This document shows positions 1 to 64,000 of a stretch of DNA of 64,000 bases, in pieces. Both the position numbers and the translations under genes were made by a program. Source of the stretch: Caulobacter sp. (lineage in GTDB: Bacteria > Pseudomonadota > Alphaproteobacteria > Caulobacterales > Caulobacteraceae); assembly GCA_029866155.1 (NCBI GenBank), contig JARWZW010000050.1, positions 1 through 64,000 of the forward strand, given 5' to 3'. Position 1 is the stretch's first letter. Every line of letters begins with the position of its first letter. Below the pieces are notes generated by a model that had not been told where the DNA came from, ran no database searches, and saw only the letters and a list, made by a program, of their open reading frames with translations.

Positions 1-865
1 CCCTGGCGAAGTCCACGCCGCCCGGGGCCCTGACCCGACCGTGAACCGGGTCGAGATAGGCCGTCAGGGTATGCTGGCAGGCGTCCGGCTGTTCATAGAT
101 CTCCTTGACCATGAAGTGGCGGTGATTGCCCTTGTCCACCAAGGCCGTAGCGGCCGAGACAATCCTGACCGGGCGGTCGACGGCGGCGCCGGTCTGGTCG
201 AAGATCCGTGCTCCGGCGTCGTCGATGGCGACATAGTCGCCCTCCTCGAGATAGATCACCCGGTTGGTGAAGGGGCCGACGGCAAGGGCGTCGCTGCCCA
301 GGAACATCTCGCCCTGGCCCTCTCCGACGACCAGCGGACTGCCGCGCCGGGCGCCGAGGATCAGGCGGTCCTCGCCCTGGATCAGGATGGCCAGGGCATA
401 GGCTCCGGTGAGCCGGTCGAGGGTTGTCTTCAGGGCCGCCAGGGGCGTGTCGCCGGCCTCAAGCCTCTGGTCGATCAACTGGGCGATGACTTCGGTGTCG
501 GTGTCGCTTTCGAACTGCCGTCCGGCCGCTTTCAACTCCGCCTTCAGCTCGGCAAAATTCTCGATGATGCCGTTATGGACTAGGGTGACCCTGCCGGCCG
601 TATGAGGGTGGGCGTTGGGCACCGAGGGAACGCCATGGGTGGCCCAGCGGGTATGGCCGATGCCGACCGTCGATTCGATCGGCGCCTCTGACAGAACGTC
701 CTCAAGGGCGCGGATCTTACCCTTTGCCCTGCGGCGCTCCACCCGGCCATCGACGACGGCGGCGATACCGGCCGAGTCGTAGCCCCTGTATTCCAGCCGC
801 TTCAGGCTCTCGACGAGGCGCGCGGACACGGATGATTTGCCGACGATGCCAATGATGCCGCACAT
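1..865 (-). CDS. glmS: glutamine--fructose-6-phosphate aminotransferase, N-terminal part (runs off window edge)
   Basis: Reverse translation from ATG at 865 reads MCGIIGIVGKSSVSARLVESLKRLEYRGYDSAGIA...GHTRWATHG...HNGIIENF, the Ntn glutaminase domain of GlmS; not in the ORF track because it has no stop in the window. Confidence 0.95.
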   Translation of the reverse strand, partial: MCGIIGIVGKSSVSARLVESLKRLEYRGYDSAGIAAVVDGRVERRRAKGKIRALEDVLSEAPIESTVGIGHTRWATHGVPSVPNAHPHTAGRVTLVHNGIIENFAELKAELKAAGRQFESDTDTEVIAQLIDQRLEAGDTPLAALKTTLDRLTGAYALAILIQGEDRLILGARRGSPLVVGEGQGEMFLGSDALAVGPFTNRVIYLEEGDYVAIDDAGARIFDQTGAAVDRPVRIVSAATALVDKGNHRHFMVKEIYEQPDACQHTLTAYLDPVHGRVRAPGGVDFAR

Positions 866-1079
866 GGATTGATTCACCGACTGTTTCGACGCTGGCCCTA
901 CGCTCGCGCGGTTGGCGAAAGCGCTCTAGCACCCGGCAGGCTGCAGGCCGCATGAAAATGCGTTGCAAACTGTTGCGTGCTCAGGGGTTGATTGTGCCGA
1001 AACAGTTTGAAGACTTTCTTGTCTGGCGATGTCGGCGATGGAATGCCACATCGCGGGTTCGCCTTTGGGGAGATCAGTC

Positions 1080-2435
1080 ATGGCCAAGCGCTCATATTTC
1101 GGGACCGACGGAATCCGGGGCCTGGCCAATAGCCATCCGATGACGGCTGAAGTGGCCCTGCGGGTCGGCCTGGCGGCCGGAAAACTGTTCCGGACCGAGG
1201 CTGACCGTCGCCATCTGGTGGTCATCGGCAAGGACACCCGGCTGTCCGGCTACATGATCGAACCCGCCCTCGTCGCCGGGTTCACCAGCATGGGCATGGA
1301 TGTTCGCCTGTTCGGCCCCCTGCCGACGCCGGGCGTGGCCATGATGACCCGGTCGATGCGGGCCGATCTGGGGGTCATGATCAGCGCCTCCCACAACGCC
1401 TTTCATGACAATGGCATCAAGCTGTTCGGACCGGACGGCTACAAGCTCTCCGACCGCCGCGAGGCCGAGATCGAGGCCCATATGGACGAGGGCCTGCAGG
1501 ATGGCCTGGTCGGGTCGCGGGAACTGGGACGGGTGCTGCGTGTGGACGACGCCCAGGCCCGCTATGTCGAGATCGTCAAGGCGACCTTCCCCAAGAGCCT
1601 CAGCCTCAACGGGCTGCGAGTGGTCATCGATTGCGCCAACGGAGCGGCCTACAAGGTCGCGCCGAGCGTGCTTTACGAGCTCGGGGCCGAGGTCATCGAG
1701 CTGGGAGTTTCACCCAACGGCTTCAATATCAATGACCAGTGCGGATCGACCCATCCCTCGGCCATGGCGGCGGCGGTCAAGGAGTATCGCGCCGATATCG
1801 GCATCGCGCTGGACGGAGATGCGGACCGGGTAGCCATCTGCGACGAAGGCGGGCTGATTGTTGACGGCGACCAGATCATGGCAGTGATCGCCGGCGCCTG
1901 GGCGGCGGACCAGCGGCTCAGCGGCGGCGGCGTGGTCGCCACGGTCATGTCCAACCTCGGCCTCGAACGGTTCATGTCGGCGCGGGGCCTGACCCTCGAG
2001 CGCACCGGGGTCGGGGATCGCTATGTCATGGAGCGGATGCGCTCCGGGGGCTTCAACCTCGGCGGCGAACAGTCGGGCCATGTCATCCTGTCGGACTTTT
2101 CCACCACCGGCGACGGCCTGATTGCGGCGCTTCAGGTGCTGGCCGTCATGGTCCAGTCGGGCAAGCCGATGAGCGCCTTGGCGCGGCAGTTCGAACCGGT
2201 CCCGCAACTGCTGGAGAATGTCCGATTCAATCGCGGGGCCGAGCCCCTGAAGAATGCCGTGGTCCAGTCCGCCATAGCCGACGCAGAGCAGCAACTCCAT
2301 GGCAGCGGCCGCGTCCTAGTCCGCGCCTCGGGCACCGAGCCCCTGATCCGCGTCATGGCCGAGGGCGATGACGAGGCGCTGGTGACCCGGCTGGTCAGGG
2401 AGATAGCCGGCGCCGTCAGGGCGGCCGGCGGCTGA
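1080..2435 (+). CDS. glmM: phosphoglucosamine mutase
   Basis: [17 protein letters not shown]..., [18 protein letters not shown] (phosphoserine loop), [11 protein letters not shown] extends to 1029 but ATG 1080 fits the family N-terminus. Confidence 0.96.
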
Positions 2436-2448
2436 TCGCCGGATCAGG

Positions 2449-3489
2449 TCAGACTGTCGTCGCCTGTAAGGCGGACGGCGCAGGCCGCAGGGCGAGCAGG
2501 GCGAAGCTGGCCAGCCAGTGCTCGCCCATATAGTCGCCCGAAACATGGGGCAGGCTGGCGGCGAGATGGGTCCCGGCCGTTTCCATGGCCGCCGCGCCCG
2601 CCGGGTGATCAGGCGCCAGGGCGGCTGCAATGGCCTGCCAGCACCAGGCGCGGGACAGGTTCAGGCCATCCAGGTGCGCGATCTTTCCGTCACTGCGGTC
2701 GCTGACTGTCGCAGGGGCAAACAGGGTTTCAGGCTGTCGAAGCCGGGCGCGTGGCAGGAAGCTATCGAACCAGACGGTGAATTCCCGGGGCGGCAGGACC
2801 CGAACCATGAGGGCGGCTTCGACCAGGGTTGCGGACAGGAAGTCTTCGCCGGAAGGCTCCCAGGCCTGGGCCTCCCGGTCCTGGCCATACCAGTCCAGCG
2901 CCTTTGCCTTGAGCAGGGATAACAGGGACAGGTCGCCAGCCTGATCGGCATACTCCAGAAAGAGCCGCAGGGCGAAGGCGGTGCTGGAATGGACGCCGGT
3001 CCGGACCGGGTAGGTGGCCAGGGGCAGGTAGTCCCGAAATCTGCGGGCGAAGGCGTCGGCCAGGGGGGCCAGGGTCCCGGCCCAGGTCGCCGGATGCCGC
3101 AGCAACTCCGCCTGCAGCATCAACAGCCAGGCCCAGCCATAGGGTCGCTCGAACCCACGGGAGGTGGGCCGGAGGAGGTAGTTCCGCTCCGTCTCGACCT
3201 TTGCAGGGGTGAGGCTGTCGTCAAGCAGCGTCCGGATTTCGTCAGCCGGGGACATGGCTGGAAAGAGCCTCAGCAAGGTCGCCAGAAGCCAGTAGCCATG
3301 GACGCAACTATGCCAGTCATAGCTGCCGAAGAAGATCGGGTGATCGATTGTATGAGGCGCAATGTCGGCCTCTGACCCGAACACGTGGTCGGCCTTGTGC
3401 GGATAGGGGCGCGTCACATGTCCGAGGGCGATTTTTGCCAGGCGGCTGGCCAGGCCCGGGGTCAGATCAGCGACGGAAGACAAGAACAT
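2449..3489 (-). CDS. DUF2891 family protein
   Basis: HTIDHPIFFGSYDWHSCVHGYWLLATLLRLFP and downstream sequence resemble DUF2891; overlaps the end of the DUF979 gene. Confidence 0.8.
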   Translation of the reverse strand: MFLSSVADLTPGLASRLAKIALGHVTRPYPHKADHVFGSEADIAPHTIDHPIFFGSYDWHSCVHGYWLLATLLRLFPAMSPADEIRTLLDDSLTPAKVETERNYLLRPTSRGFERPYGWAWLLMLQAELLRHPATWAGTLAPLADAFARRFRDYLPLATYPVRTGVHSSTAFALRLFLEYADQAGDLSLLSLLKAKALDWYGQDREAQAWEPSGEDFLSATLVEAALMVRVLPPREFTVWFDSFLPRARLRQPETLFAPATVSDRSDGKIAHLDGLNLSRAWCWQAIAAALAPDHPAGAAAMETAGTHLAASLPHVSGDYMGEHWLASFALLALRPAPSALQATTV

Positions 3490-4426
3490 ACATCAGGACC
3501 GTATTGGCGCCGAGGATCATCAGGGCGGTGGGGAACTGCGCGCGGATGACGCCATACCGATCCTTGAGGTCAAGAAGGGCGGCGGGCACCAGGTTGAAGT
3601 TGGCGGCCATGGGCGTCATCAGGGTTCCGCAGAAGCCCGACAGCATGCCGATCGCCGCCATGATGGCCGGGTCGCCTCCATAGCGGCTGACGATGAGCGG
3701 CAGGCCGATGCCGGCCGTCATCACCGGGAAGGCGGCGAAGGCGTTGCCCATGATGATGGTGAACAGGGTCATGCCGAAGGTATAGGCGACGACTGACACA
3801 AGCGGGCCGCTATCGCCGATCCAGGCGCCGGCCAGATGTCCGACAATCTGGCCGACACCGGCGGCCAGAAAGACGGCGCCCAAGGCGGCCAGCATCTGGG
3901 GCAGAAGCGCAGCCGGCCCGACCGTGTCCAGCAGTCGTCGACCTTCCTGAAGCGGGGTCATCAGCTTCGGGCGCAGCATGATCATGGCCAGACCCAGTGA
4001 CAACAGTATGCCGAGCACCAGGGAAACCAGGGTCGAGTGTTTGGGATCGACCAGGGGCTGCCCCCCGATCGACAGGCTCTTGAACAGGAAGCTGCCGACG
4101 AGGGTGACAATGGGGATCAGCAGGGCCGGCAGGAACAGTCTCGCGCCAAATCGTTGCGCACTTTCCTTGCGGTCCTCCGCCGTTGTGGCGGAGGAGGCGC
4201 CGCGGCCGACCATGCCAAAGCCCGCCAACAGGGCCAGGGCCAGGACCAGCAGGCCGTTGAGCAGATCACTGAGATAGGAGCCGAACAGGAAGCTGCCGGC
4301 CAGTAGCCCCCAGAAGGCGAAGTTTCCGAAGCGCCTTGGGTTGGTTTTGTCCAACGCGCTGACGCTCGACATGGCGGCGAAGAACAGCCCTCCCACGACA
4401 TAGAGCAGATCAAGGCCGATCATCAT
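3467..4426 (-). CDS. DUF979 family membrane protein (putative permease subunit)
   Basis: MMIGLDLLYVVGGLFFAAMSSVSALDKTNPRRFGNFAFWGLLAGSFLFGSYLSDLLNG; many TM segments; overlaps the DUF969 gene by 4 bp. Confidence 0.82.
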   Translation of the reverse strand: MMIGLDLLYVVGGLFFAAMSSVSALDKTNPRRFGNFAFWGLLAGSFLFGSYLSDLLNGLLVLALALLAGFGMVGRGASSATTAEDRKESAQRFGARLFLPALLIPIVTLVGSFLFKSLSIGGQPLVDPKHSTLVSLVLGILLSLGLAMIMLRPKLMTPLQEGRRLLDTVGPAALLPQMLAALGAVFLAAGVGQIVGHLAGAWIGDSGPLVSVVAYTFGMTLFTIIMGNAFAAFPVMTAGIGLPLIVSRYGGDPAIMAAIGMLSGFCGTLMTPMAANFNLVPAALLDLKDRYGVIRAQFPTALMILGANTVLMYVLVFRR

Positions 4427-5106
4427 TCGCGGTCCGGCTGGACCGCCCGCGCGATCTTGCCATCAAGCAGCCAGAGCCGAACGCCGTGAATCAACAGGGC
4501 GCAGACGGCCGTGGGGATCGCCCAGACCGACAGCGACAGGGGCTCGACCACGATCCCGTTGGTTTCCAGAAAGCCCTTGATCAACAGGATGGATGCTATG
4601 GCGATGAAGATATCTTCGCCGAAGAACAGCCCGATGTTGTCGGTCGCCGCGGCCTGCGCCCGGATCGATTGCTGGAGACCGTCAGGCAGGGCGCCATGGC
4701 GCGCTTCCGCCGCAGCCTCGGCCATGGGGGCGATCAGGGGGCGAACCATCTGGGGGTGACCGCCCAGCGACGTCAGGCCAAGGGCGGAAGTGATCTGGCG
4801 AATGACCAGATAAAGCAGCAACAGTCGGCCGGTGGTCGCCCCCCGCACCCGGGCGATCAGACTACGGGCCTTTTCCTGCAGGCCGGCCTGCTCAAGCAGC
4901 CCGATGACCGGCAGGATCAGCCAGACCAGGCTGATATAGCGGTTGTCCTTGAAGGCCTTTCCGAAGGCGGCGATGACGTCAGATGGGCTGATGCCGGCCG
5001 CGACGCCTGTGACGCCAGCTGCGGTCACGATCACCAGCAAGGGGTTCAGGCGCGCGATAAAGCCCGCCACCACCACAGCTATGCCCAGCAGGGGCCAAAG
5101 GTTCAT
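4423..5106 (-). CDS. DUF969 family membrane protein (putative permease subunit)
   Basis: MNLWPLLGIAVVVAGFIARLNPLLVIVTAAGVTGVAAGISP; multi-TM, paired with DUF979. Confidence 0.82.
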   Translation of the reverse strand: MNLWPLLGIAVVVAGFIARLNPLLVIVTAAGVTGVAAGISPSDVIAAFGKAFKDNRYISLVWLILPVIGLLEQAGLQEKARSLIARVRGATTGRLLLLYLVIRQITSALGLTSLGGHPQMVRPLIAPMAEAAAEARHGALPDGLQQSIRAQAAATDNIGLFFGEDIFIAIASILLIKGFLETNGIVVEPLSLSVWAIPTAVCALLIHGVRLWLLDGKIARAVQPDRE

Positions 5107-5189
5107 GCGGACGCCTCCCCAAGTCCTGCAGACTCAGGGGAGTCTCGCCGAACGTCCACCGTCGACGACATTCAGCCCCCGATCCTGGA

Positions 5190-6752
5190 TCAGACTTCCT
5201 GGTTATAGGCGCCGATTTCAGGATACTTGCCGAGGCGCGGCTTAACTTCCTGATGGAACAGGGCGCGCATGTCGTCAGCGGAAAGGGTGCTCTCGACAAC
5301 GACGACCACTTCCGGCTTGTTGGACGACGCCCGGACCAGGACCCAGCTGCCGTCATCCAGGGCGACCCGGACGCCGTTGACCGTGATCACGTCCCGGATG
5401 CCGCGACCCAGAATCTGGCCGCCGGCCGCCGCCAGGGCCTGGTATTCAGCCACGACCCGCTCGACCACGCCATATTTGACCTCATCGCCGCAGTGCGGGC
5501 TCATGGTCAGGGAAGTGAAGGCCACCGGCAGGGCGTCCTTCATCTGACTGAGGGTCTTGTCCGAATTGCGGTCCAGCATGGCCAGGATGGCCGCCGCCGC
5601 CGTCAGGCCGCAGTCGTAGCCGCGGCCAAGGGGCTCGTTCAGGAAGAAGTGGCCGCTCTTTTCGAACCCGGCCAAGGCCCCCAGTTCCGCCGACTTGCGC
5701 TTGATGTAGCTGTGGCCGGTCTTCCAGTAGACGGTGGTGCAGCCATTGGCCGCCAGGATCGGGTCGGTAGCGTAGAGCCCGGTGGATTTGACATCGACAA
5801 CGAAGGTCGAGCACGGGTTCATGGGCGCCAGATCGCGGGCCAGCATCAAGCCGATCTTGTCGGCGAAGATCTCCTCGCCCGTATTGTCCACCACGCCGCA
5901 GCGATCGCCATCGCCGTCGAAGCCAAGGGCCAGATCGGCGCCGAATTCCTTTACCGCATGCGCCATGGCGTGCAGCATCTCGGAATCTTCGGGGTTGGGA
6001 TTGTATTTGGGAAAGGTCCAGTCGAGGCTGCAGTCCATCTCATAGACAACTGCCACGCCCATCCGCCGGAGGGCGTCCGGAATGAAGGCCCCGGCCGTGC
6101 CATTGCCGCAGGCCGCCACGACCTTGAGGGGGCGGGTCAGGGAGGCCCGCCGTGAAACATCGGCGATATAGCGTTCCGCCATGCCCTCGATCCGGGTCAG
6201 TTTGCCGCCATCCCGTGGCGTGAAGCGGCCGTTCAGGACGATGTCCTTCAGGGCTCCCATTTCTTCCGGGCCGAAGGTCAGGGGACGGGCCGCGCCCATC
6301 TTGACGCCGGTCCAGCCATTCTCGTTGTGGCTGGCGGTCACCATGGCCACGCAGGGCGCATCCAGGTCGAATTGTGCGTAATAGGCCGTCGGAGACAGGG
6401 CGAGGCCGATATCCAGCACTTCGCAACCGGCCTCGATCAGACCAAGAGCCAGAGCCTGCTTGATCGACAGGGAGTAGGACCGGAAATCATGTCCAACCAC
6501 GATCCGCTGGTGTCCGAGCGACTGGATATAGGTTCCGAGACCAAGGCCCAGGGCCTGGATTCCCAATAGATTGATGTCCGGCCCGAACAGCCATCGGGCG
6601 TCATATTCCCGGAAGCCGGTCGCCTTGACGAGCGGTTCGTTCTCGTAGGCGAAGGTGTTGGGCAGGAGGTCGGCGCGAGGAAGAAAGGGCATGCGAACTG
6701 GCTCCGGTACGGACACGGCGGCGGGTGTAGGCCTTGTGGTCACGAGCGGCAA
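5190..6752 (-). CDS. phosphomannomutase/phosphoglucomutase
   Basis: VTASHNENGWTGVKMG, GFDGDGDRCGVVD, KTGHSYIKRK; alternative start ATG at 6692. Confidence 0.92.
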   Translation of the reverse strand: MPLVTTRPTPAAVSVPEPVRMPFLPRADLLPNTFAYENEPLVKATGFREYDARWLFGPDINLLGIQALGLGLGTYIQSLGHQRIVVGHDFRSYSLSIKQALALGLIEAGCEVLDIGLALSPTAYYAQFDLDAPCVAMVTASHNENGWTGVKMGAARPLTFGPEEMGALKDIVLNGRFTPRDGGKLTRIEGMAERYIADVSRRASLTRPLKVVAACGNGTAGAFIPDALRRMGVAVVYEMDCSLDWTFPKYNPNPEDSEMLHAMAHAVKEFGADLALGFDGDGDRCGVVDNTGEEIFADKIGLMLARDLAPMNPCSTFVVDVKSTGLYATDPILAANGCTTVYWKTGHSYIKRKSAELGALAGFEKSGHFFLNEPLGRGYDCGLTAAAAILAMLDRNSDKTLSQMKDALPVAFTSLTMSPHCGDEVKYGVVERVVAEYQALAAAGGQILGRGIRDVITVNGVRVALDDGSWVLVRASSNKPEVVVVVESTLSADDMRALFHQEVKPRLGKYPEIGAYNQEV

Positions 6753-6803
6753 TCGTGAGTTGGTCCAGGCCCGTCATTTGTCGGTCGGCCGCTTGCAAAA
6801 GGA

Positions 6804-7760
6804 TCAGATCACCCCGGCGCTCAGGACGTCATGGACGTGCAGTACGCCGACCGGCTTGCCCTGGGCGATGACGAAGAGGACGGTGATCCGGCTTTCGTTC
6901 ATGATGCGGGCTGCATCTGCCGCCAGGGAGTCCTCGGTCAAGGCCTTGGGGTTGCGGGTCATGATGTCGGCGATAGTCTTGGTCCCCAGGCCCTCGAAAT
7001 TCCGTCGCAGGTCTCCATCCGTAACCACGCCGATCAGGACGCCAGCCTCGTCGACGATCCCGACGACCCCGAGGCCCCGTTCGGTCATGACCCGGACAGC
7101 TTCCGGCATGGGGGTGTCGCTGGAGGTCAAGGGGGCCTCCTCCAGACGGTGCATGAGGTCGCCCACGGTTCTCAGCATGGCGCCCAGCTTTCCGCCCGGG
7201 TGAAAGACATGGAAGTCCTTGGGGGTGAACCCCCGGCGCTCCAGCAGGGCCACCGCAAGTGCGTCGCCCAGGGCCATCTGCTGGGTGGTCGAGGTCGTCG
7301 GCGCGTTCAGCTCCCCTGTCGCCTCCGGCGAGTCCGATAGGCGCAGGATCACGGTCGAGGCCTTGCCCAGGGCGCTTTCCGGGTTGGCGGTCATGCCGAT
7401 CAGGGGAATGTCGAACCGGCGGCAATAGGCGATGAAATCCGAAAGCTCGCGAACCTCGCCCGATTTTGACAGGGCGAGTACAACATCTTCGCTGCCCACC
7501 ATGCCCAGATCGCCATGGCTCGCCTCGGCGGCGTGCACAAACATGGCCTGGGTTCCCGTTGAGGCCAGAGTCGCCGTGATCTTCCGGGCGACGTGGCCGG
7601 ACTTTCCGATGCCGGTGCAGACCACCCGGCCGCGGGCGGCGTAGAGAAGTTCGACAGCTGCGGCGAAGGGCTGACCCAGTTCCTCCGCCATCAGGCTCAG
7701 CGCTTCGGACTCGATGGTCAGCACGCGGCGACCGGCGGCGATGGATTGCTGATCGATCAT
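6804..7760 (-). CDS. kdsD: D-arabinose-5-phosphate isomerase (KpsF/GutQ family; SIS + CBS domains)
   Basis: VVCTGIGKSGHVARKITATLASTGTQAMFVHAAEASHGDLGM, C-terminal CBS pair. Confidence 0.92.
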   Translation of the reverse strand: MIDQQSIAAGRRVLTIESEALSLMAEELGQPFAAAVELLYAARGRVVCTGIGKSGHVARKITATLASTGTQAMFVHAAEASHGDLGMVGSEDVVLALSKSGEVRELSDFIAYCRRFDIPLIGMTANPESALGKASTVILRLSDSPEATGELNAPTTSTTQQMALGDALAVALLERRGFTPKDFHVFHPGGKLGAMLRTVGDLMHRLEEAPLTSSDTPMPEAVRVMTERGLGVVGIVDEAGVLIGVVTDGDLRRNFEGLGTKTIADIMTRNPKALTEDSLAADAARIMNESRITVLFVIAQGKPVGVLHVHDVLSAGVI

Positions 7761-7919
7761 TGGGTGAGCCTGGGGGCTGGAATCGCTGCACCGGTGGACT
7801 GCGGATGCCCAAAAGGCGCCGGTGAAGGTATGCCCTGTCCCTGGGGCCAGACCAGGGCCAGAAGCACCATCCCGACCGTCAATGTGGCCGCAAGCGGATA
7901 GAAAAAGCGATCTCTCATA
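7757..7919 (-). CDS. small single-TM hypothetical protein
   Basis: MRDRFFYPLAATLTVGMVLLALVWPQGQGIPSPAPFGHPQSTGAAIPAPRLTQ; its stop overlaps the kdsD start (ATGA), implying coupling; part of ORF 7757..8176. Confidence 0.5.
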
Positions 7920-8030
7920 CGGTCGATATAGCTGATTGCGGCGGTCTGGGGAGAGGATTCAGTCCAAACGGGAGCAGGCCGCCCTGCATCGCCTTGACCA
8001 TTCCCGCTTCTCGCCTTAGCGCACAGGCCC

Positions 8031-8744
8031 ATGTCGACACTTGTCCTGCTTCGCCACGGCCAGAGCCAGTGGAACCTCGAAAATCGCTTCACCGGCTGGG
8101 TGGATGTCGATCTCACGGCTGAAGGTGAGCTCCAGGCGCAGCGCGCCGGAGCCCTGCTCAAGGCAGCCGGGATCACGATAGACCGGGCCTATACATCGGT
8201 CCTGACCCGCGCCATCCGGACCGGCGCCCTGGCGATGGAGGCAGCCGGTCAGTCCGATCTCGTCTTCGTCCGGGATTGGCGGTTGAACGAGCGCCATTAC
8301 GGCGGTCTGACAGGCCTGAACAAGGCGGAGACGGCTGAAAAACACGGCGATGCCCAGGTCACCATCTGGCGTCGCTCCTACGACGTTCCGCCGCCGCCGC
8401 TGGCGCCCGGCGGCGCCTATGACTTCACGACCGACATCCGGTACGCCGGCAAGGCGATCCCCGACACCGAGAGCCTCAAGACGACTCTGGACCGGGTCGA
8501 GCCCTACTGGACCTCGGAAATTGCGCCGCATCTGAAGGCCGGGGACACGGTTCTGGCGGCGGCCCATGGCAATTCGCTCCGCGCCATTGTCAAGCTGCTG
8601 TTCGCCGTTCCGGATGACCAGATCGTCGGTGTCGAAATTCCCACGGGCAATCCTCTGGTCATAGAACTGGACACCGGCCTGAAGCCGGTCTCGGCTCGTT
8701 ATCTGGACGAGGACCGGGCGCAAGCCCTGCCCGGCATCGGTTGA
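8031..8744 (+). CDS. gpmA: 2,3-bisphosphoglycerate-dependent phosphoglycerate mutase
   Basis: MSTLVLLRHGQSQWNLENRFTGWVDVDLT...RLNERHYGGLTGLNKAE, AAHGNSLRA. Confidence 0.97.
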   Translation: MSTLVLLRHGQSQWNLENRFTGWVDVDLTAEGELQAQRAGALLKAAGITIDRAYTSVLTRAIRTGALAMEAAGQSDLVFVRDWRLNERHYGGLTGLNKAETAEKHGDAQVTIWRRSYDVPPPPLAPGGAYDFTTDIRYAGKAIPDTESLKTTLDRVEPYWTSEIAPHLKAGDTVLAAAHGNSLRAIVKLLFAVPDDQIVGVEIPTGNPLVIELDTGLKPVSARYLDEDRAQALPGIG

Positions 8745-9211
8745 GCGACGACAGCCACATGCGCGCCGCCGTAGAGGCGGCACGGATCAATCTTGGCCTG
8801 ACCTCGCCAAATCCGGTGGTCGGCTGCGTTTTGGTGCGAGATGGAAAGATCGTCGGCAAGGCCGCCACCGCAGCCGGCGGACGCCCCCATGCCGAGGACC
8901 AGGCCCTGGTCCAGGCCGGCAGCCTGGCGCGCGGGGCCACGGCCTACGTCACCCTCGAGCCCTGCGGCGCCCGGTCGTCCGGCGGCGTCGCCTGCGCCGA
9001 CCTGCTGATTGCAGCGGGTGTCGTCAGGGTGGTGGTGGCCTGTGAAGACCCTTCCCCCTTTGCGTCCGGGCGCGGTTCGGAGCGGCTGACCGCAGCCGGA
9101 ATTGTGGTCGAGACCGGTCTTCTTTCCGGCTGGGTTCTCGACAGCCTCGATTATTGGGCCTGGTTCCGAAGCCAGTCATTGGCCATGCCGCAGCGGACCG
9201 ATCGCACGTAA
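8741..9211 (+). CDS. stand-alone RibD-type deaminase domain protein
   Basis: INLGLTSPNPVVGCVLVRDG, RPHAEDQAL, PCGARSSGGVACADLL zinc-site motifs; no reductase domain; TTG at 8741 or ATG at 8759. Confidence 0.8.
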   Translation: MSDDSHMRAAVEAARINLGLTSPNPVVGCVLVRDGKIVGKAATAAGGRPHAEDQALVQAGSLARGATAYVTLEPCGARSSGGVACADLLIAAGVVRVVVACEDPSPFASGRGSERLTAAGIVVETGLLSGWVLDSLDYWAWFRSQSLAMPQRTDRT

Positions 9212-9263
9212 GCGGAAGATTAAGCATATTGCGTCTAGGCTTCGGATCGAAGGAGCCCTGCGC

Positions 9264-10523
9264 ATGACCGCCGCGCCCTCGTCGACCACTCGACGGCTGA
9301 CACAGCAGGATGTCGATCTGATCTGCGCCCGCCATGATCGCCTTTGGTCTGGCCGGGGCGGCGGGGCTCGCGCTGTCTTCAGTTTCTGCGACATGACCGG
9401 CCTGAGCCTGAGGGGGCGGAACCTCTGCGACGCGGACTTCGCCGGCGCGGCCATGGCCGGGACCAATCTTTCCGGCGCCCGTTTCGACAATTCCAGCTTC
9501 TTTGGAGCCGATCTCCAGGACGCCAACCTGACCGAAGCGTCCCTGCGGCGGGCCGATCTGCGGGGTTCCTGCCTGCGCGGCGCCAACCTTTCCGGGGCGG
9601 ACCTGTTCGAGGCCGACCTTCGCGAAGGCACCTTGGCCGCCGCCGATGCTTTGAAGGGTTTTCGCGTCCTGGAGCACAAGGCGCGGACCGGGGATGTTCG
9701 CGGCGCAAACCTTTCGGGGGCGAACCTGGAGCGATCGCGACTGTCGGGGATTGTGGCGGTCAAGGCCGACTTCACCGACGCGATCCTCAAGGACGCCAAG
9801 CTGGTTCGGGCCAACCTGAAACAGGCCTGCATGAGCGGGGCCAATCTCGCCGGGGCGGATCTGTCAGGCGCTGATCTGTCCGGCGCCGATCTATCGGACG
9901 CCATACTGGTCGGAGCCAAGATTTTTGCCTGGAATGTCTCCGACGCCAATATGAAGGGCGTCCTTACCGATCGTCCGTCAGGCACGGCCGTCGCCGGACT
10001 GCCCTTCGACGACATGATCCGCTCTCACGCCCAGTGGTGCGAGACCGGAGGGGCGGAAGGTCGGCCTTCAAGCTTCGACGGCGCCGACCTTCGCGCCCTG
10101 GGCAGCCTGAAGGGTCTCAACCTGACGGCTCTCTCCGCCAAGCGGGCGACCTTTTACGGGCTCGACCTGCAGGGGGTGCAGTTTCAGGGTGCTCAGCTGG
10201 AGGGCGCCGACCTCCGCGCCTGCAATCTCCGCCATGCCGACCTGCGAGGCGCCCGCCTGATCGGGGCCCGGCTGACCGGATCTGACCTGCGGGACGTACA
10301 GATGGGCCCCCTGCTGCTAGCGGCCGACCGGTTGTTGCCCTGTGATCTGACGGGGGCGATCCTGAAGGGGGCCGAGATGGCCGGGGCCGATTTCCGGCAG
10401 GCGGTGTTCAGGGGCGCCGATCTTTCGCGGGCCAACCTGACCGGGGCCCAGATGAGGGGGGCAGACCTGACGGGCGCGGTCCTCTTGGGGACTCGCGGCC
10501 TAGACTGGTCCAGAGCGGGCTAG
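9264..10523 (+). CDS. pentapeptide-repeat protein (two-module)
   Basis: Many A(D/N)LxG repeats (ADLSGADLSGADLSDA); two H-x-x-x-W...GG..G modules; ATG at 9264. Confidence 0.92.
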   Translation: MTAAPSSTTRRLTQQDVDLICARHDRLWSGRGGGARAVFSFCDMTGLSLRGRNLCDADFAGAAMAGTNLSGARFDNSSFFGADLQDANLTEASLRRADLRGSCLRGANLSGADLFEADLREGTLAAADALKGFRVLEHKARTGDVRGANLSGANLERSRLSGIVAVKADFTDAILKDAKLVRANLKQACMSGANLAGADLSGADLSGADLSDAILVGAKIFAWNVSDANMKGVLTDRPSGTAVAGLPFDDMIRSHAQWCETGGAEGRPSSFDGADLRALGSLKGLNLTALSAKRATFYGLDLQGVQFQGAQLEGADLRACNLRHADLRGARLIGARLTGSDLRDVQMGPLLLAADRLLPCDLTGAILKGAEMAGADFRQAVFRGADLSRANLTGAQMRGADLTGAVLLGTRGLDWSRAG

Positions 10524-10543
10524 CCCCGGCCTGTATCCTTGGT

Positions 10544-10659
10544 TTAGAGCATGTTCCTGTAAGTGCGAAGCGGTTGTCGGATCGAAACATGCTCTAACAT
10601 TCTGAATTAGAGCCTGTTTTTCCGTTTCGGTGGGGATGCTCATAGCGGACCAGGCTCTA
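10544..10659. repeat. intergenic palindromic element, two consecutive hairpins
   Basis: TTAGAGCATGTT (10544-10555) pairs with AACATGCTCTAA (10586-10597); TAGAGCCTG (10608-10616) pairs with CAGGCTCTA (10651-10659). Confidence 0.75.
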
Positions 10660-10756
10660 GGCGGCAAAATGGCGGTCGCCGGCTCTTGCTAACCTTTCAT
10701 CGATTCATTTCGGCTAACTGTGTTCGCGGATTGATTCGGCGTCTGAGGGCCTCGCG

Positions 10757-12013
10757 TTGCAGCTTGTTTCCAACTCTTTGGCCGGTCGTCGTCGCATCAG
10801 TCAGAGCGAGCTTGACCTGCTTGTTTCGGCGCATGAGCGGTTTCTCAGCGGTCGCTCCGGTGGCAAGCGGGCGAGCCTGCGATTCATGGATATGAGCGGA
10901 CTTGAACTTTCGGGCCGAAATCTCTGCGATGCTGACCTCTCGGCTTCTGTGCTGGACGGAGCGCGGATGCTGCGGACCCGGCTCGACCGCGCAAGCCTGT
11001 TCGGCTCCGATCTTCGAAAAGCGGTGATGATCCAGGCCAGCCTGGTGCGGGCGGACCTGCGCGGCGTCTGCCTCCATGGCGCCAATCTCACCCAGGCTGA
11101 CCTGACCCAGGCCGATTTCCGTGAGGGCCAGATCGCGATCCCCCATCCGCGCAAGGGGCTGGACAGCCTCAAGCATGAGGACAGGGCAGGGGACGCCGAT
11201 GGCGCGCTTTTCGTCGGTGCGACCCTGGACGGCTCGCGCATGAACGGCCTGTCCGCCTTCGCCTCGGATTTCACCGACTGTTCCCTTCGGGGGGCTGTGA
11301 TGACCGGAGCCAATCTCAAGGAAGCCAACATGGCCGGCGCCAATCTGGAAGGCGCCCAGGTGTCCGGCTGCAATCTGGAAGGCGCTGACCTGTCAGGGGC
11401 TGTGCTTTCCGGGGTGGAGGTCGGCCTCGCCCGGACGAGCGGGTGTCGTATGGCCGGCGTCCTGTTGTCGCCGACAGCAGAGGAGCTGGCCCTGGCGCCC
11501 CAACGCCTGGAAGCCGCCATGGGCAATCAGGCCTGGTGCGAAAGCGGTGGCCAGCGCGGCGCACCGGCACGGCTGGACCATGCCGATCTTCGCACCCTCG
11601 GTGGACGCCTGAGAGGCATGCGGCTGACGGCCATTTCGGCCAAGGGCGCCTGCATGGTCGGAATGGATCTATCGGGGGTTCAGCTGCAGGGCGCAAACCT
11701 GGACGGCGCTGATCTGAGGGGCGCCGACCTGCACGGGGCCGATCTGCGGGGCGCCAAGCTGGCCGGCGCCAATCTGACCAAGGCTGACCTGCGCGGCGCC
11801 ATGGTCGGGGTTCTGCCCCTCACGCCGGAACGGTCGAGTCCGGCGACGCTCAATCTGGCGCGGATGCGTTATACCCGGGCCCAGGCGGCCGACCTGTCTG
11901 CGGCGATCCTGGACGGCGCCGATCTGAGGGGAGCGGACCTCACCGGCGCCAAGGTCGTCCGCACCAGCTTCCGCGACGCCGACATCGGTTCGGCGATCGG
12001 ACTGGAAACCTGA
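10757..12013 (+). CDS. pentapeptide-repeat protein, paralogue of preceding gene
   Basis: Same architecture as 9264..10523; predicted TTG start; repeats such as GADLRGADLHGADLRGAKLAGANL. Confidence 0.9.
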   Translation: MQLVSNSLAGRRRISQSELDLLVSAHERFLSGRSGGKRASLRFMDMSGLELSGRNLCDADLSASVLDGARMLRTRLDRASLFGSDLRKAVMIQASLVRADLRGVCLHGANLTQADLTQADFREGQIAIPHPRKGLDSLKHEDRAGDADGALFVGATLDGSRMNGLSAFASDFTDCSLRGAVMTGANLKEANMAGANLEGAQVSGCNLEGADLSGAVLSGVEVGLARTSGCRMAGVLLSPTAEELALAPQRLEAAMGNQAWCESGGQRGAPARLDHADLRTLGGRLRGMRLTAISAKGACMVGMDLSGVQLQGANLDGADLRGADLHGADLRGAKLAGANLTKADLRGAMVGVLPLTPERSSPATLNLARMRYTRAQAADLSAAILDGADLRGADLTGAKVVRTSFRDADIGSAIGLET

Positions 12014-12018
12014 ATCAA

Positions 12019-12051
12019 CAAAAAGGGGGCGGCGCGCGGCGCCACCCCCCC
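12019..12051 (-). terminator. intrinsic terminator for hsp20
   Basis: GGGGG-c-GGCGC-gcg-GCGCC-a-CCCCC inverted repeat; minus strand continues into CTTTTTGTT. Confidence 0.75.
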
Positions 12052-12076
12052 GTTCATCCGTTTGACGGTCGGCGTT

Positions 12077-12535
12077 TCAGGCCGCCTTCTCACCATCGAT
12101 CAGCGCGCTTTCTGCTGGGGCGCCGATCTTGATCGTCCGGGGCTTGAGCGCTTCGGGCAGTTCCCGTTTCAGGCTGATGGCCAGGAGACCATCCGCCAAG
12201 GTCGCGTCATTCACCACAACATAGTCGGCCAACTGGAACCGGCGCTCGAAGTTGCGCTCGGCGAGGCCGCGGTGGAGAAACTTGCGGGAATCATCATTGG
12301 CCGGCTTGCGCCCCTGAACGGCGAGGAGGTTTTCCTTCACCTCGATGGTCAGTTCGTCGGGCCGAAAGCCAGCGACCGCGATTTCGACTCGGTAGGAGTC
12401 TTCTCCGGTCCGTTCAATATTGTAGGGCGGGTAGCCGGTTGCGCCATCCTGGGCGGCGGCTGCGTCGAGCAGCGAGGCCAAGCGGTCGAAACCGACCACG
12501 GAGCGGTACAGCGGGGAGAAATCGATCGTACGCAT
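12077..12535 (-). CDS. small heat shock protein, Hsp20/IbpA family
   Basis: MRTIDFSPLYRSVVGFDRLASLLD...YPPYNIERTGEDSYRVEIAVAGF; ATG 12535 preferred over 12547, which overlaps the Shine-Dalgarno. Confidence 0.95.
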   Translation of the reverse strand: MRTIDFSPLYRSVVGFDRLASLLDAAAAQDGATGYPPYNIERTGEDSYRVEIAVAGFRPDELTIEVKENLLAVQGRKPANDDSRKFLHRGLAERNFERRFQLADYVVVNDATLADGLLAISLKRELPEALKPRTIKIGAPAESALIDGEKAA

Positions 12536-12542
12536 GTTTGGT

Positions 12543-12640
12543 AACATCCTTCTTGGTCAAGCAAGGTTGCATCACACAGGACTGACGAACCGGTCTGGCT
12601 TCGCCAACTGTCCTCAAGGCCCGATAGCGGCGCCTCGGGA
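12543..12640 (-). promoter_or_regulatory. candidate ROSE-like RNA thermometer in hsp20 5'UTR
   Basis: Minus strand GCAACCUUGCUU-gacc-AAGAAGGAUGU: SD (AAGAAGG) paired with CCUU[G]CUU leaving a bulged G in a UUGCU motif; upstream hairpins GUCCCGAGGC...GCCUUGAGGAC and UGGCgaaGCCA. Confidence 0.65.
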
Positions 12641-12644
12641 CAAC

Positions 12645-12672
12645 AGTTGGGAATGAGTTTACCGATTTCAAG
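12645..12672 (-). promoter_or_regulatory. possible sigma-32 promoter for hsp20
   Basis: Minus strand CTTG-N17-CCCAACT, partial fit to alphaproteobacterial RpoH consensus CTTG-N17/18-CYTATNT. Confidence 0.35.
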
Positions 12673-12756
12673 TGACGGGCTCCGGTCAGCTTGCCTGTTT
12701 GCACAAGGCCTGGCCTGAGCTATTTCATGTTGAACAGTTCAAGGAGTTTCGCCCCC

Positions 12757-13605
12757 ATGATGCGTCGGTCTGTTCTGGCCCTGGTCAGCTTGTTGGCATT
12801 TTCGTACGGCACAGCGGCCTCGGCGGCGCCCCGAGTGGACGCGGCCTTGAAGGCAGCGATCGAAGGGCAGCAGAGGAGCGAGGCCCACAGGCTTCGCGAC
12901 CCAGCTCGCCATCCTTATGACAGCCTGACCTTCTGGGGACTGCGCCCGGGACTGTCGGTCATCGAGGTCAGCCCGGGCACAGGATACTGGACTGAAATCC
13001 TGGCGCCCTACGCCAAGGCCACCGGCGGCGCCTACGCCGCCGGAGTCGCGGATCTGGACAATCCCGCTCTTTCCGAGGGCGCCCGCAAGGGTCGCGCCGC
13101 CCTAGAGGCCAGATATGCCGACGCCTCCCTGTTCGGGACCGTGCGCTATGCCAATTTCGGACCGAAGTCTGCGGCCCTGGGCCTGCCAGGCTCCGCCGAC
13201 CTGGTTCTGACCGCCCGCAACATCCACAACTGGCTGTCGCCGCAGGGTCATCTGGACAAGGTCATGACGGACTTTTTCCAGGTCCTCAAGCCAGGCGGCG
13301 TGCTGGCGGTGGAGGAACACCGCGCTGACCCCAGGCCCCAGGCGGCCGGCGCCTCAGACGGCTACATGTCCACCGCCTTTGTGGTCGCGGCCGCCGAAAA
13401 GGCTGGTTTCAAGCTGGCGGCGACTAGCGAGATCAACGCCAACAAGCGTGACACCAAGGACCATCCGTTCGGGGTCTGGACCCTTCCGCCTGTCAAGCGG
13501 TCTGCGCCAGCGGGCCAACCGGCAGATCCAGCGTTTGACCGCTCAGCCTATGACGCCATCGGTGAGAGCGACAGAATGACCCTGCGCTTCGTCAAGCCAA
13601 AGTGA
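12757..13605 (+). CDS. exported COG4798-type predicted methyltransferase
   Basis: Signal peptide MMRRSVLALVSLLAFSYGTAASAA; RHPYDSLTFWGLRPGLSVIEVSPGTGYWTEILAPY; AAGGAG upstream of ATG 12757. Confidence 0.85.
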   Translation: MMRRSVLALVSLLAFSYGTAASAAPRVDAALKAAIEGQQRSEAHRLRDPARHPYDSLTFWGLRPGLSVIEVSPGTGYWTEILAPYAKATGGAYAAGVADLDNPALSEGARKGRAALEARYADASLFGTVRYANFGPKSAALGLPGSADLVLTARNIHNWLSPQGHLDKVMTDFFQVLKPGGVLAVEEHRADPRPQAAGASDGYMSTAFVVAAAEKAGFKLAATSEINANKRDTKDHPFGVWTLPPVKRSAPAGQPADPAFDRSAYDAIGESDRMTLRFVKPK

Positions 13606-13688
13606 GCGTGGAGCTTTTGACCTGAGGCGATGGCCAAGGTATGCCGCTGGACGAGCGGGCCGCGGGGGCGACCAGAGTGACGGATTTC

Positions 13689-14591
13689 ATGGCGTCAAGT
13701 TTTTCCGTCTCTTCCCGCAGGAACCTTTTGATCGGTCTGGGCGCCGTGGCCGGCCTGGCGGCCTGCAAGGAAAAGCCGGCCGCCTCCGGAGCCATTTCGC
13801 TCGACAAGACCGGCCCGGTCGACGCTCGCAAGATTGTCACCATCGCGGACGCTGTCGCCGGCGAATGGCGGTCGCCGGCTGACCGGGCGCGTGATGTCCA
13901 TCGCCATCCGCTCGAGAGCCTGACCTTCTGGGGGCTCAAGCCAGGCATGACGGTGGTGGAATTCTGGCCTGGGGCAGGCTGGTTCACCGATATCCTTGCC
14001 CCCTATCTGGATGCGACCAATGGACGGCTCTATGCCGCCAATCTCCAGCCCCTGGACCCGGCTGTCAGTGAAGTCGTCCAAGCCTACCGCCGCAAGCTCA
14101 AGGACAATGCCCGCCTCTATGGAGACGCCCAGGTCACGGCCTTCGGGCCGACGAGCGGCCCGGTTGCGCCGCCCGGGTCTGCTGACCTGGTGCTCTTCCT
14201 TCGCAACCTCCATAACTGGATCGCGGCAGGGATCGCAGACAAGGCCTTCAAGGATGCCTATGCCGCACTCAAGCCCGGCGGCATCCTGGGAATCGAAGAG
14301 CACCGTGGCCTGCCCGGCGCGGTCCAGGACCCGCTGGCGGCCGACGGCTATGTCCAGCAGGACTACGCGATACAGCTTGCCAAGGAGGCCGGATTTTCGC
14401 TGGAATCGACCAGTGAAATCAACGCCAATCCCAAGGATGACCGGAAGCACCCTTTTGGCGTATGGACCTTGTCGCCAACCCGCCTTTCAGCGCCCCGTGG
14501 GCAGCCGCCAAAGGCGGGCTTTAATCACGCCGAGTATGACGCTGTGGGAGAAAGCGATCGGATGACCCTGAAACTGGTAAAGCCGAAATGA
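13689..14591 (+). CDS. lipoprotein-like COG4798-type predicted methyltransferase, paralogue of preceding gene
   Basis: SSRRNLLIGLGAVAGLAACKEKP (twin Arg plus lipobox LAAC); RHPLESLTFWGLKPGMTVVEFWPGAGWFTDILAPY. Confidence 0.85.
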   Translation: MASSFSVSSRRNLLIGLGAVAGLAACKEKPAASGAISLDKTGPVDARKIVTIADAVAGEWRSPADRARDVHRHPLESLTFWGLKPGMTVVEFWPGAGWFTDILAPYLDATNGRLYAANLQPLDPAVSEVVQAYRRKLKDNARLYGDAQVTAFGPTSGPVAPPGSADLVLFLRNLHNWIAAGIADKAFKDAYAALKPGGILGIEEHRGLPGAVQDPLAADGYVQQDYAIQLAKEAGFSLESTSEINANPKDDRKHPFGVWTLSPTRLSAPRGQPPKAGFNHAEYDAVGESDRMTLKLVKPK

Positions 14592-15271
14592 CGGTCGATC
14601 GACGCTTCCTTTTCAGCATGCCGCTGCTGGCCATGCCCCTGGCCGCAACGCCGGCCCTGGCTGCGCAGCGGGAAATCGAGGTCGCCAAGGTTTTCGTCTT
14701 TCTGGACAATTTTCTCCAGATGTCCGCGTCTGAGCGCGCGCGCCTCAAGGTTTCTTTCTACCTCACTCAGAATGGCAAGCCTGCCCAGGGGGTCAAGGCT
14801 GTCATCGTGGACAAGGATGGCACCCGGACGAATGTTCCCATCGCCAGCGACGGCAGGTTCGAGCGGGAACCCAGCCTGCGGCAGTTGACCGAGAAATCGC
14901 GCATCATCTTCGAGGGCCAGGACGCATCCGGCTATTCGGTCCGTATCGGACTGGTCTGGGCGGCGCGCCCCACCCTGGAGATGGACGCCAAGCTGGTGGC
15001 CGCCAGCCTCAGCGATGTGAACGCCATCGTCAAAAAGGCGGCGGGGCGTTTTGGCATGGTCGCCCCGAAGATGGTTCAGGTGGCCTTCCCGGGCGGCGGC
15101 TCCGGCTCCGCGGTGATGGCCGATGGCAGGGCCCTTCCCTTGCCGCAGTTCAATGGCTCTCCTGCCTTCAATCCTTCCGTCATGGCGGCGGCGGCCAAGC
15201 TGCGCTTTGCCAGGTTGCCATCGAGAATGGAATTTGCCGGTCCCAAGCACGCCGGCGTCGTCTTCGGGTAG
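14588..15271 (+). CDS. exported protein of unknown function, family member A
   Basis: N-terminal signal; FLQMSASERARLKVSFYLTQNGKPAQGVKAVIVDKDGTRTNVPIASDGRF; overlaps the upstream methyltransferase stop by 4 bp. Confidence 0.75.
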   Translation: MTVDRRFLFSMPLLAMPLAATPALAAQREIEVAKVFVFLDNFLQMSASERARLKVSFYLTQNGKPAQGVKAVIVDKDGTRTNVPIASDGRFEREPSLRQLTEKSRIIFEGQDASGYSVRIGLVWAARPTLEMDAKLVAASLSDVNAIVKKAAGRFGMVAPKMVQVAFPGGGSGSAVMADGRALPLPQFNGSPAFNPSVMAAAAKLRFARLPSRMEFAGPKHAGVVFG

Positions 15272-15390
15272 CGACCGGTTCCGGAAAAGGTGTCGCCCCC
15301 GTCACTTTTTTGGCCGCCGGATCGCTGTTCGCTTGCCCGGCGAGCCCGGCCAAGCTATCCCCAATTTCAGCGCAATAAAGGGAGAGCGTC

Positions 15391-15699
15391 ATGGCTACGT
15401 TGCAAGAAATCACTGATCGCGTGAAGGCCGCCGTCGGAGAAGATTCCGGTCTCGGCAAGTCACTCAAGTTCGACCTTAAGGGCGACGGGTTCATCCATAT
15501 CGACGGCGGTTCGGTCACCAATGAAGACTCGCCGGCTGATCTGACCATGACCCTGTCCCTGGCCGACCTGCTGGAAATGGGCGCTGGCAAGCTTGACGCC
15601 ACCATGGCGTTCATGTCCGGGCGCCTGAAGCTGTCGGACATGGGCCTTGCCATGTCGCTGCAGCCGAAAATGGGCGCCCTGTTCGCCAAGATGGCCTGA
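15391..15699 (+). CDS. SCP2 sterol-binding domain protein
   Basis: GFIHIDGGSVTNEDSPADLTMTLSLADLLEMGAGKLDATMAFMSGRLKLSDMGLAMSLQPKM. Confidence 0.9.
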   Translation: MATLQEITDRVKAAVGEDSGLGKSLKFDLKGDGFIHIDGGSVTNEDSPADLTMTLSLADLLEMGAGKLDATMAFMSGRLKLSDMGLAMSLQPKMGALFAKMA

Positions 15700-15731
15700 T
15701 TTTATCACTCACCCTTCCGGGTGGGTGGATG

Positions 15732-15771
15732 CGGCGCGGAGGGGGTGACCCTTCCGCGCCGTTCTGTTTTT
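15732..15771 (+). terminator. intrinsic terminator after SCP2 gene
   Basis: CGGCGCGGA (15732-15740) / TCCGCGCCG (15753-15761) followed by TTCTGTTTTT. Confidence 0.75.
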
Positions 15772-15807
15772 ATGGGGCGGGGCGTCCCCATCGAGGAAGA
15801 TGAGATC

Positions 15808-16473
15808 ATGATCCAGACCCGTCGGGCGGTGCTCGCCGCTCTTGCCCTGCTGCCGCCCGTTGTCCTTGCATCGGCCGCTTCGGCTGAAACCAAGGCGGTC
15901 AAGCTGGAAAAACTCTACCCCTATCTGGATATGTATCTGGGGCTGCCTCCGGCTCAGCGTAGCCGGTTTGTGATGGCCTATTACCTCAAGCAGAACGGAG
16001 GCCGGCCGACCGGACTGGCCCTGACCCTGATCGACACGGGAGGCGGACGGACGGCCGTCCCGATCGGCAACGACGGCCGGTTGCTGTTCACGCCCGCCCT
16101 GGGTCAGTTGAAATCCGACGCCCAGATCGAGATGGCTGCGCCCAAAGGCGCCAAGATCAACCTTAGCATGGAACTGCAGGCCGTCACCCGGCCTCGCCAA
16201 TCCATGGAAGCGGCCGATCTGGCGGCAGCCATCCAGCAATGCGAGGCCGCTATCCGCTCGAAGGCCGGTGTGCTGGGCTTTGCGGCGCCCAAGGTCAAAC
16301 GCATCGTCTTTCGAGGCGCTGGCAGCGGTCAGGCGGTGAACGCCGCCGGGGTCAGCCGGCCGTTGCCGATGCAGACGGGACATCCCGCCTATGATCCCGA
16401 ACAGATGCCGGGTGTCATATCCCTGCAGTTTGCCCGTCCCCCCCTGGCCCTGATGCTTGCCGGTCGCGTATGA
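15808..16473 (+). CDS. exported protein of unknown function, family member B
   Basis: Signal MIQTRRAVLAALALLPPVVLASAASA; YLGLPPAQRSRFVMAYYLKQNGGRPTGLALTLIDTGGGRTAVPIGNDGRL aligns with 14588..15271. Confidence 0.75.
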   Translation: MIQTRRAVLAALALLPPVVLASAASAETKAVKLEKLYPYLDMYLGLPPAQRSRFVMAYYLKQNGGRPTGLALTLIDTGGGRTAVPIGNDGRLLFTPALGQLKSDAQIEMAAPKGAKINLSMELQAVTRPRQSMEAADLAAAIQQCEAAIRSKAGVLGFAAPKVKRIVFRGAGSGQAVNAAGVSRPLPMQTGHPAYDPEQMPGVISLQFARPPLALMLAGRV

Positions 16474-17435
16474 CGACCCTGCAACCCCCCTTGATCGGGA
16501 TACAGGAATCGCCAGTCCCGCCGGACGGATCCGCAGACTGGGTGGTCGGCGCAGGCGGCGCCCGGCTGCGGGTCGCCCTGTTCCGGCCGAAGGGCAAGCC
16601 TCGTGGCTCGGTGGTGATCAGCCCTGGGCGCAGCGAGACGATCGAGAAGTATTTCGAGCTGGTGTGCGAACTGCAGGCCCGGAACTTCGTCGTCCTGGTC
16701 CATGACTGGCGCGGCCAGGGGCTGTCAGAACGTATTCTGCCGGATCCTCTGAAGGGCCATGCGGTCGGCTTTCAGGACTTCGTTGCAGACTATCGGGCGA
16801 TCCTGGATCACTTCGAGGCCCAGCTTCCCGGACCCTGGATCGCCATGGCCCATTCCATGGGGGGCTGCCTGACCCTGATCGCCCTTGCCCAGGGGCAGGC
16901 CGATCGGTTCGTCGGGGCCTTCATGTCGGCCCCGATGCTGGGGTTGCAGACACCTGGCCGACCCAAGCCAGGCGTCAGGGCCCTGGCCTGGGTGATGAGC
17001 CGCTACCGGGGCGACGACTACATTCTCGGCAATCCTGGGACCCCGATGGGTGGACCGTTCGAGGGCAATATCCTGACCCATGACCGGGTCCGCTATGATC
17101 GCAATCTTGCGCCGCTCAAGGCCTGTCCGGACCTGGCCCTGGGATCGGGCACATGGTCCTGGCTCGAATTCGCCTTCACCGCTTCACGTTGGCTGAAATC
17201 GTCACCGGCGGTGACGAAGCTTAAATTGCCGGTCGTGGTGCTCAGCGCCGCCCAGGAAGCGCTGGTGGACAATGATGACCAGCGACAGATCGTCGCCCGG
17301 ATTCCCCTTGGGCGGTGGCGGTCCATTGATGGCGCCTTCCATGAGCTGTTCCAAGAAACCGACGCGGTTCGGGCTCAGGTCTGGGCCGAGCTTGGCCCGC
17401 TGCTGGACCAGTGGGCGCCGGGCTCAGCTGGCTGA
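16470..17435 (+). CDS. alpha/beta hydrolase (lysophospholipase-like)
   Basis: VHDWRGQGLSERILPDPLKGHAVGFQDFVADYRAIL...WIAMAHSMGG nucleophile elbow. Confidence 0.88.
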   Translation: MTTLQPPLIGIQESPVPPDGSADWVVGAGGARLRVALFRPKGKPRGSVVISPGRSETIEKYFELVCELQARNFVVLVHDWRGQGLSERILPDPLKGHAVGFQDFVADYRAILDHFEAQLPGPWIAMAHSMGGCLTLIALAQGQADRFVGAFMSAPMLGLQTPGRPKPGVRALAWVMSRYRGDDYILGNPGTPMGGPFEGNILTHDRVRYDRNLAPLKACPDLALGSGTWSWLEFAFTASRWLKSSPAVTKLKLPVVVLSAAQEALVDNDDQRQIVARIPLGRWRSIDGAFHELFQETDAVRAQVWAELGPLLDQWAPGSAG

Positions 17436-18245
17436 TCGTCGCAGGGAAACAAGGGCGGCCTCGAGGCATGCCGGATCTCCGGCAAAGGCGAACTGTCCCC
17501 CGTCGGTCCTTGCCGGTGCGCCATCCCAATGGGTGACCACGCCGCCCGCGCCCTGGATTACCGGAATTACAGCCTCGACGTCCCAGACCTTGAGGCCCGT
17601 ATCCAGAGCCAGATCCATCCGTCCCATGGCGACCATGGCATAGCCGTAGGCATCCAACCCAAGGCGGGCCAGCCTGGCGGCGGAACGGACCTGGGTCCAG
17701 GCGCCCAGTTCAGACTCGGTCAAAATCGCTGGATCGGTGGTGCAGATGATGGCGTCCGTCAGGTTTGGACAGGCCCGGACACGCAGGGGAGTCTCGCCGC
17801 CCCGGCTGATCAGCCGGGAGGCGCCAGGATGACCTATGAAGAGTTCGCCGATATAGGGCTGGCCGATCGAACCCAGGACCGGCTGGCCCTGGTGACGCAG
17901 GCCGATGAGCGTGGTCCAGAGGGGCAGGCCGGCGATGAACGCGCGGGTGCCGTCCACGGGGTCCAGAACCCAGACAAACTCGGCCTCCGGCCGGTCCTCG
18001 CCATATTCCTCGCCGATGATACCGTGATCGGGAAAGGCCGCCTCGATCATCGCCCGTATGGCGCGTTCGGCTGACTTGTCGGCCTCGGTTACGGGATCGA
18101 ACACAGCGTCCGGGCCCGCTGTCAGAGACTTGTCTTCCAGCCCGTGGTCGGCGCGGAACAACGGAAGGATCGCCGCGGCCGACGCGCGGTTGAGGTCGAT
18201 AAGGAAGCTGTCCAGCCGGGCCAGACGATCAAGATCCAGGGTCAT
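17424..18245 (-). CDS. hisN: inositol monophosphatase family protein, probable histidinol-phosphatase
   Basis: GEEYGEDRPEAEFVWVLDPVDGTRAFIAGLPLWTTLIGL; WDVEAVIPVIQGAGG. Confidence 0.75.
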   Translation of the reverse strand: MTLDLDRLARLDSFLIDLNRASAAAILPLFRADHGLEDKSLTAGPDAVFDPVTEADKSAERAIRAMIEAAFPDHGIIGEEYGEDRPEAEFVWVLDPVDGTRAFIAGLPLWTTLIGLRHQGQPVLGSIGQPYIGELFIGHPGASRLISRGGETPLRVRACPNLTDAIICTTDPAILTESELGAWTQVRSAARLARLGLDAYGYAMVAMGRMDLALDTGLKVWDVEAVIPVIQGAGGVVTHWDGAPARTDGGQFAFAGDPACLEAALVSLRRSAS

Positions 18246-18299
18246 GGCCCATGGCCCTATCCAGCAATCCGCCGGGGGGCAAGGGCTGATCCCGGTCGG

Positions 18300-20387
18300 C
18301 TATTTCCCGGTAAGTTCGCGGGCCAGCGCCTCCAGGCCATAGACCGTGCGAAGGGCCTCGGTGATGGCGGCTGTCGAGACAACAACGGTCCGGTTGAGGC
18401 GTCCATCATAGCCATAGGCGCCGCCCAGGCTGTGGATGTTGCCATCGAAGGCGGTTCCGATAACCTGACCTCTGGCATCGATCACCGGCGATCCCGAATT
18501 GCCGCCGATGATGTCATTCGTGGTGACGAAATTGAAGACAGTCTCGGACTTCAGCCGGGACCGGGCGTCAAGCCAGCTTTGCGGCAGGGCGAAGGGGGCA
18601 GAACCGGTGGCGCGGTCAAAGGTCCCGCCGAGAGTCGTGAAGGCATCGATCGTCCGGCCGCCATAGGTCCATCCGGCCACCTTTCCGTAGGACAGGCGCA
18701 GGCTGAAGGTAGCGTCGGGATAGACACTGGACCCGTAGACGGCGAAGCGGGCCTGGGCGATCCTTTCGGCGGCACGGTCGACCGGTCCGCTGACCTCCGT
18801 CTCCCACATTTCCCGCAGGGCCTTGCCCTGGCCTTCTGTCGCGATCACGAACTGGACCATCGGATCGTCTGAAGCGGAGACGGCTTCCAGTCCGCCATCC
18901 CAAAGGGCTTTGCGGACAGCCGGATCTGCAAGGCTGGACGTCTTGACCAGACTTGCGGCCAGGCCCTCCGGGCTCTCCTTGCCCAGAAGGGAGCGGGTTC
19001 CAGGATGGTCAACGGTCAGATATTCGCGGGTCTTCAGCAGCCAGTGTTCCAGTCTCAGTACCTCGATGTCCAGCTCGACCGGATTGGGAGCCATCAGGGC
19101 GCGCTCGGTCTGGGCCAGGCGCGAGTCCGAATAGTCTGCAGATCGGGCTTCCGGCGGCTTGGCGCGCTGCTGGGCGCTGCGAACCAGGGTGCGGGCCCAG
19201 CCATAGAGCCGGGAGCCGCCGCCGGCCTCGGTCTCGAGCTGGCGGAAGGGCAGGTAGTTTTCAGCAATGACCCGCTGGGCTTTGGCGATCTCTGCCCAGG
19301 GGTCGCCGATCTTGGCGGCAAGGGCCGGGTCGGCAGCGACCCGAGCCTTCAGGTCAGCTTCTTCCTGGCGCTTGGCCTCCATGAAGGCACGGTCGTTTAG
19401 GGTCAGCTGGCGGCCATAGAAGACCTTGAAGCCGTTCTCGACGCCGAACAGGGCGTCCCCGGCGATCCGCCTGGCCTCGGGGCTGGCGCGGGCCATTTCG
19501 ATCAGCCTGCCACGATACTCCGAGCGCTGCAGCTGGCTCACCGGAATGGTCAGGTCGCGCTGGGTCTCCAGCTGGGAGACGGTCAGCAGCCGTTCCGTTG
19601 ATCCGGGGTTGCCCACTACGAAGGTCGGATCCCCGGCCTTGGGCGCCTGGACCGACCAGGGCAGATAGGACTTAGTCTGGACTGGCTTGCCGTCCTGGTA
19701 GGCTCTCAGGAACGCAGCGTCCAGGTCGAAGCGGGGGAAGTTGAAATTGTCCGGATCACCGCCGAAAAAGGCGATGTCGAACTCAGGCGCGAACACCAGG
19801 CGGACATCGGTGTAGCGCTGGAACTGATAGACCTTGTACTGGCCGCCCCGATAGAACGAGATGGTCTGGCAGCGCAGGCCGGCCTTGTTTCCACAGATCT
19901 CGGTCTCGGAGGCGCTCATGGCTCCGTCCCGGGCCTTGACGAAGGCCTGTCCGTTCAGACCGGCTGTCGCGGTCCGCACCTTTTCGGAAACATCGGTGAT
20001 CGTCAGCAGCACCTCGGCCGTGGCGCCCGGACATTTCAGCTCGTCCTCGCGCAGCACCGACCGGAACCCGTTCTTCACATAGTCTGTCTTGCCGCCGGAT
20101 GAGAGAGCGCTGGTGCAGCCCTGGATACAGTGGTTGTTGGTCAGGATCAGGCCATTCGGCGAGACAAACGCAGCCGAGCATCCCTGAAGCCGGACCGCCG
20201 ACAGCCGGACGCGGTCCAGCCACTTCGCGTCAAGGTCCAGGCCGTAGTCCGCCTTGATCTTCGCCGTCGGCAGACTGTCGAAGGTCCACATGCCTTCGTC
20301 TGCCCGGACAGGACCAGCGGCCAGTCCCGCAAGGCCCAGTCCCATGACTCCGATCACGGCAACTGAAAGCAGGGTCGTTCGAGTCAT
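18300..20387 (-). CDS. S46 family peptidase (DPP7/DPP11-like), exported
   Basis: Signal peptide; CSAAFVSPNGLILTNNHC (His site); DIIGGNSGSPVIDARGQVIGTAFDGN (Ser site). Confidence 0.93.
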   Translation of the reverse strand: MTRTTLLSVAVIGVMGLGLAGLAAGPVRADEGMWTFDSLPTAKIKADYGLDLDAKWLDRVRLSAVRLQGCSAAFVSPNGLILTNNHCIQGCTSALSSGGKTDYVKNGFRSVLREDELKCPGATAEVLLTITDVSEKVRTATAGLNGQAFVKARDGAMSASETEICGNKAGLRCQTISFYRGGQYKVYQFQRYTDVRLVFAPEFDIAFFGGDPDNFNFPRFDLDAAFLRAYQDGKPVQTKSYLPWSVQAPKAGDPTFVVGNPGSTERLLTVSQLETQRDLTIPVSQLQRSEYRGRLIEMARASPEARRIAGDALFGVENGFKVFYGRQLTLNDRAFMEAKRQEEADLKARVAADPALAAKIGDPWAEIAKAQRVIAENYLPFRQLETEAGGGSRLYGWARTLVRSAQQRAKPPEARSADYSDSRLAQTERALMAPNPVELDIEVLRLEHWLLKTREYLTVDHPGTRSLLGKESPEGLAASLVKTSSLADPAVRKALWDGGLEAVSASDDPMVQFVIATEGQGKALREMWETEVSGPVDRAAERIAQARFAVYGSSVYPDATFSLRLSYGKVAGWTYGGRTIDAFTTLGGTFDRATGSAPFALPQSWLDARSRLKSETVFNFVTTNDIIGGNSGSPVIDARGQVIGTAFDGNIHSLGGAYGYDGRLNRTVVVSTAAITEALRTVYGLEALARELTGK

Positions 20388-20613
20388 GGTGAGGCTTCTC
20401 AGAAAGGGTCAACCGAAGTCCGCAAGGGACAGCTGATCCAGCCATATGGCGCCCGACACACCCGTGACCAGCCCGGAAATGACAGTTTGTTGACGGTGAC
20501 CAGGCGGAATCGATGTCGCGTGGCCGACCCGCGGCCTTACCCCGATTTAACTTGGAAGGGGACCGGGCTTGCGTCCATACGGGCCCTCTGTTCCGGGAGG
20601 GTTGCAGCCGACT

Positions 20614-21786
20614 ATGTCGCTCGCATTGGCCACACTGATCTATGAATGGCGTCGCTACATGGCGGCGGTCGTGGCCCTGGCCTTTTCCGGCCTGCTGGTC
20701 CTGGCGTTCGTCGGCATGTTCATGGGGATCGGCAAGGGGTTCACCGCCCAGATCGACCGGGCCCGCGCCGACATCATGGTGCTGGGACCTGGCGCAACGG
20801 CGCTCTTCAATGGAGGCCCGTCCGGCCTGCCGCGTCGGCTGATGCCGATCGTGATCGGTCATCCCGAGGTGGTGCAGGTCGCGCCGATGGATGGTTCCGG
20901 CGGACGCTTCCAGAACATTGTGCCTGCAGAGGACGCGCTGAACGCGCCGCCCGGCGGCCCCAAGAACCGCAAGACAGAGTTCGTCAGCGTCACGGTTATC
21001 GACGCCATTCCGGGCTATGTGACGGTGCCGACTGACTATAGCACCGCGCTTGTTGAGACCCTGCGTCAGCCCTATGCCGTCGCCGTGGATGAAACGGCCC
21101 TGGGGCGGCTGGGCGTCAAGCTGGGCGACAAGGCCATCTACAATGGCAAGACCATCACCATCGCTGCGGTGACCACCGGCTATCCAAACATGATGCAGGC
21201 CACCCTGGTGATGTCTCGCGACACTCTGCGGATGCTGGGAGAGGCCGATACCGGCCCCCGGGTGGCGCCGCTGATGGTTAAGATCGCCGATCCGGCACGG
21301 GCCGAAGTCGTGGCCGCACAGCTCAACGCCATGGGCGACGGCAAGTTCAAGGCCTGGACCCGTCAGGACCTGTCCGCCGCCAACGAAAGCGCCATGTTCA
21401 AGGAGCAGTTCATCAGCATCATCCTGATGTTCGCGGTCATCATGGGGGCCGTGATCGGCATCGCCATCACCTGGCAGACCCTGCGCGGCGCGATCATGGC
21501 CAACATCAAGGAGTTCGCCTCTCTCCGGGCCCTTGGGGTCTCGATGGGCGATCTGCGAGTCATCGTAATGGAATTGAGCTTCTGGGTCGGGGTGATCGGC
21601 GTCGTGGCGGCCGGAGTCCTGACCTGGCTGGTTTCCATGCTGGCCTCGGCAGGCGGTCTGCCCATGGCCTTTCCGGCCCCGATCGTCATCTCGATCTCTG
21701 TATTCCTGCTGATCATCGCCATGCTGTCGGGACTGCTGTCCCTGGGCGTGCTGAAGAACAGCCAGCCTGCGGACCTCCTGCGATGA
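20614..21786 (+). CDS. ABC transporter permease (DevC/MacB-like, FtsX domain)
   Basis: MSLALATLIYEWRRYMAAVVALAFSGLLVLAFVGMFMGI, ARADIMVLGPG; C-terminal TM triplet. Confidence 0.85.
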   Translation: MSLALATLIYEWRRYMAAVVALAFSGLLVLAFVGMFMGIGKGFTAQIDRARADIMVLGPGATALFNGGPSGLPRRLMPIVIGHPEVVQVAPMDGSGGRFQNIVPAEDALNAPPGGPKNRKTEFVSVTVIDAIPGYVTVPTDYSTALVETLRQPYAVAVDETALGRLGVKLGDKAIYNGKTITIAAVTTGYPNMMQATLVMSRDTLRMLGEADTGPRVAPLMVKIADPARAEVVAAQLNAMGDGKFKAWTRQDLSAANESAMFKEQFISIILMFAVIMGAVIGIAITWQTLRGAIMANIKEFASLRALGVSMGDLRVIVMELSFWVGVIGVVAAGVLTWLVSMLASAGGLPMAFPAPIVISISVFLLIIAMLSGLLSLGVLKNSQPADLLR

Positions 21787-22538
21787 GCGCTGCCGCCAAG
21801 TCCTCCAGCCGCCTCGGCGAAATCGCCCTCAAGGCGACCGGTATCACCAAGCGGTTCAAGACCGGCAAGTCGTTTGTCGAGGTCCTGAAAGGCGTGGATT
21901 TCGACGCCCGGCACGGCGATGTCACCATGGTCATGGGCCCGTCCGGCTCGGGCAAGTCCACCCTTGTCGCGGCCCTTTCCGGCCTGCTCAAGCCCGATGA
22001 GGGAAAGGTCTCGGCGCTTGAGGCCCGCGATCTCTGGAGCCTCTCCTCTGGCCGGATCGACAGGTTTCGCCTGGACCATTGCGGCTTCATCTTCCAGGGC
22101 TTCAACCTTTTTCCGGCCCTGACCGCCCGCCAGCAGGTGATGACCGCGCTGAAATACCAGGGTGTGTCGAAGTCCGAGGCCGTGCGCAGGGCCGAAACCG
22201 CCCTGGCCGAGGTCGGACTGTCCAACAAGATGAAGCAGCGACCGGCGGAGCTGTCCGGTGGCGAGAAGCAGCGGGTCGCCATCGCCCGGGCCCTGGCCAA
22301 GAACCCTGACCTTATCTTTGCCGATGAGCCGACATCGGCCCTGGATGGCGAGAACGGCCAGATTGTCATCCGCCTGCTGCGTCGCGCGGCGACCGAGCAT
22401 GGCGCCGCGGTGATCTGCGTGACCCATGACCCCCGCCTGGAGGCCTATGCCGACCGGGTGATCCATATCGAGGACGGCCGGATACTGGATGACGTGCGCC
22501 GCACGCCCGACCTAAATCCTCCTCCGCTCTCCCACTGA
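21783..22538 (+). CDS. ABC transporter ATP-binding protein
   Basis: MGPSGSGKST Walker A; LSGGEKQRVAIARAL signature; LIFADEPTSALD Walker B. Confidence 0.95.
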   Translation: MSAAAKSSSRLGEIALKATGITKRFKTGKSFVEVLKGVDFDARHGDVTMVMGPSGSGKSTLVAALSGLLKPDEGKVSALEARDLWSLSSGRIDRFRLDHCGFIFQGFNLFPALTARQQVMTALKYQGVSKSEAVRRAETALAEVGLSNKMKQRPAELSGGEKQRVAIARALAKNPDLIFADEPTSALDGENGQIVIRLLRRAATEHGAAVICVTHDPRLEAYADRVIHIEDGRILDDVRRTPDLNPPPLSH

Positions 22539-22561
22539 TTTCGCAAGGGATACCGAAAAGC

Positions 22562-23554
22562 ATGCCTGGCTTTCTGCGCAGCCGCTGGTTCTGGATCGTT
22601 TCGGTCCTGATCGTTGTCCTGGTCGGCGGCTTCTTCGCCATGAAGGGGCAGGGTGCCGAGAAGAAGAAAAAGACCGATGCTGCGGCCAAGATGATTGCGC
22701 CCAGTCCCTTTGCGGCGATCGCCAACGGCAAGGCTGACGTTGAGGGGGGCATCATCCAGGTGGCCGCCCGTCGGGGCGGCGTAGTCAAGGCCGTCTTCGT
22801 CGAGGAAGGCCAGCCCGTAACCGCCGGCCAGGTCCTGGCCCGACAGGAAGACGATGACCCCCGTCTGGCAGTGGATCGCGCCAGGGCCCAGGTTGCTCAG
22901 GCGGAGGCCCAGATCGGCGTTCTGCAGGTCAAGCTGACCGCAGCCCGACGCGAATATGGTCGGCTTCAGGACCTCGCCGCCAGTAATTTCGTCGCCCGCC
23001 AGCGGCTGGACCGCCAGCAGGACGAGATTCGAGATTGGGAGGCCCAGATCAACGCCCAGCGCGCCTCGGTCGCTACCAACCGGGCAGCCTTGCGGGAAGC
23101 AGAGTACGCCCTTGAACTGACGGTCATCCGGGCCCCGACTGATGGCCGGATTGCGCGCCGTTACGCCAATCCCGGCTCGGGCGCCTCGACCCTCAATGTC
23201 TCGACCATGTTCGATCTCGAGCCCAACACAGCGCGGATCGTCCGGGCTGAAATCGTCGAGGCCGATATTCCCAATGTCCGGGAAGGGCAGGAGGTCGAGA
23301 TGCAGCCGGAGTCTGACCCTGAGAAGGTCTATCTGGGCAAGGTTCTTCGCCGCGCCGGCGTGTTCGGGGCCCGTAAGCTGGCCTCCGATGATCCCTCGCA
23401 GCGTAGCGATGAGCGGGTTGTCGAGGTGGTGGTTTCCGCCGACGGGACGCCGTTCCTGGTCGGACAGCGGGTGCTGGTCAAATTCATGAAGCCCGGGTTC
23501 AAGGCCGGGGCGAAGCGGGCGACGCCCAAGCCGGCGCTCGTTACGGAAAAATAG
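22562..23554 (+). CDS. HlyD-family periplasmic adaptor (DevB-like)
   Basis: N-terminal TM, GVVKAVFVEEGQPVTAGQVLARQEDDD, coiled coil, IRAPTDGRIARRY. Confidence 0.9.
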   Translation: MPGFLRSRWFWIVSVLIVVLVGGFFAMKGQGAEKKKKTDAAAKMIAPSPFAAIANGKADVEGGIIQVAARRGGVVKAVFVEEGQPVTAGQVLARQEDDDPRLAVDRARAQVAQAEAQIGVLQVKLTAARREYGRLQDLAASNFVARQRLDRQQDEIRDWEAQINAQRASVATNRAALREAEYALELTVIRAPTDGRIARRYANPGSGASTLNVSTMFDLEPNTARIVRAEIVEADIPNVREGQEVEMQPESDPEKVYLGKVLRRAGVFGARKLASDDPSQRSDERVVEVVVSADGTPFLVGQRVLVKFMKPGFKAGAKRATPKPALVTEK

Positions 23555-23607
23555 GCGGACCCGGAAGCTGACCCGCTCGCCAGGTGCGACGGGTCAGTTG
23601 AGTCGGG

Positions 23608-24168
23608 TCAGTACCCACCCTGTCCGGACTTGCAGACCTGGACATATTCCTTGCGAACCACGCCATTGGCTTGAACCACCCGGCGCTTCTTGACGCGGCA
23701 GGTCTCGGTCGTCTCGACCGAATCGCCATACCCGGGCGGCGGGGCGCCGGCATAGCCTTCATCGGACGGAGGCGGCGCTTCGGCCTGATCTTCGGCAGTG
23801 TCGTCATACGGGCCCTCGTTTGCGATAGGCGGGCCGTAGTCGCCTTCGACACAGGCGGCCGAAGAGGCTCCCACATTTCCACCGATCACGGCGCCAAGCA
23901 GGCCGCCGAGCACCGCCCCCTCGGTCCTGGCGCCCCTGCTGGCGATGTTCGAGCCTGCGAGAGCGCCAAGGCCGGCGCCCAGCAAGGCCCCTCCCGTCCC
24001 TCGCTCAACCCGGTCGCGGTGACAGGTGTCATAGGCATAGGCCTCGTCCTGACGCGGCGAGGCAGGCGCGGATTGCGCAGCCGCGATGGTCGGGGAGCCG
24101 GCCATGGCCGTGGCGCAGATCATGAGGCTGCTGGCGGCGGCCAGGAAACTGGTGCGACGGATCATCAC
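23608..24168 (-). CDS. exported glycine-zipper protein
   Basis: Signal peptide; GGALLGAGLGALAGSNIASRGARTEGAVLGGLLGAVIGGNVG. Confidence 0.75.
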   Translation of the reverse strand: MMIRRTSFLAAASSLMICATAMAGSPTIAAAQSAPASPRQDEAYAYDTCHRDRVERGTGGALLGAGLGALAGSNIASRGARTEGAVLGGLLGAVIGGNVGASSAACVEGDYGPPIANEGPYDDTAEDQAEAPPPSDEGYAGAPPPGYGDSVETTETCRVKKRRVVQANGVVRKEYVQVCKSGQGGY

Positions 24169-24350
24169 TTCAACTCCACAATGCCAGTGGCGGACGGCCG
24201 GTCGCCGTCCGCCTAATTGGAATTCTGCCCTCAGGCCCGTCCGGCCCGGGGCGACCGGGCCGGCTGGGGAGGAATGACAACAGGTCTTCAGGGCAATTTT
24301 GGGTCAGGTTCCGGCCCGGACCTGCTTATCAGGGACCGGGTCCTCTCAGC

Positions 24351-24770
24351 CTAGTAACGGCCGCTGGGACGCCAAACGCCATCGCCGTACTTACAGACCT
24401 CGAAGCCCTCCCAGCGCTTGCCGCGATTCTCCTGCACCCAGCGGCAGTTGTCTCGGCGCGTGTTGATGCGCTTGGGATAGTTGGCGCAGCGAACGCTCTG
24501 GCGGCCGACTTCGCGGCCGGTGAAGGCCCCGACCGTTCCGCCCAGAAGAGCGCCTTCTGCGCGGTTGCCGTCACCGGCCACGGCGGCGCCGAGGACTCCG
24601 CCGATCACGGCTCCGGCCAGGGTTCCCTCGCGCTTGGCTTCCTGCTTTTCCTGGACGCAGAGATCGCCCTTGCCGTAGTCGCGGTACTGCTGGGCGGCCG
24701 CCAGGTTGGGCGCCGCAAGGGCCGGGGCCACCAGGGTCGCGGCCAGAACGAAGGTCATCAATCCACGCAT
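24351..24770 (-). CDS. exported glycine-zipper protein
   Basis: MRGLMTFVLAATLVAPALAAPNLAAAQQ; GTLAGAVIGGVLGAAVAGDGNRAEGALLGGTVGAFTGREVG; ORF extends to 25208 but the signal peptide sets the start. Confidence 0.75.
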   Translation of the reverse strand: MRGLMTFVLAATLVAPALAAPNLAAAQQYRDYGKGDLCVQEKQEAKREGTLAGAVIGGVLGAAVAGDGNRAEGALLGGTVGAFTGREVGRQSVRCANYPKRINTRRDNCRWVQENRGKRWEGFEVCKYGDGVWRPSGRY

Positions 24771-24986
24771 TGCATTCTTTCCTTTGCCAACAGTGGCGGG
24801 GCCGTTCGGCCCAGGGCGCGAAAGACGGGCCCCGCCGCATTCTTCCAATGATGAGAGCCCGATCCTGAACGAAAGCTGACCGGACTGTTCATAGTATGCG
24901 ATGAGCAGACAACTTGCACCGCCGTCCTGCCGTCCCGCCGTCCCCTGCGGGTTCGGGGATGTCCCGGTTTCCCATGGAGAGGTCCG

Positions 24987-26228
24987 CTGACCGGCACCAG
25001 AGATATCCAGATCGATCGCGTTGGCGCCCAGGGCGATGGCATCGGGGACGGCGGCGTGTTTGTGCCCCTTACCCTGCCTGGCGAGCAGGTGCGGGTCTTC
25101 CCCGAAGGCTCCCGTGCGGAACTGGACAGCATCCTGTCGCCCAGCCCCGACCGGATCGCGCCGCCCTGCCCGCATTTCGGCGAATGTGGCGGCTGTTCGC
25201 TGCAGCACTGGTCAGCCCTGCCCTACCTGGCCTGGAAACGGGACCGGGTGATCGAGGCCCTGTCCCGGGAGTCCCTGGAGACCGAGGTGCTGGAGACCTT
25301 TGCTTCGCCCCCGGGGTCCCGTCGTCGCCTGGCGCTTCATGCGCGGCCGGGCGGCAAGGCCGGCGCCCTGCTGGGTTTCAAGGGCCGGAGGTCCTGGAAG
25401 CTGACTCCGCTTGATATCTGCACGATCGCCGATCCCCGACTGGTGGCGGCTTTTCCGGCCCTGAGATTGCTGGCCAGGCCGTTTCTCGAACATCCCAAAT
25501 CGGCGCCAACCCTGCACGTCACCGTGACCCGGACCGGTCTGGACGTGGACATCACCGGTGTAGAGCGGCGTAGCGGCGGGCTTTCGGCGGACGCAAGGGT
25601 GCGGGCGGCCCAGGCCGCCGAGGCCGGCAATTTCGCACGGGTGACCCTGGCTGGCGAAGCCGTCTACGGCGCCCGCCAGGCGGTGGTCACACTGGGGCCG
25701 GCGTCCGTCGCCCTGCCGCCGGGGGCCTTTCTGCAGGCAGTGCCCCAGGCCGAGGTCGCCATGGCGCAGTTCGCTATAGAGGCGGTTTCGGGCGCGGCGC
25801 GGATTGCCGATCTCTATTGCGGGGTCGGCACCTTCACCTTCCGGCTGGCCCAGGTGGGAACTGTCCTGGCGGCCGACTCCTCCGCGCCCGCCATCGCCGC
25901 CCTCAAGGCGGCTGGAGGTTCCGCGCCGGGCCTGAAATCCATCACGGCAGAGGCGCGGGACCTGGCGCGCCGACCCGTCCTCGCCCGTGAGCTGGCGAAA
26001 ATTGACGCCGTGGTTTTTGACCCGCCCAGGGCGGGAGCCATGGAACAGGCGCGGGAGATTGGTCTGTCCAAGGTCGCCCGGGTCGTGGGCGTGTCCTGTG
26101 ATCCGGCGACCTTCGCCCGGGATGCCCGTATCCTGGTAAATGCCGGCTTCACTCTGGAGCGGGTCCTGCCGGTGGATCAGTTCCTCTGGTCGCCGCATGT
26201 CGAGCTGGTGGGCGTTTTTTCCCGCTAG
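24987..26228 (+). CDS. class I RNA methyltransferase, TrmA/RlmD family
   Basis: PPCPHFGECGGCSLQHWSALPYLAWKRDRV, IADLYCGVGTFTF, DPPRAGAMEQ, VGVSCDPATFARD; start uncertain: ORF track uses GTG 25056, family homology begins at CTG 24987. Confidence 0.88.
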   Translation: MTGTRDIQIDRVGAQGDGIGDGGVFVPLTLPGEQVRVFPEGSRAELDSILSPSPDRIAPPCPHFGECGGCSLQHWSALPYLAWKRDRVIEALSRESLETEVLETFASPPGSRRRLALHARPGGKAGALLGFKGRRSWKLTPLDICTIADPRLVAAFPALRLLARPFLEHPKSAPTLHVTVTRTGLDVDITGVERRSGGLSADARVRAAQAAEAGNFARVTLAGEAVYGARQAVVTLGPASVALPPGAFLQAVPQAEVAMAQFAIEAVSGAARIADLYCGVGTFTFRLAQVGTVLAADSSAPAIAALKAAGGSAPGLKSITAEARDLARRPVLARELAKIDAVVFDPPRAGAMEQAREIGLSKVARVVGVSCDPATFARDARILVNAGFTLERVLPVDQFLWSPHVELVGVFSR

Positions 26229-27384
26229 ACCGGGGTGTCGCCCCAGCGGTCGGCGGGCCTTCACGGCGGCTGGTCTCGCCGCCAAACAGGTCCATCTGCT
26301 CTCCGAAGCGGGCTGGAACGGCAAAAAGGGTCAGGTTCAGTTCAGGGCGGGGCTGGTCCAGCCCCAGCCTGCGGCCGGCGGCCTTGAACCGGGCGGCGAT
26401 CAGTTCGGCGACCGGCCCCTCGCCGGTCTGACGAAGGCCCCAGTCAGCGGTGTAGTCGGCGCCGCCGCGCATCTGGCGGATCAGGGACATGACCCTGCCG
26501 GCCCTCAGGGGCTGGTCGGTCGCCAGCCATTGCTGGAACAGGCCGCTAATTTCCCGGGGCAGGCGGACAAGCACATAGCCGGCGCTGCTGGCTCCGGCCT
26601 CGGCGGCGACTTCCAGGACCCCTTCCAGTTCATGGTCATTGAGACCGGGAATCACCGGGGCGAACATCACGACCGTCGGGACGCCTGCTGCGCTGAGGGC
26701 CCTGATCGTCTCTATGCGGCGGGCCGGCGTGGCGGCCCTTGGTTCCATGCTCCGGGCCAGTTTTCGGTCCAGGGTGGTCACAGAAACAGCAACCCTGGCC
26801 AGGCCCTCGGCGGCGGCTGGCCCCAGGATGTCGAGGTCCCGCAGGATCAGGGCGGACTTGGTGATCAGGGTGAAGGGATGGCGGAAACGATACAGGGTTT
26901 CGATCACCTGCCGGGTGATCCGAAGCGACTTCTCGATGGGCTGATAGGGATCGGTATCTCCGCCGATATGGATGACCTGCGGGCTGTAGCGCTTTCTCGA
27001 GAGCTCCCGGGCCAGCAGTTCATGGGCGAAAGGCTTGAAGAACAGTCGGCTCTCGAAATCCAGGCCCGGCGACAGGCCGAGATAGGCGTGGGCCGGCCGG
27101 GCATAACAATAGATGCAGCCATGCTCGCAGCCCCGATAGGGATTGATCGACTGGTCGAAGGCGATGTCGGGACTGTTGTTTCGGGCGATGATGCTCCTGG
27201 CCAAATCCGGCTCGACCTCCGTCCGGAGCGGTTTTGGCGCTTGGTCTTCACTGGTCCAGCCATCGTCAAACGACTCCTTCTGATGGCTGAGAAACCGGCT
27301 GGCAGCGTTGGAGCGGGCGCCGCGGCCCTTAGTCTGGATGGGGATCGGTGACACCGGCAGGTAGTAACACTGCGAATAGAACAA
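26149..27384 (-). CDS. PA0069-like radical SAM protein
   Basis: SINPYRGCEHGCIYCYARPAHAYLGLSPGLDFESRLFFK; converges and overlaps about 80 bp with the methyltransferase 3' end. Confidence 0.92.
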   Translation of the reverse strand: MFYSQCYYLPVSPIPIQTKGRGARSNAASRFLSHQKESFDDGWTSEDQAPKPLRTEVEPDLARSIIARNNSPDIAFDQSINPYRGCEHGCIYCYARPAHAYLGLSPGLDFESRLFFKPFAHELLARELSRKRYSPQVIHIGGDTDPYQPIEKSLRITRQVIETLYRFRHPFTLITKSALILRDLDILGPAAAEGLARVAVSVTTLDRKLARSMEPRAATPARRIETIRALSAAGVPTVVMFAPVIPGLNDHELEGVLEVAAEAGASSAGYVLVRLPREISGLFQQWLATDQPLRAGRVMSLIRQMRGGADYTADWGLRQTGEGPVAELIAARFKAAGRRLGLDQPRPELNLTLFAVPARFGEQMDLFGGETSRREGPPTAGATPRSSGKKRPPARHAATRGTDPPAGPAPE

Positions 27385-27450
27385 AACAAGAACTAAGGGG
27401 CGTCCAATCAGGCCCTTTCATCCGGGCTGCCGACCGGTCATGAAGGCGGC

Positions 27451-28128
27451 ATGATTTCAGTCGTCATTCCTGCGCTAAACGCCCAGGCCACCCTCGGGGC
27501 CTCCCTGTCGGTCCTGGTGCCGGCCGCGGTCGAAGGTCTGGTCAAGGAACTGATCCTCGTCGACGGGGGCTCGACCGACGCCACCCTGGACATTGCCGAG
27601 GACGCCGGTGCGCGGGTGATCCGCACCGAAAGGGGCAGGGGCGTCCAGTTGGCCGCGGGTTGCACGGCGGCCCGGTCGCCCTGGTTGCTGGTGCTGCATG
27701 CCGACACAAGACTAGCCCGGGACTGGACCCAGCCGGTGCTGGACCATCTGGACGGCCCGGAAGACCAGGCGGGCTATTTCCGGTTCGCCCTTGATGACCG
27801 GGGCTGGAAACCCCGGCTCTGGGAAGCCGGGGTCGCCCTGCGAAGCCGGTTGCTGGGTCTGCCCTATGGTGACCAGGGCCTGCTGATTTCCCGCAGCCTG
27901 CTGGATGCAGTGGGAGGCTACCGGCCCCTGCCGCTGATGGAGGACGTCGATCTGGTCCGGCGCATCGGCGCCCGGCGGCTTAGCCAGCTCGAGGCCAGGG
28001 CGAGTACCTCGGCCCTGCGCTTCCGGCGCGATGGCTATCTGCGTCGCAGCCTCGGCAACTGGGGACTGCTGGCCCGATATTTCGCCGGCGCCGAGCCGGA
28101 AGACCTGGCGAGGCGATATGGCGGCTAA
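27451..28128 (+). CDS. TIGR04283-like family 2 glycosyltransferase
   Basis: MISVVIPALNAQATLGASLSVL...LILVDGGSTDATLDIAEDAGARVIRTERGRGVQLAAGCTAA. Confidence 0.87.
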   Translation: MISVVIPALNAQATLGASLSVLVPAAVEGLVKELILVDGGSTDATLDIAEDAGARVIRTERGRGVQLAAGCTAARSPWLLVLHADTRLARDWTQPVLDHLDGPEDQAGYFRFALDDRGWKPRLWEAGVALRSRLLGLPYGDQGLLISRSLLDAVGGYRPLPLMEDVDLVRRIGARRLSQLEARASTSALRFRRDGYLRRSLGNWGLLARYFAGAEPEDLARRYGG

Positions 28129-28735
28129 GGGGCAGCGTCCCACCCTGGTCATCTTCGCCAGGGCCCCGGCGATCGGCATTGGCAAGACCCGGCTTGCCAG
28201 GGACGTGGGCGCCGTGGAGGCCTGGCGGATCTATCGCGCCATGAGCAGCCGCCTGATCCGCAGTCTTCGTGACCCCCGCTGGCGACTGATAATCAGGGTG
28301 GCCGGCCGGAGAGCCGACCCCCTCTGGCGCGCCGACACCCTTGAGGCCCAGGGGCGAGGCGACCTGGGCGCAAGGCTTCGTTCCGGGTTTCGCGATTATG
28401 CTGCAGGGCCCGTCGTCGTGATCGGAACCGACGCGCCGGAGGTTGCGCCGGCCAGGATCGCCGCCAGCCTCAGGGCCCTGCGCCGAAGTGGAGCGGCGAT
28501 CGGTCCCGCCGTGGATGGTGGGTTCTGGCTGCTTGCCCTGTCAGCGGCTCGGGCGCGTCATGTCCGACTCAAGGCCATACGCTGGTCTTCGGACCAGACC
28601 CTTGCCGATACGGTGCGCTCCCTTGGGGGGGCGGTCGCGCGGCTGGAAACCCTCCAGGACATAGACAGCGGGGCGGATCTCGCCCGGTGGCGGGATTCTC
28701 AGCGATCTGCGCGCATGTCCACCAGACGAGCATAG
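28118..28735 (+). CDS. TIGR04282-like (DUF2064) glycosyltransferase
   Basis: PTLVIFARAPAIGIGKTRLARDVG...VVIGTDAPEVAPARIAASLRALRRSGAAIGPAVDGGFWLLAL. Confidence 0.87.
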   Translation: MAAKGQRPTLVIFARAPAIGIGKTRLARDVGAVEAWRIYRAMSSRLIRSLRDPRWRLIIRVAGRRADPLWRADTLEAQGRGDLGARLRSGFRDYAAGPVVVIGTDAPEVAPARIAASLRALRRSGAAIGPAVDGGFWLLALSAARARHVRLKAIRWSSDQTLADTVRSLGGAVARLETLQDIDSGADLARWRDSQRSARMSTRRA

Positions 28736-30393
28736 CGGGCGGCGGCGTCGAGGGTGGCGGCAGACTGGCCGAACTGGCTGCGATAGGTCCAGTAGCCGAA
28801 GGCCACCTTTTCCACGTAGTCGCGGGTTTCCCGGGCCGGCAGGCTTTCGATGAACAACAGGGCGTCGGCGTCCGGCTCGAGCCGGCTGCGGGTCTTCAGC
28901 ACGGCGCCGGGACCGGCATTGTAGGCCGCAATGATCCGGAACAGGTCAAAAGCCTCCTCGCCGCCGCCAAGTCCGCGCTCGATCAGCCAATGCATATAGT
29001 CCTGTCCGACCCGCAGGTTTGTAGGGGGATCGAACAGGGGCATGATGTTGTTCATCAGCTGGTCGTCCCCGGCGGCGCGGGCTGCGGATTCAGGACGTAC
29101 CTGCATCAGGCCCACCGCCCCGGCTGCGCTGTAGGCATAGGGATTGAACCGGCTTTCCTGACGGACAAGGGCGTAAATCAGGGCGCGGTCGAGGGTGAAC
29201 CCGCCATCCGGATAGAGTTCCGGAGTCTCATAGGTCTCGGGCCGGTAGGGGCGGGCCTTGGCGCGCCTGGCTGCGGGCGCTGGCGCAGCCGCAACCTGCA
29301 GCGGGGTTCGCAGCGAAATGATCAGGGATTGCCACTCACGCTGGGCGGTTTCGCTCCGCGCCAGGACCAGCCCGACCCGCAGTTCCTGGGCCGCTTCGAC
29401 GGGGCGATCGATCTGGGTCAGGGCGGCGGCGCGACGGGCCCGCTCATCCCGGTCCAGCAGGCCCCCAGTTCGACGATCTTCGCGGTTCGACACCCTGACC
29501 AGCAGGGTGGATGTCGGTGGCGGGCTGCCGGCCTGTTGCGCCAGGGGTCGATCAGGAAGCGCCGCTGCCTTCCGGGAGGCGATCAGGCCATAGAAGGTAT
29601 AGGGCATGGCGGCGGCCCGCCCGAAATCGTTGAGGGCGGTTGCGGTGTCGCCCAACCGTTCGGCGCAGCGGCCGGCCCAGAACCACCCTGCCGCCCGGCT
29701 CCAGTCGTCCAGGCTTTCGTCCCGGGCGACCTGGAGAAAGAAACGGCGGGCTTCTTCGATCTTGCCCAGTCTCCAGCCGGCCAATCCAGCGATCCAGGGC
29801 TCTCCCGCAGTGGGGCCGAGGGCCCAGGCGCGATTGATCTCGCCCGAGTAATAGGCGTCGCGGGCGGCAAAGCTGCGGTCGCCGGCGACCGGCTGAGAGC
29901 CGGCTGTCCAGTCGCGGACCGCCGCCAGAAAGTCAGGGGCGCGAGGTTCGGGCGACCTCGGCGGCTGGCGCTTCTGGGCCAGGCCATAGACCCGTTCGGC
30001 CCCGCCAAGCTCCGGATAGGTCTTCAGCCAGGCGGCCAGATCGCTGTAGCTGGCCTTGTAGGCGGTCGGATGCATCAGCTTGACCATCTCGACATGGCCA
30101 ACCAGGGACCGGTCCTTCAGCTTGTCCAGCGCAGCTGTGGATGCGGCGAAGTCGCCCTTGTCCGCCGCTGAAAAAGCCTGGCGATAAAGGGCCGCATCCG
30201 CCTTGCCCAAGGGGCCATCGGCGGCCTGAACCTCCGTGGTCAGGACTGTGCAACAAAGGACCAGGGCCATCGCAAGAACGGTTCGCAGTCTCGCCATCAA
30301 TGTTTCGGCCAGGACCATGCTGTTCCCCAAGCGCCCCGCCCGGTCCCCAAACTGGAAGCGCGAAGGCTTAGTGGGGCCTGCCCGGCCGATCAA
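28699..30393 (-). CDS. soluble lytic murein transglycosylase (Slt-like)
   Basis: ALVRQESRFNPYAYSAAGAVGLMQVRPESA; AYNAGPGAVLK; helical N-terminal region. Confidence 0.92.
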   Translation of the reverse strand: MIGRAGPTKPSRFQFGDRAGRLGNSMVLAETLMARLRTVLAMALVLCCTVLTTEVQAADGPLGKADAALYRQAFSAADKGDFAASTAALDKLKDRSLVGHVEMVKLMHPTAYKASYSDLAAWLKTYPELGGAERVYGLAQKRQPPRSPEPRAPDFLAAVRDWTAGSQPVAGDRSFAARDAYYSGEINRAWALGPTAGEPWIAGLAGWRLGKIEEARRFFLQVARDESLDDWSRAAGWFWAGRCAERLGDTATALNDFGRAAAMPYTFYGLIASRKAAALPDRPLAQQAGSPPPTSTLLVRVSNREDRRTGGLLDRDERARRAAALTQIDRPVEAAQELRVGLVLARSETAQREWQSLIISLRTPLQVAAAPAPAARRAKARPYRPETYETPELYPDGGFTLDRALIYALVRQESRFNPYAYSAAGAVGLMQVRPESAARAAGDDQLMNNIMPLFDPPTNLRVGQDYMHWLIERGLGGGEEAFDLFRIIAAYNAGPGAVLKTRSRLEPDADALLFIESLPARETRDYVEKVAFGYWTYRSQFGQSAATLDAAARYARLVDMRADR

Positions 30394-31183
30394 GTCTCTC
30401 TGTCAGGGTCAGCAGGTCCTGCCATGCCTTCTTCTTTGCGGCAGGCTGTCGCAACAGGAAGGCCGGGTGAAGGGTGGGCATGGCTGGAAGCTCCATGTCG
30501 CCGTCTTCCGACCGCCACTCAAACCAACGTCCCCTTATGGACAGGATGCCATCCTCCCGCCGCAGCAGCGCCTTGGCGGAGGCGGCGCCCGCCAGCAGCA
30601 GGACCCTTGGCTGAACCAGGGCGATCGCACGCTCGACAAAGGGGGCGCAGACGGCCTGCTCCGAGGCTGTCGGAGTGCGGTTGCCGGGCGGACGCCAGAA
30701 GACGGTGTTTGTGATGAACGCCCGGTCCGTCAGTCCGGCTGCAGCCAGCATCCGGTCCAGCAGTTTTCCGGCCCGTCCGACGAATGGGATTCCCTGCGAA
30801 TCTTCCTCGGCTCCCGGCGCTTCGCCGATCACCATCAGGGAGGCTGCGTGCGGACCTCGTGAAAACACGGCCTGACGGGCGCCGTCATACCGAAGGGGAC
30901 AGGCTTCAAACCCGGCGATCACCGCAGCCAGTTCATCCAGCGTGCCGGCGGCCGCCGCTAGGTGGCGGGCAGCGGCCAGGGCGTCGGCTATGTCCGGGCT
31001 GGCGGCCCGGGCCTGGGCCGATTTCAGGGGCGTCGGCTCCGGAGGCCTGGCCTTGACCTGCAGCCGCTGCGCGCCCTCTGCCAGCCGATCGAAGGGCTCG
31101 TCGCCGTAAAGGGCGTCGACACCTGAATCGGCCCAGAAGGCGATCAGGCTCTCGGTGGCGCGGCGGTGGGCGTCCAGGCTCAT
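30368..31183 (-). CDS. uracil-DNA glycosylase, family 4-like
   Basis: [53 protein letters not shown]. Confidence 0.9.
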
Positions 31184-31361
31184 GAACCCAGGATAGGCCA
31201 GACTCCGGGCTCAGGTCACCCGGAACCGTCGATTTGGCCAGGCCAGAGCTATCTGGCCGGTCTTTCAGCGCTTCTGGATGGTCTGTTGGCGGTTTGCCGC
31301 TTGACCGCACTTGGGTCTGCTTCAGATAAGCCTAACAACAGGATCGAACCGGGGACTGACC

Positions 31362-33047
31362 ATGAGCGAAGAGACCGGCGCCGCCGAAGAGCGGGAAGCC
31401 ATGGAATATGATGTCGTCATCGTCGGTGGCGGACCGGCAGGCCTGTCGGCCGCCATCCGGCTGAAGCAGCTGGCGGCGGAGGCCGGAACCGAGCTGTCCG
31501 TGGCGCTGCTGGAAAAGGGCTCCGAGGTCGGCGCCCATATCCTGTCCGGCGCCGTCCTTGATCCCAGGGCGCTGTCGGAATTGATTCCCGACTGGAAGTC
31601 GCAGGGCGCTCCGTTGGAAACCCCGGTCACCAAGGACCGGTTCCTGGTTCTGGGGCCCCAGGGCGAAGCCTCCTTGCCGATGTTCGCCCTGCCGCCGTTC
31701 ATGCATAACGAAGGCTGCTATATTGGCTCGCTGGCCAATGTCTGCCGCTGGCTGGCGACCCAGGCCGAAGCGCTTGGCGTCGAGATCTATCCCGGCTTTG
31801 CCGCCAGCCAGCTGGTCTTGCGTGAGGACGGCTCGGTCAAGGGCGTGGTGGTCGGCGTGGTGGGTATCGGCAAGGATGGCCACAAGAAGTCCAGCTACGA
31901 GCCAGGCATGGAGTTGCATGGCAAGTATGTCTTCATCGCCGAGGGCGTGCGCGGCTCCTTGGCCAAGCAACTGATCGGCAAATTCGACCTGGCCAAGGGC
32001 AAGTCGCCGCAGAAGTACGGGATCGGCATCAAGGAACTCTGGCAGGTGCCGCCCGAAAAGCACCAGCCGGGGCTGGCCCAGCACACGACCGGCTGGCCGC
32101 TCGACAACCAGACCGGCGGCGGCAGCTTCATGTACCACTTCGGGGACAACTATGTGTCCATCGGCTATGTGGTGCACCTGAACTACAAGAACCCCTTCCT
32201 CTCGCCGTTCGACGAGTTCCAGCGGTTCAAGCATCACCCTTCGGTCAAGCCTCACCTGGAGGGCGGCAAGCGTATCGCCTATGGCGCGCGGGCCATTACC
32301 GAGGGTGGCTATCAATCGGTCCCCAAACTGACCTTCCCCGGCGGGGTTCTGATCGGCTGCTCGGCCGGCTTTGTGAACGTTCCCCGGATCAAGGGCAGCC
32401 ATAACGCCATGAAGACCGGCATGCTGGCTGCTGAAGAGGCCTTCAAGGCTCTGGCGTCCGGGCGGGTGGGCGATGAACTGGTCGAGTACCAGGCCGCCTA
32501 CGAAGGCTCCTGGGTGGCCAAGGAACTGAAGGTCGTCCGCAACGCCAAGCCGATCCTCACCAAGCTGGGCACCTTCCTGGGCGGCGCCGTGGGCATGTTC
32601 GACATGTGGTGCACCCACCTGCTAGGCGGCTTCTCGTTCCTCGGCACAATGAAGCATGAAAAGACCGACGCCGCGTCCACCGGGCTGGCCGAGGACTACA
32701 AGCCGATCACCTATCCGAAGCCTGATGGCGTTATCAGTTTCGACAAGCTGTCTTCGGTCTTCCTGTCGGCCACCAATCATGAGGAAGACCAGCCGGCCCA
32801 CCTGACCCTGAAGGATCCGTCGATCCCCATCAGCATCAACCTGCCCCGCTATGGTGAACCGGCCAGGCTCTATTGCCCGGCGGGGGTCTATGAAGTGCTG
32901 TACGACGAGGCGGGCGCCAATCCCAAGTTCCAGATCAACGCCCAGAACTGCGTCCATTGCAAAACCTGCGACATCAAGGATCCCTCGCAGAACATCGTCT
33001 GGACGACCCCGGAAGGCGGCGGCGGGCCCAATTACCCCAACATGTAG
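31362..33047 (+). CDS. electron transfer flavoprotein-ubiquinone oxidoreductase
   Basis: YDVVIVGGGPAGLSAAIRLKQ; C-terminal ferredoxin-like INAQNCVHCKTCDIKDPSQNIVWTTPEGGGGPNY. Confidence 0.97.
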   Translation: MSEETGAAEEREAMEYDVVIVGGGPAGLSAAIRLKQLAAEAGTELSVALLEKGSEVGAHILSGAVLDPRALSELIPDWKSQGAPLETPVTKDRFLVLGPQGEASLPMFALPPFMHNEGCYIGSLANVCRWLATQAEALGVEIYPGFAASQLVLREDGSVKGVVVGVVGIGKDGHKKSSYEPGMELHGKYVFIAEGVRGSLAKQLIGKFDLAKGKSPQKYGIGIKELWQVPPEKHQPGLAQHTTGWPLDNQTGGGSFMYHFGDNYVSIGYVVHLNYKNPFLSPFDEFQRFKHHPSVKPHLEGGKRIAYGARAITEGGYQSVPKLTFPGGVLIGCSAGFVNVPRIKGSHNAMKTGMLAAEEAFKALASGRVGDELVEYQAAYEGSWVAKELKVVRNAKPILTKLGTFLGGAVGMFDMWCTHLLGGFSFLGTMKHEKTDAASTGLAEDYKPITYPKPDGVISFDKLSSVFLSATNHEEDQPAHLTLKDPSIPISINLPRYGEPARLYCPAGVYEVLYDEAGANPKFQINAQNCVHCKTCDIKDPSQNIVWTTPEGGGGPNYPNM

Positions 33048-33113
33048 GGTCTGGATGACGGCTGGACGGCGAAGCGCCTTGCTCACGCCATGGATTGGGG
33101 CAAGTTAGGCGTC

Positions 33114-34823
33114 ATGAAGCGCCTTGCCCTTTCCGCCGCCGTTCTGTCCCTGCTTGCCCTGGGGGCCTGCGCCACCTCCGGCCCGACGGCCGAGGAGGCC
33201 CAGCTGCGGCCGGTCCAGCCGACCCTTGACGGGCGGTCCGGCTATGGCCAGTTCCTGGCCGGCCAGGCAGCTCAGGCCGATGGCAGGAACGAGGAGGCGG
33301 CCAGTTATTTCGCTAGGGCCCGGTCGGCCGGGGCGGAGGCCGGTTCTCTCAAGGAGCGGGCCTTCCAGGCCGCCCTCTTCTCCGGAAATGTGCCCGAGGC
33401 CGCGCGACTTGCGCCGACCGAAGGGGAGGGGGTCGCGGTCAGGGTGCGTCTGGGTCAGTTGACCCGCGCCGTCGAGGACATGGCCTCCGGCAATGGCGCC
33501 CTGGCCAAATCCATCCTGGTCGACCAGGGCATTGGTTTTCCCCATCGGCAGGCGGCCGTTTTGCTGGCCCCCTGGGCGGCTGCGGCGGCTGGCGACCTGC
33601 CGGCGGCGGTGGCCCGTCCGATCCTGAGGGGAGACCGCCTGGTGGAGGTGTTCGGACTTCTGAACCAGGCCCTGCTTTACGAACGGGCCAAGCGGTTCGA
33701 CGAGGCGGAAACCAACTTCAAGATCCTGATGTCCTATGGCGACGCTTCGGTGATCTTCGCCCATGACTATGGCGCCTTCCTCGAGCGTCGCAAACGCCAG
33801 GCCGATGCGGTGGCTGTCTATGACGCCGCCCTGGCCATTGAACCGGCCGATCAAGAACTGGCGGCTTCCAGGGCCAGGGCTGCTGCGGCAGGCAAACCGC
33901 CGGCCATGCTTTCGATCCGGGAGGGCGCGGCCAGGGCGCTGCTGACCCCTGCAGCCGCCATGGGGGCCGAAAAGCAATATGAGCTGGCCCTCAGCTATCT
34001 CAACCTCGCCGCGCGGCTGGACCCTGCCCGGGAGGACATCTGGATCCAGATGGGCGACGTCTATTCCGGCATGGGCGATCCGGACAATGCTCGCACCGCC
34101 TTCTCGAGGGTCAAGGCCGGCTCGAGCGCCTTTCCCCTGGCGCGGTCACGCCTGGCCTGGTCTTTCCAGAGTGCGGGCGAGGGCGCCAAGGCTCTGAAGA
34201 TGGCCGAGGAGGCGGCGGCCGACGGCGACAGGGACACCTTGGTCAACTATGCCGATATCCTTCGGGCCAATGAGCGATACGCCGAATCCGCCGTCCTTCT
34301 GGACCGGGTCTTGGAGATCGACGGCTCTCGCAGCGACTGGCGCATGCTGTATCTCCGGGCGGTGGCGCGGGAGCGCTCCGGTAACTGGATCGGCGCCGAG
34401 TCCGATCTGGTCGACGCCCTTGAACTGGCGCCGGAAGAGCCCGAACTGCTGAACTTCCTGGGCTACAGCTGGATTGATCGTGGCGAACGCTTGGCGGAGG
34501 CCACGGCCATGGTCCAGAAGGCCGTCGCCGCCAACCCGCGCAGCGGCGCGATGATCGACAGTCTCGGCTGGGCCTATTTTCGTCTCGGCGACTACCGGAA
34601 CGCCGTGGAAAATCTCGAGCAGGCGGTTCTGCTCGAACCTGCCGATCCGGACATCAATGACCATCTGGGCGATGCCTACTGGCAGGTCGGCCGTCGGATC
34701 GAGGCTCGTTTCCAATGGACGCGCGCCCTGCAGCTCAAGCCATCCGACAGCCTGAAGGCCAAGGTCGAACGCAAGCTGGAAGCCGGGCTTGAAGGGGTCA
34801 AGCCGGTGGTGGTCCAGCGCTGA
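33114..34823 (+). CDS. TPR-repeat lipoprotein
   Basis: MKRLALSAAVLSLLALGACATSG (lipobox LGAC); C-terminal TPRs LNFLGYSWIDRGERLAEA..., DSLGWAYFRLGDYRNAVENLEQAV. Confidence 0.88.
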   Translation: MKRLALSAAVLSLLALGACATSGPTAEEAQLRPVQPTLDGRSGYGQFLAGQAAQADGRNEEAASYFARARSAGAEAGSLKERAFQAALFSGNVPEAARLAPTEGEGVAVRVRLGQLTRAVEDMASGNGALAKSILVDQGIGFPHRQAAVLLAPWAAAAAGDLPAAVARPILRGDRLVEVFGLLNQALLYERAKRFDEAETNFKILMSYGDASVIFAHDYGAFLERRKRQADAVAVYDAALAIEPADQELAASRARAAAAGKPPAMLSIREGAARALLTPAAAMGAEKQYELALSYLNLAARLDPAREDIWIQMGDVYSGMGDPDNARTAFSRVKAGSSAFPLARSRLAWSFQSAGEGAKALKMAEEAAADGDRDTLVNYADILRANERYAESAVLLDRVLEIDGSRSDWRMLYLRAVARERSGNWIGAESDLVDALELAPEEPELLNFLGYSWIDRGERLAEATAMVQKAVAANPRSGAMIDSLGWAYFRLGDYRNAVENLEQAVLLEPADPDINDHLGDAYWQVGRRIEARFQWTRALQLKPSDSLKAKVERKLEAGLEGVKPVVVQR

Positions 34824-34860
34824 ACGACCTGACGCGAGTACCGCTCGCTGGAGAGAAGCC

Positions 34861-35730
34861 ATGTCCCTGACCGCCTTTGCCCCGGCCAAGGTCAACCTGT
34901 TCCTGCATGTCGGGGCCCCGGCAGAGGACGGTTTCCATCCAGTCAGCACCCTGATGGCCTTCGCCGACATCGGAGATACTGTGGCGGTCCAGCCGGCCGA
35001 GGCGCCCGATTTTGAGGTCACAGGCCCCTTTTCCAGCCCACTGGAGGGGCAGCCTGACAATCTGGTCGAGCGGGCGGCCAAGGCCCTCCTGGCCCATGTC
35101 GGTGGGCCCCAGCCGCCGTTTCGACTGATCCTCGACAAGCAGCTGCCGGTCGCCGCAGGGCTGGGGGGCGGATCTTCCGACGCTGGTGCGGTTCTGCGAC
35201 TATTGCGCCAGGCCCTGGGGCTGGCCGTGCAGGATGAATGGCTTACGGCCATCGCCGCGGGCATCGGCTCTGACGGACCCGCCTGTCTATGGGCGAGGAC
35301 GGTCATCGGAGAGGGCCGTGGCGACCGGCTTCGGGGCGCCCCCGAAATGCCGGGACTTGACGCTGTTCTGGTCAATCCCGGTGTGGCCTCCTCGACGCCC
35401 CTGGTCTACCGCGCCTATGACGCCGCAGGCTGCCCAGGCGATGCGGAGCGGCCCTGGTTGCCGGACCGTTTCGAGGATGCCATCGAGACGGCCGCTGTGC
35501 TGGCCACCTGCCGCAATGACCTGGAGGCCCCGGCTGTGTCCCTGCAGCCCGCCATCGGCGAGGTGCTTGAGACCCTGCGGGGCGAGCCTGAAACCCTGCT
35601 GGCCCGGATGAGCGGTTCCGGGGCCACCTGTTTTGCGCTTTGCGCGGGCGATATCGAGGCCGAGGGACTGGCAGAACGCCTGCAGTCGATGCGGCCTGAT
35701 TGGTGGGTCCGGCGCTGTCGCCTGGGCTGA
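34861..35730 (+). CDS. ispE: 4-diphosphocytidyl-2-C-methyl-D-erythritol kinase
   Basis: AFAPAKVNLFLHVGAPAEDGFHPVSTLMAF; KQLPVAAGLGGGSSDAGAVLR. Confidence 0.95.
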   Translation: MSLTAFAPAKVNLFLHVGAPAEDGFHPVSTLMAFADIGDTVAVQPAEAPDFEVTGPFSSPLEGQPDNLVERAAKALLAHVGGPQPPFRLILDKQLPVAAGLGGGSSDAGAVLRLLRQALGLAVQDEWLTAIAAGIGSDGPACLWARTVIGEGRGDRLRGAPEMPGLDAVLVNPGVASSTPLVYRAYDAAGCPGDAERPWLPDRFEDAIETAAVLATCRNDLEAPAVSLQPAIGEVLETLRGEPETLLARMSGSGATCFALCAGDIEAEGLAERLQSMRPDWWVRRCRLG

Positions 35731-35801
35731 AGCGCCGAGCCGTCCAGCCCGCTCCATCCAGTCGTGGGTCTGAGGTAGGTTCAGGCACTACAAACGCCGA
35801 A

Positions 35802-35827
35802 GGGCGCGAGGGTTACCCGTCGCGCCC
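35802..35827. terminator. GC-rich hairpin between convergent ispE and amtB
   Basis: GGGCGCGA (35802-35809) / TCGCGCCC (35820-35827). Confidence 0.5.
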
Positions 35828-35860
35828 CCCGCATTTCTCCCCCCGGAGACGGGAGAGGAC

Positions 35861-37381
35861 CTAGGAGTGGTAAGCCCGCTCCCCATGCTCTGCGATGTCC
35901 AGACCATCTTCCTCGGTTTCGACGCTGACACGCAGGCCGAAGATGAACTTGATGAGGAAGAACACGATCGAGCTGGCCACGGCGGACCAGACCACCGCAA
36001 CGCCCACGGCCTTGATCTGGGCCGTGATCTGGAAGGCCATGTCATAGCCGGTCTTGCCGTTGGTGAAGTCGACAACACCTGCGCCGCCCAGGGCCGGATT
36101 GACCAGGATGCCTGTGGCGATGGCGCCGACGATCCCGCCGACGGCGTGGATGCCGAAGGCGTCGAGACTGTCATCGTACTTCAGAGCGTTCTTCACGACC
36201 GAGCAGAAGAAGATGCAGATCGGGCTGACGATCAGGCCGAGGACGATCGAGCCAACCGGGCCGGCGAAACCGGCGGCCGGGGTGACTGCAACCAGGCCGG
36301 CGACGATGCCGGACGCCAGGCCAAGACCGCTGGCCTTGCCGCGGGTTACCTGTTCGACGACCAGCCAGGAAACACCCGCAGCCGCCGTGGCCACCAGGGT
36401 ATTGATCAGGGCCAGTCCGGCATATCCGTTGGCTTCCAGGTTGGAGCCGGCGTTGAAGCCGAACCAGCCAACCCAGAGCAGGCCCGCGCCGACCATGGTC
36501 AGGGTCAGGGAGTGAGGCTGCATCGGCTCCTTCTGGTAGCCCGTGCGCTTGCCGAGGATGATGCAGCCCATGAGGGCGGCGATACCGGCATTGATGTGCA
36601 CGACGGTGCCGCCTGCGAAATCCAGAGCGCCCCAGCCCCAGAGCAGACCCGCGCCGCCGGCAAGGGCGTCAGCCGTCTGACCGAAGGCCGAGGTCGCACC
36701 GGCCCACCACCAGACCATGTGGGCCATCGGGTAGTATGATAGGAGCGGCCAGAGGATGGCGAACACCACCACGGCCATGAACTTCATGCGTTCTGCAACG
36801 CCGCCCAGAACCAGGGCCGCCGTAATGGCCGCAAAGGTCGCCTGGAAGGCCACAAAGATCAGTTCGGGGATCACCACGTCACGGGAGAAGGTCTCCACAT
36901 TGGTGAAGGCGCCGTCCGCATTGAAGATGGCGCCATTGAGGCCCAGCTTGGCCAGTCCGCCAATGTACTTGTTGAGACCAGCGCCGTCGGTGAAGGACAG
37001 CGAATAGCCCCAGAAGACCCAGGCGATGATGCCGATGGCCGCCACCGTGGTGACCTGGACCAGCATCGACAGCATGTTCTTGGAGCGGACCAGGCCGCCA
37101 TAGAACAGGGCCAGGCCGGGAACGATCATGAGCAGGACCAGAACGGTCGAGATCATCATCCAGGTGGTATCGCCCTTGTCCGGGGTTGGGACCGCCGGCG
37201 CTTCAGCAGCGGCCGGGGCCTCGGCGGCAGGGGCAGCTTCCGGGGCAACCGGAGCCGCCGCTGCGGGCGCTTCGGCGGCGGGAGCCGCTTCCTGGGCAAA
37301 GGCCGGAGCGGCCATGGGCCCCCCGACAATGGCGGCGGCGAGCAAGAGCCCCGCCAACCGTCCGGATTTGAAGAAATTCAT
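35861..37381 (-). CDS. amtB: ammonium transporter
   Basis: DTTWMMISTVLVLLMIVPGLALFYGGLVRSKNMLSMLVQ; WVGWFGFNAGSNLEANGYAGLALINT; DAFGIHAVGGIVGAIATGI. Confidence 0.97.
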   Translation of the reverse strand: MNFFKSGRLAGLLLAAAIVGGPMAAPAFAQEAAPAAEAPAAAAPVAPEAAPAAEAPAAAEAPAVPTPDKGDTTWMMISTVLVLLMIVPGLALFYGGLVRSKNMLSMLVQVTTVAAIGIIAWVFWGYSLSFTDGAGLNKYIGGLAKLGLNGAIFNADGAFTNVETFSRDVVIPELIFVAFQATFAAITAALVLGGVAERMKFMAVVVFAILWPLLSYYPMAHMVWWWAGATSAFGQTADALAGGAGLLWGWGALDFAGGTVVHINAGIAALMGCIILGKRTGYQKEPMQPHSLTLTMVGAGLLWVGWFGFNAGSNLEANGYAGLALINTLVATAAAGVSWLVVEQVTRGKASGLGLASGIVAGLVAVTPAAGFAGPVGSIVLGLIVSPICIFFCSVVKNALKYDDSLDAFGIHAVGGIVGAIATGILVNPALGGAGVVDFTNGKTGYDMAFQITAQIKAVGVAVVWSAVASSIVFFLIKFIFGLRVSVETEEDGLDIAEHGERAYHS

Positions 37382-37416
37382 CGTCGCAATCCCCTTTGAG
37401 CGATGTGTGTTTTGGG

Positions 37417-37875
<459 letters not shown>

Positions 37876-38410
37876 TCACGGCGGTGTCACGATATAAATT
37901 CGAGCAGAAAGTGACGCTGAGCTTGAACGGTGAGCGGTCATGCCCCGCAATCGCCTACAAAACGGGCGCCCTTCCGGGGGCGCCCAGTCCCGGCGGCATT
38001 CAAAGTCGCCGGCAGGTCGGATCGCATTCCGCCCGGCGCCGAGCGGGCGCCAGCCCGAGTTCCGGGTACGGGTTGCATCTGATATCTTTGATTTTTCAAT
38101 TATTTGATCGGCTCTGGTTTCGGACTGCGCATTCCTCACCTGAAGGGCGCCGTCCGGCCGCAACCACCCCGGGCGCCACACAAGCCTGTGATCGACGGCA
38201 ACCCGGCGCCGCACCGGTGCGCTGATCTTCCCGTCGGAGGCCAACGCCTACCAAGGCGCCGACACTTGGGAAATCCATTGCGTGCTCAGTCGCATGACAC
38301 TGAGCGGCGGCCACCCGACGCCGCGGTCCAAACTTCAGCGAAGAAGCTGCGGCATCACTGTTTTCCGGGCGTCCGCAACGTCCTTCATCCTCAAACCCAG
38401 AAGGCCCACC

Positions 38411-39133
38411 ATGAACAGATTCCATTTCCTGACGGCAGCGGCCGTGGCATCCCTTCTGACAGGCGCTGCCCTGGCCCAATCCCCGACCGTCGACCGGGAC
38501 GCCGCTCCTTGGAGCTATCCCGTTGCGCGGCCATCTCTTCCGCCGGCCAGGTCTGAATCTCCGACCCAGGCCGTCAGGACCAGCGGCAATCTGAAGGTCC
38601 TTGCGCCGACCGACGCCCCCGACACAGTCTCGCCCGCCCGAGACCCTGTGCTGCTGATGGCCAATGCGGCCCGGTTCCGTAGGCTGCTGACCAGCCAGGT
38701 CATAGGCCACACCGTGGACGCCGCTCAGGAACCTAAGGACCGAGGCCAGGTCTCGCAGTCCGGCAACCTCGACTTCGCCCAGACGGACACCCGCCTCCCC
38801 GCCGGCCTGGCCCTGGATGGTGGCAGGGGTCCGACGCGGGAAACGACCAAAAAGGAATCAGCCAAGCCGGTTCTGACCCCGGATGAAGCGGCGCCCATGG
38901 TTCTTTCTCCGGCGGATTCCCCCGCCGGAGCCGGAATGGAACCCGCAGATTCAGCCGTCCCGGTCGGAGACTCCCTATCCGACAAGGCGGCGATGCTGCC
39001 GGACGCCGTCCGGCCGATGATCGCCGACACGGTCCTGGTAACCAACGGACCTGTCCGGGATACGGTCGAAAACCGCGTCAAGTACCCGCCTGAATCGCGA
39101 GCCGGTTCCCGCACGGCTGCGCGCGGCAATTGA
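38411..39133 (+). CDS. exported hypothetical protein
   Basis: Signal peptide MNRFHFLTAAAVASLLTGAALAQS; rest Pro/Ala/Asp-rich with no recognised domain. Confidence 0.5.
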   Translation: MNRFHFLTAAAVASLLTGAALAQSPTVDRDAAPWSYPVARPSLPPARSESPTQAVRTSGNLKVLAPTDAPDTVSPARDPVLLMANAARFRRLLTSQVIGHTVDAAQEPKDRGQVSQSGNLDFAQTDTRLPAGLALDGGRGPTRETTKKESAKPVLTPDEAAPMVLSPADSPAGAGMEPADSAVPVGDSLSDKAAMLPDAVRPMIADTVLVTNGPVRDTVENRVKYPPESRAGSRTAARGN

Positions 39134-39236
39134 CCGCCGGCTCCTCCAAGGCCTCTGCTTCGCTTGAAGACCCAGTCGGGGGGCCCTATGGTCCGCCGAC
39201 TTTTTTGCACCTGCGAACGCGCTTCAGATCGACCCC

Positions 39237-40142
39237 ATGACCGGCACCCCCCCGAACAGCTTCCAGAACCTGATCCTGACGCTGCACCAGTACTGGAGCG
39301 AGCAGGGCTGCGTCATCCTGCAACCCCATGACCTTGAAGTCGGGGCTGGCACCCTGCACCCGGCCACGGTCCTGCGGGCCCTGGGTCCCAAAGCCTGGAA
39401 TGCTGCCTATGTGCAACCATCCCGGCGCCCGGGTGATGGACGTTATGGCGAGAACCCCAATCGCCTACAGCACTATTACCAGTATCAGGTGCTGCTGAAG
39501 CCCAATCCCCCCAACATGCAGGACCTCTATCTGGGCTCGCTGGAGGCCATCGGGCTGGATCCGCGCCAGCATGATATCCGGTTCGTCGAGGACGACTGGG
39601 AGAACCCGACCGTCGGGGCCTGGGGCCTGGGCTGGGAAGTCTGGTGCGACGGTATGGAGGTGTCGCAATACACTTACATGCAACAGGTCGGCGGCCTGGA
39701 CGTCTATCCGGTGGCCGGTGAACTGACCTACGGGCTCGAACGGCTGGCCATGTATGTTTTCGGCGTCGACAGTGTCTACGACCTGCCCTTCAACGATCCG
39801 TCAGCTCCGGGCGGCGGCCTGACCTATGGCGATGTGTTCCTCGAAAACGAGCGCCAGATGAGCGCCTACAATTTCGAGATCGCTGATGTCGAAACCCTGA
39901 AGCGACAGTTTGCCGACATGGAGCTCCAGGTTCCCCTCATTCTGGCTGGCAAGGGCCCCCAGGGTCAGGCCCTGGTCTTGCCCGCCTATGACCATGTCCT
40001 TAAGGCCAGCCACCTGTTCAACGTGATGAACGCCCGCGGCGCCATCGCCGTGGCGGAACGGGCCAGTTACATCGGCCGAATCCGCGACCTCTGCAAACTC
40101 TGCGCGTCCGCCTGGCTGGAACAGCAGGAGAGGGCGGCGTGA
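39237..40142 (+). CDS. glyQ: glycyl-tRNA synthetase alpha subunit
   Basis: [68 protein letters not shown]. Confidence 0.98.
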
Positions 40143-40218
40143 GCCGCCTGAAGCAGACCTTGCTCTCCGTCCGTCGCAATCACAGCCCGCATATCAGAAG
40201 CGGCCATCCAGAATAGCC

Positions 40219-42234
40219 ATGCCCCAACTGCTTCTCGAACTGTTTTCCGAAGAGATTCCCGCCCGTATGCAGGCCCAGGCGGCCCGCGATCTCGAACGCA
40301 TGATGCGGGATGGCCTGTCCGCCGCCGGCCTGATCAGCGAGGGCATGAAGGCCTATGCCGGTCCCCGGCGGCTGGCGCTGGTGGTCGAGGGCCTGCCCCT
40401 GGCCCAGGCTGACCGTGACGAAGAATTGAAGGGGCCCAGGGTTGGATCGCCAGACCAGGCGGTCGAGGGTTTTCTGCGCAAGACCGGCCTGTCCCGCGAG
40501 CAGCTTGTCGAGCGGGATGGCCTGTGGTTCGGCCGCATCCACTCGGCTGGCCGGCCAACGCCGGAGATCATCGCCGAGCTGGTTGAGCAGACGGTGCGGG
40601 GTTTCCCCTGGCCCAAGTCCATGACCTGGGGCCATGGACGTTTGCGCTGGGTTCGGCCGCTGAGCCGCATTCTATGTGTCTTTGATCGGCAGGTCGTTCC
40701 GGTGAGCTTCGAGGGCCTGGTCGCAGCGGATCTAAGCCAGGGTCACCGGTTCATGGGCAGCGGTCTGGCTTTTCGCGCCCGGGATTTTGATGAGTACCGC
40801 GAGGCTCTGGCCGGGCATTTCGTGGTCCTTGATGTCGAGGAGCGCAAGCAGCGCATTGTCGAGGGCGCGCGGACCCTGTGTTTCGCCCGTAACCTCGAAC
40901 TGGTTGAGGACGAGGGCCTGCTGGATGAGGTGGCTGGACTGGCGGAGTGGCCAACCCCCGTTCTGGGCGACATGGACCCCCAGTTTCTCGACCTGCCCCC
41001 GGAGGTGATCCGCACCTCAATGCGGACGCACCAGAAGTATTTTGCCGTGAGGGACCCGGCGACAGGCAAGCTGGCGCCGCATTTCATCACCGTGGCCAAT
41101 ATCGCGGCCGCGGATGGCGGCAGACTGATCGCGGCCGGCAATGCCAAGGTCCTGTCTTCGCGACTGTCCGATGCGCGCTTCTTCTGGGCAGAGGATCGAA
41201 AGGCCGGGTTTGAGCCTTGGCTGGAAAAGCTTTCGGGGGTCACCTTCCATGCCCGGCTTGGAACCATGGCGCAGCGCGTCGAGCGGATCGCGGTCCTGGC
41301 GAGGAAGATCGCGCCCCTGGTTGGCGCAGACCCTGATATGGCCGAAATGGCGGCGCGACTGGCGAAGGCCGATCTGTCGAGCCAGATGGTCGGGGAATTC
41401 CCTGAACTGCAAGGGGTGATGGGCCGTTACTACGCCCTGGCCGATGGCAAGGATCCGGCAGTGGCGGAGGCCATCAGGGACCATTACCGGCCTCAGGGAC
41501 CGGGCGACGCCGTGCCGGCCTCGCCGCTCAGCGCAACTGTGGCCCTGGCGGACAAACTTGACACCCTGACCGGGTTCTTCGCGATTGATGAAAAGCCGAC
41601 AGGCTCGAAGGACCCCTACGCGCTTCGTCGTGCGGCGCTCGGGGTGATCAGGATTGTCGTGGATGGTCAGAGGCGACTTTCCCTGACTCCGGTCCTTCAG
41701 GCCGCCGGCGATCAGGCCGAGAGCCTGTTGCCGTTCTTTGCTGACCGACTGAAGGTGGCCCTGCGCGACCAGGGCAAGCGTTTCGATCTGGTTGATGCGG
41801 TCTTTGCCCTGAAGGATGACGATCTGGTGCGGATCGTCGCCCGAGTCGACGCCCTGGACACCTTCCTCAAGACTTGGGACGGGGCCAATCTGCTGGCCGG
41901 CTATCGTCGCGCCGTGAACATTCTGAAGGCCGAGGAAAAGAAGGGCCCGTTGCCGACCGGAACCCCTGCGTTTGTCTCCGAACCGATCGAGGAGGCCGCA
42001 CTGTTTGCGGCGCTACAAACCCTGTCGCCGCAACTCGACGCCGCCCTCGCCGCCGAGGACTTCACTGGCGCCATGTCGGCCCTGGCCGGCCTGAGGGCGC
42101 CGGTTGACGCCTTTTTCACGGCGGTGCTGGTCAATTCGCCCGTGGCCTCGGAACGTGAGAACCGGCTTATGCTTCTTCGGCAGGTCCGTGACGGCATGGG
42201 CAGGGTCGCGGACTTCGCTCTGGTGACGGGCTAG
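40219..42234 (+). CDS. glyS: glycyl-tRNA synthetase beta subunit
   Basis: MPQLLLELFSEEIPARMQAQAARDLERM...; follows glyQ. Confidence 0.97.
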   Translation: MPQLLLELFSEEIPARMQAQAARDLERMMRDGLSAAGLISEGMKAYAGPRRLALVVEGLPLAQADRDEELKGPRVGSPDQAVEGFLRKTGLSREQLVERDGLWFGRIHSAGRPTPEIIAELVEQTVRGFPWPKSMTWGHGRLRWVRPLSRILCVFDRQVVPVSFEGLVAADLSQGHRFMGSGLAFRARDFDEYREALAGHFVVLDVEERKQRIVEGARTLCFARNLELVEDEGLLDEVAGLAEWPTPVLGDMDPQFLDLPPEVIRTSMRTHQKYFAVRDPATGKLAPHFITVANIAAADGGRLIAAGNAKVLSSRLSDARFFWAEDRKAGFEPWLEKLSGVTFHARLGTMAQRVERIAVLARKIAPLVGADPDMAEMAARLAKADLSSQMVGEFPELQGVMGRYYALADGKDPAVAEAIRDHYRPQGPGDAVPASPLSATVALADKLDTLTGFFAIDEKPTGSKDPYALRRAALGVIRIVVDGQRRLSLTPVLQAAGDQAESLLPFFADRLKVALRDQGKRFDLVDAVFALKDDDLVRIVARVDALDTFLKTWDGANLLAGYRRAVNILKAEEKKGPLPTGTPAFVSEPIEEAALFAALQTLSPQLDAALAAEDFTGAMSALAGLRAPVDAFFTAVLVNSPVASERENRLMLLRQVRDGMGRVADFALVTG

Positions 42235-42357
42235 AACAGAACCATCGCCCCCGGCGTAGCGCAGGAGGTCGCGTTCGGGTGTTTCCCCAGGCGCCCCCAG
42301 GCGCTATCTGGAGGCGTTCCGGTGGCTCCCGGAATCGATGTGCAAGAGGACGGCTCT

Positions 42358-45024
42358 ATGACGAACCGCTGGGTCTACAGCTTCGGAGGCGGCAGCGCCG
42401 ATGGAGACGCGTCGATGAAGAACCTGCTGGGTGGCAAGGGCGCCAACCTGGCCGAGATGTCGTCGCTGGGCCTGCCGGTGCCTCCCGGCTTCACCATCAC
42501 CACTGAGGCCTGCAATCGGTACTATGATGATGGCCAGATCTATCCCGAAAATCTGTCCGAACAGGTCGCAGCCGGTCTGGCCAAGATCGAAGCCGTGACC
42601 GGCAAGGTCTTTGGCGATGCTGCCAATCCCCTGCTGGTCTCAGTGCGTTCTGGGGCCCGCGCCTCCATGCCGGGCATGATGGACACCGTTTTGAATCTTG
42701 GTCTCAACGACGCGACCGTCGAGGGCCTCGCCAAACTGTCAGGCGACCGGCGTTTCGCCTTCGACAGCTACCGACGCTTCATCCAGATGTACTCCAACGT
42801 CGTTCTGGGGCTGGACCATCACGCCTTCGAGGAAATTCTCGACGACCACAAGGATCGGCTGGGCGTATCGGTCGACACCGCCTTGACCGCTTCGGACTGG
42901 GAAGGGGTGGTTTCGGAATACAAACAGGCGGTGGAGCGGGACCTGGGCGAATCCTTTCCGCAGGATCCGCAGGCCCAGCTCTGGGGCGCCGTCGGCGCCG
43001 TCTTCCAGAGCTGGATGAACGATCGGGCCAAATTCTATCGCCGCATGCACGACATCCCGGAAAGCTGGGGCACCGCGGTCAATATTCAGTCCATGGTGTT
43101 CGGCAATCTGGGGGAAACCTCCGCCACAGGCGTGGCCTTCACCCGCAATCCCTCGACCGGTCAGGCGCGGCTGTACGGCGAGTTCCTGATCAACGCCCAG
43201 GGCGAGGATGTTGTGGCCGGCATCCGCACGCCGCAGTCTCTGACACGGGCGGCGCGGGAGGAAATGGGCGACGCCAATCCCTCCATGGAGGAGGCGCTGC
43301 CGGCGGTGTTTGCTGAGTTCAGCGGCGTCGCCGCAACCCTGGAGCGCCACTACCGCGACATGCAGGACGTCGAGTTCACGGTCGAGCAGGGCCGACTCTG
43401 GATGCTGCAGACCCGCAATGGAAAACGAACCGCCAAGGCGGCGTTGAAAATCGCGGTGGACATGGCCAGCGACGGTCTGATCTCCGAGGAAGAGGCGGTG
43501 TCGCGGATCGAACCCGGAGCGCTTGACCAGCTCCTGCATCCCACCATTGCACCGGACGCCGAACGACTGGTGATCGCCAAAGGCCTGCCGGCCAGCCCCG
43601 GCGCGGCCGTGGGCGCCATCGTCTTCAGTTCGGAGGACGCCGAGCGGCGGGGGGCGGGCGGGGAAGCCGTCATCCTGGTTCGCCACGAGACAAGCCCGGA
43701 AGATATCAAGGGCATGCATGCCGCCCGGGGGATCATCACGGCGCGGGGCGGGATGACCAGCCATGCCGCTGTAGTGGCCCGAGGGTGGGGCATTCCCTGC
43801 GTTTCCGGCGCTGGCGAGATAACCATCGACTTGAAGGACCGCAGCTTCTCGGTGCGGGGCAAGATGTTCCGTGAAGGCGAAACAGTCACGATCGACGGCT
43901 CGACCGGTGAGGTCATGGCCGGTTCGGTTCGAATGATCGAACCGGAACTGACTGGCGATTTCGCCACCCTGATGGTCTGGGCCGACAAGGTCCGTCGCCT
44001 GAAGGTGCGGGCCAACGCTGAAACCCCGCTCGACGCCCGTACGGCTCGGCAGTTCGGGGCCGAAGGCATTGGCCTTTGTCGTACTGAACACATGTTCTTT
44101 GACGAACATCGAATCGCTGCAGTTCGGGAAATGATCCTGGCGGACGACGAGAGCGGCCGTCGCGCCGCCCTGGCGAAGATCGCCCCCTTCCAGAAGGCTG
44201 ATTTCGTCGAGCTGTTCACCATCATGGAGGGGCTGCCGGTCACGATCCGTCTGCTTGACCCGCCGCTCCACGAATTCCTGCCCCACGAAGAGGCCGATCT
44301 GCTGGCCGTTGCCGAGGCGACGGGGCTGGACCCGACCAAGCTCATGCGACGGGCCCGGGAACTGCATGAGAGCAATCCTATGCTGGGCCATCGCGGCTGC
44401 CGTCTCGGGGTCAGCTTCCCGGAAATCTACGAGATGCAGGTGCGGGCCATCATGGAGGCCGCCTGCGATATCGCCGCTTCCGGCAAGCCGGCGCCCGTGC
44501 CGGAGATCATGCATCCCCTGGTCGGCAAGGGTGAGGAAATGCGTTTCCTGCGCCAACTGACCGATCGCACCGCCTCGGCTGTCCTGGCCGAGCGCGGGCT
44601 GGCGCTGCCCTATCTGGTCGGGACCATGATCGAGCTCCCCCGGGCCGCTCTGCGGGCGGGTGATCTGGCGGAATTTGCAGAGTTCTTCAGTTTCGGCACC
44701 AATGACCTCACCCAGACCACGTTCGGCATCAGCCGGGACGATGCCGGGAAATTCCTGAACGACTACATCGACAAGGGAATTTTCGACAAGGACCCCTTCG
44801 TGAGTCTCGACCAGGAAGGCGTGGGCGACCTGATCCGTATCGCCACCGAGCGGGGCCGCGCCGTCCGCCCCGATGTCAAGCTGGGGATTTGCGGCGAGCA
44901 TGGGGGCGATCCCGCCTCGATCGACTTTTGTGAGCGGGTCGGGCTGGACTATGTCAGCTGCTCGCCGTTCCGGGTGCCCATCGCCAGGCTGGCGGCGGCC
45001 CAGGCTGCCCTGGTCCATCGCTGA
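42358..45024 (+). CDS. ppdK: pyruvate, phosphate dikinase
   Basis: MTNRWVYSFGGG..., LGGKGANLAEMSSLGLPVPPGFTITTE; GGMTSHAAVVARGWGIPCV; FGTNDLTQTTFGISRDDAGKF. Confidence 0.97.
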   Translation: MTNRWVYSFGGGSADGDASMKNLLGGKGANLAEMSSLGLPVPPGFTITTEACNRYYDDGQIYPENLSEQVAAGLAKIEAVTGKVFGDAANPLLVSVRSGARASMPGMMDTVLNLGLNDATVEGLAKLSGDRRFAFDSYRRFIQMYSNVVLGLDHHAFEEILDDHKDRLGVSVDTALTASDWEGVVSEYKQAVERDLGESFPQDPQAQLWGAVGAVFQSWMNDRAKFYRRMHDIPESWGTAVNIQSMVFGNLGETSATGVAFTRNPSTGQARLYGEFLINAQGEDVVAGIRTPQSLTRAAREEMGDANPSMEEALPAVFAEFSGVAATLERHYRDMQDVEFTVEQGRLWMLQTRNGKRTAKAALKIAVDMASDGLISEEEAVSRIEPGALDQLLHPTIAPDAERLVIAKGLPASPGAAVGAIVFSSEDAERRGAGGEAVILVRHETSPEDIKGMHAARGIITARGGMTSHAAVVARGWGIPCVSGAGEITIDLKDRSFSVRGKMFREGETVTIDGSTGEVMAGSVRMIEPELTGDFATLMVWADKVRRLKVRANAETPLDARTARQFGAEGIGLCRTEHMFFDEHRIAAVREMILADDESGRRAALAKIAPFQKADFVELFTIMEGLPVTIRLLDPPLHEFLPHEEADLLAVAEATGLDPTKLMRRARELHESNPMLGHRGCRLGVSFPEIYEMQVRAIMEAACDIAASGKPAPVPEIMHPLVGKGEEMRFLRQLTDRTASAVLAERGLALPYLVGTMIELPRAALRAGDLAEFAEFFSFGTNDLTQTTFGISRDDAGKFLNDYIDKGIFDKDPFVSLDQEGVGDLIRIATERGRAVRPDVKLGICGEHGGDPASIDFCERVGLDYVSCSPFRVPIARLAAAQAALVHR

Positions 45025-45100
45025 GGTTTCTGGCGGCTCACATTTTTGACCTGACAGACGGACGGAGGCGTGGCCTCCTATCCAAAACGCCAGGACGGAC

Positions 45101-46630
45101 ATGCCCAGTCAGAAGCCCCGCAACGCCATCGTCATCCTACTGGACAGCCTGAACCGCCATATGCTGGGGGCCTATGGTGGGACAGAGTTCACAACCCCGA
45201 ACCTGGATCGTTTCGCCGCCCGCTCGCAGCGGTTCACCAACCACTATACCGGCTCGCTACCCTGCATGCCGGCCCGGCATGACATCCTTTGCGGATCGCT
45301 TGATTTTCTGTGGCGGGCTTGGGGCTCCGTCGAGCTCTGGGAAGAGGCCATAACAGCCGGCCTGACGAGATGCGGGGTGACCACGCAGCTGATCAGCGAT
45401 CATCCCCATCTGTTTGAAAGCGGCGGTGAGAACTACCACGTCGACTTTACGGCATGGGACTACGAGCGCGGTCATGAGGGCGACCCCCGGAAGACCCGGC
45501 CTGACCCCAGCTGGCAGGGCGCCCCGCGGTTTGGCCGGGGCCACATGCCTTATGACAATTCGAGGGGCTGGTTCCGGGATGAGGCGGATTTTCCTGGTCC
45601 CCGGACGATGGGCGCTGCGGCCCGCTGGCTGGACGACAACGCCGGAGCCCATGACCGCTTTCTGCTCTTTGTCGATGAGTTCGACCCGCACGAACCGTTC
45701 GATACGCCTGAACCCTGGGCGTCTCTCTATGATCCGGAATGGCAGGGGTCGCATCTGATCTGGCCGCCTTATATGCAGGGCGCCATCGAGAAGGGAGTGC
45801 TTTCCGAGGCCCAGGCCCGGCAACTCAGGGCCAGCTATGGCGGCAAGCTTTCGATGATCGACCATTGGCTTGGACGCGTCATGGAGGCGGTTGATCGCAA
45901 TAATCTCTGGGACGACACCCTGATCGTGATCTGCACCGACCATGGGCACTACCTGGGCGAAAAGGACATCTGGGGAAAGCCGGGTGTGCCGGTCTATCAG
46001 CCCCTCGCCCATATTCCCCTCTTGATTCATCACCCGGGATTTGAGCCCCGCGAAGTCGCTGCCCTGACCACGGCTGTCGACATTCATGCCACCCTCGCAG
46101 ACCTGTTCGAGGTGGAGGTGCAGCATCGCACCCATGGCCATTCCCTTTTGCCTGTCCTGCAGGGCGATGCAGACGGTGTCCGGGACTGGCTGCTGACCGG
46201 AGTCTGGGGGCGCGATGTGCAGCTGGTCACCGGCCGGTACAAATACGTCCGGTCTCCGGTCACGGACAATGCGCCCCTGTCCATGCTGTCAAACCGCTGG
46301 TCGACCATGCCCACCCACGTGCTGAGCCGGGACGAGGCCCTTCCACCGCCTGACGGACGGGCCTTTCTGGACCGGATGCCGGGTTCGGACATCCCGGTGA
46401 TCCACCAGATATGGCGGGCGGGAGATCCGGTCCCCTTCTGGTCGCGCATGAAACCGGGCGGTCATCGATTGTACGATCTCCTCCAGGACCCCGAAGAGGC
46501 AGACAATCTTGCGGGCTCGGCGCTTGAAACGGAACTGGCCCGGCAGATGCAGCTTGCCCTTCAATCCCTTGGCGTCCCGGAAACGCAGTATGAGCGTCTG
46601 GGATTCAACCTGCACCTTTCGGGGAATTAA
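45101..46630 (+). CDS. sulfatase / alkaline phosphatase superfamily hydrolase
   Basis: NAIVILLDSLNRHMLGAYGG...TTPNLDRFA; CMPAR matches the CxPxR formylglycine motif; VICTDHGHYLGEKDIWGKPG. Confidence 0.9.
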   Translation: MPSQKPRNAIVILLDSLNRHMLGAYGGTEFTTPNLDRFAARSQRFTNHYTGSLPCMPARHDILCGSLDFLWRAWGSVELWEEAITAGLTRCGVTTQLISDHPHLFESGGENYHVDFTAWDYERGHEGDPRKTRPDPSWQGAPRFGRGHMPYDNSRGWFRDEADFPGPRTMGAAARWLDDNAGAHDRFLLFVDEFDPHEPFDTPEPWASLYDPEWQGSHLIWPPYMQGAIEKGVLSEAQARQLRASYGGKLSMIDHWLGRVMEAVDRNNLWDDTLIVICTDHGHYLGEKDIWGKPGVPVYQPLAHIPLLIHHPGFEPREVAALTTAVDIHATLADLFEVEVQHRTHGHSLLPVLQGDADGVRDWLLTGVWGRDVQLVTGRYKYVRSPVTDNAPLSMLSNRWSTMPTHVLSRDEALPPPDGRAFLDRMPGSDIPVIHQIWRAGDPVPFWSRMKPGGHRLYDLLQDPEEADNLAGSALETELARQMQLALQSLGVPETQYERLGFNLHLSGN

Positions 46631-46686
46631 GCTGACATAGGCGGCGTTTCGCGCGACGCCTTGAGAGTTCAAGGGGAGTAGGCCGC

Positions 46687-47889
46687 ATGAATAGTCCAGC
46701 TGTCTTCGATGCCGCAGCCGAAACGGCGCGCTATCTTTCGACCATCACGCCGCAGGCCCACGCCAAGGCCGAGGCCTATACCCAGGGTGGCCACTGGCTG
46801 ATCCTGGGATCGGCCCTGGTGTCCCTGGCCATCTCCTGGCTGGTCATTCGCAGCGGGCTGCTGGTGCGGATCCGGCAGGCGATCGAGGGTTGGCGTTCTC
46901 GGCCATGGCTGGCCTCTCTGGCCGTACTGGCGGCGGCGCAGCTGTTCATCACCCTGTTGGGCCTGCCATGGTCCATCTATGAATCCTGGTGGCGCGAGAG
47001 CCAGTATGGCCTGACCAGCCAGAGCCTTCCCGGCTGGCTGGGCGAATGGGCGATCGGGTCCGTCATCGGCCTGGTGGTTGGAACCCTGCTGATGACCCTT
47101 TTCTATGCGGTGCTCCGCCGGGCGCCGAAGACCTGGTGGATCTGGGGATCAGGCCTTTCAGTCGTATTTCTGGTGATCGGCCTGGTCATCTCCCCGATCG
47201 CCATCGAGCCGATCTTCAACAGTTACACCCCCGCCCCGCCCGGGCCGGTAAGGGACGCCGTGGTCGAACTAGCCAAGGCCCATGGCGTGCCGTCTGACAA
47301 GATCTTTGTCTATGACGGGTCCAAACAGTCCAATCGTTATACCGCCAATGTCTCGGGCCTGTTCGGGTCGGCGCGTGTCGCGATGAGCGATACGATGTTC
47401 AAGGCCGGTGCAGACATGGGGGAGGTGCGGGCCGTGGTGGCACATGAGATGGGTCATTACGCCCGCCAGCATATCCTCTGGCAACTAGGCGCCATGAGCC
47501 TGTTGCTGATCGCCGCCTTCTGGCTGGTGGACCGCTTTTTTGCGCCCATGGCCCGGCTGCTGGGCGCCGGCGAGGTCAAGGGAATCTCTGATCCGGCCGG
47601 TTATCCGGTCTTCATCGCGGCTCTCGTGGTCATCGGCGTGCTGGGCGGCCCGCTGATGAGCTCGATTTCGAGGATCGCCGAAACCGATGCCGACAATTTC
47701 TCATTGATGGCAGCCCGGGAACCCGATGGCTTGGCCCGGGCCCTCATGAAGACCGTCGAGTATCGCGCAGCCACGCCGGGGGCGCTGGAGGAGGCGCTGT
47801 TCTATGACCATCCCGCTGTCGGCAACCGCATTCGAAACGGTATGGACTGGAAGGCGCGGGAGATCGCCGCCGGGCGACTGAAGCGCTGA
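46687..47889 (+). CDS. M48 family (Ste24-type) metalloprotease
   Basis: Multi-TM N-terminus; VVAHEMGHYARQH (HExxH); ETDADNFSLMAAREP. Confidence 0.93.
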   Translation: MNSPAVFDAAAETARYLSTITPQAHAKAEAYTQGGHWLILGSALVSLAISWLVIRSGLLVRIRQAIEGWRSRPWLASLAVLAAAQLFITLLGLPWSIYESWWRESQYGLTSQSLPGWLGEWAIGSVIGLVVGTLLMTLFYAVLRRAPKTWWIWGSGLSVVFLVIGLVISPIAIEPIFNSYTPAPPGPVRDAVVELAKAHGVPSDKIFVYDGSKQSNRYTANVSGLFGSARVAMSDTMFKAGADMGEVRAVVAHEMGHYARQHILWQLGAMSLLLIAAFWLVDRFFAPMARLLGAGEVKGISDPAGYPVFIAALVVIGVLGGPLMSSISRIAETDADNFSLMAAREPDGLARALMKTVEYRAATPGALEEALFYDHPAVGNRIRNGMDWKAREIAAGRLKR

Positions 47890-47936
47890 TCTGCATCCAG
47901 GCCTGTCACGTAGACCGTTTCTAGTTTGGAGGCCTG

Positions 47937-48326
47937 ATGATGCTAGATACCCTGCTGCGGGCCGCTTACGGCCTTAACATCCTGATCCTGGTCCCCGTTG
48001 TCGGGTCCCTGTTGCTTTCGGTCGGTGGGCCAACTGTTGCGGTCTTCGAAAGCAAGGTTCCGGAGTCGGCCGGCCTGAGACTGCTCGTCGCCAGTCTCTG
48101 GGCCGCAATCCTCGCCTGTTCCGTATTCGGACTGATTGCGCCCCGGGCCTTTGTCGGAATCCTGTTGCTGCAGGTGATCTACAAGTCCCTTTATCTGGGA
48201 CTTTTTGTCTTGCCGCTGATCCGTTCTCAGGGCTGGGACACAGTCCCTTGGGGTGTCAGTCTGAGCTTTCTTCTCATCATCGGGCTCTGGCCAGGCTTGA
48301 TCTGGTCGGCCTGGAAGCCGGCCTGA
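47937..48326 (+). CDS. small multi-TM hypothetical protein
   Basis: Four hydrophobic segments; no recognised family. Confidence 0.65.
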   Translation: MMLDTLLRAAYGLNILILVPVVGSLLLSVGGPTVAVFESKVPESAGLRLLVASLWAAILACSVFGLIAPRAFVGILLLQVIYKSLYLGLFVLPLIRSQGWDTVPWGVSLSFLLIIGLWPGLIWSAWKPA

Positions 48327-48352
48327 TCAGTCAGCGTCCGGACTGAGACCCG

Positions 48353-49408
48353 TCAGACTGAAGCCGGATAGGCGTGAAGCCTGCCGGCCGGATCCTCGAC
48401 TTGGCCGCCGACCAGATAGTTGGGGCCGACCGGGACCTTCCCATGGCCGTCGGGGATGTCCAGCACGTAACCGGGCTGGCAGAGGCCCGAATAGGCGCCG
48501 CGCAGGGACCGCATCAGCGCCTGTCCCTCCGCGATCGAGGTCCGGAAATGGGCCGTGCCGGGCGCGAGATCGCCCTGGTGCAGATAATAGGGTTTGATCC
48601 GCGTCTCGACAAAGGCCCGCATCAGGGCGCCCAGGGTCTCGAGGTCGTCATTGACACCGCGCAGCAGCACCGTCTGGCTGACCATGGCCATGCCCCCCTC
48701 GATCAGTCGTGCGCAGGCCTGGCGGGCGGCGGGGGTCAATTCCCTGGGGTGATTGGCATGCAGCGCTATCCAGGTCGCCTTGCCGGAGGCTCTCAGCGCT
48801 TCAACCAGCGCGTCGGTCACCGAGTCAGGATTGACCACTGGGCCCCGGGTATGGAGCCTAACGACCTTGACGTGGTCGATCCGCGCCAGCCGTTCCATCA
48901 GGTCCCGCAGCCGGCGCGGCGAGAGCACCAGGGGATCGCCCCCAGTCAGGATCACTTCCCAGATGTCAGGTCGTTCGGCGATATAGGACATGGCCTGATC
49001 CAGTGCTGTGGACGACAGGGTTCCCTCTCCCTGGGGGCCGACCATTTCCCGCCGGAAACAGAAGCGGCAATAGACGGCGCAGGTGTGGGTGACCTTCAAC
49101 AAGACACGGTCCGGATAGCGATGAACCAGTCCCTCGACCGGGCTATGGACCTCGTCGCCGATCGGGTCGGGTCGCTCGAGCGGCGTGGAGTCGAGTTCGG
49201 CTTCGGAAGGCAGGAACTGGCGGGCGATAGGATCAAAGGGGTCATCGGGATCGATGAGGTCCATGATCGTCGGCGTGATGGCCACGGCGTATCGGTCCGC
49301 CACCTGCTGGAGTTTCGCCAATCGACCACGGTCGGCCAGGCCGTGTTCCGCAAGGGCCTCGGGGGTGCGAAGGGTGATGGCGCGGGTCATTGCGGGCCTA
49401 TGAAGCAT
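48353..49408 (-). CDS. epmB: EF-P beta-lysylation radical SAM protein (lysine 2,3-aminomutase-like)
   Basis: RVLLKVTHTCAVYCRFCFRREMVG (CxxxCxxC); ILTGGDPLVLSPRRL; next to epmA and efp. Confidence 0.88.
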   Translation of the reverse strand: MLHRPAMTRAITLRTPEALAEHGLADRGRLAKLQQVADRYAVAITPTIMDLIDPDDPFDPIARQFLPSEAELDSTPLERPDPIGDEVHSPVEGLVHRYPDRVLLKVTHTCAVYCRFCFRREMVGPQGEGTLSSTALDQAMSYIAERPDIWEVILTGGDPLVLSPRRLRDLMERLARIDHVKVVRLHTRGPVVNPDSVTDALVEALRASGKATWIALHANHPRELTPAARQACARLIEGGMAMVSQTVLLRGVNDDLETLGALMRAFVETRIKPYYLHQGDLAPGTAHFRTSIAEGQALMRSLRGAYSGLCQPGYVLDIPDGHGKVPVGPNYLVGGQVEDPAGRLHAYPASV

Positions 49409-49435
49409 ATGCCGGGGCTCCGCAAACCTCTGATA

Positions 49436-50494
49436 TCATCGGTCGATGTCCGGCACCGGAGACCAGAGGACCTGTTCGATCCGACTGGCGCCGGTGGCCA
49501 GCATCACCAGCCGGTCAAATCCCATGGCTGATCCACAGGCCGGCGGCATGACGGCCAGGGCTGACAGGAAATCCTCGTCGATCGGATAGCGTTCGCCATA
49601 GAGCCGCGCCTTCTCGGTCATTTCGATCTCGAACCTCCGCCTCTGTTCGTTGGCGTCAGTGAGTTCGCCGAAGGCGTTGGCCAGTTCGACTCCGCAGGCA
49701 TAGAGCTCGAACCGCTCGGCGACCCTAGGGTCGGAGGGTTTGGGCCGGGCCAGCGCCGCCTCAGAGACGGGGTATTCGCACAGGATGCTGGCCCGACCGA
49801 CGCCCAGGTGCGGTTCCACCTTTTCCACCAGGATCCGGCTGAAGACATCGGCCCAGCTATCGTCATCCGCGATCCTGATGCCTGCGGCCGAGGCCCGGCT
49901 GGCGAGGGCGTCCCTGTCCGTCTCGCCTCCCGAATCCAGGGTCGACAACAGCTCGATGCCGGCATGGCGCTGGATAGCTTCTGCGACAGTCACCCGCTCG
50001 GGCGAGGCTAGAGGGTCGCAGACCCGTCCGCGGAAGCGAAACTGGCCGGTTCCGGCAGATTCGGCCGCCAGGATCAGCAGGGCCTGGCAGTCCTCCATGA
50101 GCGACTCATAGGGGGCTGCGGTCCGGTACCACTCCAGCATGGTGAATTCCGGATGATGCAGGGGCCCGCGCTCGCGGTTACGCCAGACCCGCGCAAAATC
50201 GAAGATCCGCTCTTCCCCCGCGGCCAGCAGCGCCTTGCAGGCAAACTCGGGCGAGGTGCGAAGATAGCGGGTCGCAGATTGACCAGTCAGTTCAAGCGCC
50301 TCTGTGGCAAAGGCGTGAAGATGGGCCTCGTTGCCTGGAGAAACCTGCAGGGCCGCCGTCTCCACCTCGATAAAGTCATGACTGGCGAACCAGCCGCGGA
50401 CAGCGGCAGTGATCCGGTTGCGCGCCATGAGCAGAGGGCGGCGATCCTGGTGACGATCAGGTCGCCACCAGGAAGATGCGGACGGAGAGTTCAA
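49436..50494 (-). CDS. epmA: EF-P lysine--lysyl ligase (LysRS paralogue)
   Basis: FIEVETAALQVSPGNEAHLHAFATEAL...YLRTSPEFACKALLAAG; no anticodon-binding domain. Confidence 0.93.
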   Translation of the reverse strand: MNSPSASSWWRPDRHQDRRPLLMARNRITAAVRGWFASHDFIEVETAALQVSPGNEAHLHAFATEALELTGQSATRYLRTSPEFACKALLAAGEERIFDFARVWRNRERGPLHHPEFTMLEWYRTAAPYESLMEDCQALLILAAESAGTGQFRFRGRVCDPLASPERVTVAEAIQRHAGIELLSTLDSGGETDRDALASRASAAGIRIADDDSWADVFSRILVEKVEPHLGVGRASILCEYPVSEAALARPKPSDPRVAERFELYACGVELANAFGELTDANEQRRRFEIEMTEKARLYGERYPIDEDFLSALAVMPPACGSAMGFDRLVMLATGASRIEQVLWSPVPDIDR

Positions 50495-50627
50495 GTCTGG
50501 ATCCTGAGCCTGAAACGGAGACGACTGGCGATTCCCGCCATGACGCTATAGGAGAGCGCTCAACACCCTATCTAGCGGAAGGCAGTGCGTCGTCGCGACT
50601 GTTCCGCGCCCAAGAGGAAACTGCCCT

Positions 50628-51194
50628 GTGAAGGTTGCCGCCAGCTCGCTCCGCAAAGGTTCCGTCGTCGATGTCGACGGCAAGCTCTACGTCGTTCTGA
50701 ACGTCGAGAATATCCACCCCGGTAAGGGCACGCCCGTGACCCAGCTGGATATGCGCCGCATTTCGGACGGTGTGAAGGTGTCGGAACGCTACCGCACGAC
50801 CGAGTCTGTTGAACGGGCCTTCGTCGATGAACGGGAACATACCTTCCTGTATCAGGACGGCGAGGGGTACCACTTCATGAACCCCGAGAGCTTCGACCAA
50901 TATGTGGTCTCGGGCGATATGATCGGCGACAAGGCCCAGTGGCTCAGCGACGGCATGACCGTATTTCTGTCCATCCACGAAAACGTCCCGATCGCCATGG
51001 AACTGCCGGCCCGGGTGACCTTCGAGATCGTCGACACCGAGCCGGCGATGAAGGGGCAGACCGCTTCGTCGTCCTACAAGCCGGCAACCCTGTCCAATGG
51101 GGCCCGGGTTATGGTGCCGCCCTATATCGCCGCAGGAACGCGTATCGTCATCCTGACCGAGGACGGCAGCTACTATGAGCGCGCCAAGGACTGA
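50628..51194 (+). CDS. efp: elongation factor P
   Basis: [45 protein letters not shown]; conserved PGKG loop lysine. Confidence 0.98.
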
Positions 51195-51220
51195 TCACGG
51201 GATGATCGAAGCTGCCGGGC

Positions 51221-51240
51221 GCCCACCGGACCTGGTGGGC
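51221..51240 (+). terminator. hairpin downstream of efp
   Basis: GCCCACC / GGTGGGC with 6-nt loop; no strong U-tract. Confidence 0.45.
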
Positions 51241-51259
51241 CCCCGATTGCATTCTGGGG

Positions 51260-52042
51260 TTAACGTGGCGCCATGCGGATCGCGCCATCGAGGCGGACAT
51301 CCTCACCATTGAAGTAGCCGTTGGTGATCATGGTGTGAGCAAGATGCGCAAACTCCTCTGGCCGGCCGAGGCGCTTTGGGAAGGGAACCTGGGCCGCAAG
51401 CGCCGCCTTCACATGCTCGGCCGCCCGGGCCAGCAGGGGCGTATCGAAGATCCCGGGCAGGATGGTGTTGATCCGGATGCCCTCGCTGGACAGATCGCGC
51501 GCCACAGTCAGGGTCAGGCCGACGATCCCGGCCTTTGACGCCGTATAGGCGACCTGGCCGATCTGGCCGTCCTCCGCCGCAACGCTGGCGGTATTTACGA
51601 TCGCGCCGCGATCCCCGTCTTCCAGCGGATCGAGGGACAGCATGCCGGCAGCGCTCTTGGTGATGCAGCGGAAGGTGCCGATCAGATTGACCTGAAGGAT
51701 TCGCTCGAAGTTCTCGAGCGGGTACATCTTGACCTCTCCCGTCTGCTTGTCCCGGGAAACGGTCTTCACCGAGCCGCCAACGCCCGCGCAGTTGACGAGA
51801 ATGCGTTCCTGGCCATGGGCGGCCCTGGCCTTGGCGAAGGCGGCGTCGACGCCGGCGTCGTCTGTCACATTGACCGGGCAGAACACGCCGCCGATCTCGG
51901 TCGCCAGCGCTTCGCCGAGATCTGCATTCATGTCGAAGATCGCGACGCGGACGCCGTCGGCCGCCAGGCGTCTGGCCGTAGCCGCGCCAAGCCCGGACGC
52001 GCCGCCGGTGACTACGGCGGCAATGGAGGAATCGAGATGCAT
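51260..52042 (-). CDS. SDR family oxidoreductase (3-hydroxyacyl-CoA dehydrogenase type 2-like)
   Basis: VVTGGASGLGAATARRLAADG; YTASKAG; LPGIFDTPLLARA. Confidence 0.92.
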   Translation of the reverse strand: MHLDSSIAAVVTGGASGLGAATARRLAADGVRVAIFDMNADLGEALATEIGGVFCPVNVTDDAGVDAAFAKARAAHGQERILVNCAGVGGSVKTVSRDKQTGEVKMYPLENFERILQVNLIGTFRCITKSAAGMLSLDPLEDGDRGAIVNTASVAAEDGQIGQVAYTASKAGIVGLTLTVARDLSSEGIRINTILPGIFDTPLLARAAEHVKAALAAQVPFPKRLGRPEEFAHLAHTMITNGYFNGEDVRLDGAIRMAPR

Positions 52043-52267
52043 GGTTTGGCCCTTTCGGTGAAGACTTGCAGGGCCGCAGTTGGCACAGGATCACCGACCC
52101 GTCGACAGTGACCTAGCGTCGCCTCGCGAGGGGGGCGGCCCGGCCGCAGGCGCTCCTAGCCCGACGACTTTGGGGGGTCCTTGTCCACTTAACGGCGAAA
52201 CAGCTCCTCACGGCCGGGCCACCGCGTCTGTGTGCTCTGTGGCCTTCGGCCAAGGCCCTCAACTGCG

Positions 52268-54475
52268 TCAGGGGGTTACCAGACCTAGACGCTCCAGCCG
52301 CCTCAGGGCTTCGACCGCCCCGGCGATATGATAGAGCGAACTGGCAGGGGCGGGTTCGTCCTTGAAGGCTCCGGCGATGTCGAGCTTGTCCCGGTAGACC
52401 CCTTCCACGGGGTTGACCAGGTAGAGGCCGAGCCCATGGGCGGCCCGACCGACATCAGCCAGCAGGGCTTCGCGCTGTTCCGGCAACTGCTCGGCCAGGA
52501 GAGCTGCAGCCTTGAGCCATTCGGTCTGGGGCCAGAGCCGGGCGGATGGCCGGCTGACCCTGAGATCGGGATCCAGCTCGTCCACGGCCACGCCGCGGCG
52601 GGCATCGATACCCTGGACGCCACATTGATAGAGACGCCAGGCGGTTTTCAGGGGCCAGGATTCCCCCGCAAGGACTCCCCATCGCAGCAGCAGCCACGCC
52701 CATTCGAACTGGTGCCCGGGTTCGACGACCCGGCCAGCCTCGCCTTTTGCAGGCGTCCAGTCCGTCTCGAAGAATTCGCGCAGGAACCCCCCCTGTTGAT
52801 CGACGAAATGTCGGCCGGCAAGGCTCGCGACCTCGGCGGCCAGGGCGCGCCAGACTTCCGAGCCATCGGTTTCGATCCAGGCCAGGGACGCTTCGAACAG
52901 ATGCATCAGGGGATTGGACTGGTAGCTATGGCCGGCGGCCTCGCGGAAACCGCCTGATGGCGCCGCATAGTTGGCCCGGATGGCGCTCAGCAGTTCCAGC
53001 GCCATGCTCCGGTTGGTGTCCGGGCGAATGCCGGCCTGGGTCGCCGAAGCCAGTGCCAGAAGGACAAAGGCTTGATCATAAAGCATGGCGGTTTCGTCGA
53101 GGGCTTTACCCGTAGCTGTGGTCAAGGTCCGGAACAGACCGTCCGGCCGCCGGAAAGGACCTTCCAGAGCCGACAATCCGTGCAGAACTGCCTGGGACCA
53201 AGGGCCAGTCCATCCCGCGATGCCGGCCTGGGCAAACACGTGGGTCTGTCTTGCCTGGACCCGCAGCCGTCGGTTCGCCAGGACAGGCGCCCCTTCCAGG
53301 CTGAGGGCTTCGTGGAACCCGCCCTGCAGATGGTCAGCCCCGAGGCTCCACCAGAGGGGAAGAGCCGACACATTGAGCCATCGATCATACTGACCGACCG
53401 TAGCGCGGGTAATTTCCGCCCGGAGGGTTGGTCGATCCAGATGGATCCGGTCGACCATGGCCTTGACCCTCTCCAGTTGGGCCATTTCACAGATCATGAC
53501 GTCGCCCTGATCGGCAATCACTGCCAGATCTCGTCCGCCCACCAAGGCGACAGTCATGCCGGGGCCGACATTCACCAGGCAACCTTCGGCGCCCTCGAGG
53601 TAGGCCGAGCCGGAGACGTGATTTCCAAGGTTATCACCGGGGGCGGCGGCGAGGACCGCGTCCCAGGCGCCCAGGTCGGACCAGACGAACTCTGCGGAGG
53701 CCACCAGAGCCTGGCTGGTCTTTTCCATCACCGCATAGTCGATGGAGGTCTTGGGCGCAGTGCGGAAAGCGTCGCTCAGCAGGAGCCGGATGCCGTCTAT
53801 CCGTGCCTCATCCACAGCCTGGGAGGCGGCGCCGAGCATTTCAGGCGCATGGGCCGCCAGTTCATCGATCAGAACCTGGGCCCTGGCGATGAACATGCCG
53901 CTGTTCCATAGGCAGCCTTCGGCGATCAGTTCCATGGCCCGGTCGGTGACGGGCTTCTCGACGAAGGCCTCAACGGTCCGGACGCCATCCGTTCCGGTCT
54001 GTCCGGGTCGGATGTATCCGTAGGCGCTGCTAGGTTGGTCCGGCGTCACACCGAGCGTGACGATCCCGCCATGGCGGGCCCGATCGGCCGCAAGCGCCAC
54101 GACCCGTGCAAAGGCGGCCGGCTCCGGAATATGATGGTCGGCGGCGAGGAAGATACAGACCCCCTCGGGATCGCGCGCGGCCACAATCAGGGCGGCCGCC
54201 GCCATGGCGGGGCCGCTGTCCCGGGCTTCGGGTTCGATGACGACAAGGCCATCAAGCCCGGCGGCTGCGAGACTCGCCTCGATCAGTCCTGAATGCCCGG
54301 CGCCGGCGACAATGATCGGCGGCGCCACATCGGGCAGGTGGCTCAACCGCTCAAGGGTGCGGTCGAAGATCGAGACCGGGCCCACGAGCGGAATGAAGGG
54401 CTTGGGCCGGTGAGGGCGAGATGCGGGCCAGAGACGTGCGCCTGCGCCGCCGCACATGATGACAGGATGAAGCAC
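52268..54475 (-). CDS. fusion: mannose-1-phosphate guanylyltransferase + AGE-type epimerase/isomerase
   Basis: N-term MLHPVIMCGGAGARLWPASRPHRPKPFIPL, FVEKP; C-term QARQTHVFAQAG, YDQAFVLLALASA, VVEPGHQFEWAWLLLRWG. Confidence 0.9.
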   Translation of the reverse strand: MLHPVIMCGGAGARLWPASRPHRPKPFIPLVGPVSIFDRTLERLSHLPDVAPPIIVAGAGHSGLIEASLAAAGLDGLVVIEPEARDSGPAMAAAALIVAARDPEGVCIFLAADHHIPEPAAFARVVALAADRARHGGIVTLGVTPDQPSSAYGYIRPGQTGTDGVRTVEAFVEKPVTDRAMELIAEGCLWNSGMFIARAQVLIDELAAHAPEMLGAASQAVDEARIDGIRLLLSDAFRTAPKTSIDYAVMEKTSQALVASAEFVWSDLGAWDAVLAAAPGDNLGNHVSGSAYLEGAEGCLVNVGPGMTVALVGGRDLAVIADQGDVMICEMAQLERVKAMVDRIHLDRPTLRAEITRATVGQYDRWLNVSALPLWWSLGADHLQGGFHEALSLEGAPVLANRRLRVQARQTHVFAQAGIAGWTGPWSQAVLHGLSALEGPFRRPDGLFRTLTTATGKALDETAMLYDQAFVLLALASATQAGIRPDTNRSMALELLSAIRANYAAPSGGFREAAGHSYQSNPLMHLFEASLAWIETDGSEVWRALAAEVASLAGRHFVDQQGGFLREFFETDWTPAKGEAGRVVEPGHQFEWAWLLLRWGVLAGESWPLKTAWRLYQCGVQGIDARRGVAVDELDPDLRVSRPSARLWPQTEWLKAAALLAEQLPEQREALLADVGRAAHGLGLYLVNPVEGVYRDKLDIAGAFKDEPAPASSLYHIAGAVEALRRLERLGLVTP

Positions 54476-54580
54476 TCGACCCCCGGGATGTGACGGTTAG
54501 CCAGACTGCAGCCCCCAAAGCGGTTCTGCCTGAGGCGAGCCCGGTCTAGCGCTTGCTATACAACGCTCAGCAGAATGCCG

Positions 54581-54772
54581 TCACTGGCGAAACGGTTCCA
54601 ATTCGTCCCTTTGGGCCAGTTGGCCGATCTCACGGAACGCCGCATTTCGAGCTGCTTCCTGGGACAGGGACAGGCCGCTTGCGTTGAGCCGGCCATTGAT
54701 GTCGACAACGGACCAGCGCCAGAGGGAGTCCGGCTCTTCACAGAGTTGCAGGGAATAGGAATGGTCGATCAT
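54581..54772 (-). CDS. small hypothetical protein (63 aa)
   Basis: MIDHSYSLQLCEEPDSLWRWSVVDINGRLNASGLSLSQEAARNAAFREIGQLAQRDELEPFRQ; non-repetitive, plausible folded sequence. Confidence 0.5.
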   Translation of the reverse strand: MIDHSYSLQLCEEPDSLWRWSVVDINGRLNASGLSLSQEAARNAAFREIGQLAQRDELEPFRQ

Positions 54773-55178
54773 CTCAGCCAGACCTCCAAGCTTTTCACTG
54801 TTTGAAGAAATAGCGCGCCGGGGGTGTGAAGGCCATGCCCCGACTGGGGTCCGACGGTGGTTGACGATGATCGCCGTTATTTCAGGCCTGAGGGCGACGT
54901 TTCTGCGTCAGGATTGCCCAGATTTGCCCGAGGCGCGACCGCCGTCACGAACTGCGCCATTCGCCTGATCCAGCCGACACGCGGGCCGGAGACCGGCGAT
55001 CAGTCGGCGAGGACTGATCGTCTTGATCGCAGGGCGCCTAAAGAAGCGTCAAAATGGTGTGGCGGCCGGTGCTGATGGGAAAAAATCGGCAAAGTTGTAA
55101 TTATCCTCATTGTGGGGTTATTGACCGTTCGATATCATACTCAAATTGGGCTTACCTCCCGGACGCCCTACTCACCTG

Positions 55179-55463
55179 ATGGGAATGACAATGATCACCA
55201 AGAGCATGTTGATCGCCGCCGCCGGCCTCGCGCTTCTGGGGGGACAGGCTGCGGCTCAGGCCAGCCTGCCCACCGTTTCGCCGGCCAAGATCGAACCGGC
55301 GCCGTCCCTAGAGCGTGCTTCAACCTCCAAGGGAAAGGTCAGCCGGCAGTTCGCCGAGGCGATGAGCCTCGAGATGGCCGCTTTCCTGGCCACCGGAGCC
55401 GTTGTTGCGAGCGCCATCATCTACAAAGCCAACGACAAGGAAGGCGGCAAGAGCCCCAGATAG
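55179..55463 (+). CDS. small exported hypothetical protein
   Basis: Signal peptide MTMITKSMLIAAAGLALLGGQAAAQ plus C-terminal hydrophobic segment AAFLATGAVVASAIIY. Confidence 0.6.
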   Translation: MGMTMITKSMLIAAAGLALLGGQAAAQASLPTVSPAKIEPAPSLERASTSKGKVSRQFAEAMSLEMAAFLATGAVVASAIIYKANDKEGGKSPR

Positions 55464-55634
55464 GGGCCAGGTCGATCCCATCGTCGCCACGGCTGTTGAA
55501 GGTCCCGGGTGACGGGGTCCCGCTTCCCGCGCGGTCCTGATCCCCGGCCGTGGTCCGTCTGCAAGACAGTACGACCGTCCCCCCTAGCGGGCATGGTCGC
55601 TGCTGGGCCGCGAGAAGTGGTGTCGAGCCTTCCC

Positions 55635-56321
55635 ATGTCCGACCGTCCGATGACATCAGCCCGGCTCAAGGCCATCGCCATCGGCCATTACGGCCGCGAT
55701 AACCAGGTTGTCGGCCCGGCTCGTGCCGCCGCCAGCCTCTTCAAGCGTTATTTCGACCTCCTGGGCGCGCTGCTGCTACTTTTGGCGCTGCTGCCCGCCC
55801 TGACCGTCGTCGGGCTGGCCATCCGTCTGGAATCGCCCGGACCAGCTCTGTTTCGTCAGAAGCGCACGGGCCTTGCCGGTCGCCCGTTCATGGTCTTCAA
55901 GTTCCGCTCGATGGTGACCGTGGCCGGGCAGGAGACCGCTCGAGCCACAGCCCCGGCGACGGTCGACGATCCCCGGATCACTCCCCTGGGGCGGCTTCTG
56001 AGGCGCTCCAGCGTAGACGAGCTGCCCCAACTCCTGAACGTCCTGCGGGGTGAGATGTCCCTGGTCGGTCCGAGGCCCCACGCCGTCGATCATGACGAAA
56101 AATACGCCGCCGAAATCGAGGACTATGGCCTGCGGTTCCAGGTCCGGCCTGGAATAACTGGACTTGCGCAGATCAACGGCTTGCGGGGCGGTGGCGAGGT
56201 TTTCGAGATCCGACGCCGTCTGGTCCTTGATCGTCAGTACATAGAGGACTGGTCGCTGCTGTCAGACCTTCGCATCCTCTTCCTGACCGTCCCGCATCTC
56301 ATTTTTTTCCGGGCCCATTAG
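55635..56321 (+). CDS. undecaprenyl-phosphate sugar phosphotransferase (bacterial sugar transferase)
   Basis: KRYFDLLGALLLLLALLPALTVVGLAIRLESPGPALFRQKRTGLAGRPFMVFKFRSM; RRSSVDELPQLLNVLRGEMSLVGPRP. Confidence 0.95.
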   Translation: MSDRPMTSARLKAIAIGHYGRDNQVVGPARAAASLFKRYFDLLGALLLLLALLPALTVVGLAIRLESPGPALFRQKRTGLAGRPFMVFKFRSMVTVAGQETARATAPATVDDPRITPLGRLLRRSSVDELPQLLNVLRGEMSLVGPRPHAVDHDEKYAAEIEDYGLRFQVRPGITGLAQINGLRGGGEVFEIRRRLVLDRQYIEDWSLLSDLRILFLTVPHLIFFRAH

Positions 56322-57125
56322 ATGAACAGGTCAAGATTGACCGTGACGGATCACCGCGCAACGGAGCGGGCTGGCCTGGCGATCTCCTTGCCCCTGAACA
56401 ACGGTTCCCGGCCTGACCGGAAAAGGGGCGGGCACCGTTTCCGGACCGTCCTGGTTCTCGGGATCGCGGTCCTGCTCAGCGCCTGCGCCAACGGCCTGTC
56501 AAAGGAAACCGGGCCTTCAGACGCCTTTACACCGGTCGATACAGCGCCAACCGCTCAATTGCCCCTGGAAGGCTACAGGATCGGTCCGCTCGATCGCATC
56601 AGCGTCAATGTCTATCAGGTCCGGGACCTGACCCTTGAGGATGTGCAGGTCGATGCCGGAGGACAGGTTCTGTTGCCGCTGATCGGCAATGTGACGGCTG
56701 CGGGCAAGACCGCGCCGGAGCTGTCCGCCGAGATCGCCGACCGCCTTCTGGGGCGCTACCTGCAATCACCGCAGGTGACGGTTCGCGTCAGCGAGATTCT
56801 CAGCCAACGCGTGACGGTCGATGGCTCGGTTATGCAGCCGGGCGTCTATCCCCTGATCGGCCCCACGACCTTGATCCAGGCGGTGTCTCTGGCCAAGGGG
56901 CCGGACCCCAGGTTCGCCAACCTCAGCCGGGTCGTGGTGTTCCGGACCCTCGCCGGAGAACGGACGGTGGCGGTCTTCGATCTCAAGCTCATTCGCAGGG
57001 GAGAGGCGCCAGACCCTGAAATTCGAGGCAATGACGTCATCGTGGTGGACGGATCGCAGCTCAAGGGGGTCTGGCGGGAGGTTGTCAGCTCGCTACCGGG
57101 CCTGGCGATTTTCCGGCCCTTCTAG
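56322..57125 (+). CDS. polysaccharide export (Wza-like) protein
   Basis: Lipobox-like LLSACANG; YRIGPLDRISVNVYQVRDLTLEDVQVDAGGQVLLPLIGNVTAAGKT; SLBB-like segment. Confidence 0.93.
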   Translation: MNRSRLTVTDHRATERAGLAISLPLNNGSRPDRKRGGHRFRTVLVLGIAVLLSACANGLSKETGPSDAFTPVDTAPTAQLPLEGYRIGPLDRISVNVYQVRDLTLEDVQVDAGGQVLLPLIGNVTAAGKTAPELSAEIADRLLGRYLQSPQVTVRVSEILSQRVTVDGSVMQPGVYPLIGPTTLIQAVSLAKGPDPRFANLSRVVVFRTLAGERTVAVFDLKLIRRGEAPDPEIRGNDVIVVDGSQLKGVWREVVSSLPGLAIFRPF

Positions 57126-57156
57126 TCCCCTCCGTCCCTACCGAGGCACAGCGTCC

Positions 57157-59433
57157 ATGGCATTGCAGAGCGACTACTATTCCGAAGACCCGCAGTTCCA
57201 TGGCGGACCGGTCCCGGCCTCTCACAGGAGGCCGATGATTTCTAACGACGGTTTTGTTGAACAGGGTGACGTTTTTCTCGAAGAGTCGCTTTTGCGCGAT
57301 GAGCGAAGGCTGGAGATTGCCGCCATCTGGGGGGCCATCCTCAAGCATCGCTGGGTCATTGGCGCTGTCATTGGCGCCTGTCTGATCCTGGGGCTGGCGG
57401 TGACCCTCCTGACCCTGCCCCTCTTTACAGCGAAAACCACCATCCAGATTGATCGTGAATCCAGCAAGATCGTCGAGATGACCGACCTGGCGCCCCGTGA
57501 AGCCCTGACCGGAGCGGAGTTTCTGGACACCCAGATCGGCCTGCTGAAGAGCGACACCCTGGCCCGCCGGGTGGTCCAGAATCTGCAATTGGCCCGGGAC
57601 AGGGATATGCGTCGGTTTGCTGGCCTTGACCCTGCCGGCGCAGAGGTCCCGACAGCCGCCAGGATAGAGGATCGTCTGACGGGTCTGGTGATGGCGCGGA
57701 CATCGGTGCGACAGCAGGGTCTCTCGCGTCTGGTGACTGTTGAATTCACCAGCCCCGATCCAGACCTCTCCGCCCGAGTCGCCAACGCCCTGGCCGAGAA
57801 TTTCCAGACCTTGAGCCTGGAGCGGCGGTTTGAGTCGTCTTCCTACGCCCGGCAGTTCCTCGAGGAGCGGCTGGCCCAGGTCAAACAGAAGCTGGAAGAT
57901 TCGGAGAAGGAACTGGTGGCCTACGGCGCCCAGCAGCAGATCATCAATGTCACTCCGGCTGGCTCGGGATCAACAGCACCGGCGGATTCCGCCAGCCAGT
58001 CCCTGACCGCCGCTGACCTGTCCGCGATCAACAGCATGCTAACGGCGGCCAAGGGTGAGCGCATCCGTGCGGAGCAACGCTGGCGCCAGTCCTTGTCCAT
58101 GTCGATCCTCTCGCAGCCTGAGGCGCTTGGCGACCCCACCATCCAGGCCCTGCTCCAGCAACGCGCCAAGCTGGCCTCGACCTACCAGGAGCAGCTGAAG
58201 GTCTTTGCGCCCGGCATGCCGGAAATGCAGCAGCTCAAGGCCCAGATGGATGAGGTCGACCGTCAGTTGACGGCTGCCGGAGAGAGCATTCGATCCTCGA
58301 TCCGATCACGTTTCGAGGTGGTCCGCAGCCAGGAGATTTCGCTCGCCGTCCAGGTGGAGGGGTTGAAAGATTCCTTCATCAATCTGAGGGAACGCAACAT
58401 CAAGAACACCATCCTGCAGCGGGAGGTGGACACCAATCGCACCCTCTATGACGGACTACTGCAACGCTACAAGGAGGTGGGCGTCGCCGGTGGCGTCGGG
58501 AACAACAATGTCTCGGTCGTGGACCGCGCCCGGCCGTCATCGGGACCTTCTTCGCCGAAGCTTCTGCTCAACATGGCCATCGCCCTGGCGGCGGGGCTGG
58601 TCCTTGCCGGGGCGACGACCCTTTTTCTCGAATTGCTTGACGAGGCCATCCGGACGCCTGACGACCTGTCGGCCAAGATCGGTCTGACCACCCTGGGCGT
58701 GATCCCCGTGCTGAACAGGGGGATGACGCCCCTGCAGGCCTTTTCCGATCCCAGATCCGGTTTAGCGGAGGCCTATACCTCGACCCGGACAGCCCTGCAG
58801 TTCGCCTCGTCCAGCGGCGCTCCGCGCAGTCTGTTGATTACCAGCAGCAGACCATCGGAAGGCAAGAGCACGACCTCGACCACCCTGGGGCGTAGTTTCG
58901 CCCAGCTGGGTCTGAGCGTCCTCCTGATCGATGCCGACCTTCGCAACCCCTCCATCCACCGGCTTATGGGCGTCAGCAACGCTGTGGGGCTGAGCAACGT
59001 CCTGACGGGCATGGACCTGCAAGCGGTCCTTCAGGACGCTGACCAGCAGGGCCTGCAGGTGGTGAGCAGTGGACCCTTGCCGCCCAATCCTGTGGAACTG
59101 CTCGCCGGGCCCCGACTGCTCGATCTTCTCCGTGAGGCCCAGGCCCGGTTCGACATCGTGATCCTCGACGGCCCCCCCATCATTGGCCTTGCCGATGCGC
59201 CCATTCTGGCGGCTCGGGCGGCGGCGACCCTGATCGTCGTGGAGTCCGCCGTGGCGCGGCGCAGCGTTGTACGTATGGCGATCCGTCGCCTGTTTCAGGC
59301 GCGCGCCAACATCCTTGGGGCCGTGCTGACCAAGTTCGACGCCCAGACGGCCGGCTATGGTTATGGCTACGGGTACGGCTACGCCTATGCCTACCAGTAT
59401 GGTCAGAGGCCGCTGCAGAAGAAGGACGCCTGA
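57157..59433 (+). CDS. Wzz/Wzc polysaccharide co-polymerase with BY-kinase domain
   Basis: Wzz N-term, coiled coil; Walker A SRPSEGKSTTSTTL, A' VLLIDADLRNPS, B DIVILDGPP; C-terminal YGYGYGYGYAYAYQYGQ. Confidence 0.94.
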   Translation: MALQSDYYSEDPQFHGGPVPASHRRPMISNDGFVEQGDVFLEESLLRDERRLEIAAIWGAILKHRWVIGAVIGACLILGLAVTLLTLPLFTAKTTIQIDRESSKIVEMTDLAPREALTGAEFLDTQIGLLKSDTLARRVVQNLQLARDRDMRRFAGLDPAGAEVPTAARIEDRLTGLVMARTSVRQQGLSRLVTVEFTSPDPDLSARVANALAENFQTLSLERRFESSSYARQFLEERLAQVKQKLEDSEKELVAYGAQQQIINVTPAGSGSTAPADSASQSLTAADLSAINSMLTAAKGERIRAEQRWRQSLSMSILSQPEALGDPTIQALLQQRAKLASTYQEQLKVFAPGMPEMQQLKAQMDEVDRQLTAAGESIRSSIRSRFEVVRSQEISLAVQVEGLKDSFINLRERNIKNTILQREVDTNRTLYDGLLQRYKEVGVAGGVGNNNVSVVDRARPSSGPSSPKLLLNMAIALAAGLVLAGATTLFLELLDEAIRTPDDLSAKIGLTTLGVIPVLNRGMTPLQAFSDPRSGLAEAYTSTRTALQFASSSGAPRSLLITSSRPSEGKSTTSTTLGRSFAQLGLSVLLIDADLRNPSIHRLMGVSNAVGLSNVLTGMDLQAVLQDADQQGLQVVSSGPLPPNPVELLAGPRLLDLLREAQARFDIVILDGPPIIGLADAPILAARAAATLIVVESAVARRSVVRMAIRRLFQARANILGAVLTKFDAQTAGYGYGYGYGYAYAYQYGQRPLQKKDA

Positions 59434-59435
59434 CT

Positions 59436-60704
59436 GTGGACGATGCGGCAGCACGGAACGGGCCTGGCCCGGCGCGGCCGCACTCCGGTCCCCGGCTTGC
59501 CAGGCTGGCGACCGCCGTGCTCGTCCTGGCCTGTGGTCTTCTCATGTATCGGGCTCTTCAGACCCCCAGGGCTGATGAGGACCGGACCGTCCCCCTTTTG
59601 CTGTTCCGGCGGGCAGGCCCGGTCTACGCCCTGCCGATCGACCGGCAAGGCCCTGAAGACATAGCCGCGCGCAAGGCGGCCGTGCGGAGACTGGAGCGGA
59701 ATCCCTATGACACTGAAGCCCTGACCACCCTCGCGGCGCTCGCTGGCCAGGGCGGCGAGGGGGCCTCACAGTCGAAACTTGTCCATCAACTGTCGCGGAT
59801 CACACGCCGGAGCACGGCCGGGGAAGTCTGGCTTTTTCAGGAGGGGCTTCAGTCAGGTCGGTATGATCAGGCCATCCGGTCCCTCGACCTGCTGGCGCGC
59901 CGCAAGGCGGTAGGTGGGTCGCTGCTGGCCTTCGAGCTTTCCACAGTCATAGACCAGCCTGGGGCTCGCCGGGCCCTGTCGACGGTGCTGCTGCAAGATC
60001 CGGCCTGGGGGCCCGACCTTCTGAGACGTCTTTCGCAGGCTGCGCCGCCGGACTCGGTGGATTCCCTGCTGATCGAAATGACGAGGAGCGGCAAGCTGCT
60101 GGACGATGCTCTGGTCGAGCCCGCCTTGAGGCGTCATGTTTCAGGCCGAGACTATCCAGCGGCGCGTCGGCTCTGGACCGTGATCTACTCTTCGGGCGCC
60201 AACCGGAACCGGGTCCATGATGGCGGCTTCGATGGACTGGCCGGCCCTCCGCCTTTCAATTGGCAGGTTGCTACTCCGGGGGGAGGTCTGTCGCTGTGGA
60301 AACCGGACCCCGGCGATGTCCCCGGATTCCTGACAGCGCGACATGACCTCTTCGGCAGTTCAGCGCCCCTGATCAGCCAACTGCTGTTCCTGCCGGCCGG
60401 CTCTTATGAACTGGCGGTCAAGGCGAGGAGTTTGTCGGGGCAGCCTCACCGACGTTTCAGGCTGGATCTGTCTTGCTTCCCAGGGCCTCGATTGGTGTCG
60501 AGTCCCCTGGCCATGGCGCCAGGGGCCTGGCGGTCAACAGCCTCCCGGTTCGTGGTCCCTGATCGGGACTGCGAGCTGCAGTCGATCCGGGTTCGGCCTG
60601 TCACCGGGGAGCGTCCGCAGCCGGTCGAAATCCAGCTGGACGAGATCGTGATCCAACCCACTGCCGGCCGTCCGGGCGTCCGGGCCGTCCGCGGCGTTCC
60701 ATGA
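59436..60704 (+). CDS. uncharacterised exopolysaccharide-cluster protein with C-terminal jelly-roll-like region
   Basis: N-terminal TM; C-term NRVHDGGFDGLAGPPPFNWQVATPGGGLSLW resembles CBM-like N-x-x-x-x-GGF...PF-x-W. Confidence 0.7.
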   Translation: MDDAAARNGPGPARPHSGPRLARLATAVLVLACGLLMYRALQTPRADEDRTVPLLLFRRAGPVYALPIDRQGPEDIAARKAAVRRLERNPYDTEALTTLAALAGQGGEGASQSKLVHQLSRITRRSTAGEVWLFQEGLQSGRYDQAIRSLDLLARRKAVGGSLLAFELSTVIDQPGARRALSTVLLQDPAWGPDLLRRLSQAAPPDSVDSLLIEMTRSGKLLDDALVEPALRRHVSGRDYPAARRLWTVIYSSGANRNRVHDGGFDGLAGPPPFNWQVATPGGGLSLWKPDPGDVPGFLTARHDLFGSSAPLISQLLFLPAGSYELAVKARSLSGQPHRRFRLDLSCFPGPRLVSSPLAMAPGAWRSTASRFVVPDRDCELQSIRVRPVTGERPQPVEIQLDEIVIQPTAGRPGVRAVRGVP

Positions 60705-62086
60705 CGTCGCCACGCCTTGCCAACCCATCATTGTCAGCCGAGGCCCTGTTTGCAGCAGGGCTCGGAATCCTGCTGTCCCTCGCCATGACTCTGGGCGGGT
60801 CCAATCAGCAACGGGACGGGCTGATCCTGGTCCTTGAGCTGTTCGCTCTCGCCCTTTTTCCGGCTGTCGTCTGGCGGTTGATGACCCGCGGAACGGACCG
60901 TTCAACCTGGTCGCTGGTTGGACTGGCCGGATTCGTCCTTGCTGTGCCCATCGTGCAGCTGGCGCCTCTGCCGGTCGAGGTCTGGACCCATCTGCCAGGC
61001 AGAGCGCTGGCGATCGAGACCCTCCAGGCTGCCGATGCGTCAATCGGCCCTCGTCCGCTGAGACTGGATCCCGATCGGACCTGGGCATCCTTTCTCTGGC
61101 TCTGGCCCGGGATCACCCTGGGTCTGGGGGCTGCGACCATTGATCTGCCCGGTCGCCAGAGGTTGCTTGAACTGGTGTTGGCGCTGTTGGTTCTGGGCTT
61201 GGCGCTGGCCGCCCTGCAGGTGACCTGGGGAGCGAGGCCGCTCCAGCCCGCTGCGGAGGTCCATGCCGGTCTGCCGATCGGTTTCTTCGCCAATCGCAAC
61301 CATCAGGCCATCGCCCTGGTCGCCGGCCTTCCCCTGACAGTCTGCCTGGCGGTGTTCCGGGCAAGGTCCAGCGCCTGGAAGCGCCGGGCGGAAGTGACCC
61401 TCTACACCGCCCTGTCCGGCCTTCTGGTTATAGGTGTCGTGGCGACCCGATCCCGAGCTGGCCTGGTGCTGGGCGGACTCGCCCTCTTGATGAGCCTGGC
61501 CAGTTTCCTCCGGTTCCGCAGGCGGCCGGACAGGACCATGGGTGGAGACCTGTGGATCGTTTTAGGGGGCGCCGCTGTCCTCGTTCTGGCCCTCCAGATC
61601 GGGGCCGGCGCCGTGCTGGAGCGCTTTGATCAACTTGAAACCGGGGAGGGGCGTTTCCAGTCATGGCCAGTGATCCTGGACTTAGCTCGGGAGTTTCAGC
61701 CGGCTGGATCCGGAATGGGCAGTTTCGAAGCGATTTTCAGTTCCGTGGAGCCGATCGAGATGGTGGAACCGGCCTATCTCAACAACGCCCATAACGATTT
61801 CCTTGAGCTGTGGCTCGAGGCTGGGCTGTTGTTTCCCTTGGGTCTTGTGCTGTTTCTGGCCTGGTTCGCTCCTGCCGCAGTCCGCGCCTTTCGGGATCCG
61901 GGCGACCAGGCGGCCGTTGCCCGGGCTGCCGCCATCGGCCTGCTGTCGCTCCTGCTTCATTCCGTGGTGGACTATCCGCTCAGGACCCAGGCCCTGGCCT
62001 GCCTGTTCGCCCTGTTCTGCGGTCTGCTCGCCCCCTGTCCTGCGAAGCAGGCGGCGGCCCGGGCGATCACCTGTCCCGGGCCATGA
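60701..62086 (+). CDS. O-antigen ligase / Wzy-family membrane protein
   Basis: Multi-TM; FFANRNHQAIALVAGLPL; NNAHNDFLELWLEAGLLFPLGL. Confidence 0.88.
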   Translation: MTSPRLANPSLSAEALFAAGLGILLSLAMTLGGSNQQRDGLILVLELFALALFPAVVWRLMTRGTDRSTWSLVGLAGFVLAVPIVQLAPLPVEVWTHLPGRALAIETLQAADASIGPRPLRLDPDRTWASFLWLWPGITLGLGAATIDLPGRQRLLELVLALLVLGLALAALQVTWGARPLQPAAEVHAGLPIGFFANRNHQAIALVAGLPLTVCLAVFRARSSAWKRRAEVTLYTALSGLLVIGVVATRSRAGLVLGGLALLMSLASFLRFRRRPDRTMGGDLWIVLGGAAVLVLALQIGAGAVLERFDQLETGEGRFQSWPVILDLAREFQPAGSGMGSFEAIFSSVEPIEMVEPAYLNNAHNDFLELWLEAGLLFPLGLVLFLAWFAPAAVRAFRDPGDQAAVARAAAIGLLSLLLHSVVDYPLRTQALACLFALFCGLLAPCPAKQAAARAITCPGP

Positions 62087-62099
62087 TGTGCAGGCGTCG

Positions 62100-63554
62100 T
62101 CAGGGACGGGAGGCCTGTTCGTAGGCATAGCCGAGGCCGAGCAGCCGGGCTTCACTCCAGGCCGGACCGACAAAGGACAGCCCGACGGGAAGGCCAGAGA
62201 CCCGCCCCATCGGAACGGTCAGGTGAGGATAGCCGGCGACGGCGGCCGCATTGCCGGCGCCGCCGCCCACATAGCGATCCCCCAGGACCGGGTCGATAAG
62301 CCAGGAGGGGCCCACGGTTGGCCCGACCAGAGCGATCAACTGGTTCTCTTTCAGCAGGCTGTCGAGGCCGCCAGCGGCCAGCCTTCGACCTTGGGCCAGG
62401 GCGTTGACATAGACCGGATCGGCCAGGCCACCGGTCGCTTCGGCCTGTTCAAAAAGGTCCTGACCGAACAGGGGCATTTCATCGTCGGCGTGGAGGCGGT
62501 TGAAGGCGATCACATCCGCCAGGGTGCGGGTCTTGACCCTGGCAGGGTCCGTTCCGGCCAGATAGGCATTGAGACCGACCTTCAGTTCGGTCAGCAGCAC
62601 GACAATCTCATGGCCGCCTATGGAGGAGCGGTCGGGGAAGTCCTTGATGTCGACCAGGACGGCGCCCCGGCCCCGCAGCACGATCAGGGCCTTCTCGAAG
62701 GCCAGGTCGGTAGGGGCGTGAAACCCCGTTGCATAGCGCATGACTCCGATCCGGACGCCCTTCAGACTGTCGGATCTGAGGGCTGCAACATAGTCGCTGC
62801 GCTGGCTGTCGGCCTGGGCGGTCGCCGGATCGGAGGGATCGGTTCCTGCCATGGCGGTGAGCAGACGCGCCGCATCGGTGACGGTCGTCGTCATGGGGCC
62901 TGCCGTGTCCTGGCTGGCGCTGATTGGGATGATGCCGGTGCGCGACACCAGGCCGACGGTGGGTTTCAGACCCACCAGGCCATTGATCGAGGCCGGGCAG
63001 GTAATGGACCCATCGGTCTCGGTCCCGATCGCCGCCTGGGCCAGGCCTGCAGCGACCGCTGCGCCCGAGCCCGCCGAGGACCCGCAGGGACTGCGCGCCG
63101 GGTCATGGGGATTGCGGGTCTGGCCGCCCAGGCCGCTCCAGCCGCTGAGGGACTCTGACGACCTGATGTTGGCCCATTCGGAAAGGTTGGTCTTGCCCAG
63201 AATGACCACGCCGGCCGCCCGCAGGCGGGTGATCATCGGCGCATCCTTTGTCGGGACATTGTCCTTCAAGGCGAGGGAACCGGCTGTGTTGGGCAGACCG
63301 GCAATATCGATGTTGTCCTTGACCAGCAGGGGCAAGCCGTTCAACGGCGGAGACAGGCTCGCGGCTGTTCGTCGGTCAGCCGCCCCGGCCTCATCAAGTG
63401 CGCGAGGATTGATCCAAAGGACCGACCGGATCTGCGGATCGATCTGCCTGATGGCGTCAAGGTAGCCCCGGGTCCGTTGGGCCGCGGTGGGCTCGGCCGC
63501 ATGGGCCGCGGCGGAAACACCGACCAGCAGGCCCAGAATCAAAAGCGCTTTCAT
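62100..63554 (-). CDS. amidase (amidase signature family), exported
   Basis: LPLLVKDNIDIAGLPNTAGS; SPCGSSAGSGAAVAAGLAQAAIGTETDGSITCPA. Confidence 0.94.
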   Translation of the reverse strand: MKALLILGLLVGVSAAAHAAEPTAAQRTRGYLDAIRQIDPQIRSVLWINPRALDEAGAADRRTAASLSPPLNGLPLLVKDNIDIAGLPNTAGSLALKDNVPTKDAPMITRLRAAGVVILGKTNLSEWANIRSSESLSGWSGLGGQTRNPHDPARSPCGSSAGSGAAVAAGLAQAAIGTETDGSITCPASINGLVGLKPTVGLVSRTGIIPISASQDTAGPMTTTVTDAARLLTAMAGTDPSDPATAQADSQRSDYVAALRSDSLKGVRIGVMRYATGFHAPTDLAFEKALIVLRGRGAVLVDIKDFPDRSSIGGHEIVVLLTELKVGLNAYLAGTDPARVKTRTLADVIAFNRLHADDEMPLFGQDLFEQAEATGGLADPVYVNALAQGRRLAAGGLDSLLKENQLIALVGPTVGPSWLIDPVLGDRYVGGGAGNAAAVAGYPHLTVPMGRVSGLPVGLSFVGPAWSEARLLGLGYAYEQASRP

Positions 63555-63591
63555 TCAAGTTCCCCTGCAATGGCCTGCCCCGGCTGTCCGC

Positions 63592-64000
63592 CTACAAGCA
63601 GGGGCGAACAGGTCCTGATCCGGAGCACCTAGGGCGAAGCGTATCCGTATCCAGCGGCAGGCCAAGGCGGGGCCGGCCATTGACATCCCGCACCTCTATC
63701 TGGAGCCGGGGCGCTGCAGGCGTCCAGTCGATCGTGATCAGGCCGAAATTCTGTTCCCTCAGGACACTGCCTTGGCGAAGGGCATTGGGGGGCGTCACGG
63801 GCCAGACCTCGGTCAGGCCAGATGAGGTCACATCCCAGATCGGATAGGGTGTATTGACCGATAGCCGCGAGATTTCGCCGTAGTGGGTGTCGCCACTGAT
63901 GCAGAACAGGCGCTCGGCCTGTGTCCGACGGATGGTGTCGAAGAGACGCTGGTGGTCGTTGGCATAGTTGATCCAGCCCTCCCAGCCGGCGAAATCGGCC
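63592..64000 (-). CDS. PhoD-like alkaline phosphatase D family protein, C-terminal part (runs off window)
   Basis: Reverse translation ADFAGWEGWINYANDHQRLFDTIRRTQAERLFCISGDTHYGEISRLSVNTPYPIWDVTSSGLTEVWP. Confidence 0.85.
   Translation of the reverse strand, partial: ADFAGWEGWINYANDHQRLFDTIRRTQAERLFCISGDTHYGEISRLSVNTPYPIWDVTSSGLTEVWPVTPPNALRQGSVLREQNFGLITIDWTPAAPRLQIEVRDVNGRPRLGLPLDTDTLRPRCSGSGPVRPCL

Follow-up and report, generated by a model that had tools for sequence, protein, structure and literature searches.

Organization of the hsp20 locus

The stretch of DNA analysed here (the window, 64,000 nucleotides) carries on its minus strand the gene of an IbpA-type small heat-shock protein of 152 amino acids, hsp20 (12077–12535). 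The assignment is based on profile matches: the product matches PF00011 at 2.7e-18 and scores 161.6 bits against the NCBIfam IbpA model, under the 212 cut-off of the latter. Read 5′ to 3′ along the minus strand from 12672 to 12533, the sequence presents a sigma32-like promoter, three hairpins (I, II and III), the ATG at 12535–12533 and then the IbpA-type hsp20 reading frame. Two adjacent genes for long pentapeptide-repeat proteins are found on the plus strand of the window at 9102–10523 and 10757–12013, the second recognized by Pfam and the first judged from its own repeats. Divergent from hsp20 lie two similar, adjacent plus-strand reading frames, 12691–13605 and 13641–14591, the former of which has only sub-threshold matches to methyltransferase families of Pfam.

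The start codon had been annotated as the ATG at 12547, which overlaps the Shine-Dalgarno (SD) sequence. The earlier note preferred the ATG at 12535, and the leaders of relatives bear out this choice. Among 80 distinct leaders, the equivalent of ATG 12547 is followed by a stop codon in 31, lies out of frame in nine and is open in frame in four, with no ATG at all in the other 36, and the peptide MRT.DFSPLYRS read from 12535 is conserved among relatives. Judged from these comparisons, the true start of hsp20 is ATG 12535, and the start codon of the gene is corrected accordingly. In the first of these groups the SD overlaps an AUG with an immediate stop (AAGGAUGUGA), which places a start-stop pair just 5′ of the real start; this pair may merely mirror the pairing of the outer stem.

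A putative sigma32-type promoter is formed by the −35 element CTTGAA (12667–12672, minus strand) and the −10 element CCCAAC (12646–12651), separated by a spacer of 15 nt. The sigma32 consensus is CTTGAAA-CCCCAT. The sequence CTTGA[AC] occurs 125–180 nt 5′ of the start codon, mostly at 136–147, in 79 of the 80 distinct leaders, and CTTGAA(N)CCCA/ACCA pairs are aligned in relatives. Because this sigma32-like promoter is conserved, transcription is expected to begin near 12638, 5′ of the three hairpins, and the leader would then measure about 100 nt. As far as sequence tells, the transcript would therefore not begin downstream of 12570, a finding that the earlier note had said would refute its proposal.

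Architecture of the leader

The three-hairpin element spans 12637–12544 of the minus strand, and the multi-hairpin ROSE layout proposed previously is recovered by both folding and covariation. All three hairpins appear in the predicted folds of 12640–12505 at 25 °C and of 12640–12533 at 37 °C, while moving the 5′ end out to 12672 yields a different predicted fold. The two upstream hairpins of the earlier note both exist, with helices that had to be revised. Hairpin I (12615–12637), identified by folding and covariation, is CGAGGC.CCG(CUAU)CGGGCCUUG, and the GUCC/GGAC extension once drawn for it is not conserved. Hairpin II (12583–12606), identified in the same manner, is best represented as UGGCGAA[G]CC(AGACC)GGUUCGUCA rather than as UGGCgaaGCCA, because it is the helix with the GGUUCGUCA arm that covaries.

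Hairpin III, the sensor hairpin (12544–12570), takes the form GCA-A-CCUU[G]CUU(GACC)AAGAAGG-A-UGU and is supported by folding as well as by the leaders of relatives and of distant hsp20 genes. The minus-strand sequence from 12571 to 12540 (UGCAACCUUGCUUGACCAAGAAGGAUGUUACC) folds at 37 °C as.(((.((((.(((....))))))).)))...., at −6.0 kcal/mol, with G12562 bulged and A12567 and A12547 unpaired. The SD, AAGAAGGA, occupies 12547–12554. Sequence and folding agree with the original observation that AAGAAGG is paired by CCUU[G]CUU in a hairpin with a 4-nt loop, leaving a single bulged G (G12562) within a UUGCU motif (12564–12560). With this G deleted in silico, the energy of hairpin III at 37 °C falls from −6.0 to −9.8 kcal/mol, a computed gain in stability of about 3.8 kcal/mol and a change in the direction that a role of the bulge in tuning melting would predict. 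The energy of the intact hairpin lies inside the range of −4.1 to −7.6 kcal/mol given for working ROSE hairpins of Pseudomonas (PMC3669281).

The statistics of the single sequence are modest when taken alone. Against dinucleotide shuffles, the fold of 12640–12533 has a z-score of −1.8, and the combination of UYGCU, SD and ATG with at least two outer pairs is found once on the two strands of the 64-kb window, where about 1.2 occurrences are expected from a first-order Markov control. With roughly one occurrence per window expected by chance, the bare motif was rejected as evidence; since it is not rare alone, what counts is its position on the hsp20 ribosome-binding site together with its conservation. 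The pattern CCTTGCTTN{2,8}AAGAAGG has one match in the 3.5-Mb genome, located here, and the backwards pattern also has one. The weak z-score and the expected motif count are what might recommend chance as the origin of the complementarity between the SD and the upstream strand. This origin is refuted by the conservation and covariation observed across the family and beyond, and its probability is practically negligible.

Conservation and covariation

Of the 61 genomes of the genus searched at the DNA level, 60 matched the leader and start region. A search of named genomes placed the closest hosts in Phenylobacterium and Caulobacter, with homologous hsp20 genes reaching Bradyrhizobium, Hyphomonas, Aeromonas and Vibrio. 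The covariation check suggested in the earlier note gave a strong signal. It was made on an alignment of 60 distinct leaders, in which 26 pairs were counted explicitly because RNAalifold left hairpin III unpaired, probably owing to variable loop length and to a shift of the SD by MAFFT. Overall, 95.1% of cells are paired and two-sided changes are seen in 10 pairs (61 cells), against shuffled means of 91.1%, 5.4 pairs and 20.4 cells, and none of 500 shuffles was as high. Sliding the partner by 1–3 columns lowers pairing to 34–55%. Of the ten pairs that changed on both sides, nine belong to hairpins I and II: the helix of hairpin I has 99.8% of its cells paired and such changes in three pairs, and that of hairpin II has them in six of eight. 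Four leaders (L068, L071, L072 and L083) are off by one column in the alignment, which lowers the figures for the helix of hairpin III.

The sequence of hairpin I is conserved beyond its pairing (CGAAGGCGCUGG..CCGGGCCUUC), as might be seen if the conserved sequence were a DNA or RNA site for a regulator protein, or for pairing with a small RNA, and the pairing of the SD were secondary. For the ROSE element of Bradyrhizobium the same case was once made and was superseded by the RNA explanation (PMC4166951). Moreover, the covariation of hairpins I and II argues for RNA structure, and the site hypothesis is considered very unlikely.

Hairpin III is nearly invariant within the genus, as one would expect where an SD is involved, and changes between genera, so that its covariation rests on the more distant genera. 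Its arms are CCUUGCUU/AAGAAGG here, CCUUGCUGA/UCAGGAGG in a sister genus and CCUCGCUU/AAGGAGG in a further family belonging to the same order. Every one of the 145 hsp20 leaders compared from alpha- and gammaproteobacteria, a set that includes some species twice, has U(U/C)GCU opposite the SD. The second pyrimidine of the motif and its partner form U-A in 76 of these leaders, U-G in 28, C-G in 41 and C-A in none; the corresponding Fisher value of 7e-18 is not a true probability, since the partner was selected to maximize pairing and the leaders share ancestry.

R1, a covariance model derived from the leader alignment, scores 88.3 bits at this site in its own genome, and the runner-up there, at 21.5 bits, was set aside, as it showed no start-codon context resembling that of the hsp20 leader. 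When R1 was run on 120 genomes of the order, 25 members of the family each had a single match, at 41–122 bits, with scores of 41–52 bits in genera outside the alignment, including a sister genus. Seventeen of the 20 newly retrieved matches lie directly 5′ of an hsp20 start codon. For one (L203) the automatic choice of start took another frame, and the ATGCGAACC start is visible. The weak matches L216–L218 (E near 1e-3) are not 5′ of hsp20 and were discarded.

Proposed mechanism of thermal control

Together, these data make it very probable that the 5′ leader of hsp20 is a three-hairpin RNA thermometer of the ROSE type. On heat shock, RpoH (sigma32) would transcribe hsp20 from the promoter at 12672–12646, as its sequence and conservation suggest. 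Hairpins I and II would be stably folded at growth temperature, and hairpin III would pair the SD with the UUGCU strand, a pairing to which both comparison and folding point, and binding of the 30S subunit would be blocked. By homology to ROSE elements for which this mode of action has been demonstrated, the bulged G may leave hairpin III only marginally stable, such that it would open at heat-shock temperature and the chaperone could be translated at once. Heat would then control the gene at two levels, transcription by way of RpoH and translation by way of the RNA.

The hsp20 leader is predicted to close its own SD at 25 °C. The computed unpaired fraction of the SD at this temperature is 0.04, compared with 0.55 behind a shuffled leader, and across 24 leaders the mean is 0.12, compared with 0.41 behind shuffled leaders. 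Between 25 and 42 °C the computed value for the window leader rises from 0.04 to 0.13, a change of the right direction and of small size. So slight an opening would also suit hairpins that are real and yet stabilize the mRNA or put a fixed brake on translation, with heat induction left to the RpoH promoter alone. The conserved sigma32-type promoter is in keeping with such a role, as is the proposal that the 5′ hairpins of Pseudomonas elements are stabilizing (PMC3669281). However, the bulged G in U(U/C)GCU, present in 145 of 145 leaders, is a destabilizing feature that would be useless to a fixed brake, given the approximately 3.8 kcal/mol that its removal would add. A brake or stabilizer indifferent to temperature is therefore held to be improbable, and the ROSE-type thermometer is preferred.

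Relationship to known RNA thermometers

The leader shows the U(U/C)GCU motif with a bulged G opposite the SD by which ROSE elements are defined (PMC3669281). Likewise typical of the class, it has between two and four hairpins (three) with the SD in the 3′ one, and it precedes a small heat-shock gene of PF00011. The Infernal search proposed in the earlier note gives a divided answer. RF00435 (ROSE) is the best of 4227 Rfam families at the exact site and is matched over its full length (model 1–94 of 94), but at 19.8 bits it falls below the gathering cut-off of 45 bits (E 1.5 over the 4227 families, or about 4e-4 for one family by simple division). At gathering cut-offs, Rfam yields no match in the window or in the hsp20 loci of 20 relatives, and RF00435 run against the whole genome gives none at E ≤ 10, the score being too low for so much sequence. 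The hsp20 leaders of Bradyrhizobium, Hyphomonas and Aeromonas with UYGCU hairpins likewise fail this cut-off. The RF00435 model is narrow: conserved elements of an entire bacterial family escape this standard ROSE model, and the covarying alignment of 60 sequences is a basis for a better one. Since it has the features of ROSE and fails the RF00435 cut-off, the leader is classed as ROSE-type rather than as a member of RF00435. It resembles the rhizobial ROSE1 type described by this family in preceding a small heat-shock gene with several hairpins, the last of which uses UUGCU with a bulged G to mask the SD. It differs in the SD strand, which is of the GGAGGA type there, whereas here AAGAAGG pairs with CCUU[G]CUU.

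The short ROSE-like thermometers of Pseudomonas ibpA (PMC3669281) share U(U/C)GCU opposite the SD, a stable 5′ hairpin, a sigma32 promoter and a similar hairpin energy, and comprise two hairpins, compared with three here. A bulged G opposite the SD is also common to ROSE-G (PMC12857270), which is distinguished by CUGCU, opposing bulged Gs and an association with ABC transporter genes; the present element has UUGCU, a single bulge with no bulged G in the core of the SD strand, and hsp20. In fourU thermometers the SD is likewise masked by a short hairpin, whereas the CCUU[G]CUU strand lacks four consecutive U residues.

Predictions made in 2005 put the number of ROSE elements in alpha- and gammaproteobacteria at more than 40 (PMC4166951). 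Those of Caulobacter crescentus and other members of these classes are credited to Waldminghaus et al. 2005, as cited in PMC3669281 and PMC4166951, and PMC3669281 lists C. crescentus among organisms with ROSE elements of three to four hairpins. The C. crescentus element, as described there, belongs to the same bacterial family and may be an orthologue of the hsp20 leader, in which case there is possibly no difference between them; a C. vibrioides genome (L077) does carry an orthologous hsp20 leader. Among the papers searched, none linked Phenylobacterium with an RNA thermometer. The hsp20 leader is thus a genuine, ordinary and uncatalogued ROSE-type element of a kind already reported for C. 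crescentus (PMC3669281), and it leaves the understanding of RNA thermometers unchanged.

Other hsp20 leaders in the family

A second hsp20 gene in the same genome (L150/L165, ATG L150:1378) has a ROSE-like SD hairpin, GAGUC[G]CUU..AAGGACUC, within about 45 nt of its start, with a rather long spacing between SD and start. The hairpin is matched by 26 of 30 retrieved homologues, with compensatory arms GAGUC/GACUC, GAAGUC/GACUUC and GAGUC/GGCUC, and Rfam makes no call on it even at E 10. In 18 of the 75 genomes of the genus (L153–L161, L164), a third type of hsp20 (MST.FDF.PLY), absent from the genome of the window, bears a classical ROSE element that passes the Rfam threshold.

A broader reading, offered tentatively and with somewhat less than even confidence, is that Caulobacteraceae possess a distinct ROSE subclass invisible to Rfam, marked by CCUUGCUU/AAGAAGG and a near-invariant hairpin I, and that all of their small heat-shock genes are under at most three separately diverged ROSE types. 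These would be CCUUGCUU/AAGAAGG, GAGUCGCUU/AAGGACUC at the second hsp20 and the classical RF00435 type at the third. If true, up to three ROSE types would constitute natural sets of thermometers in one cell, possibly with different switching temperatures.
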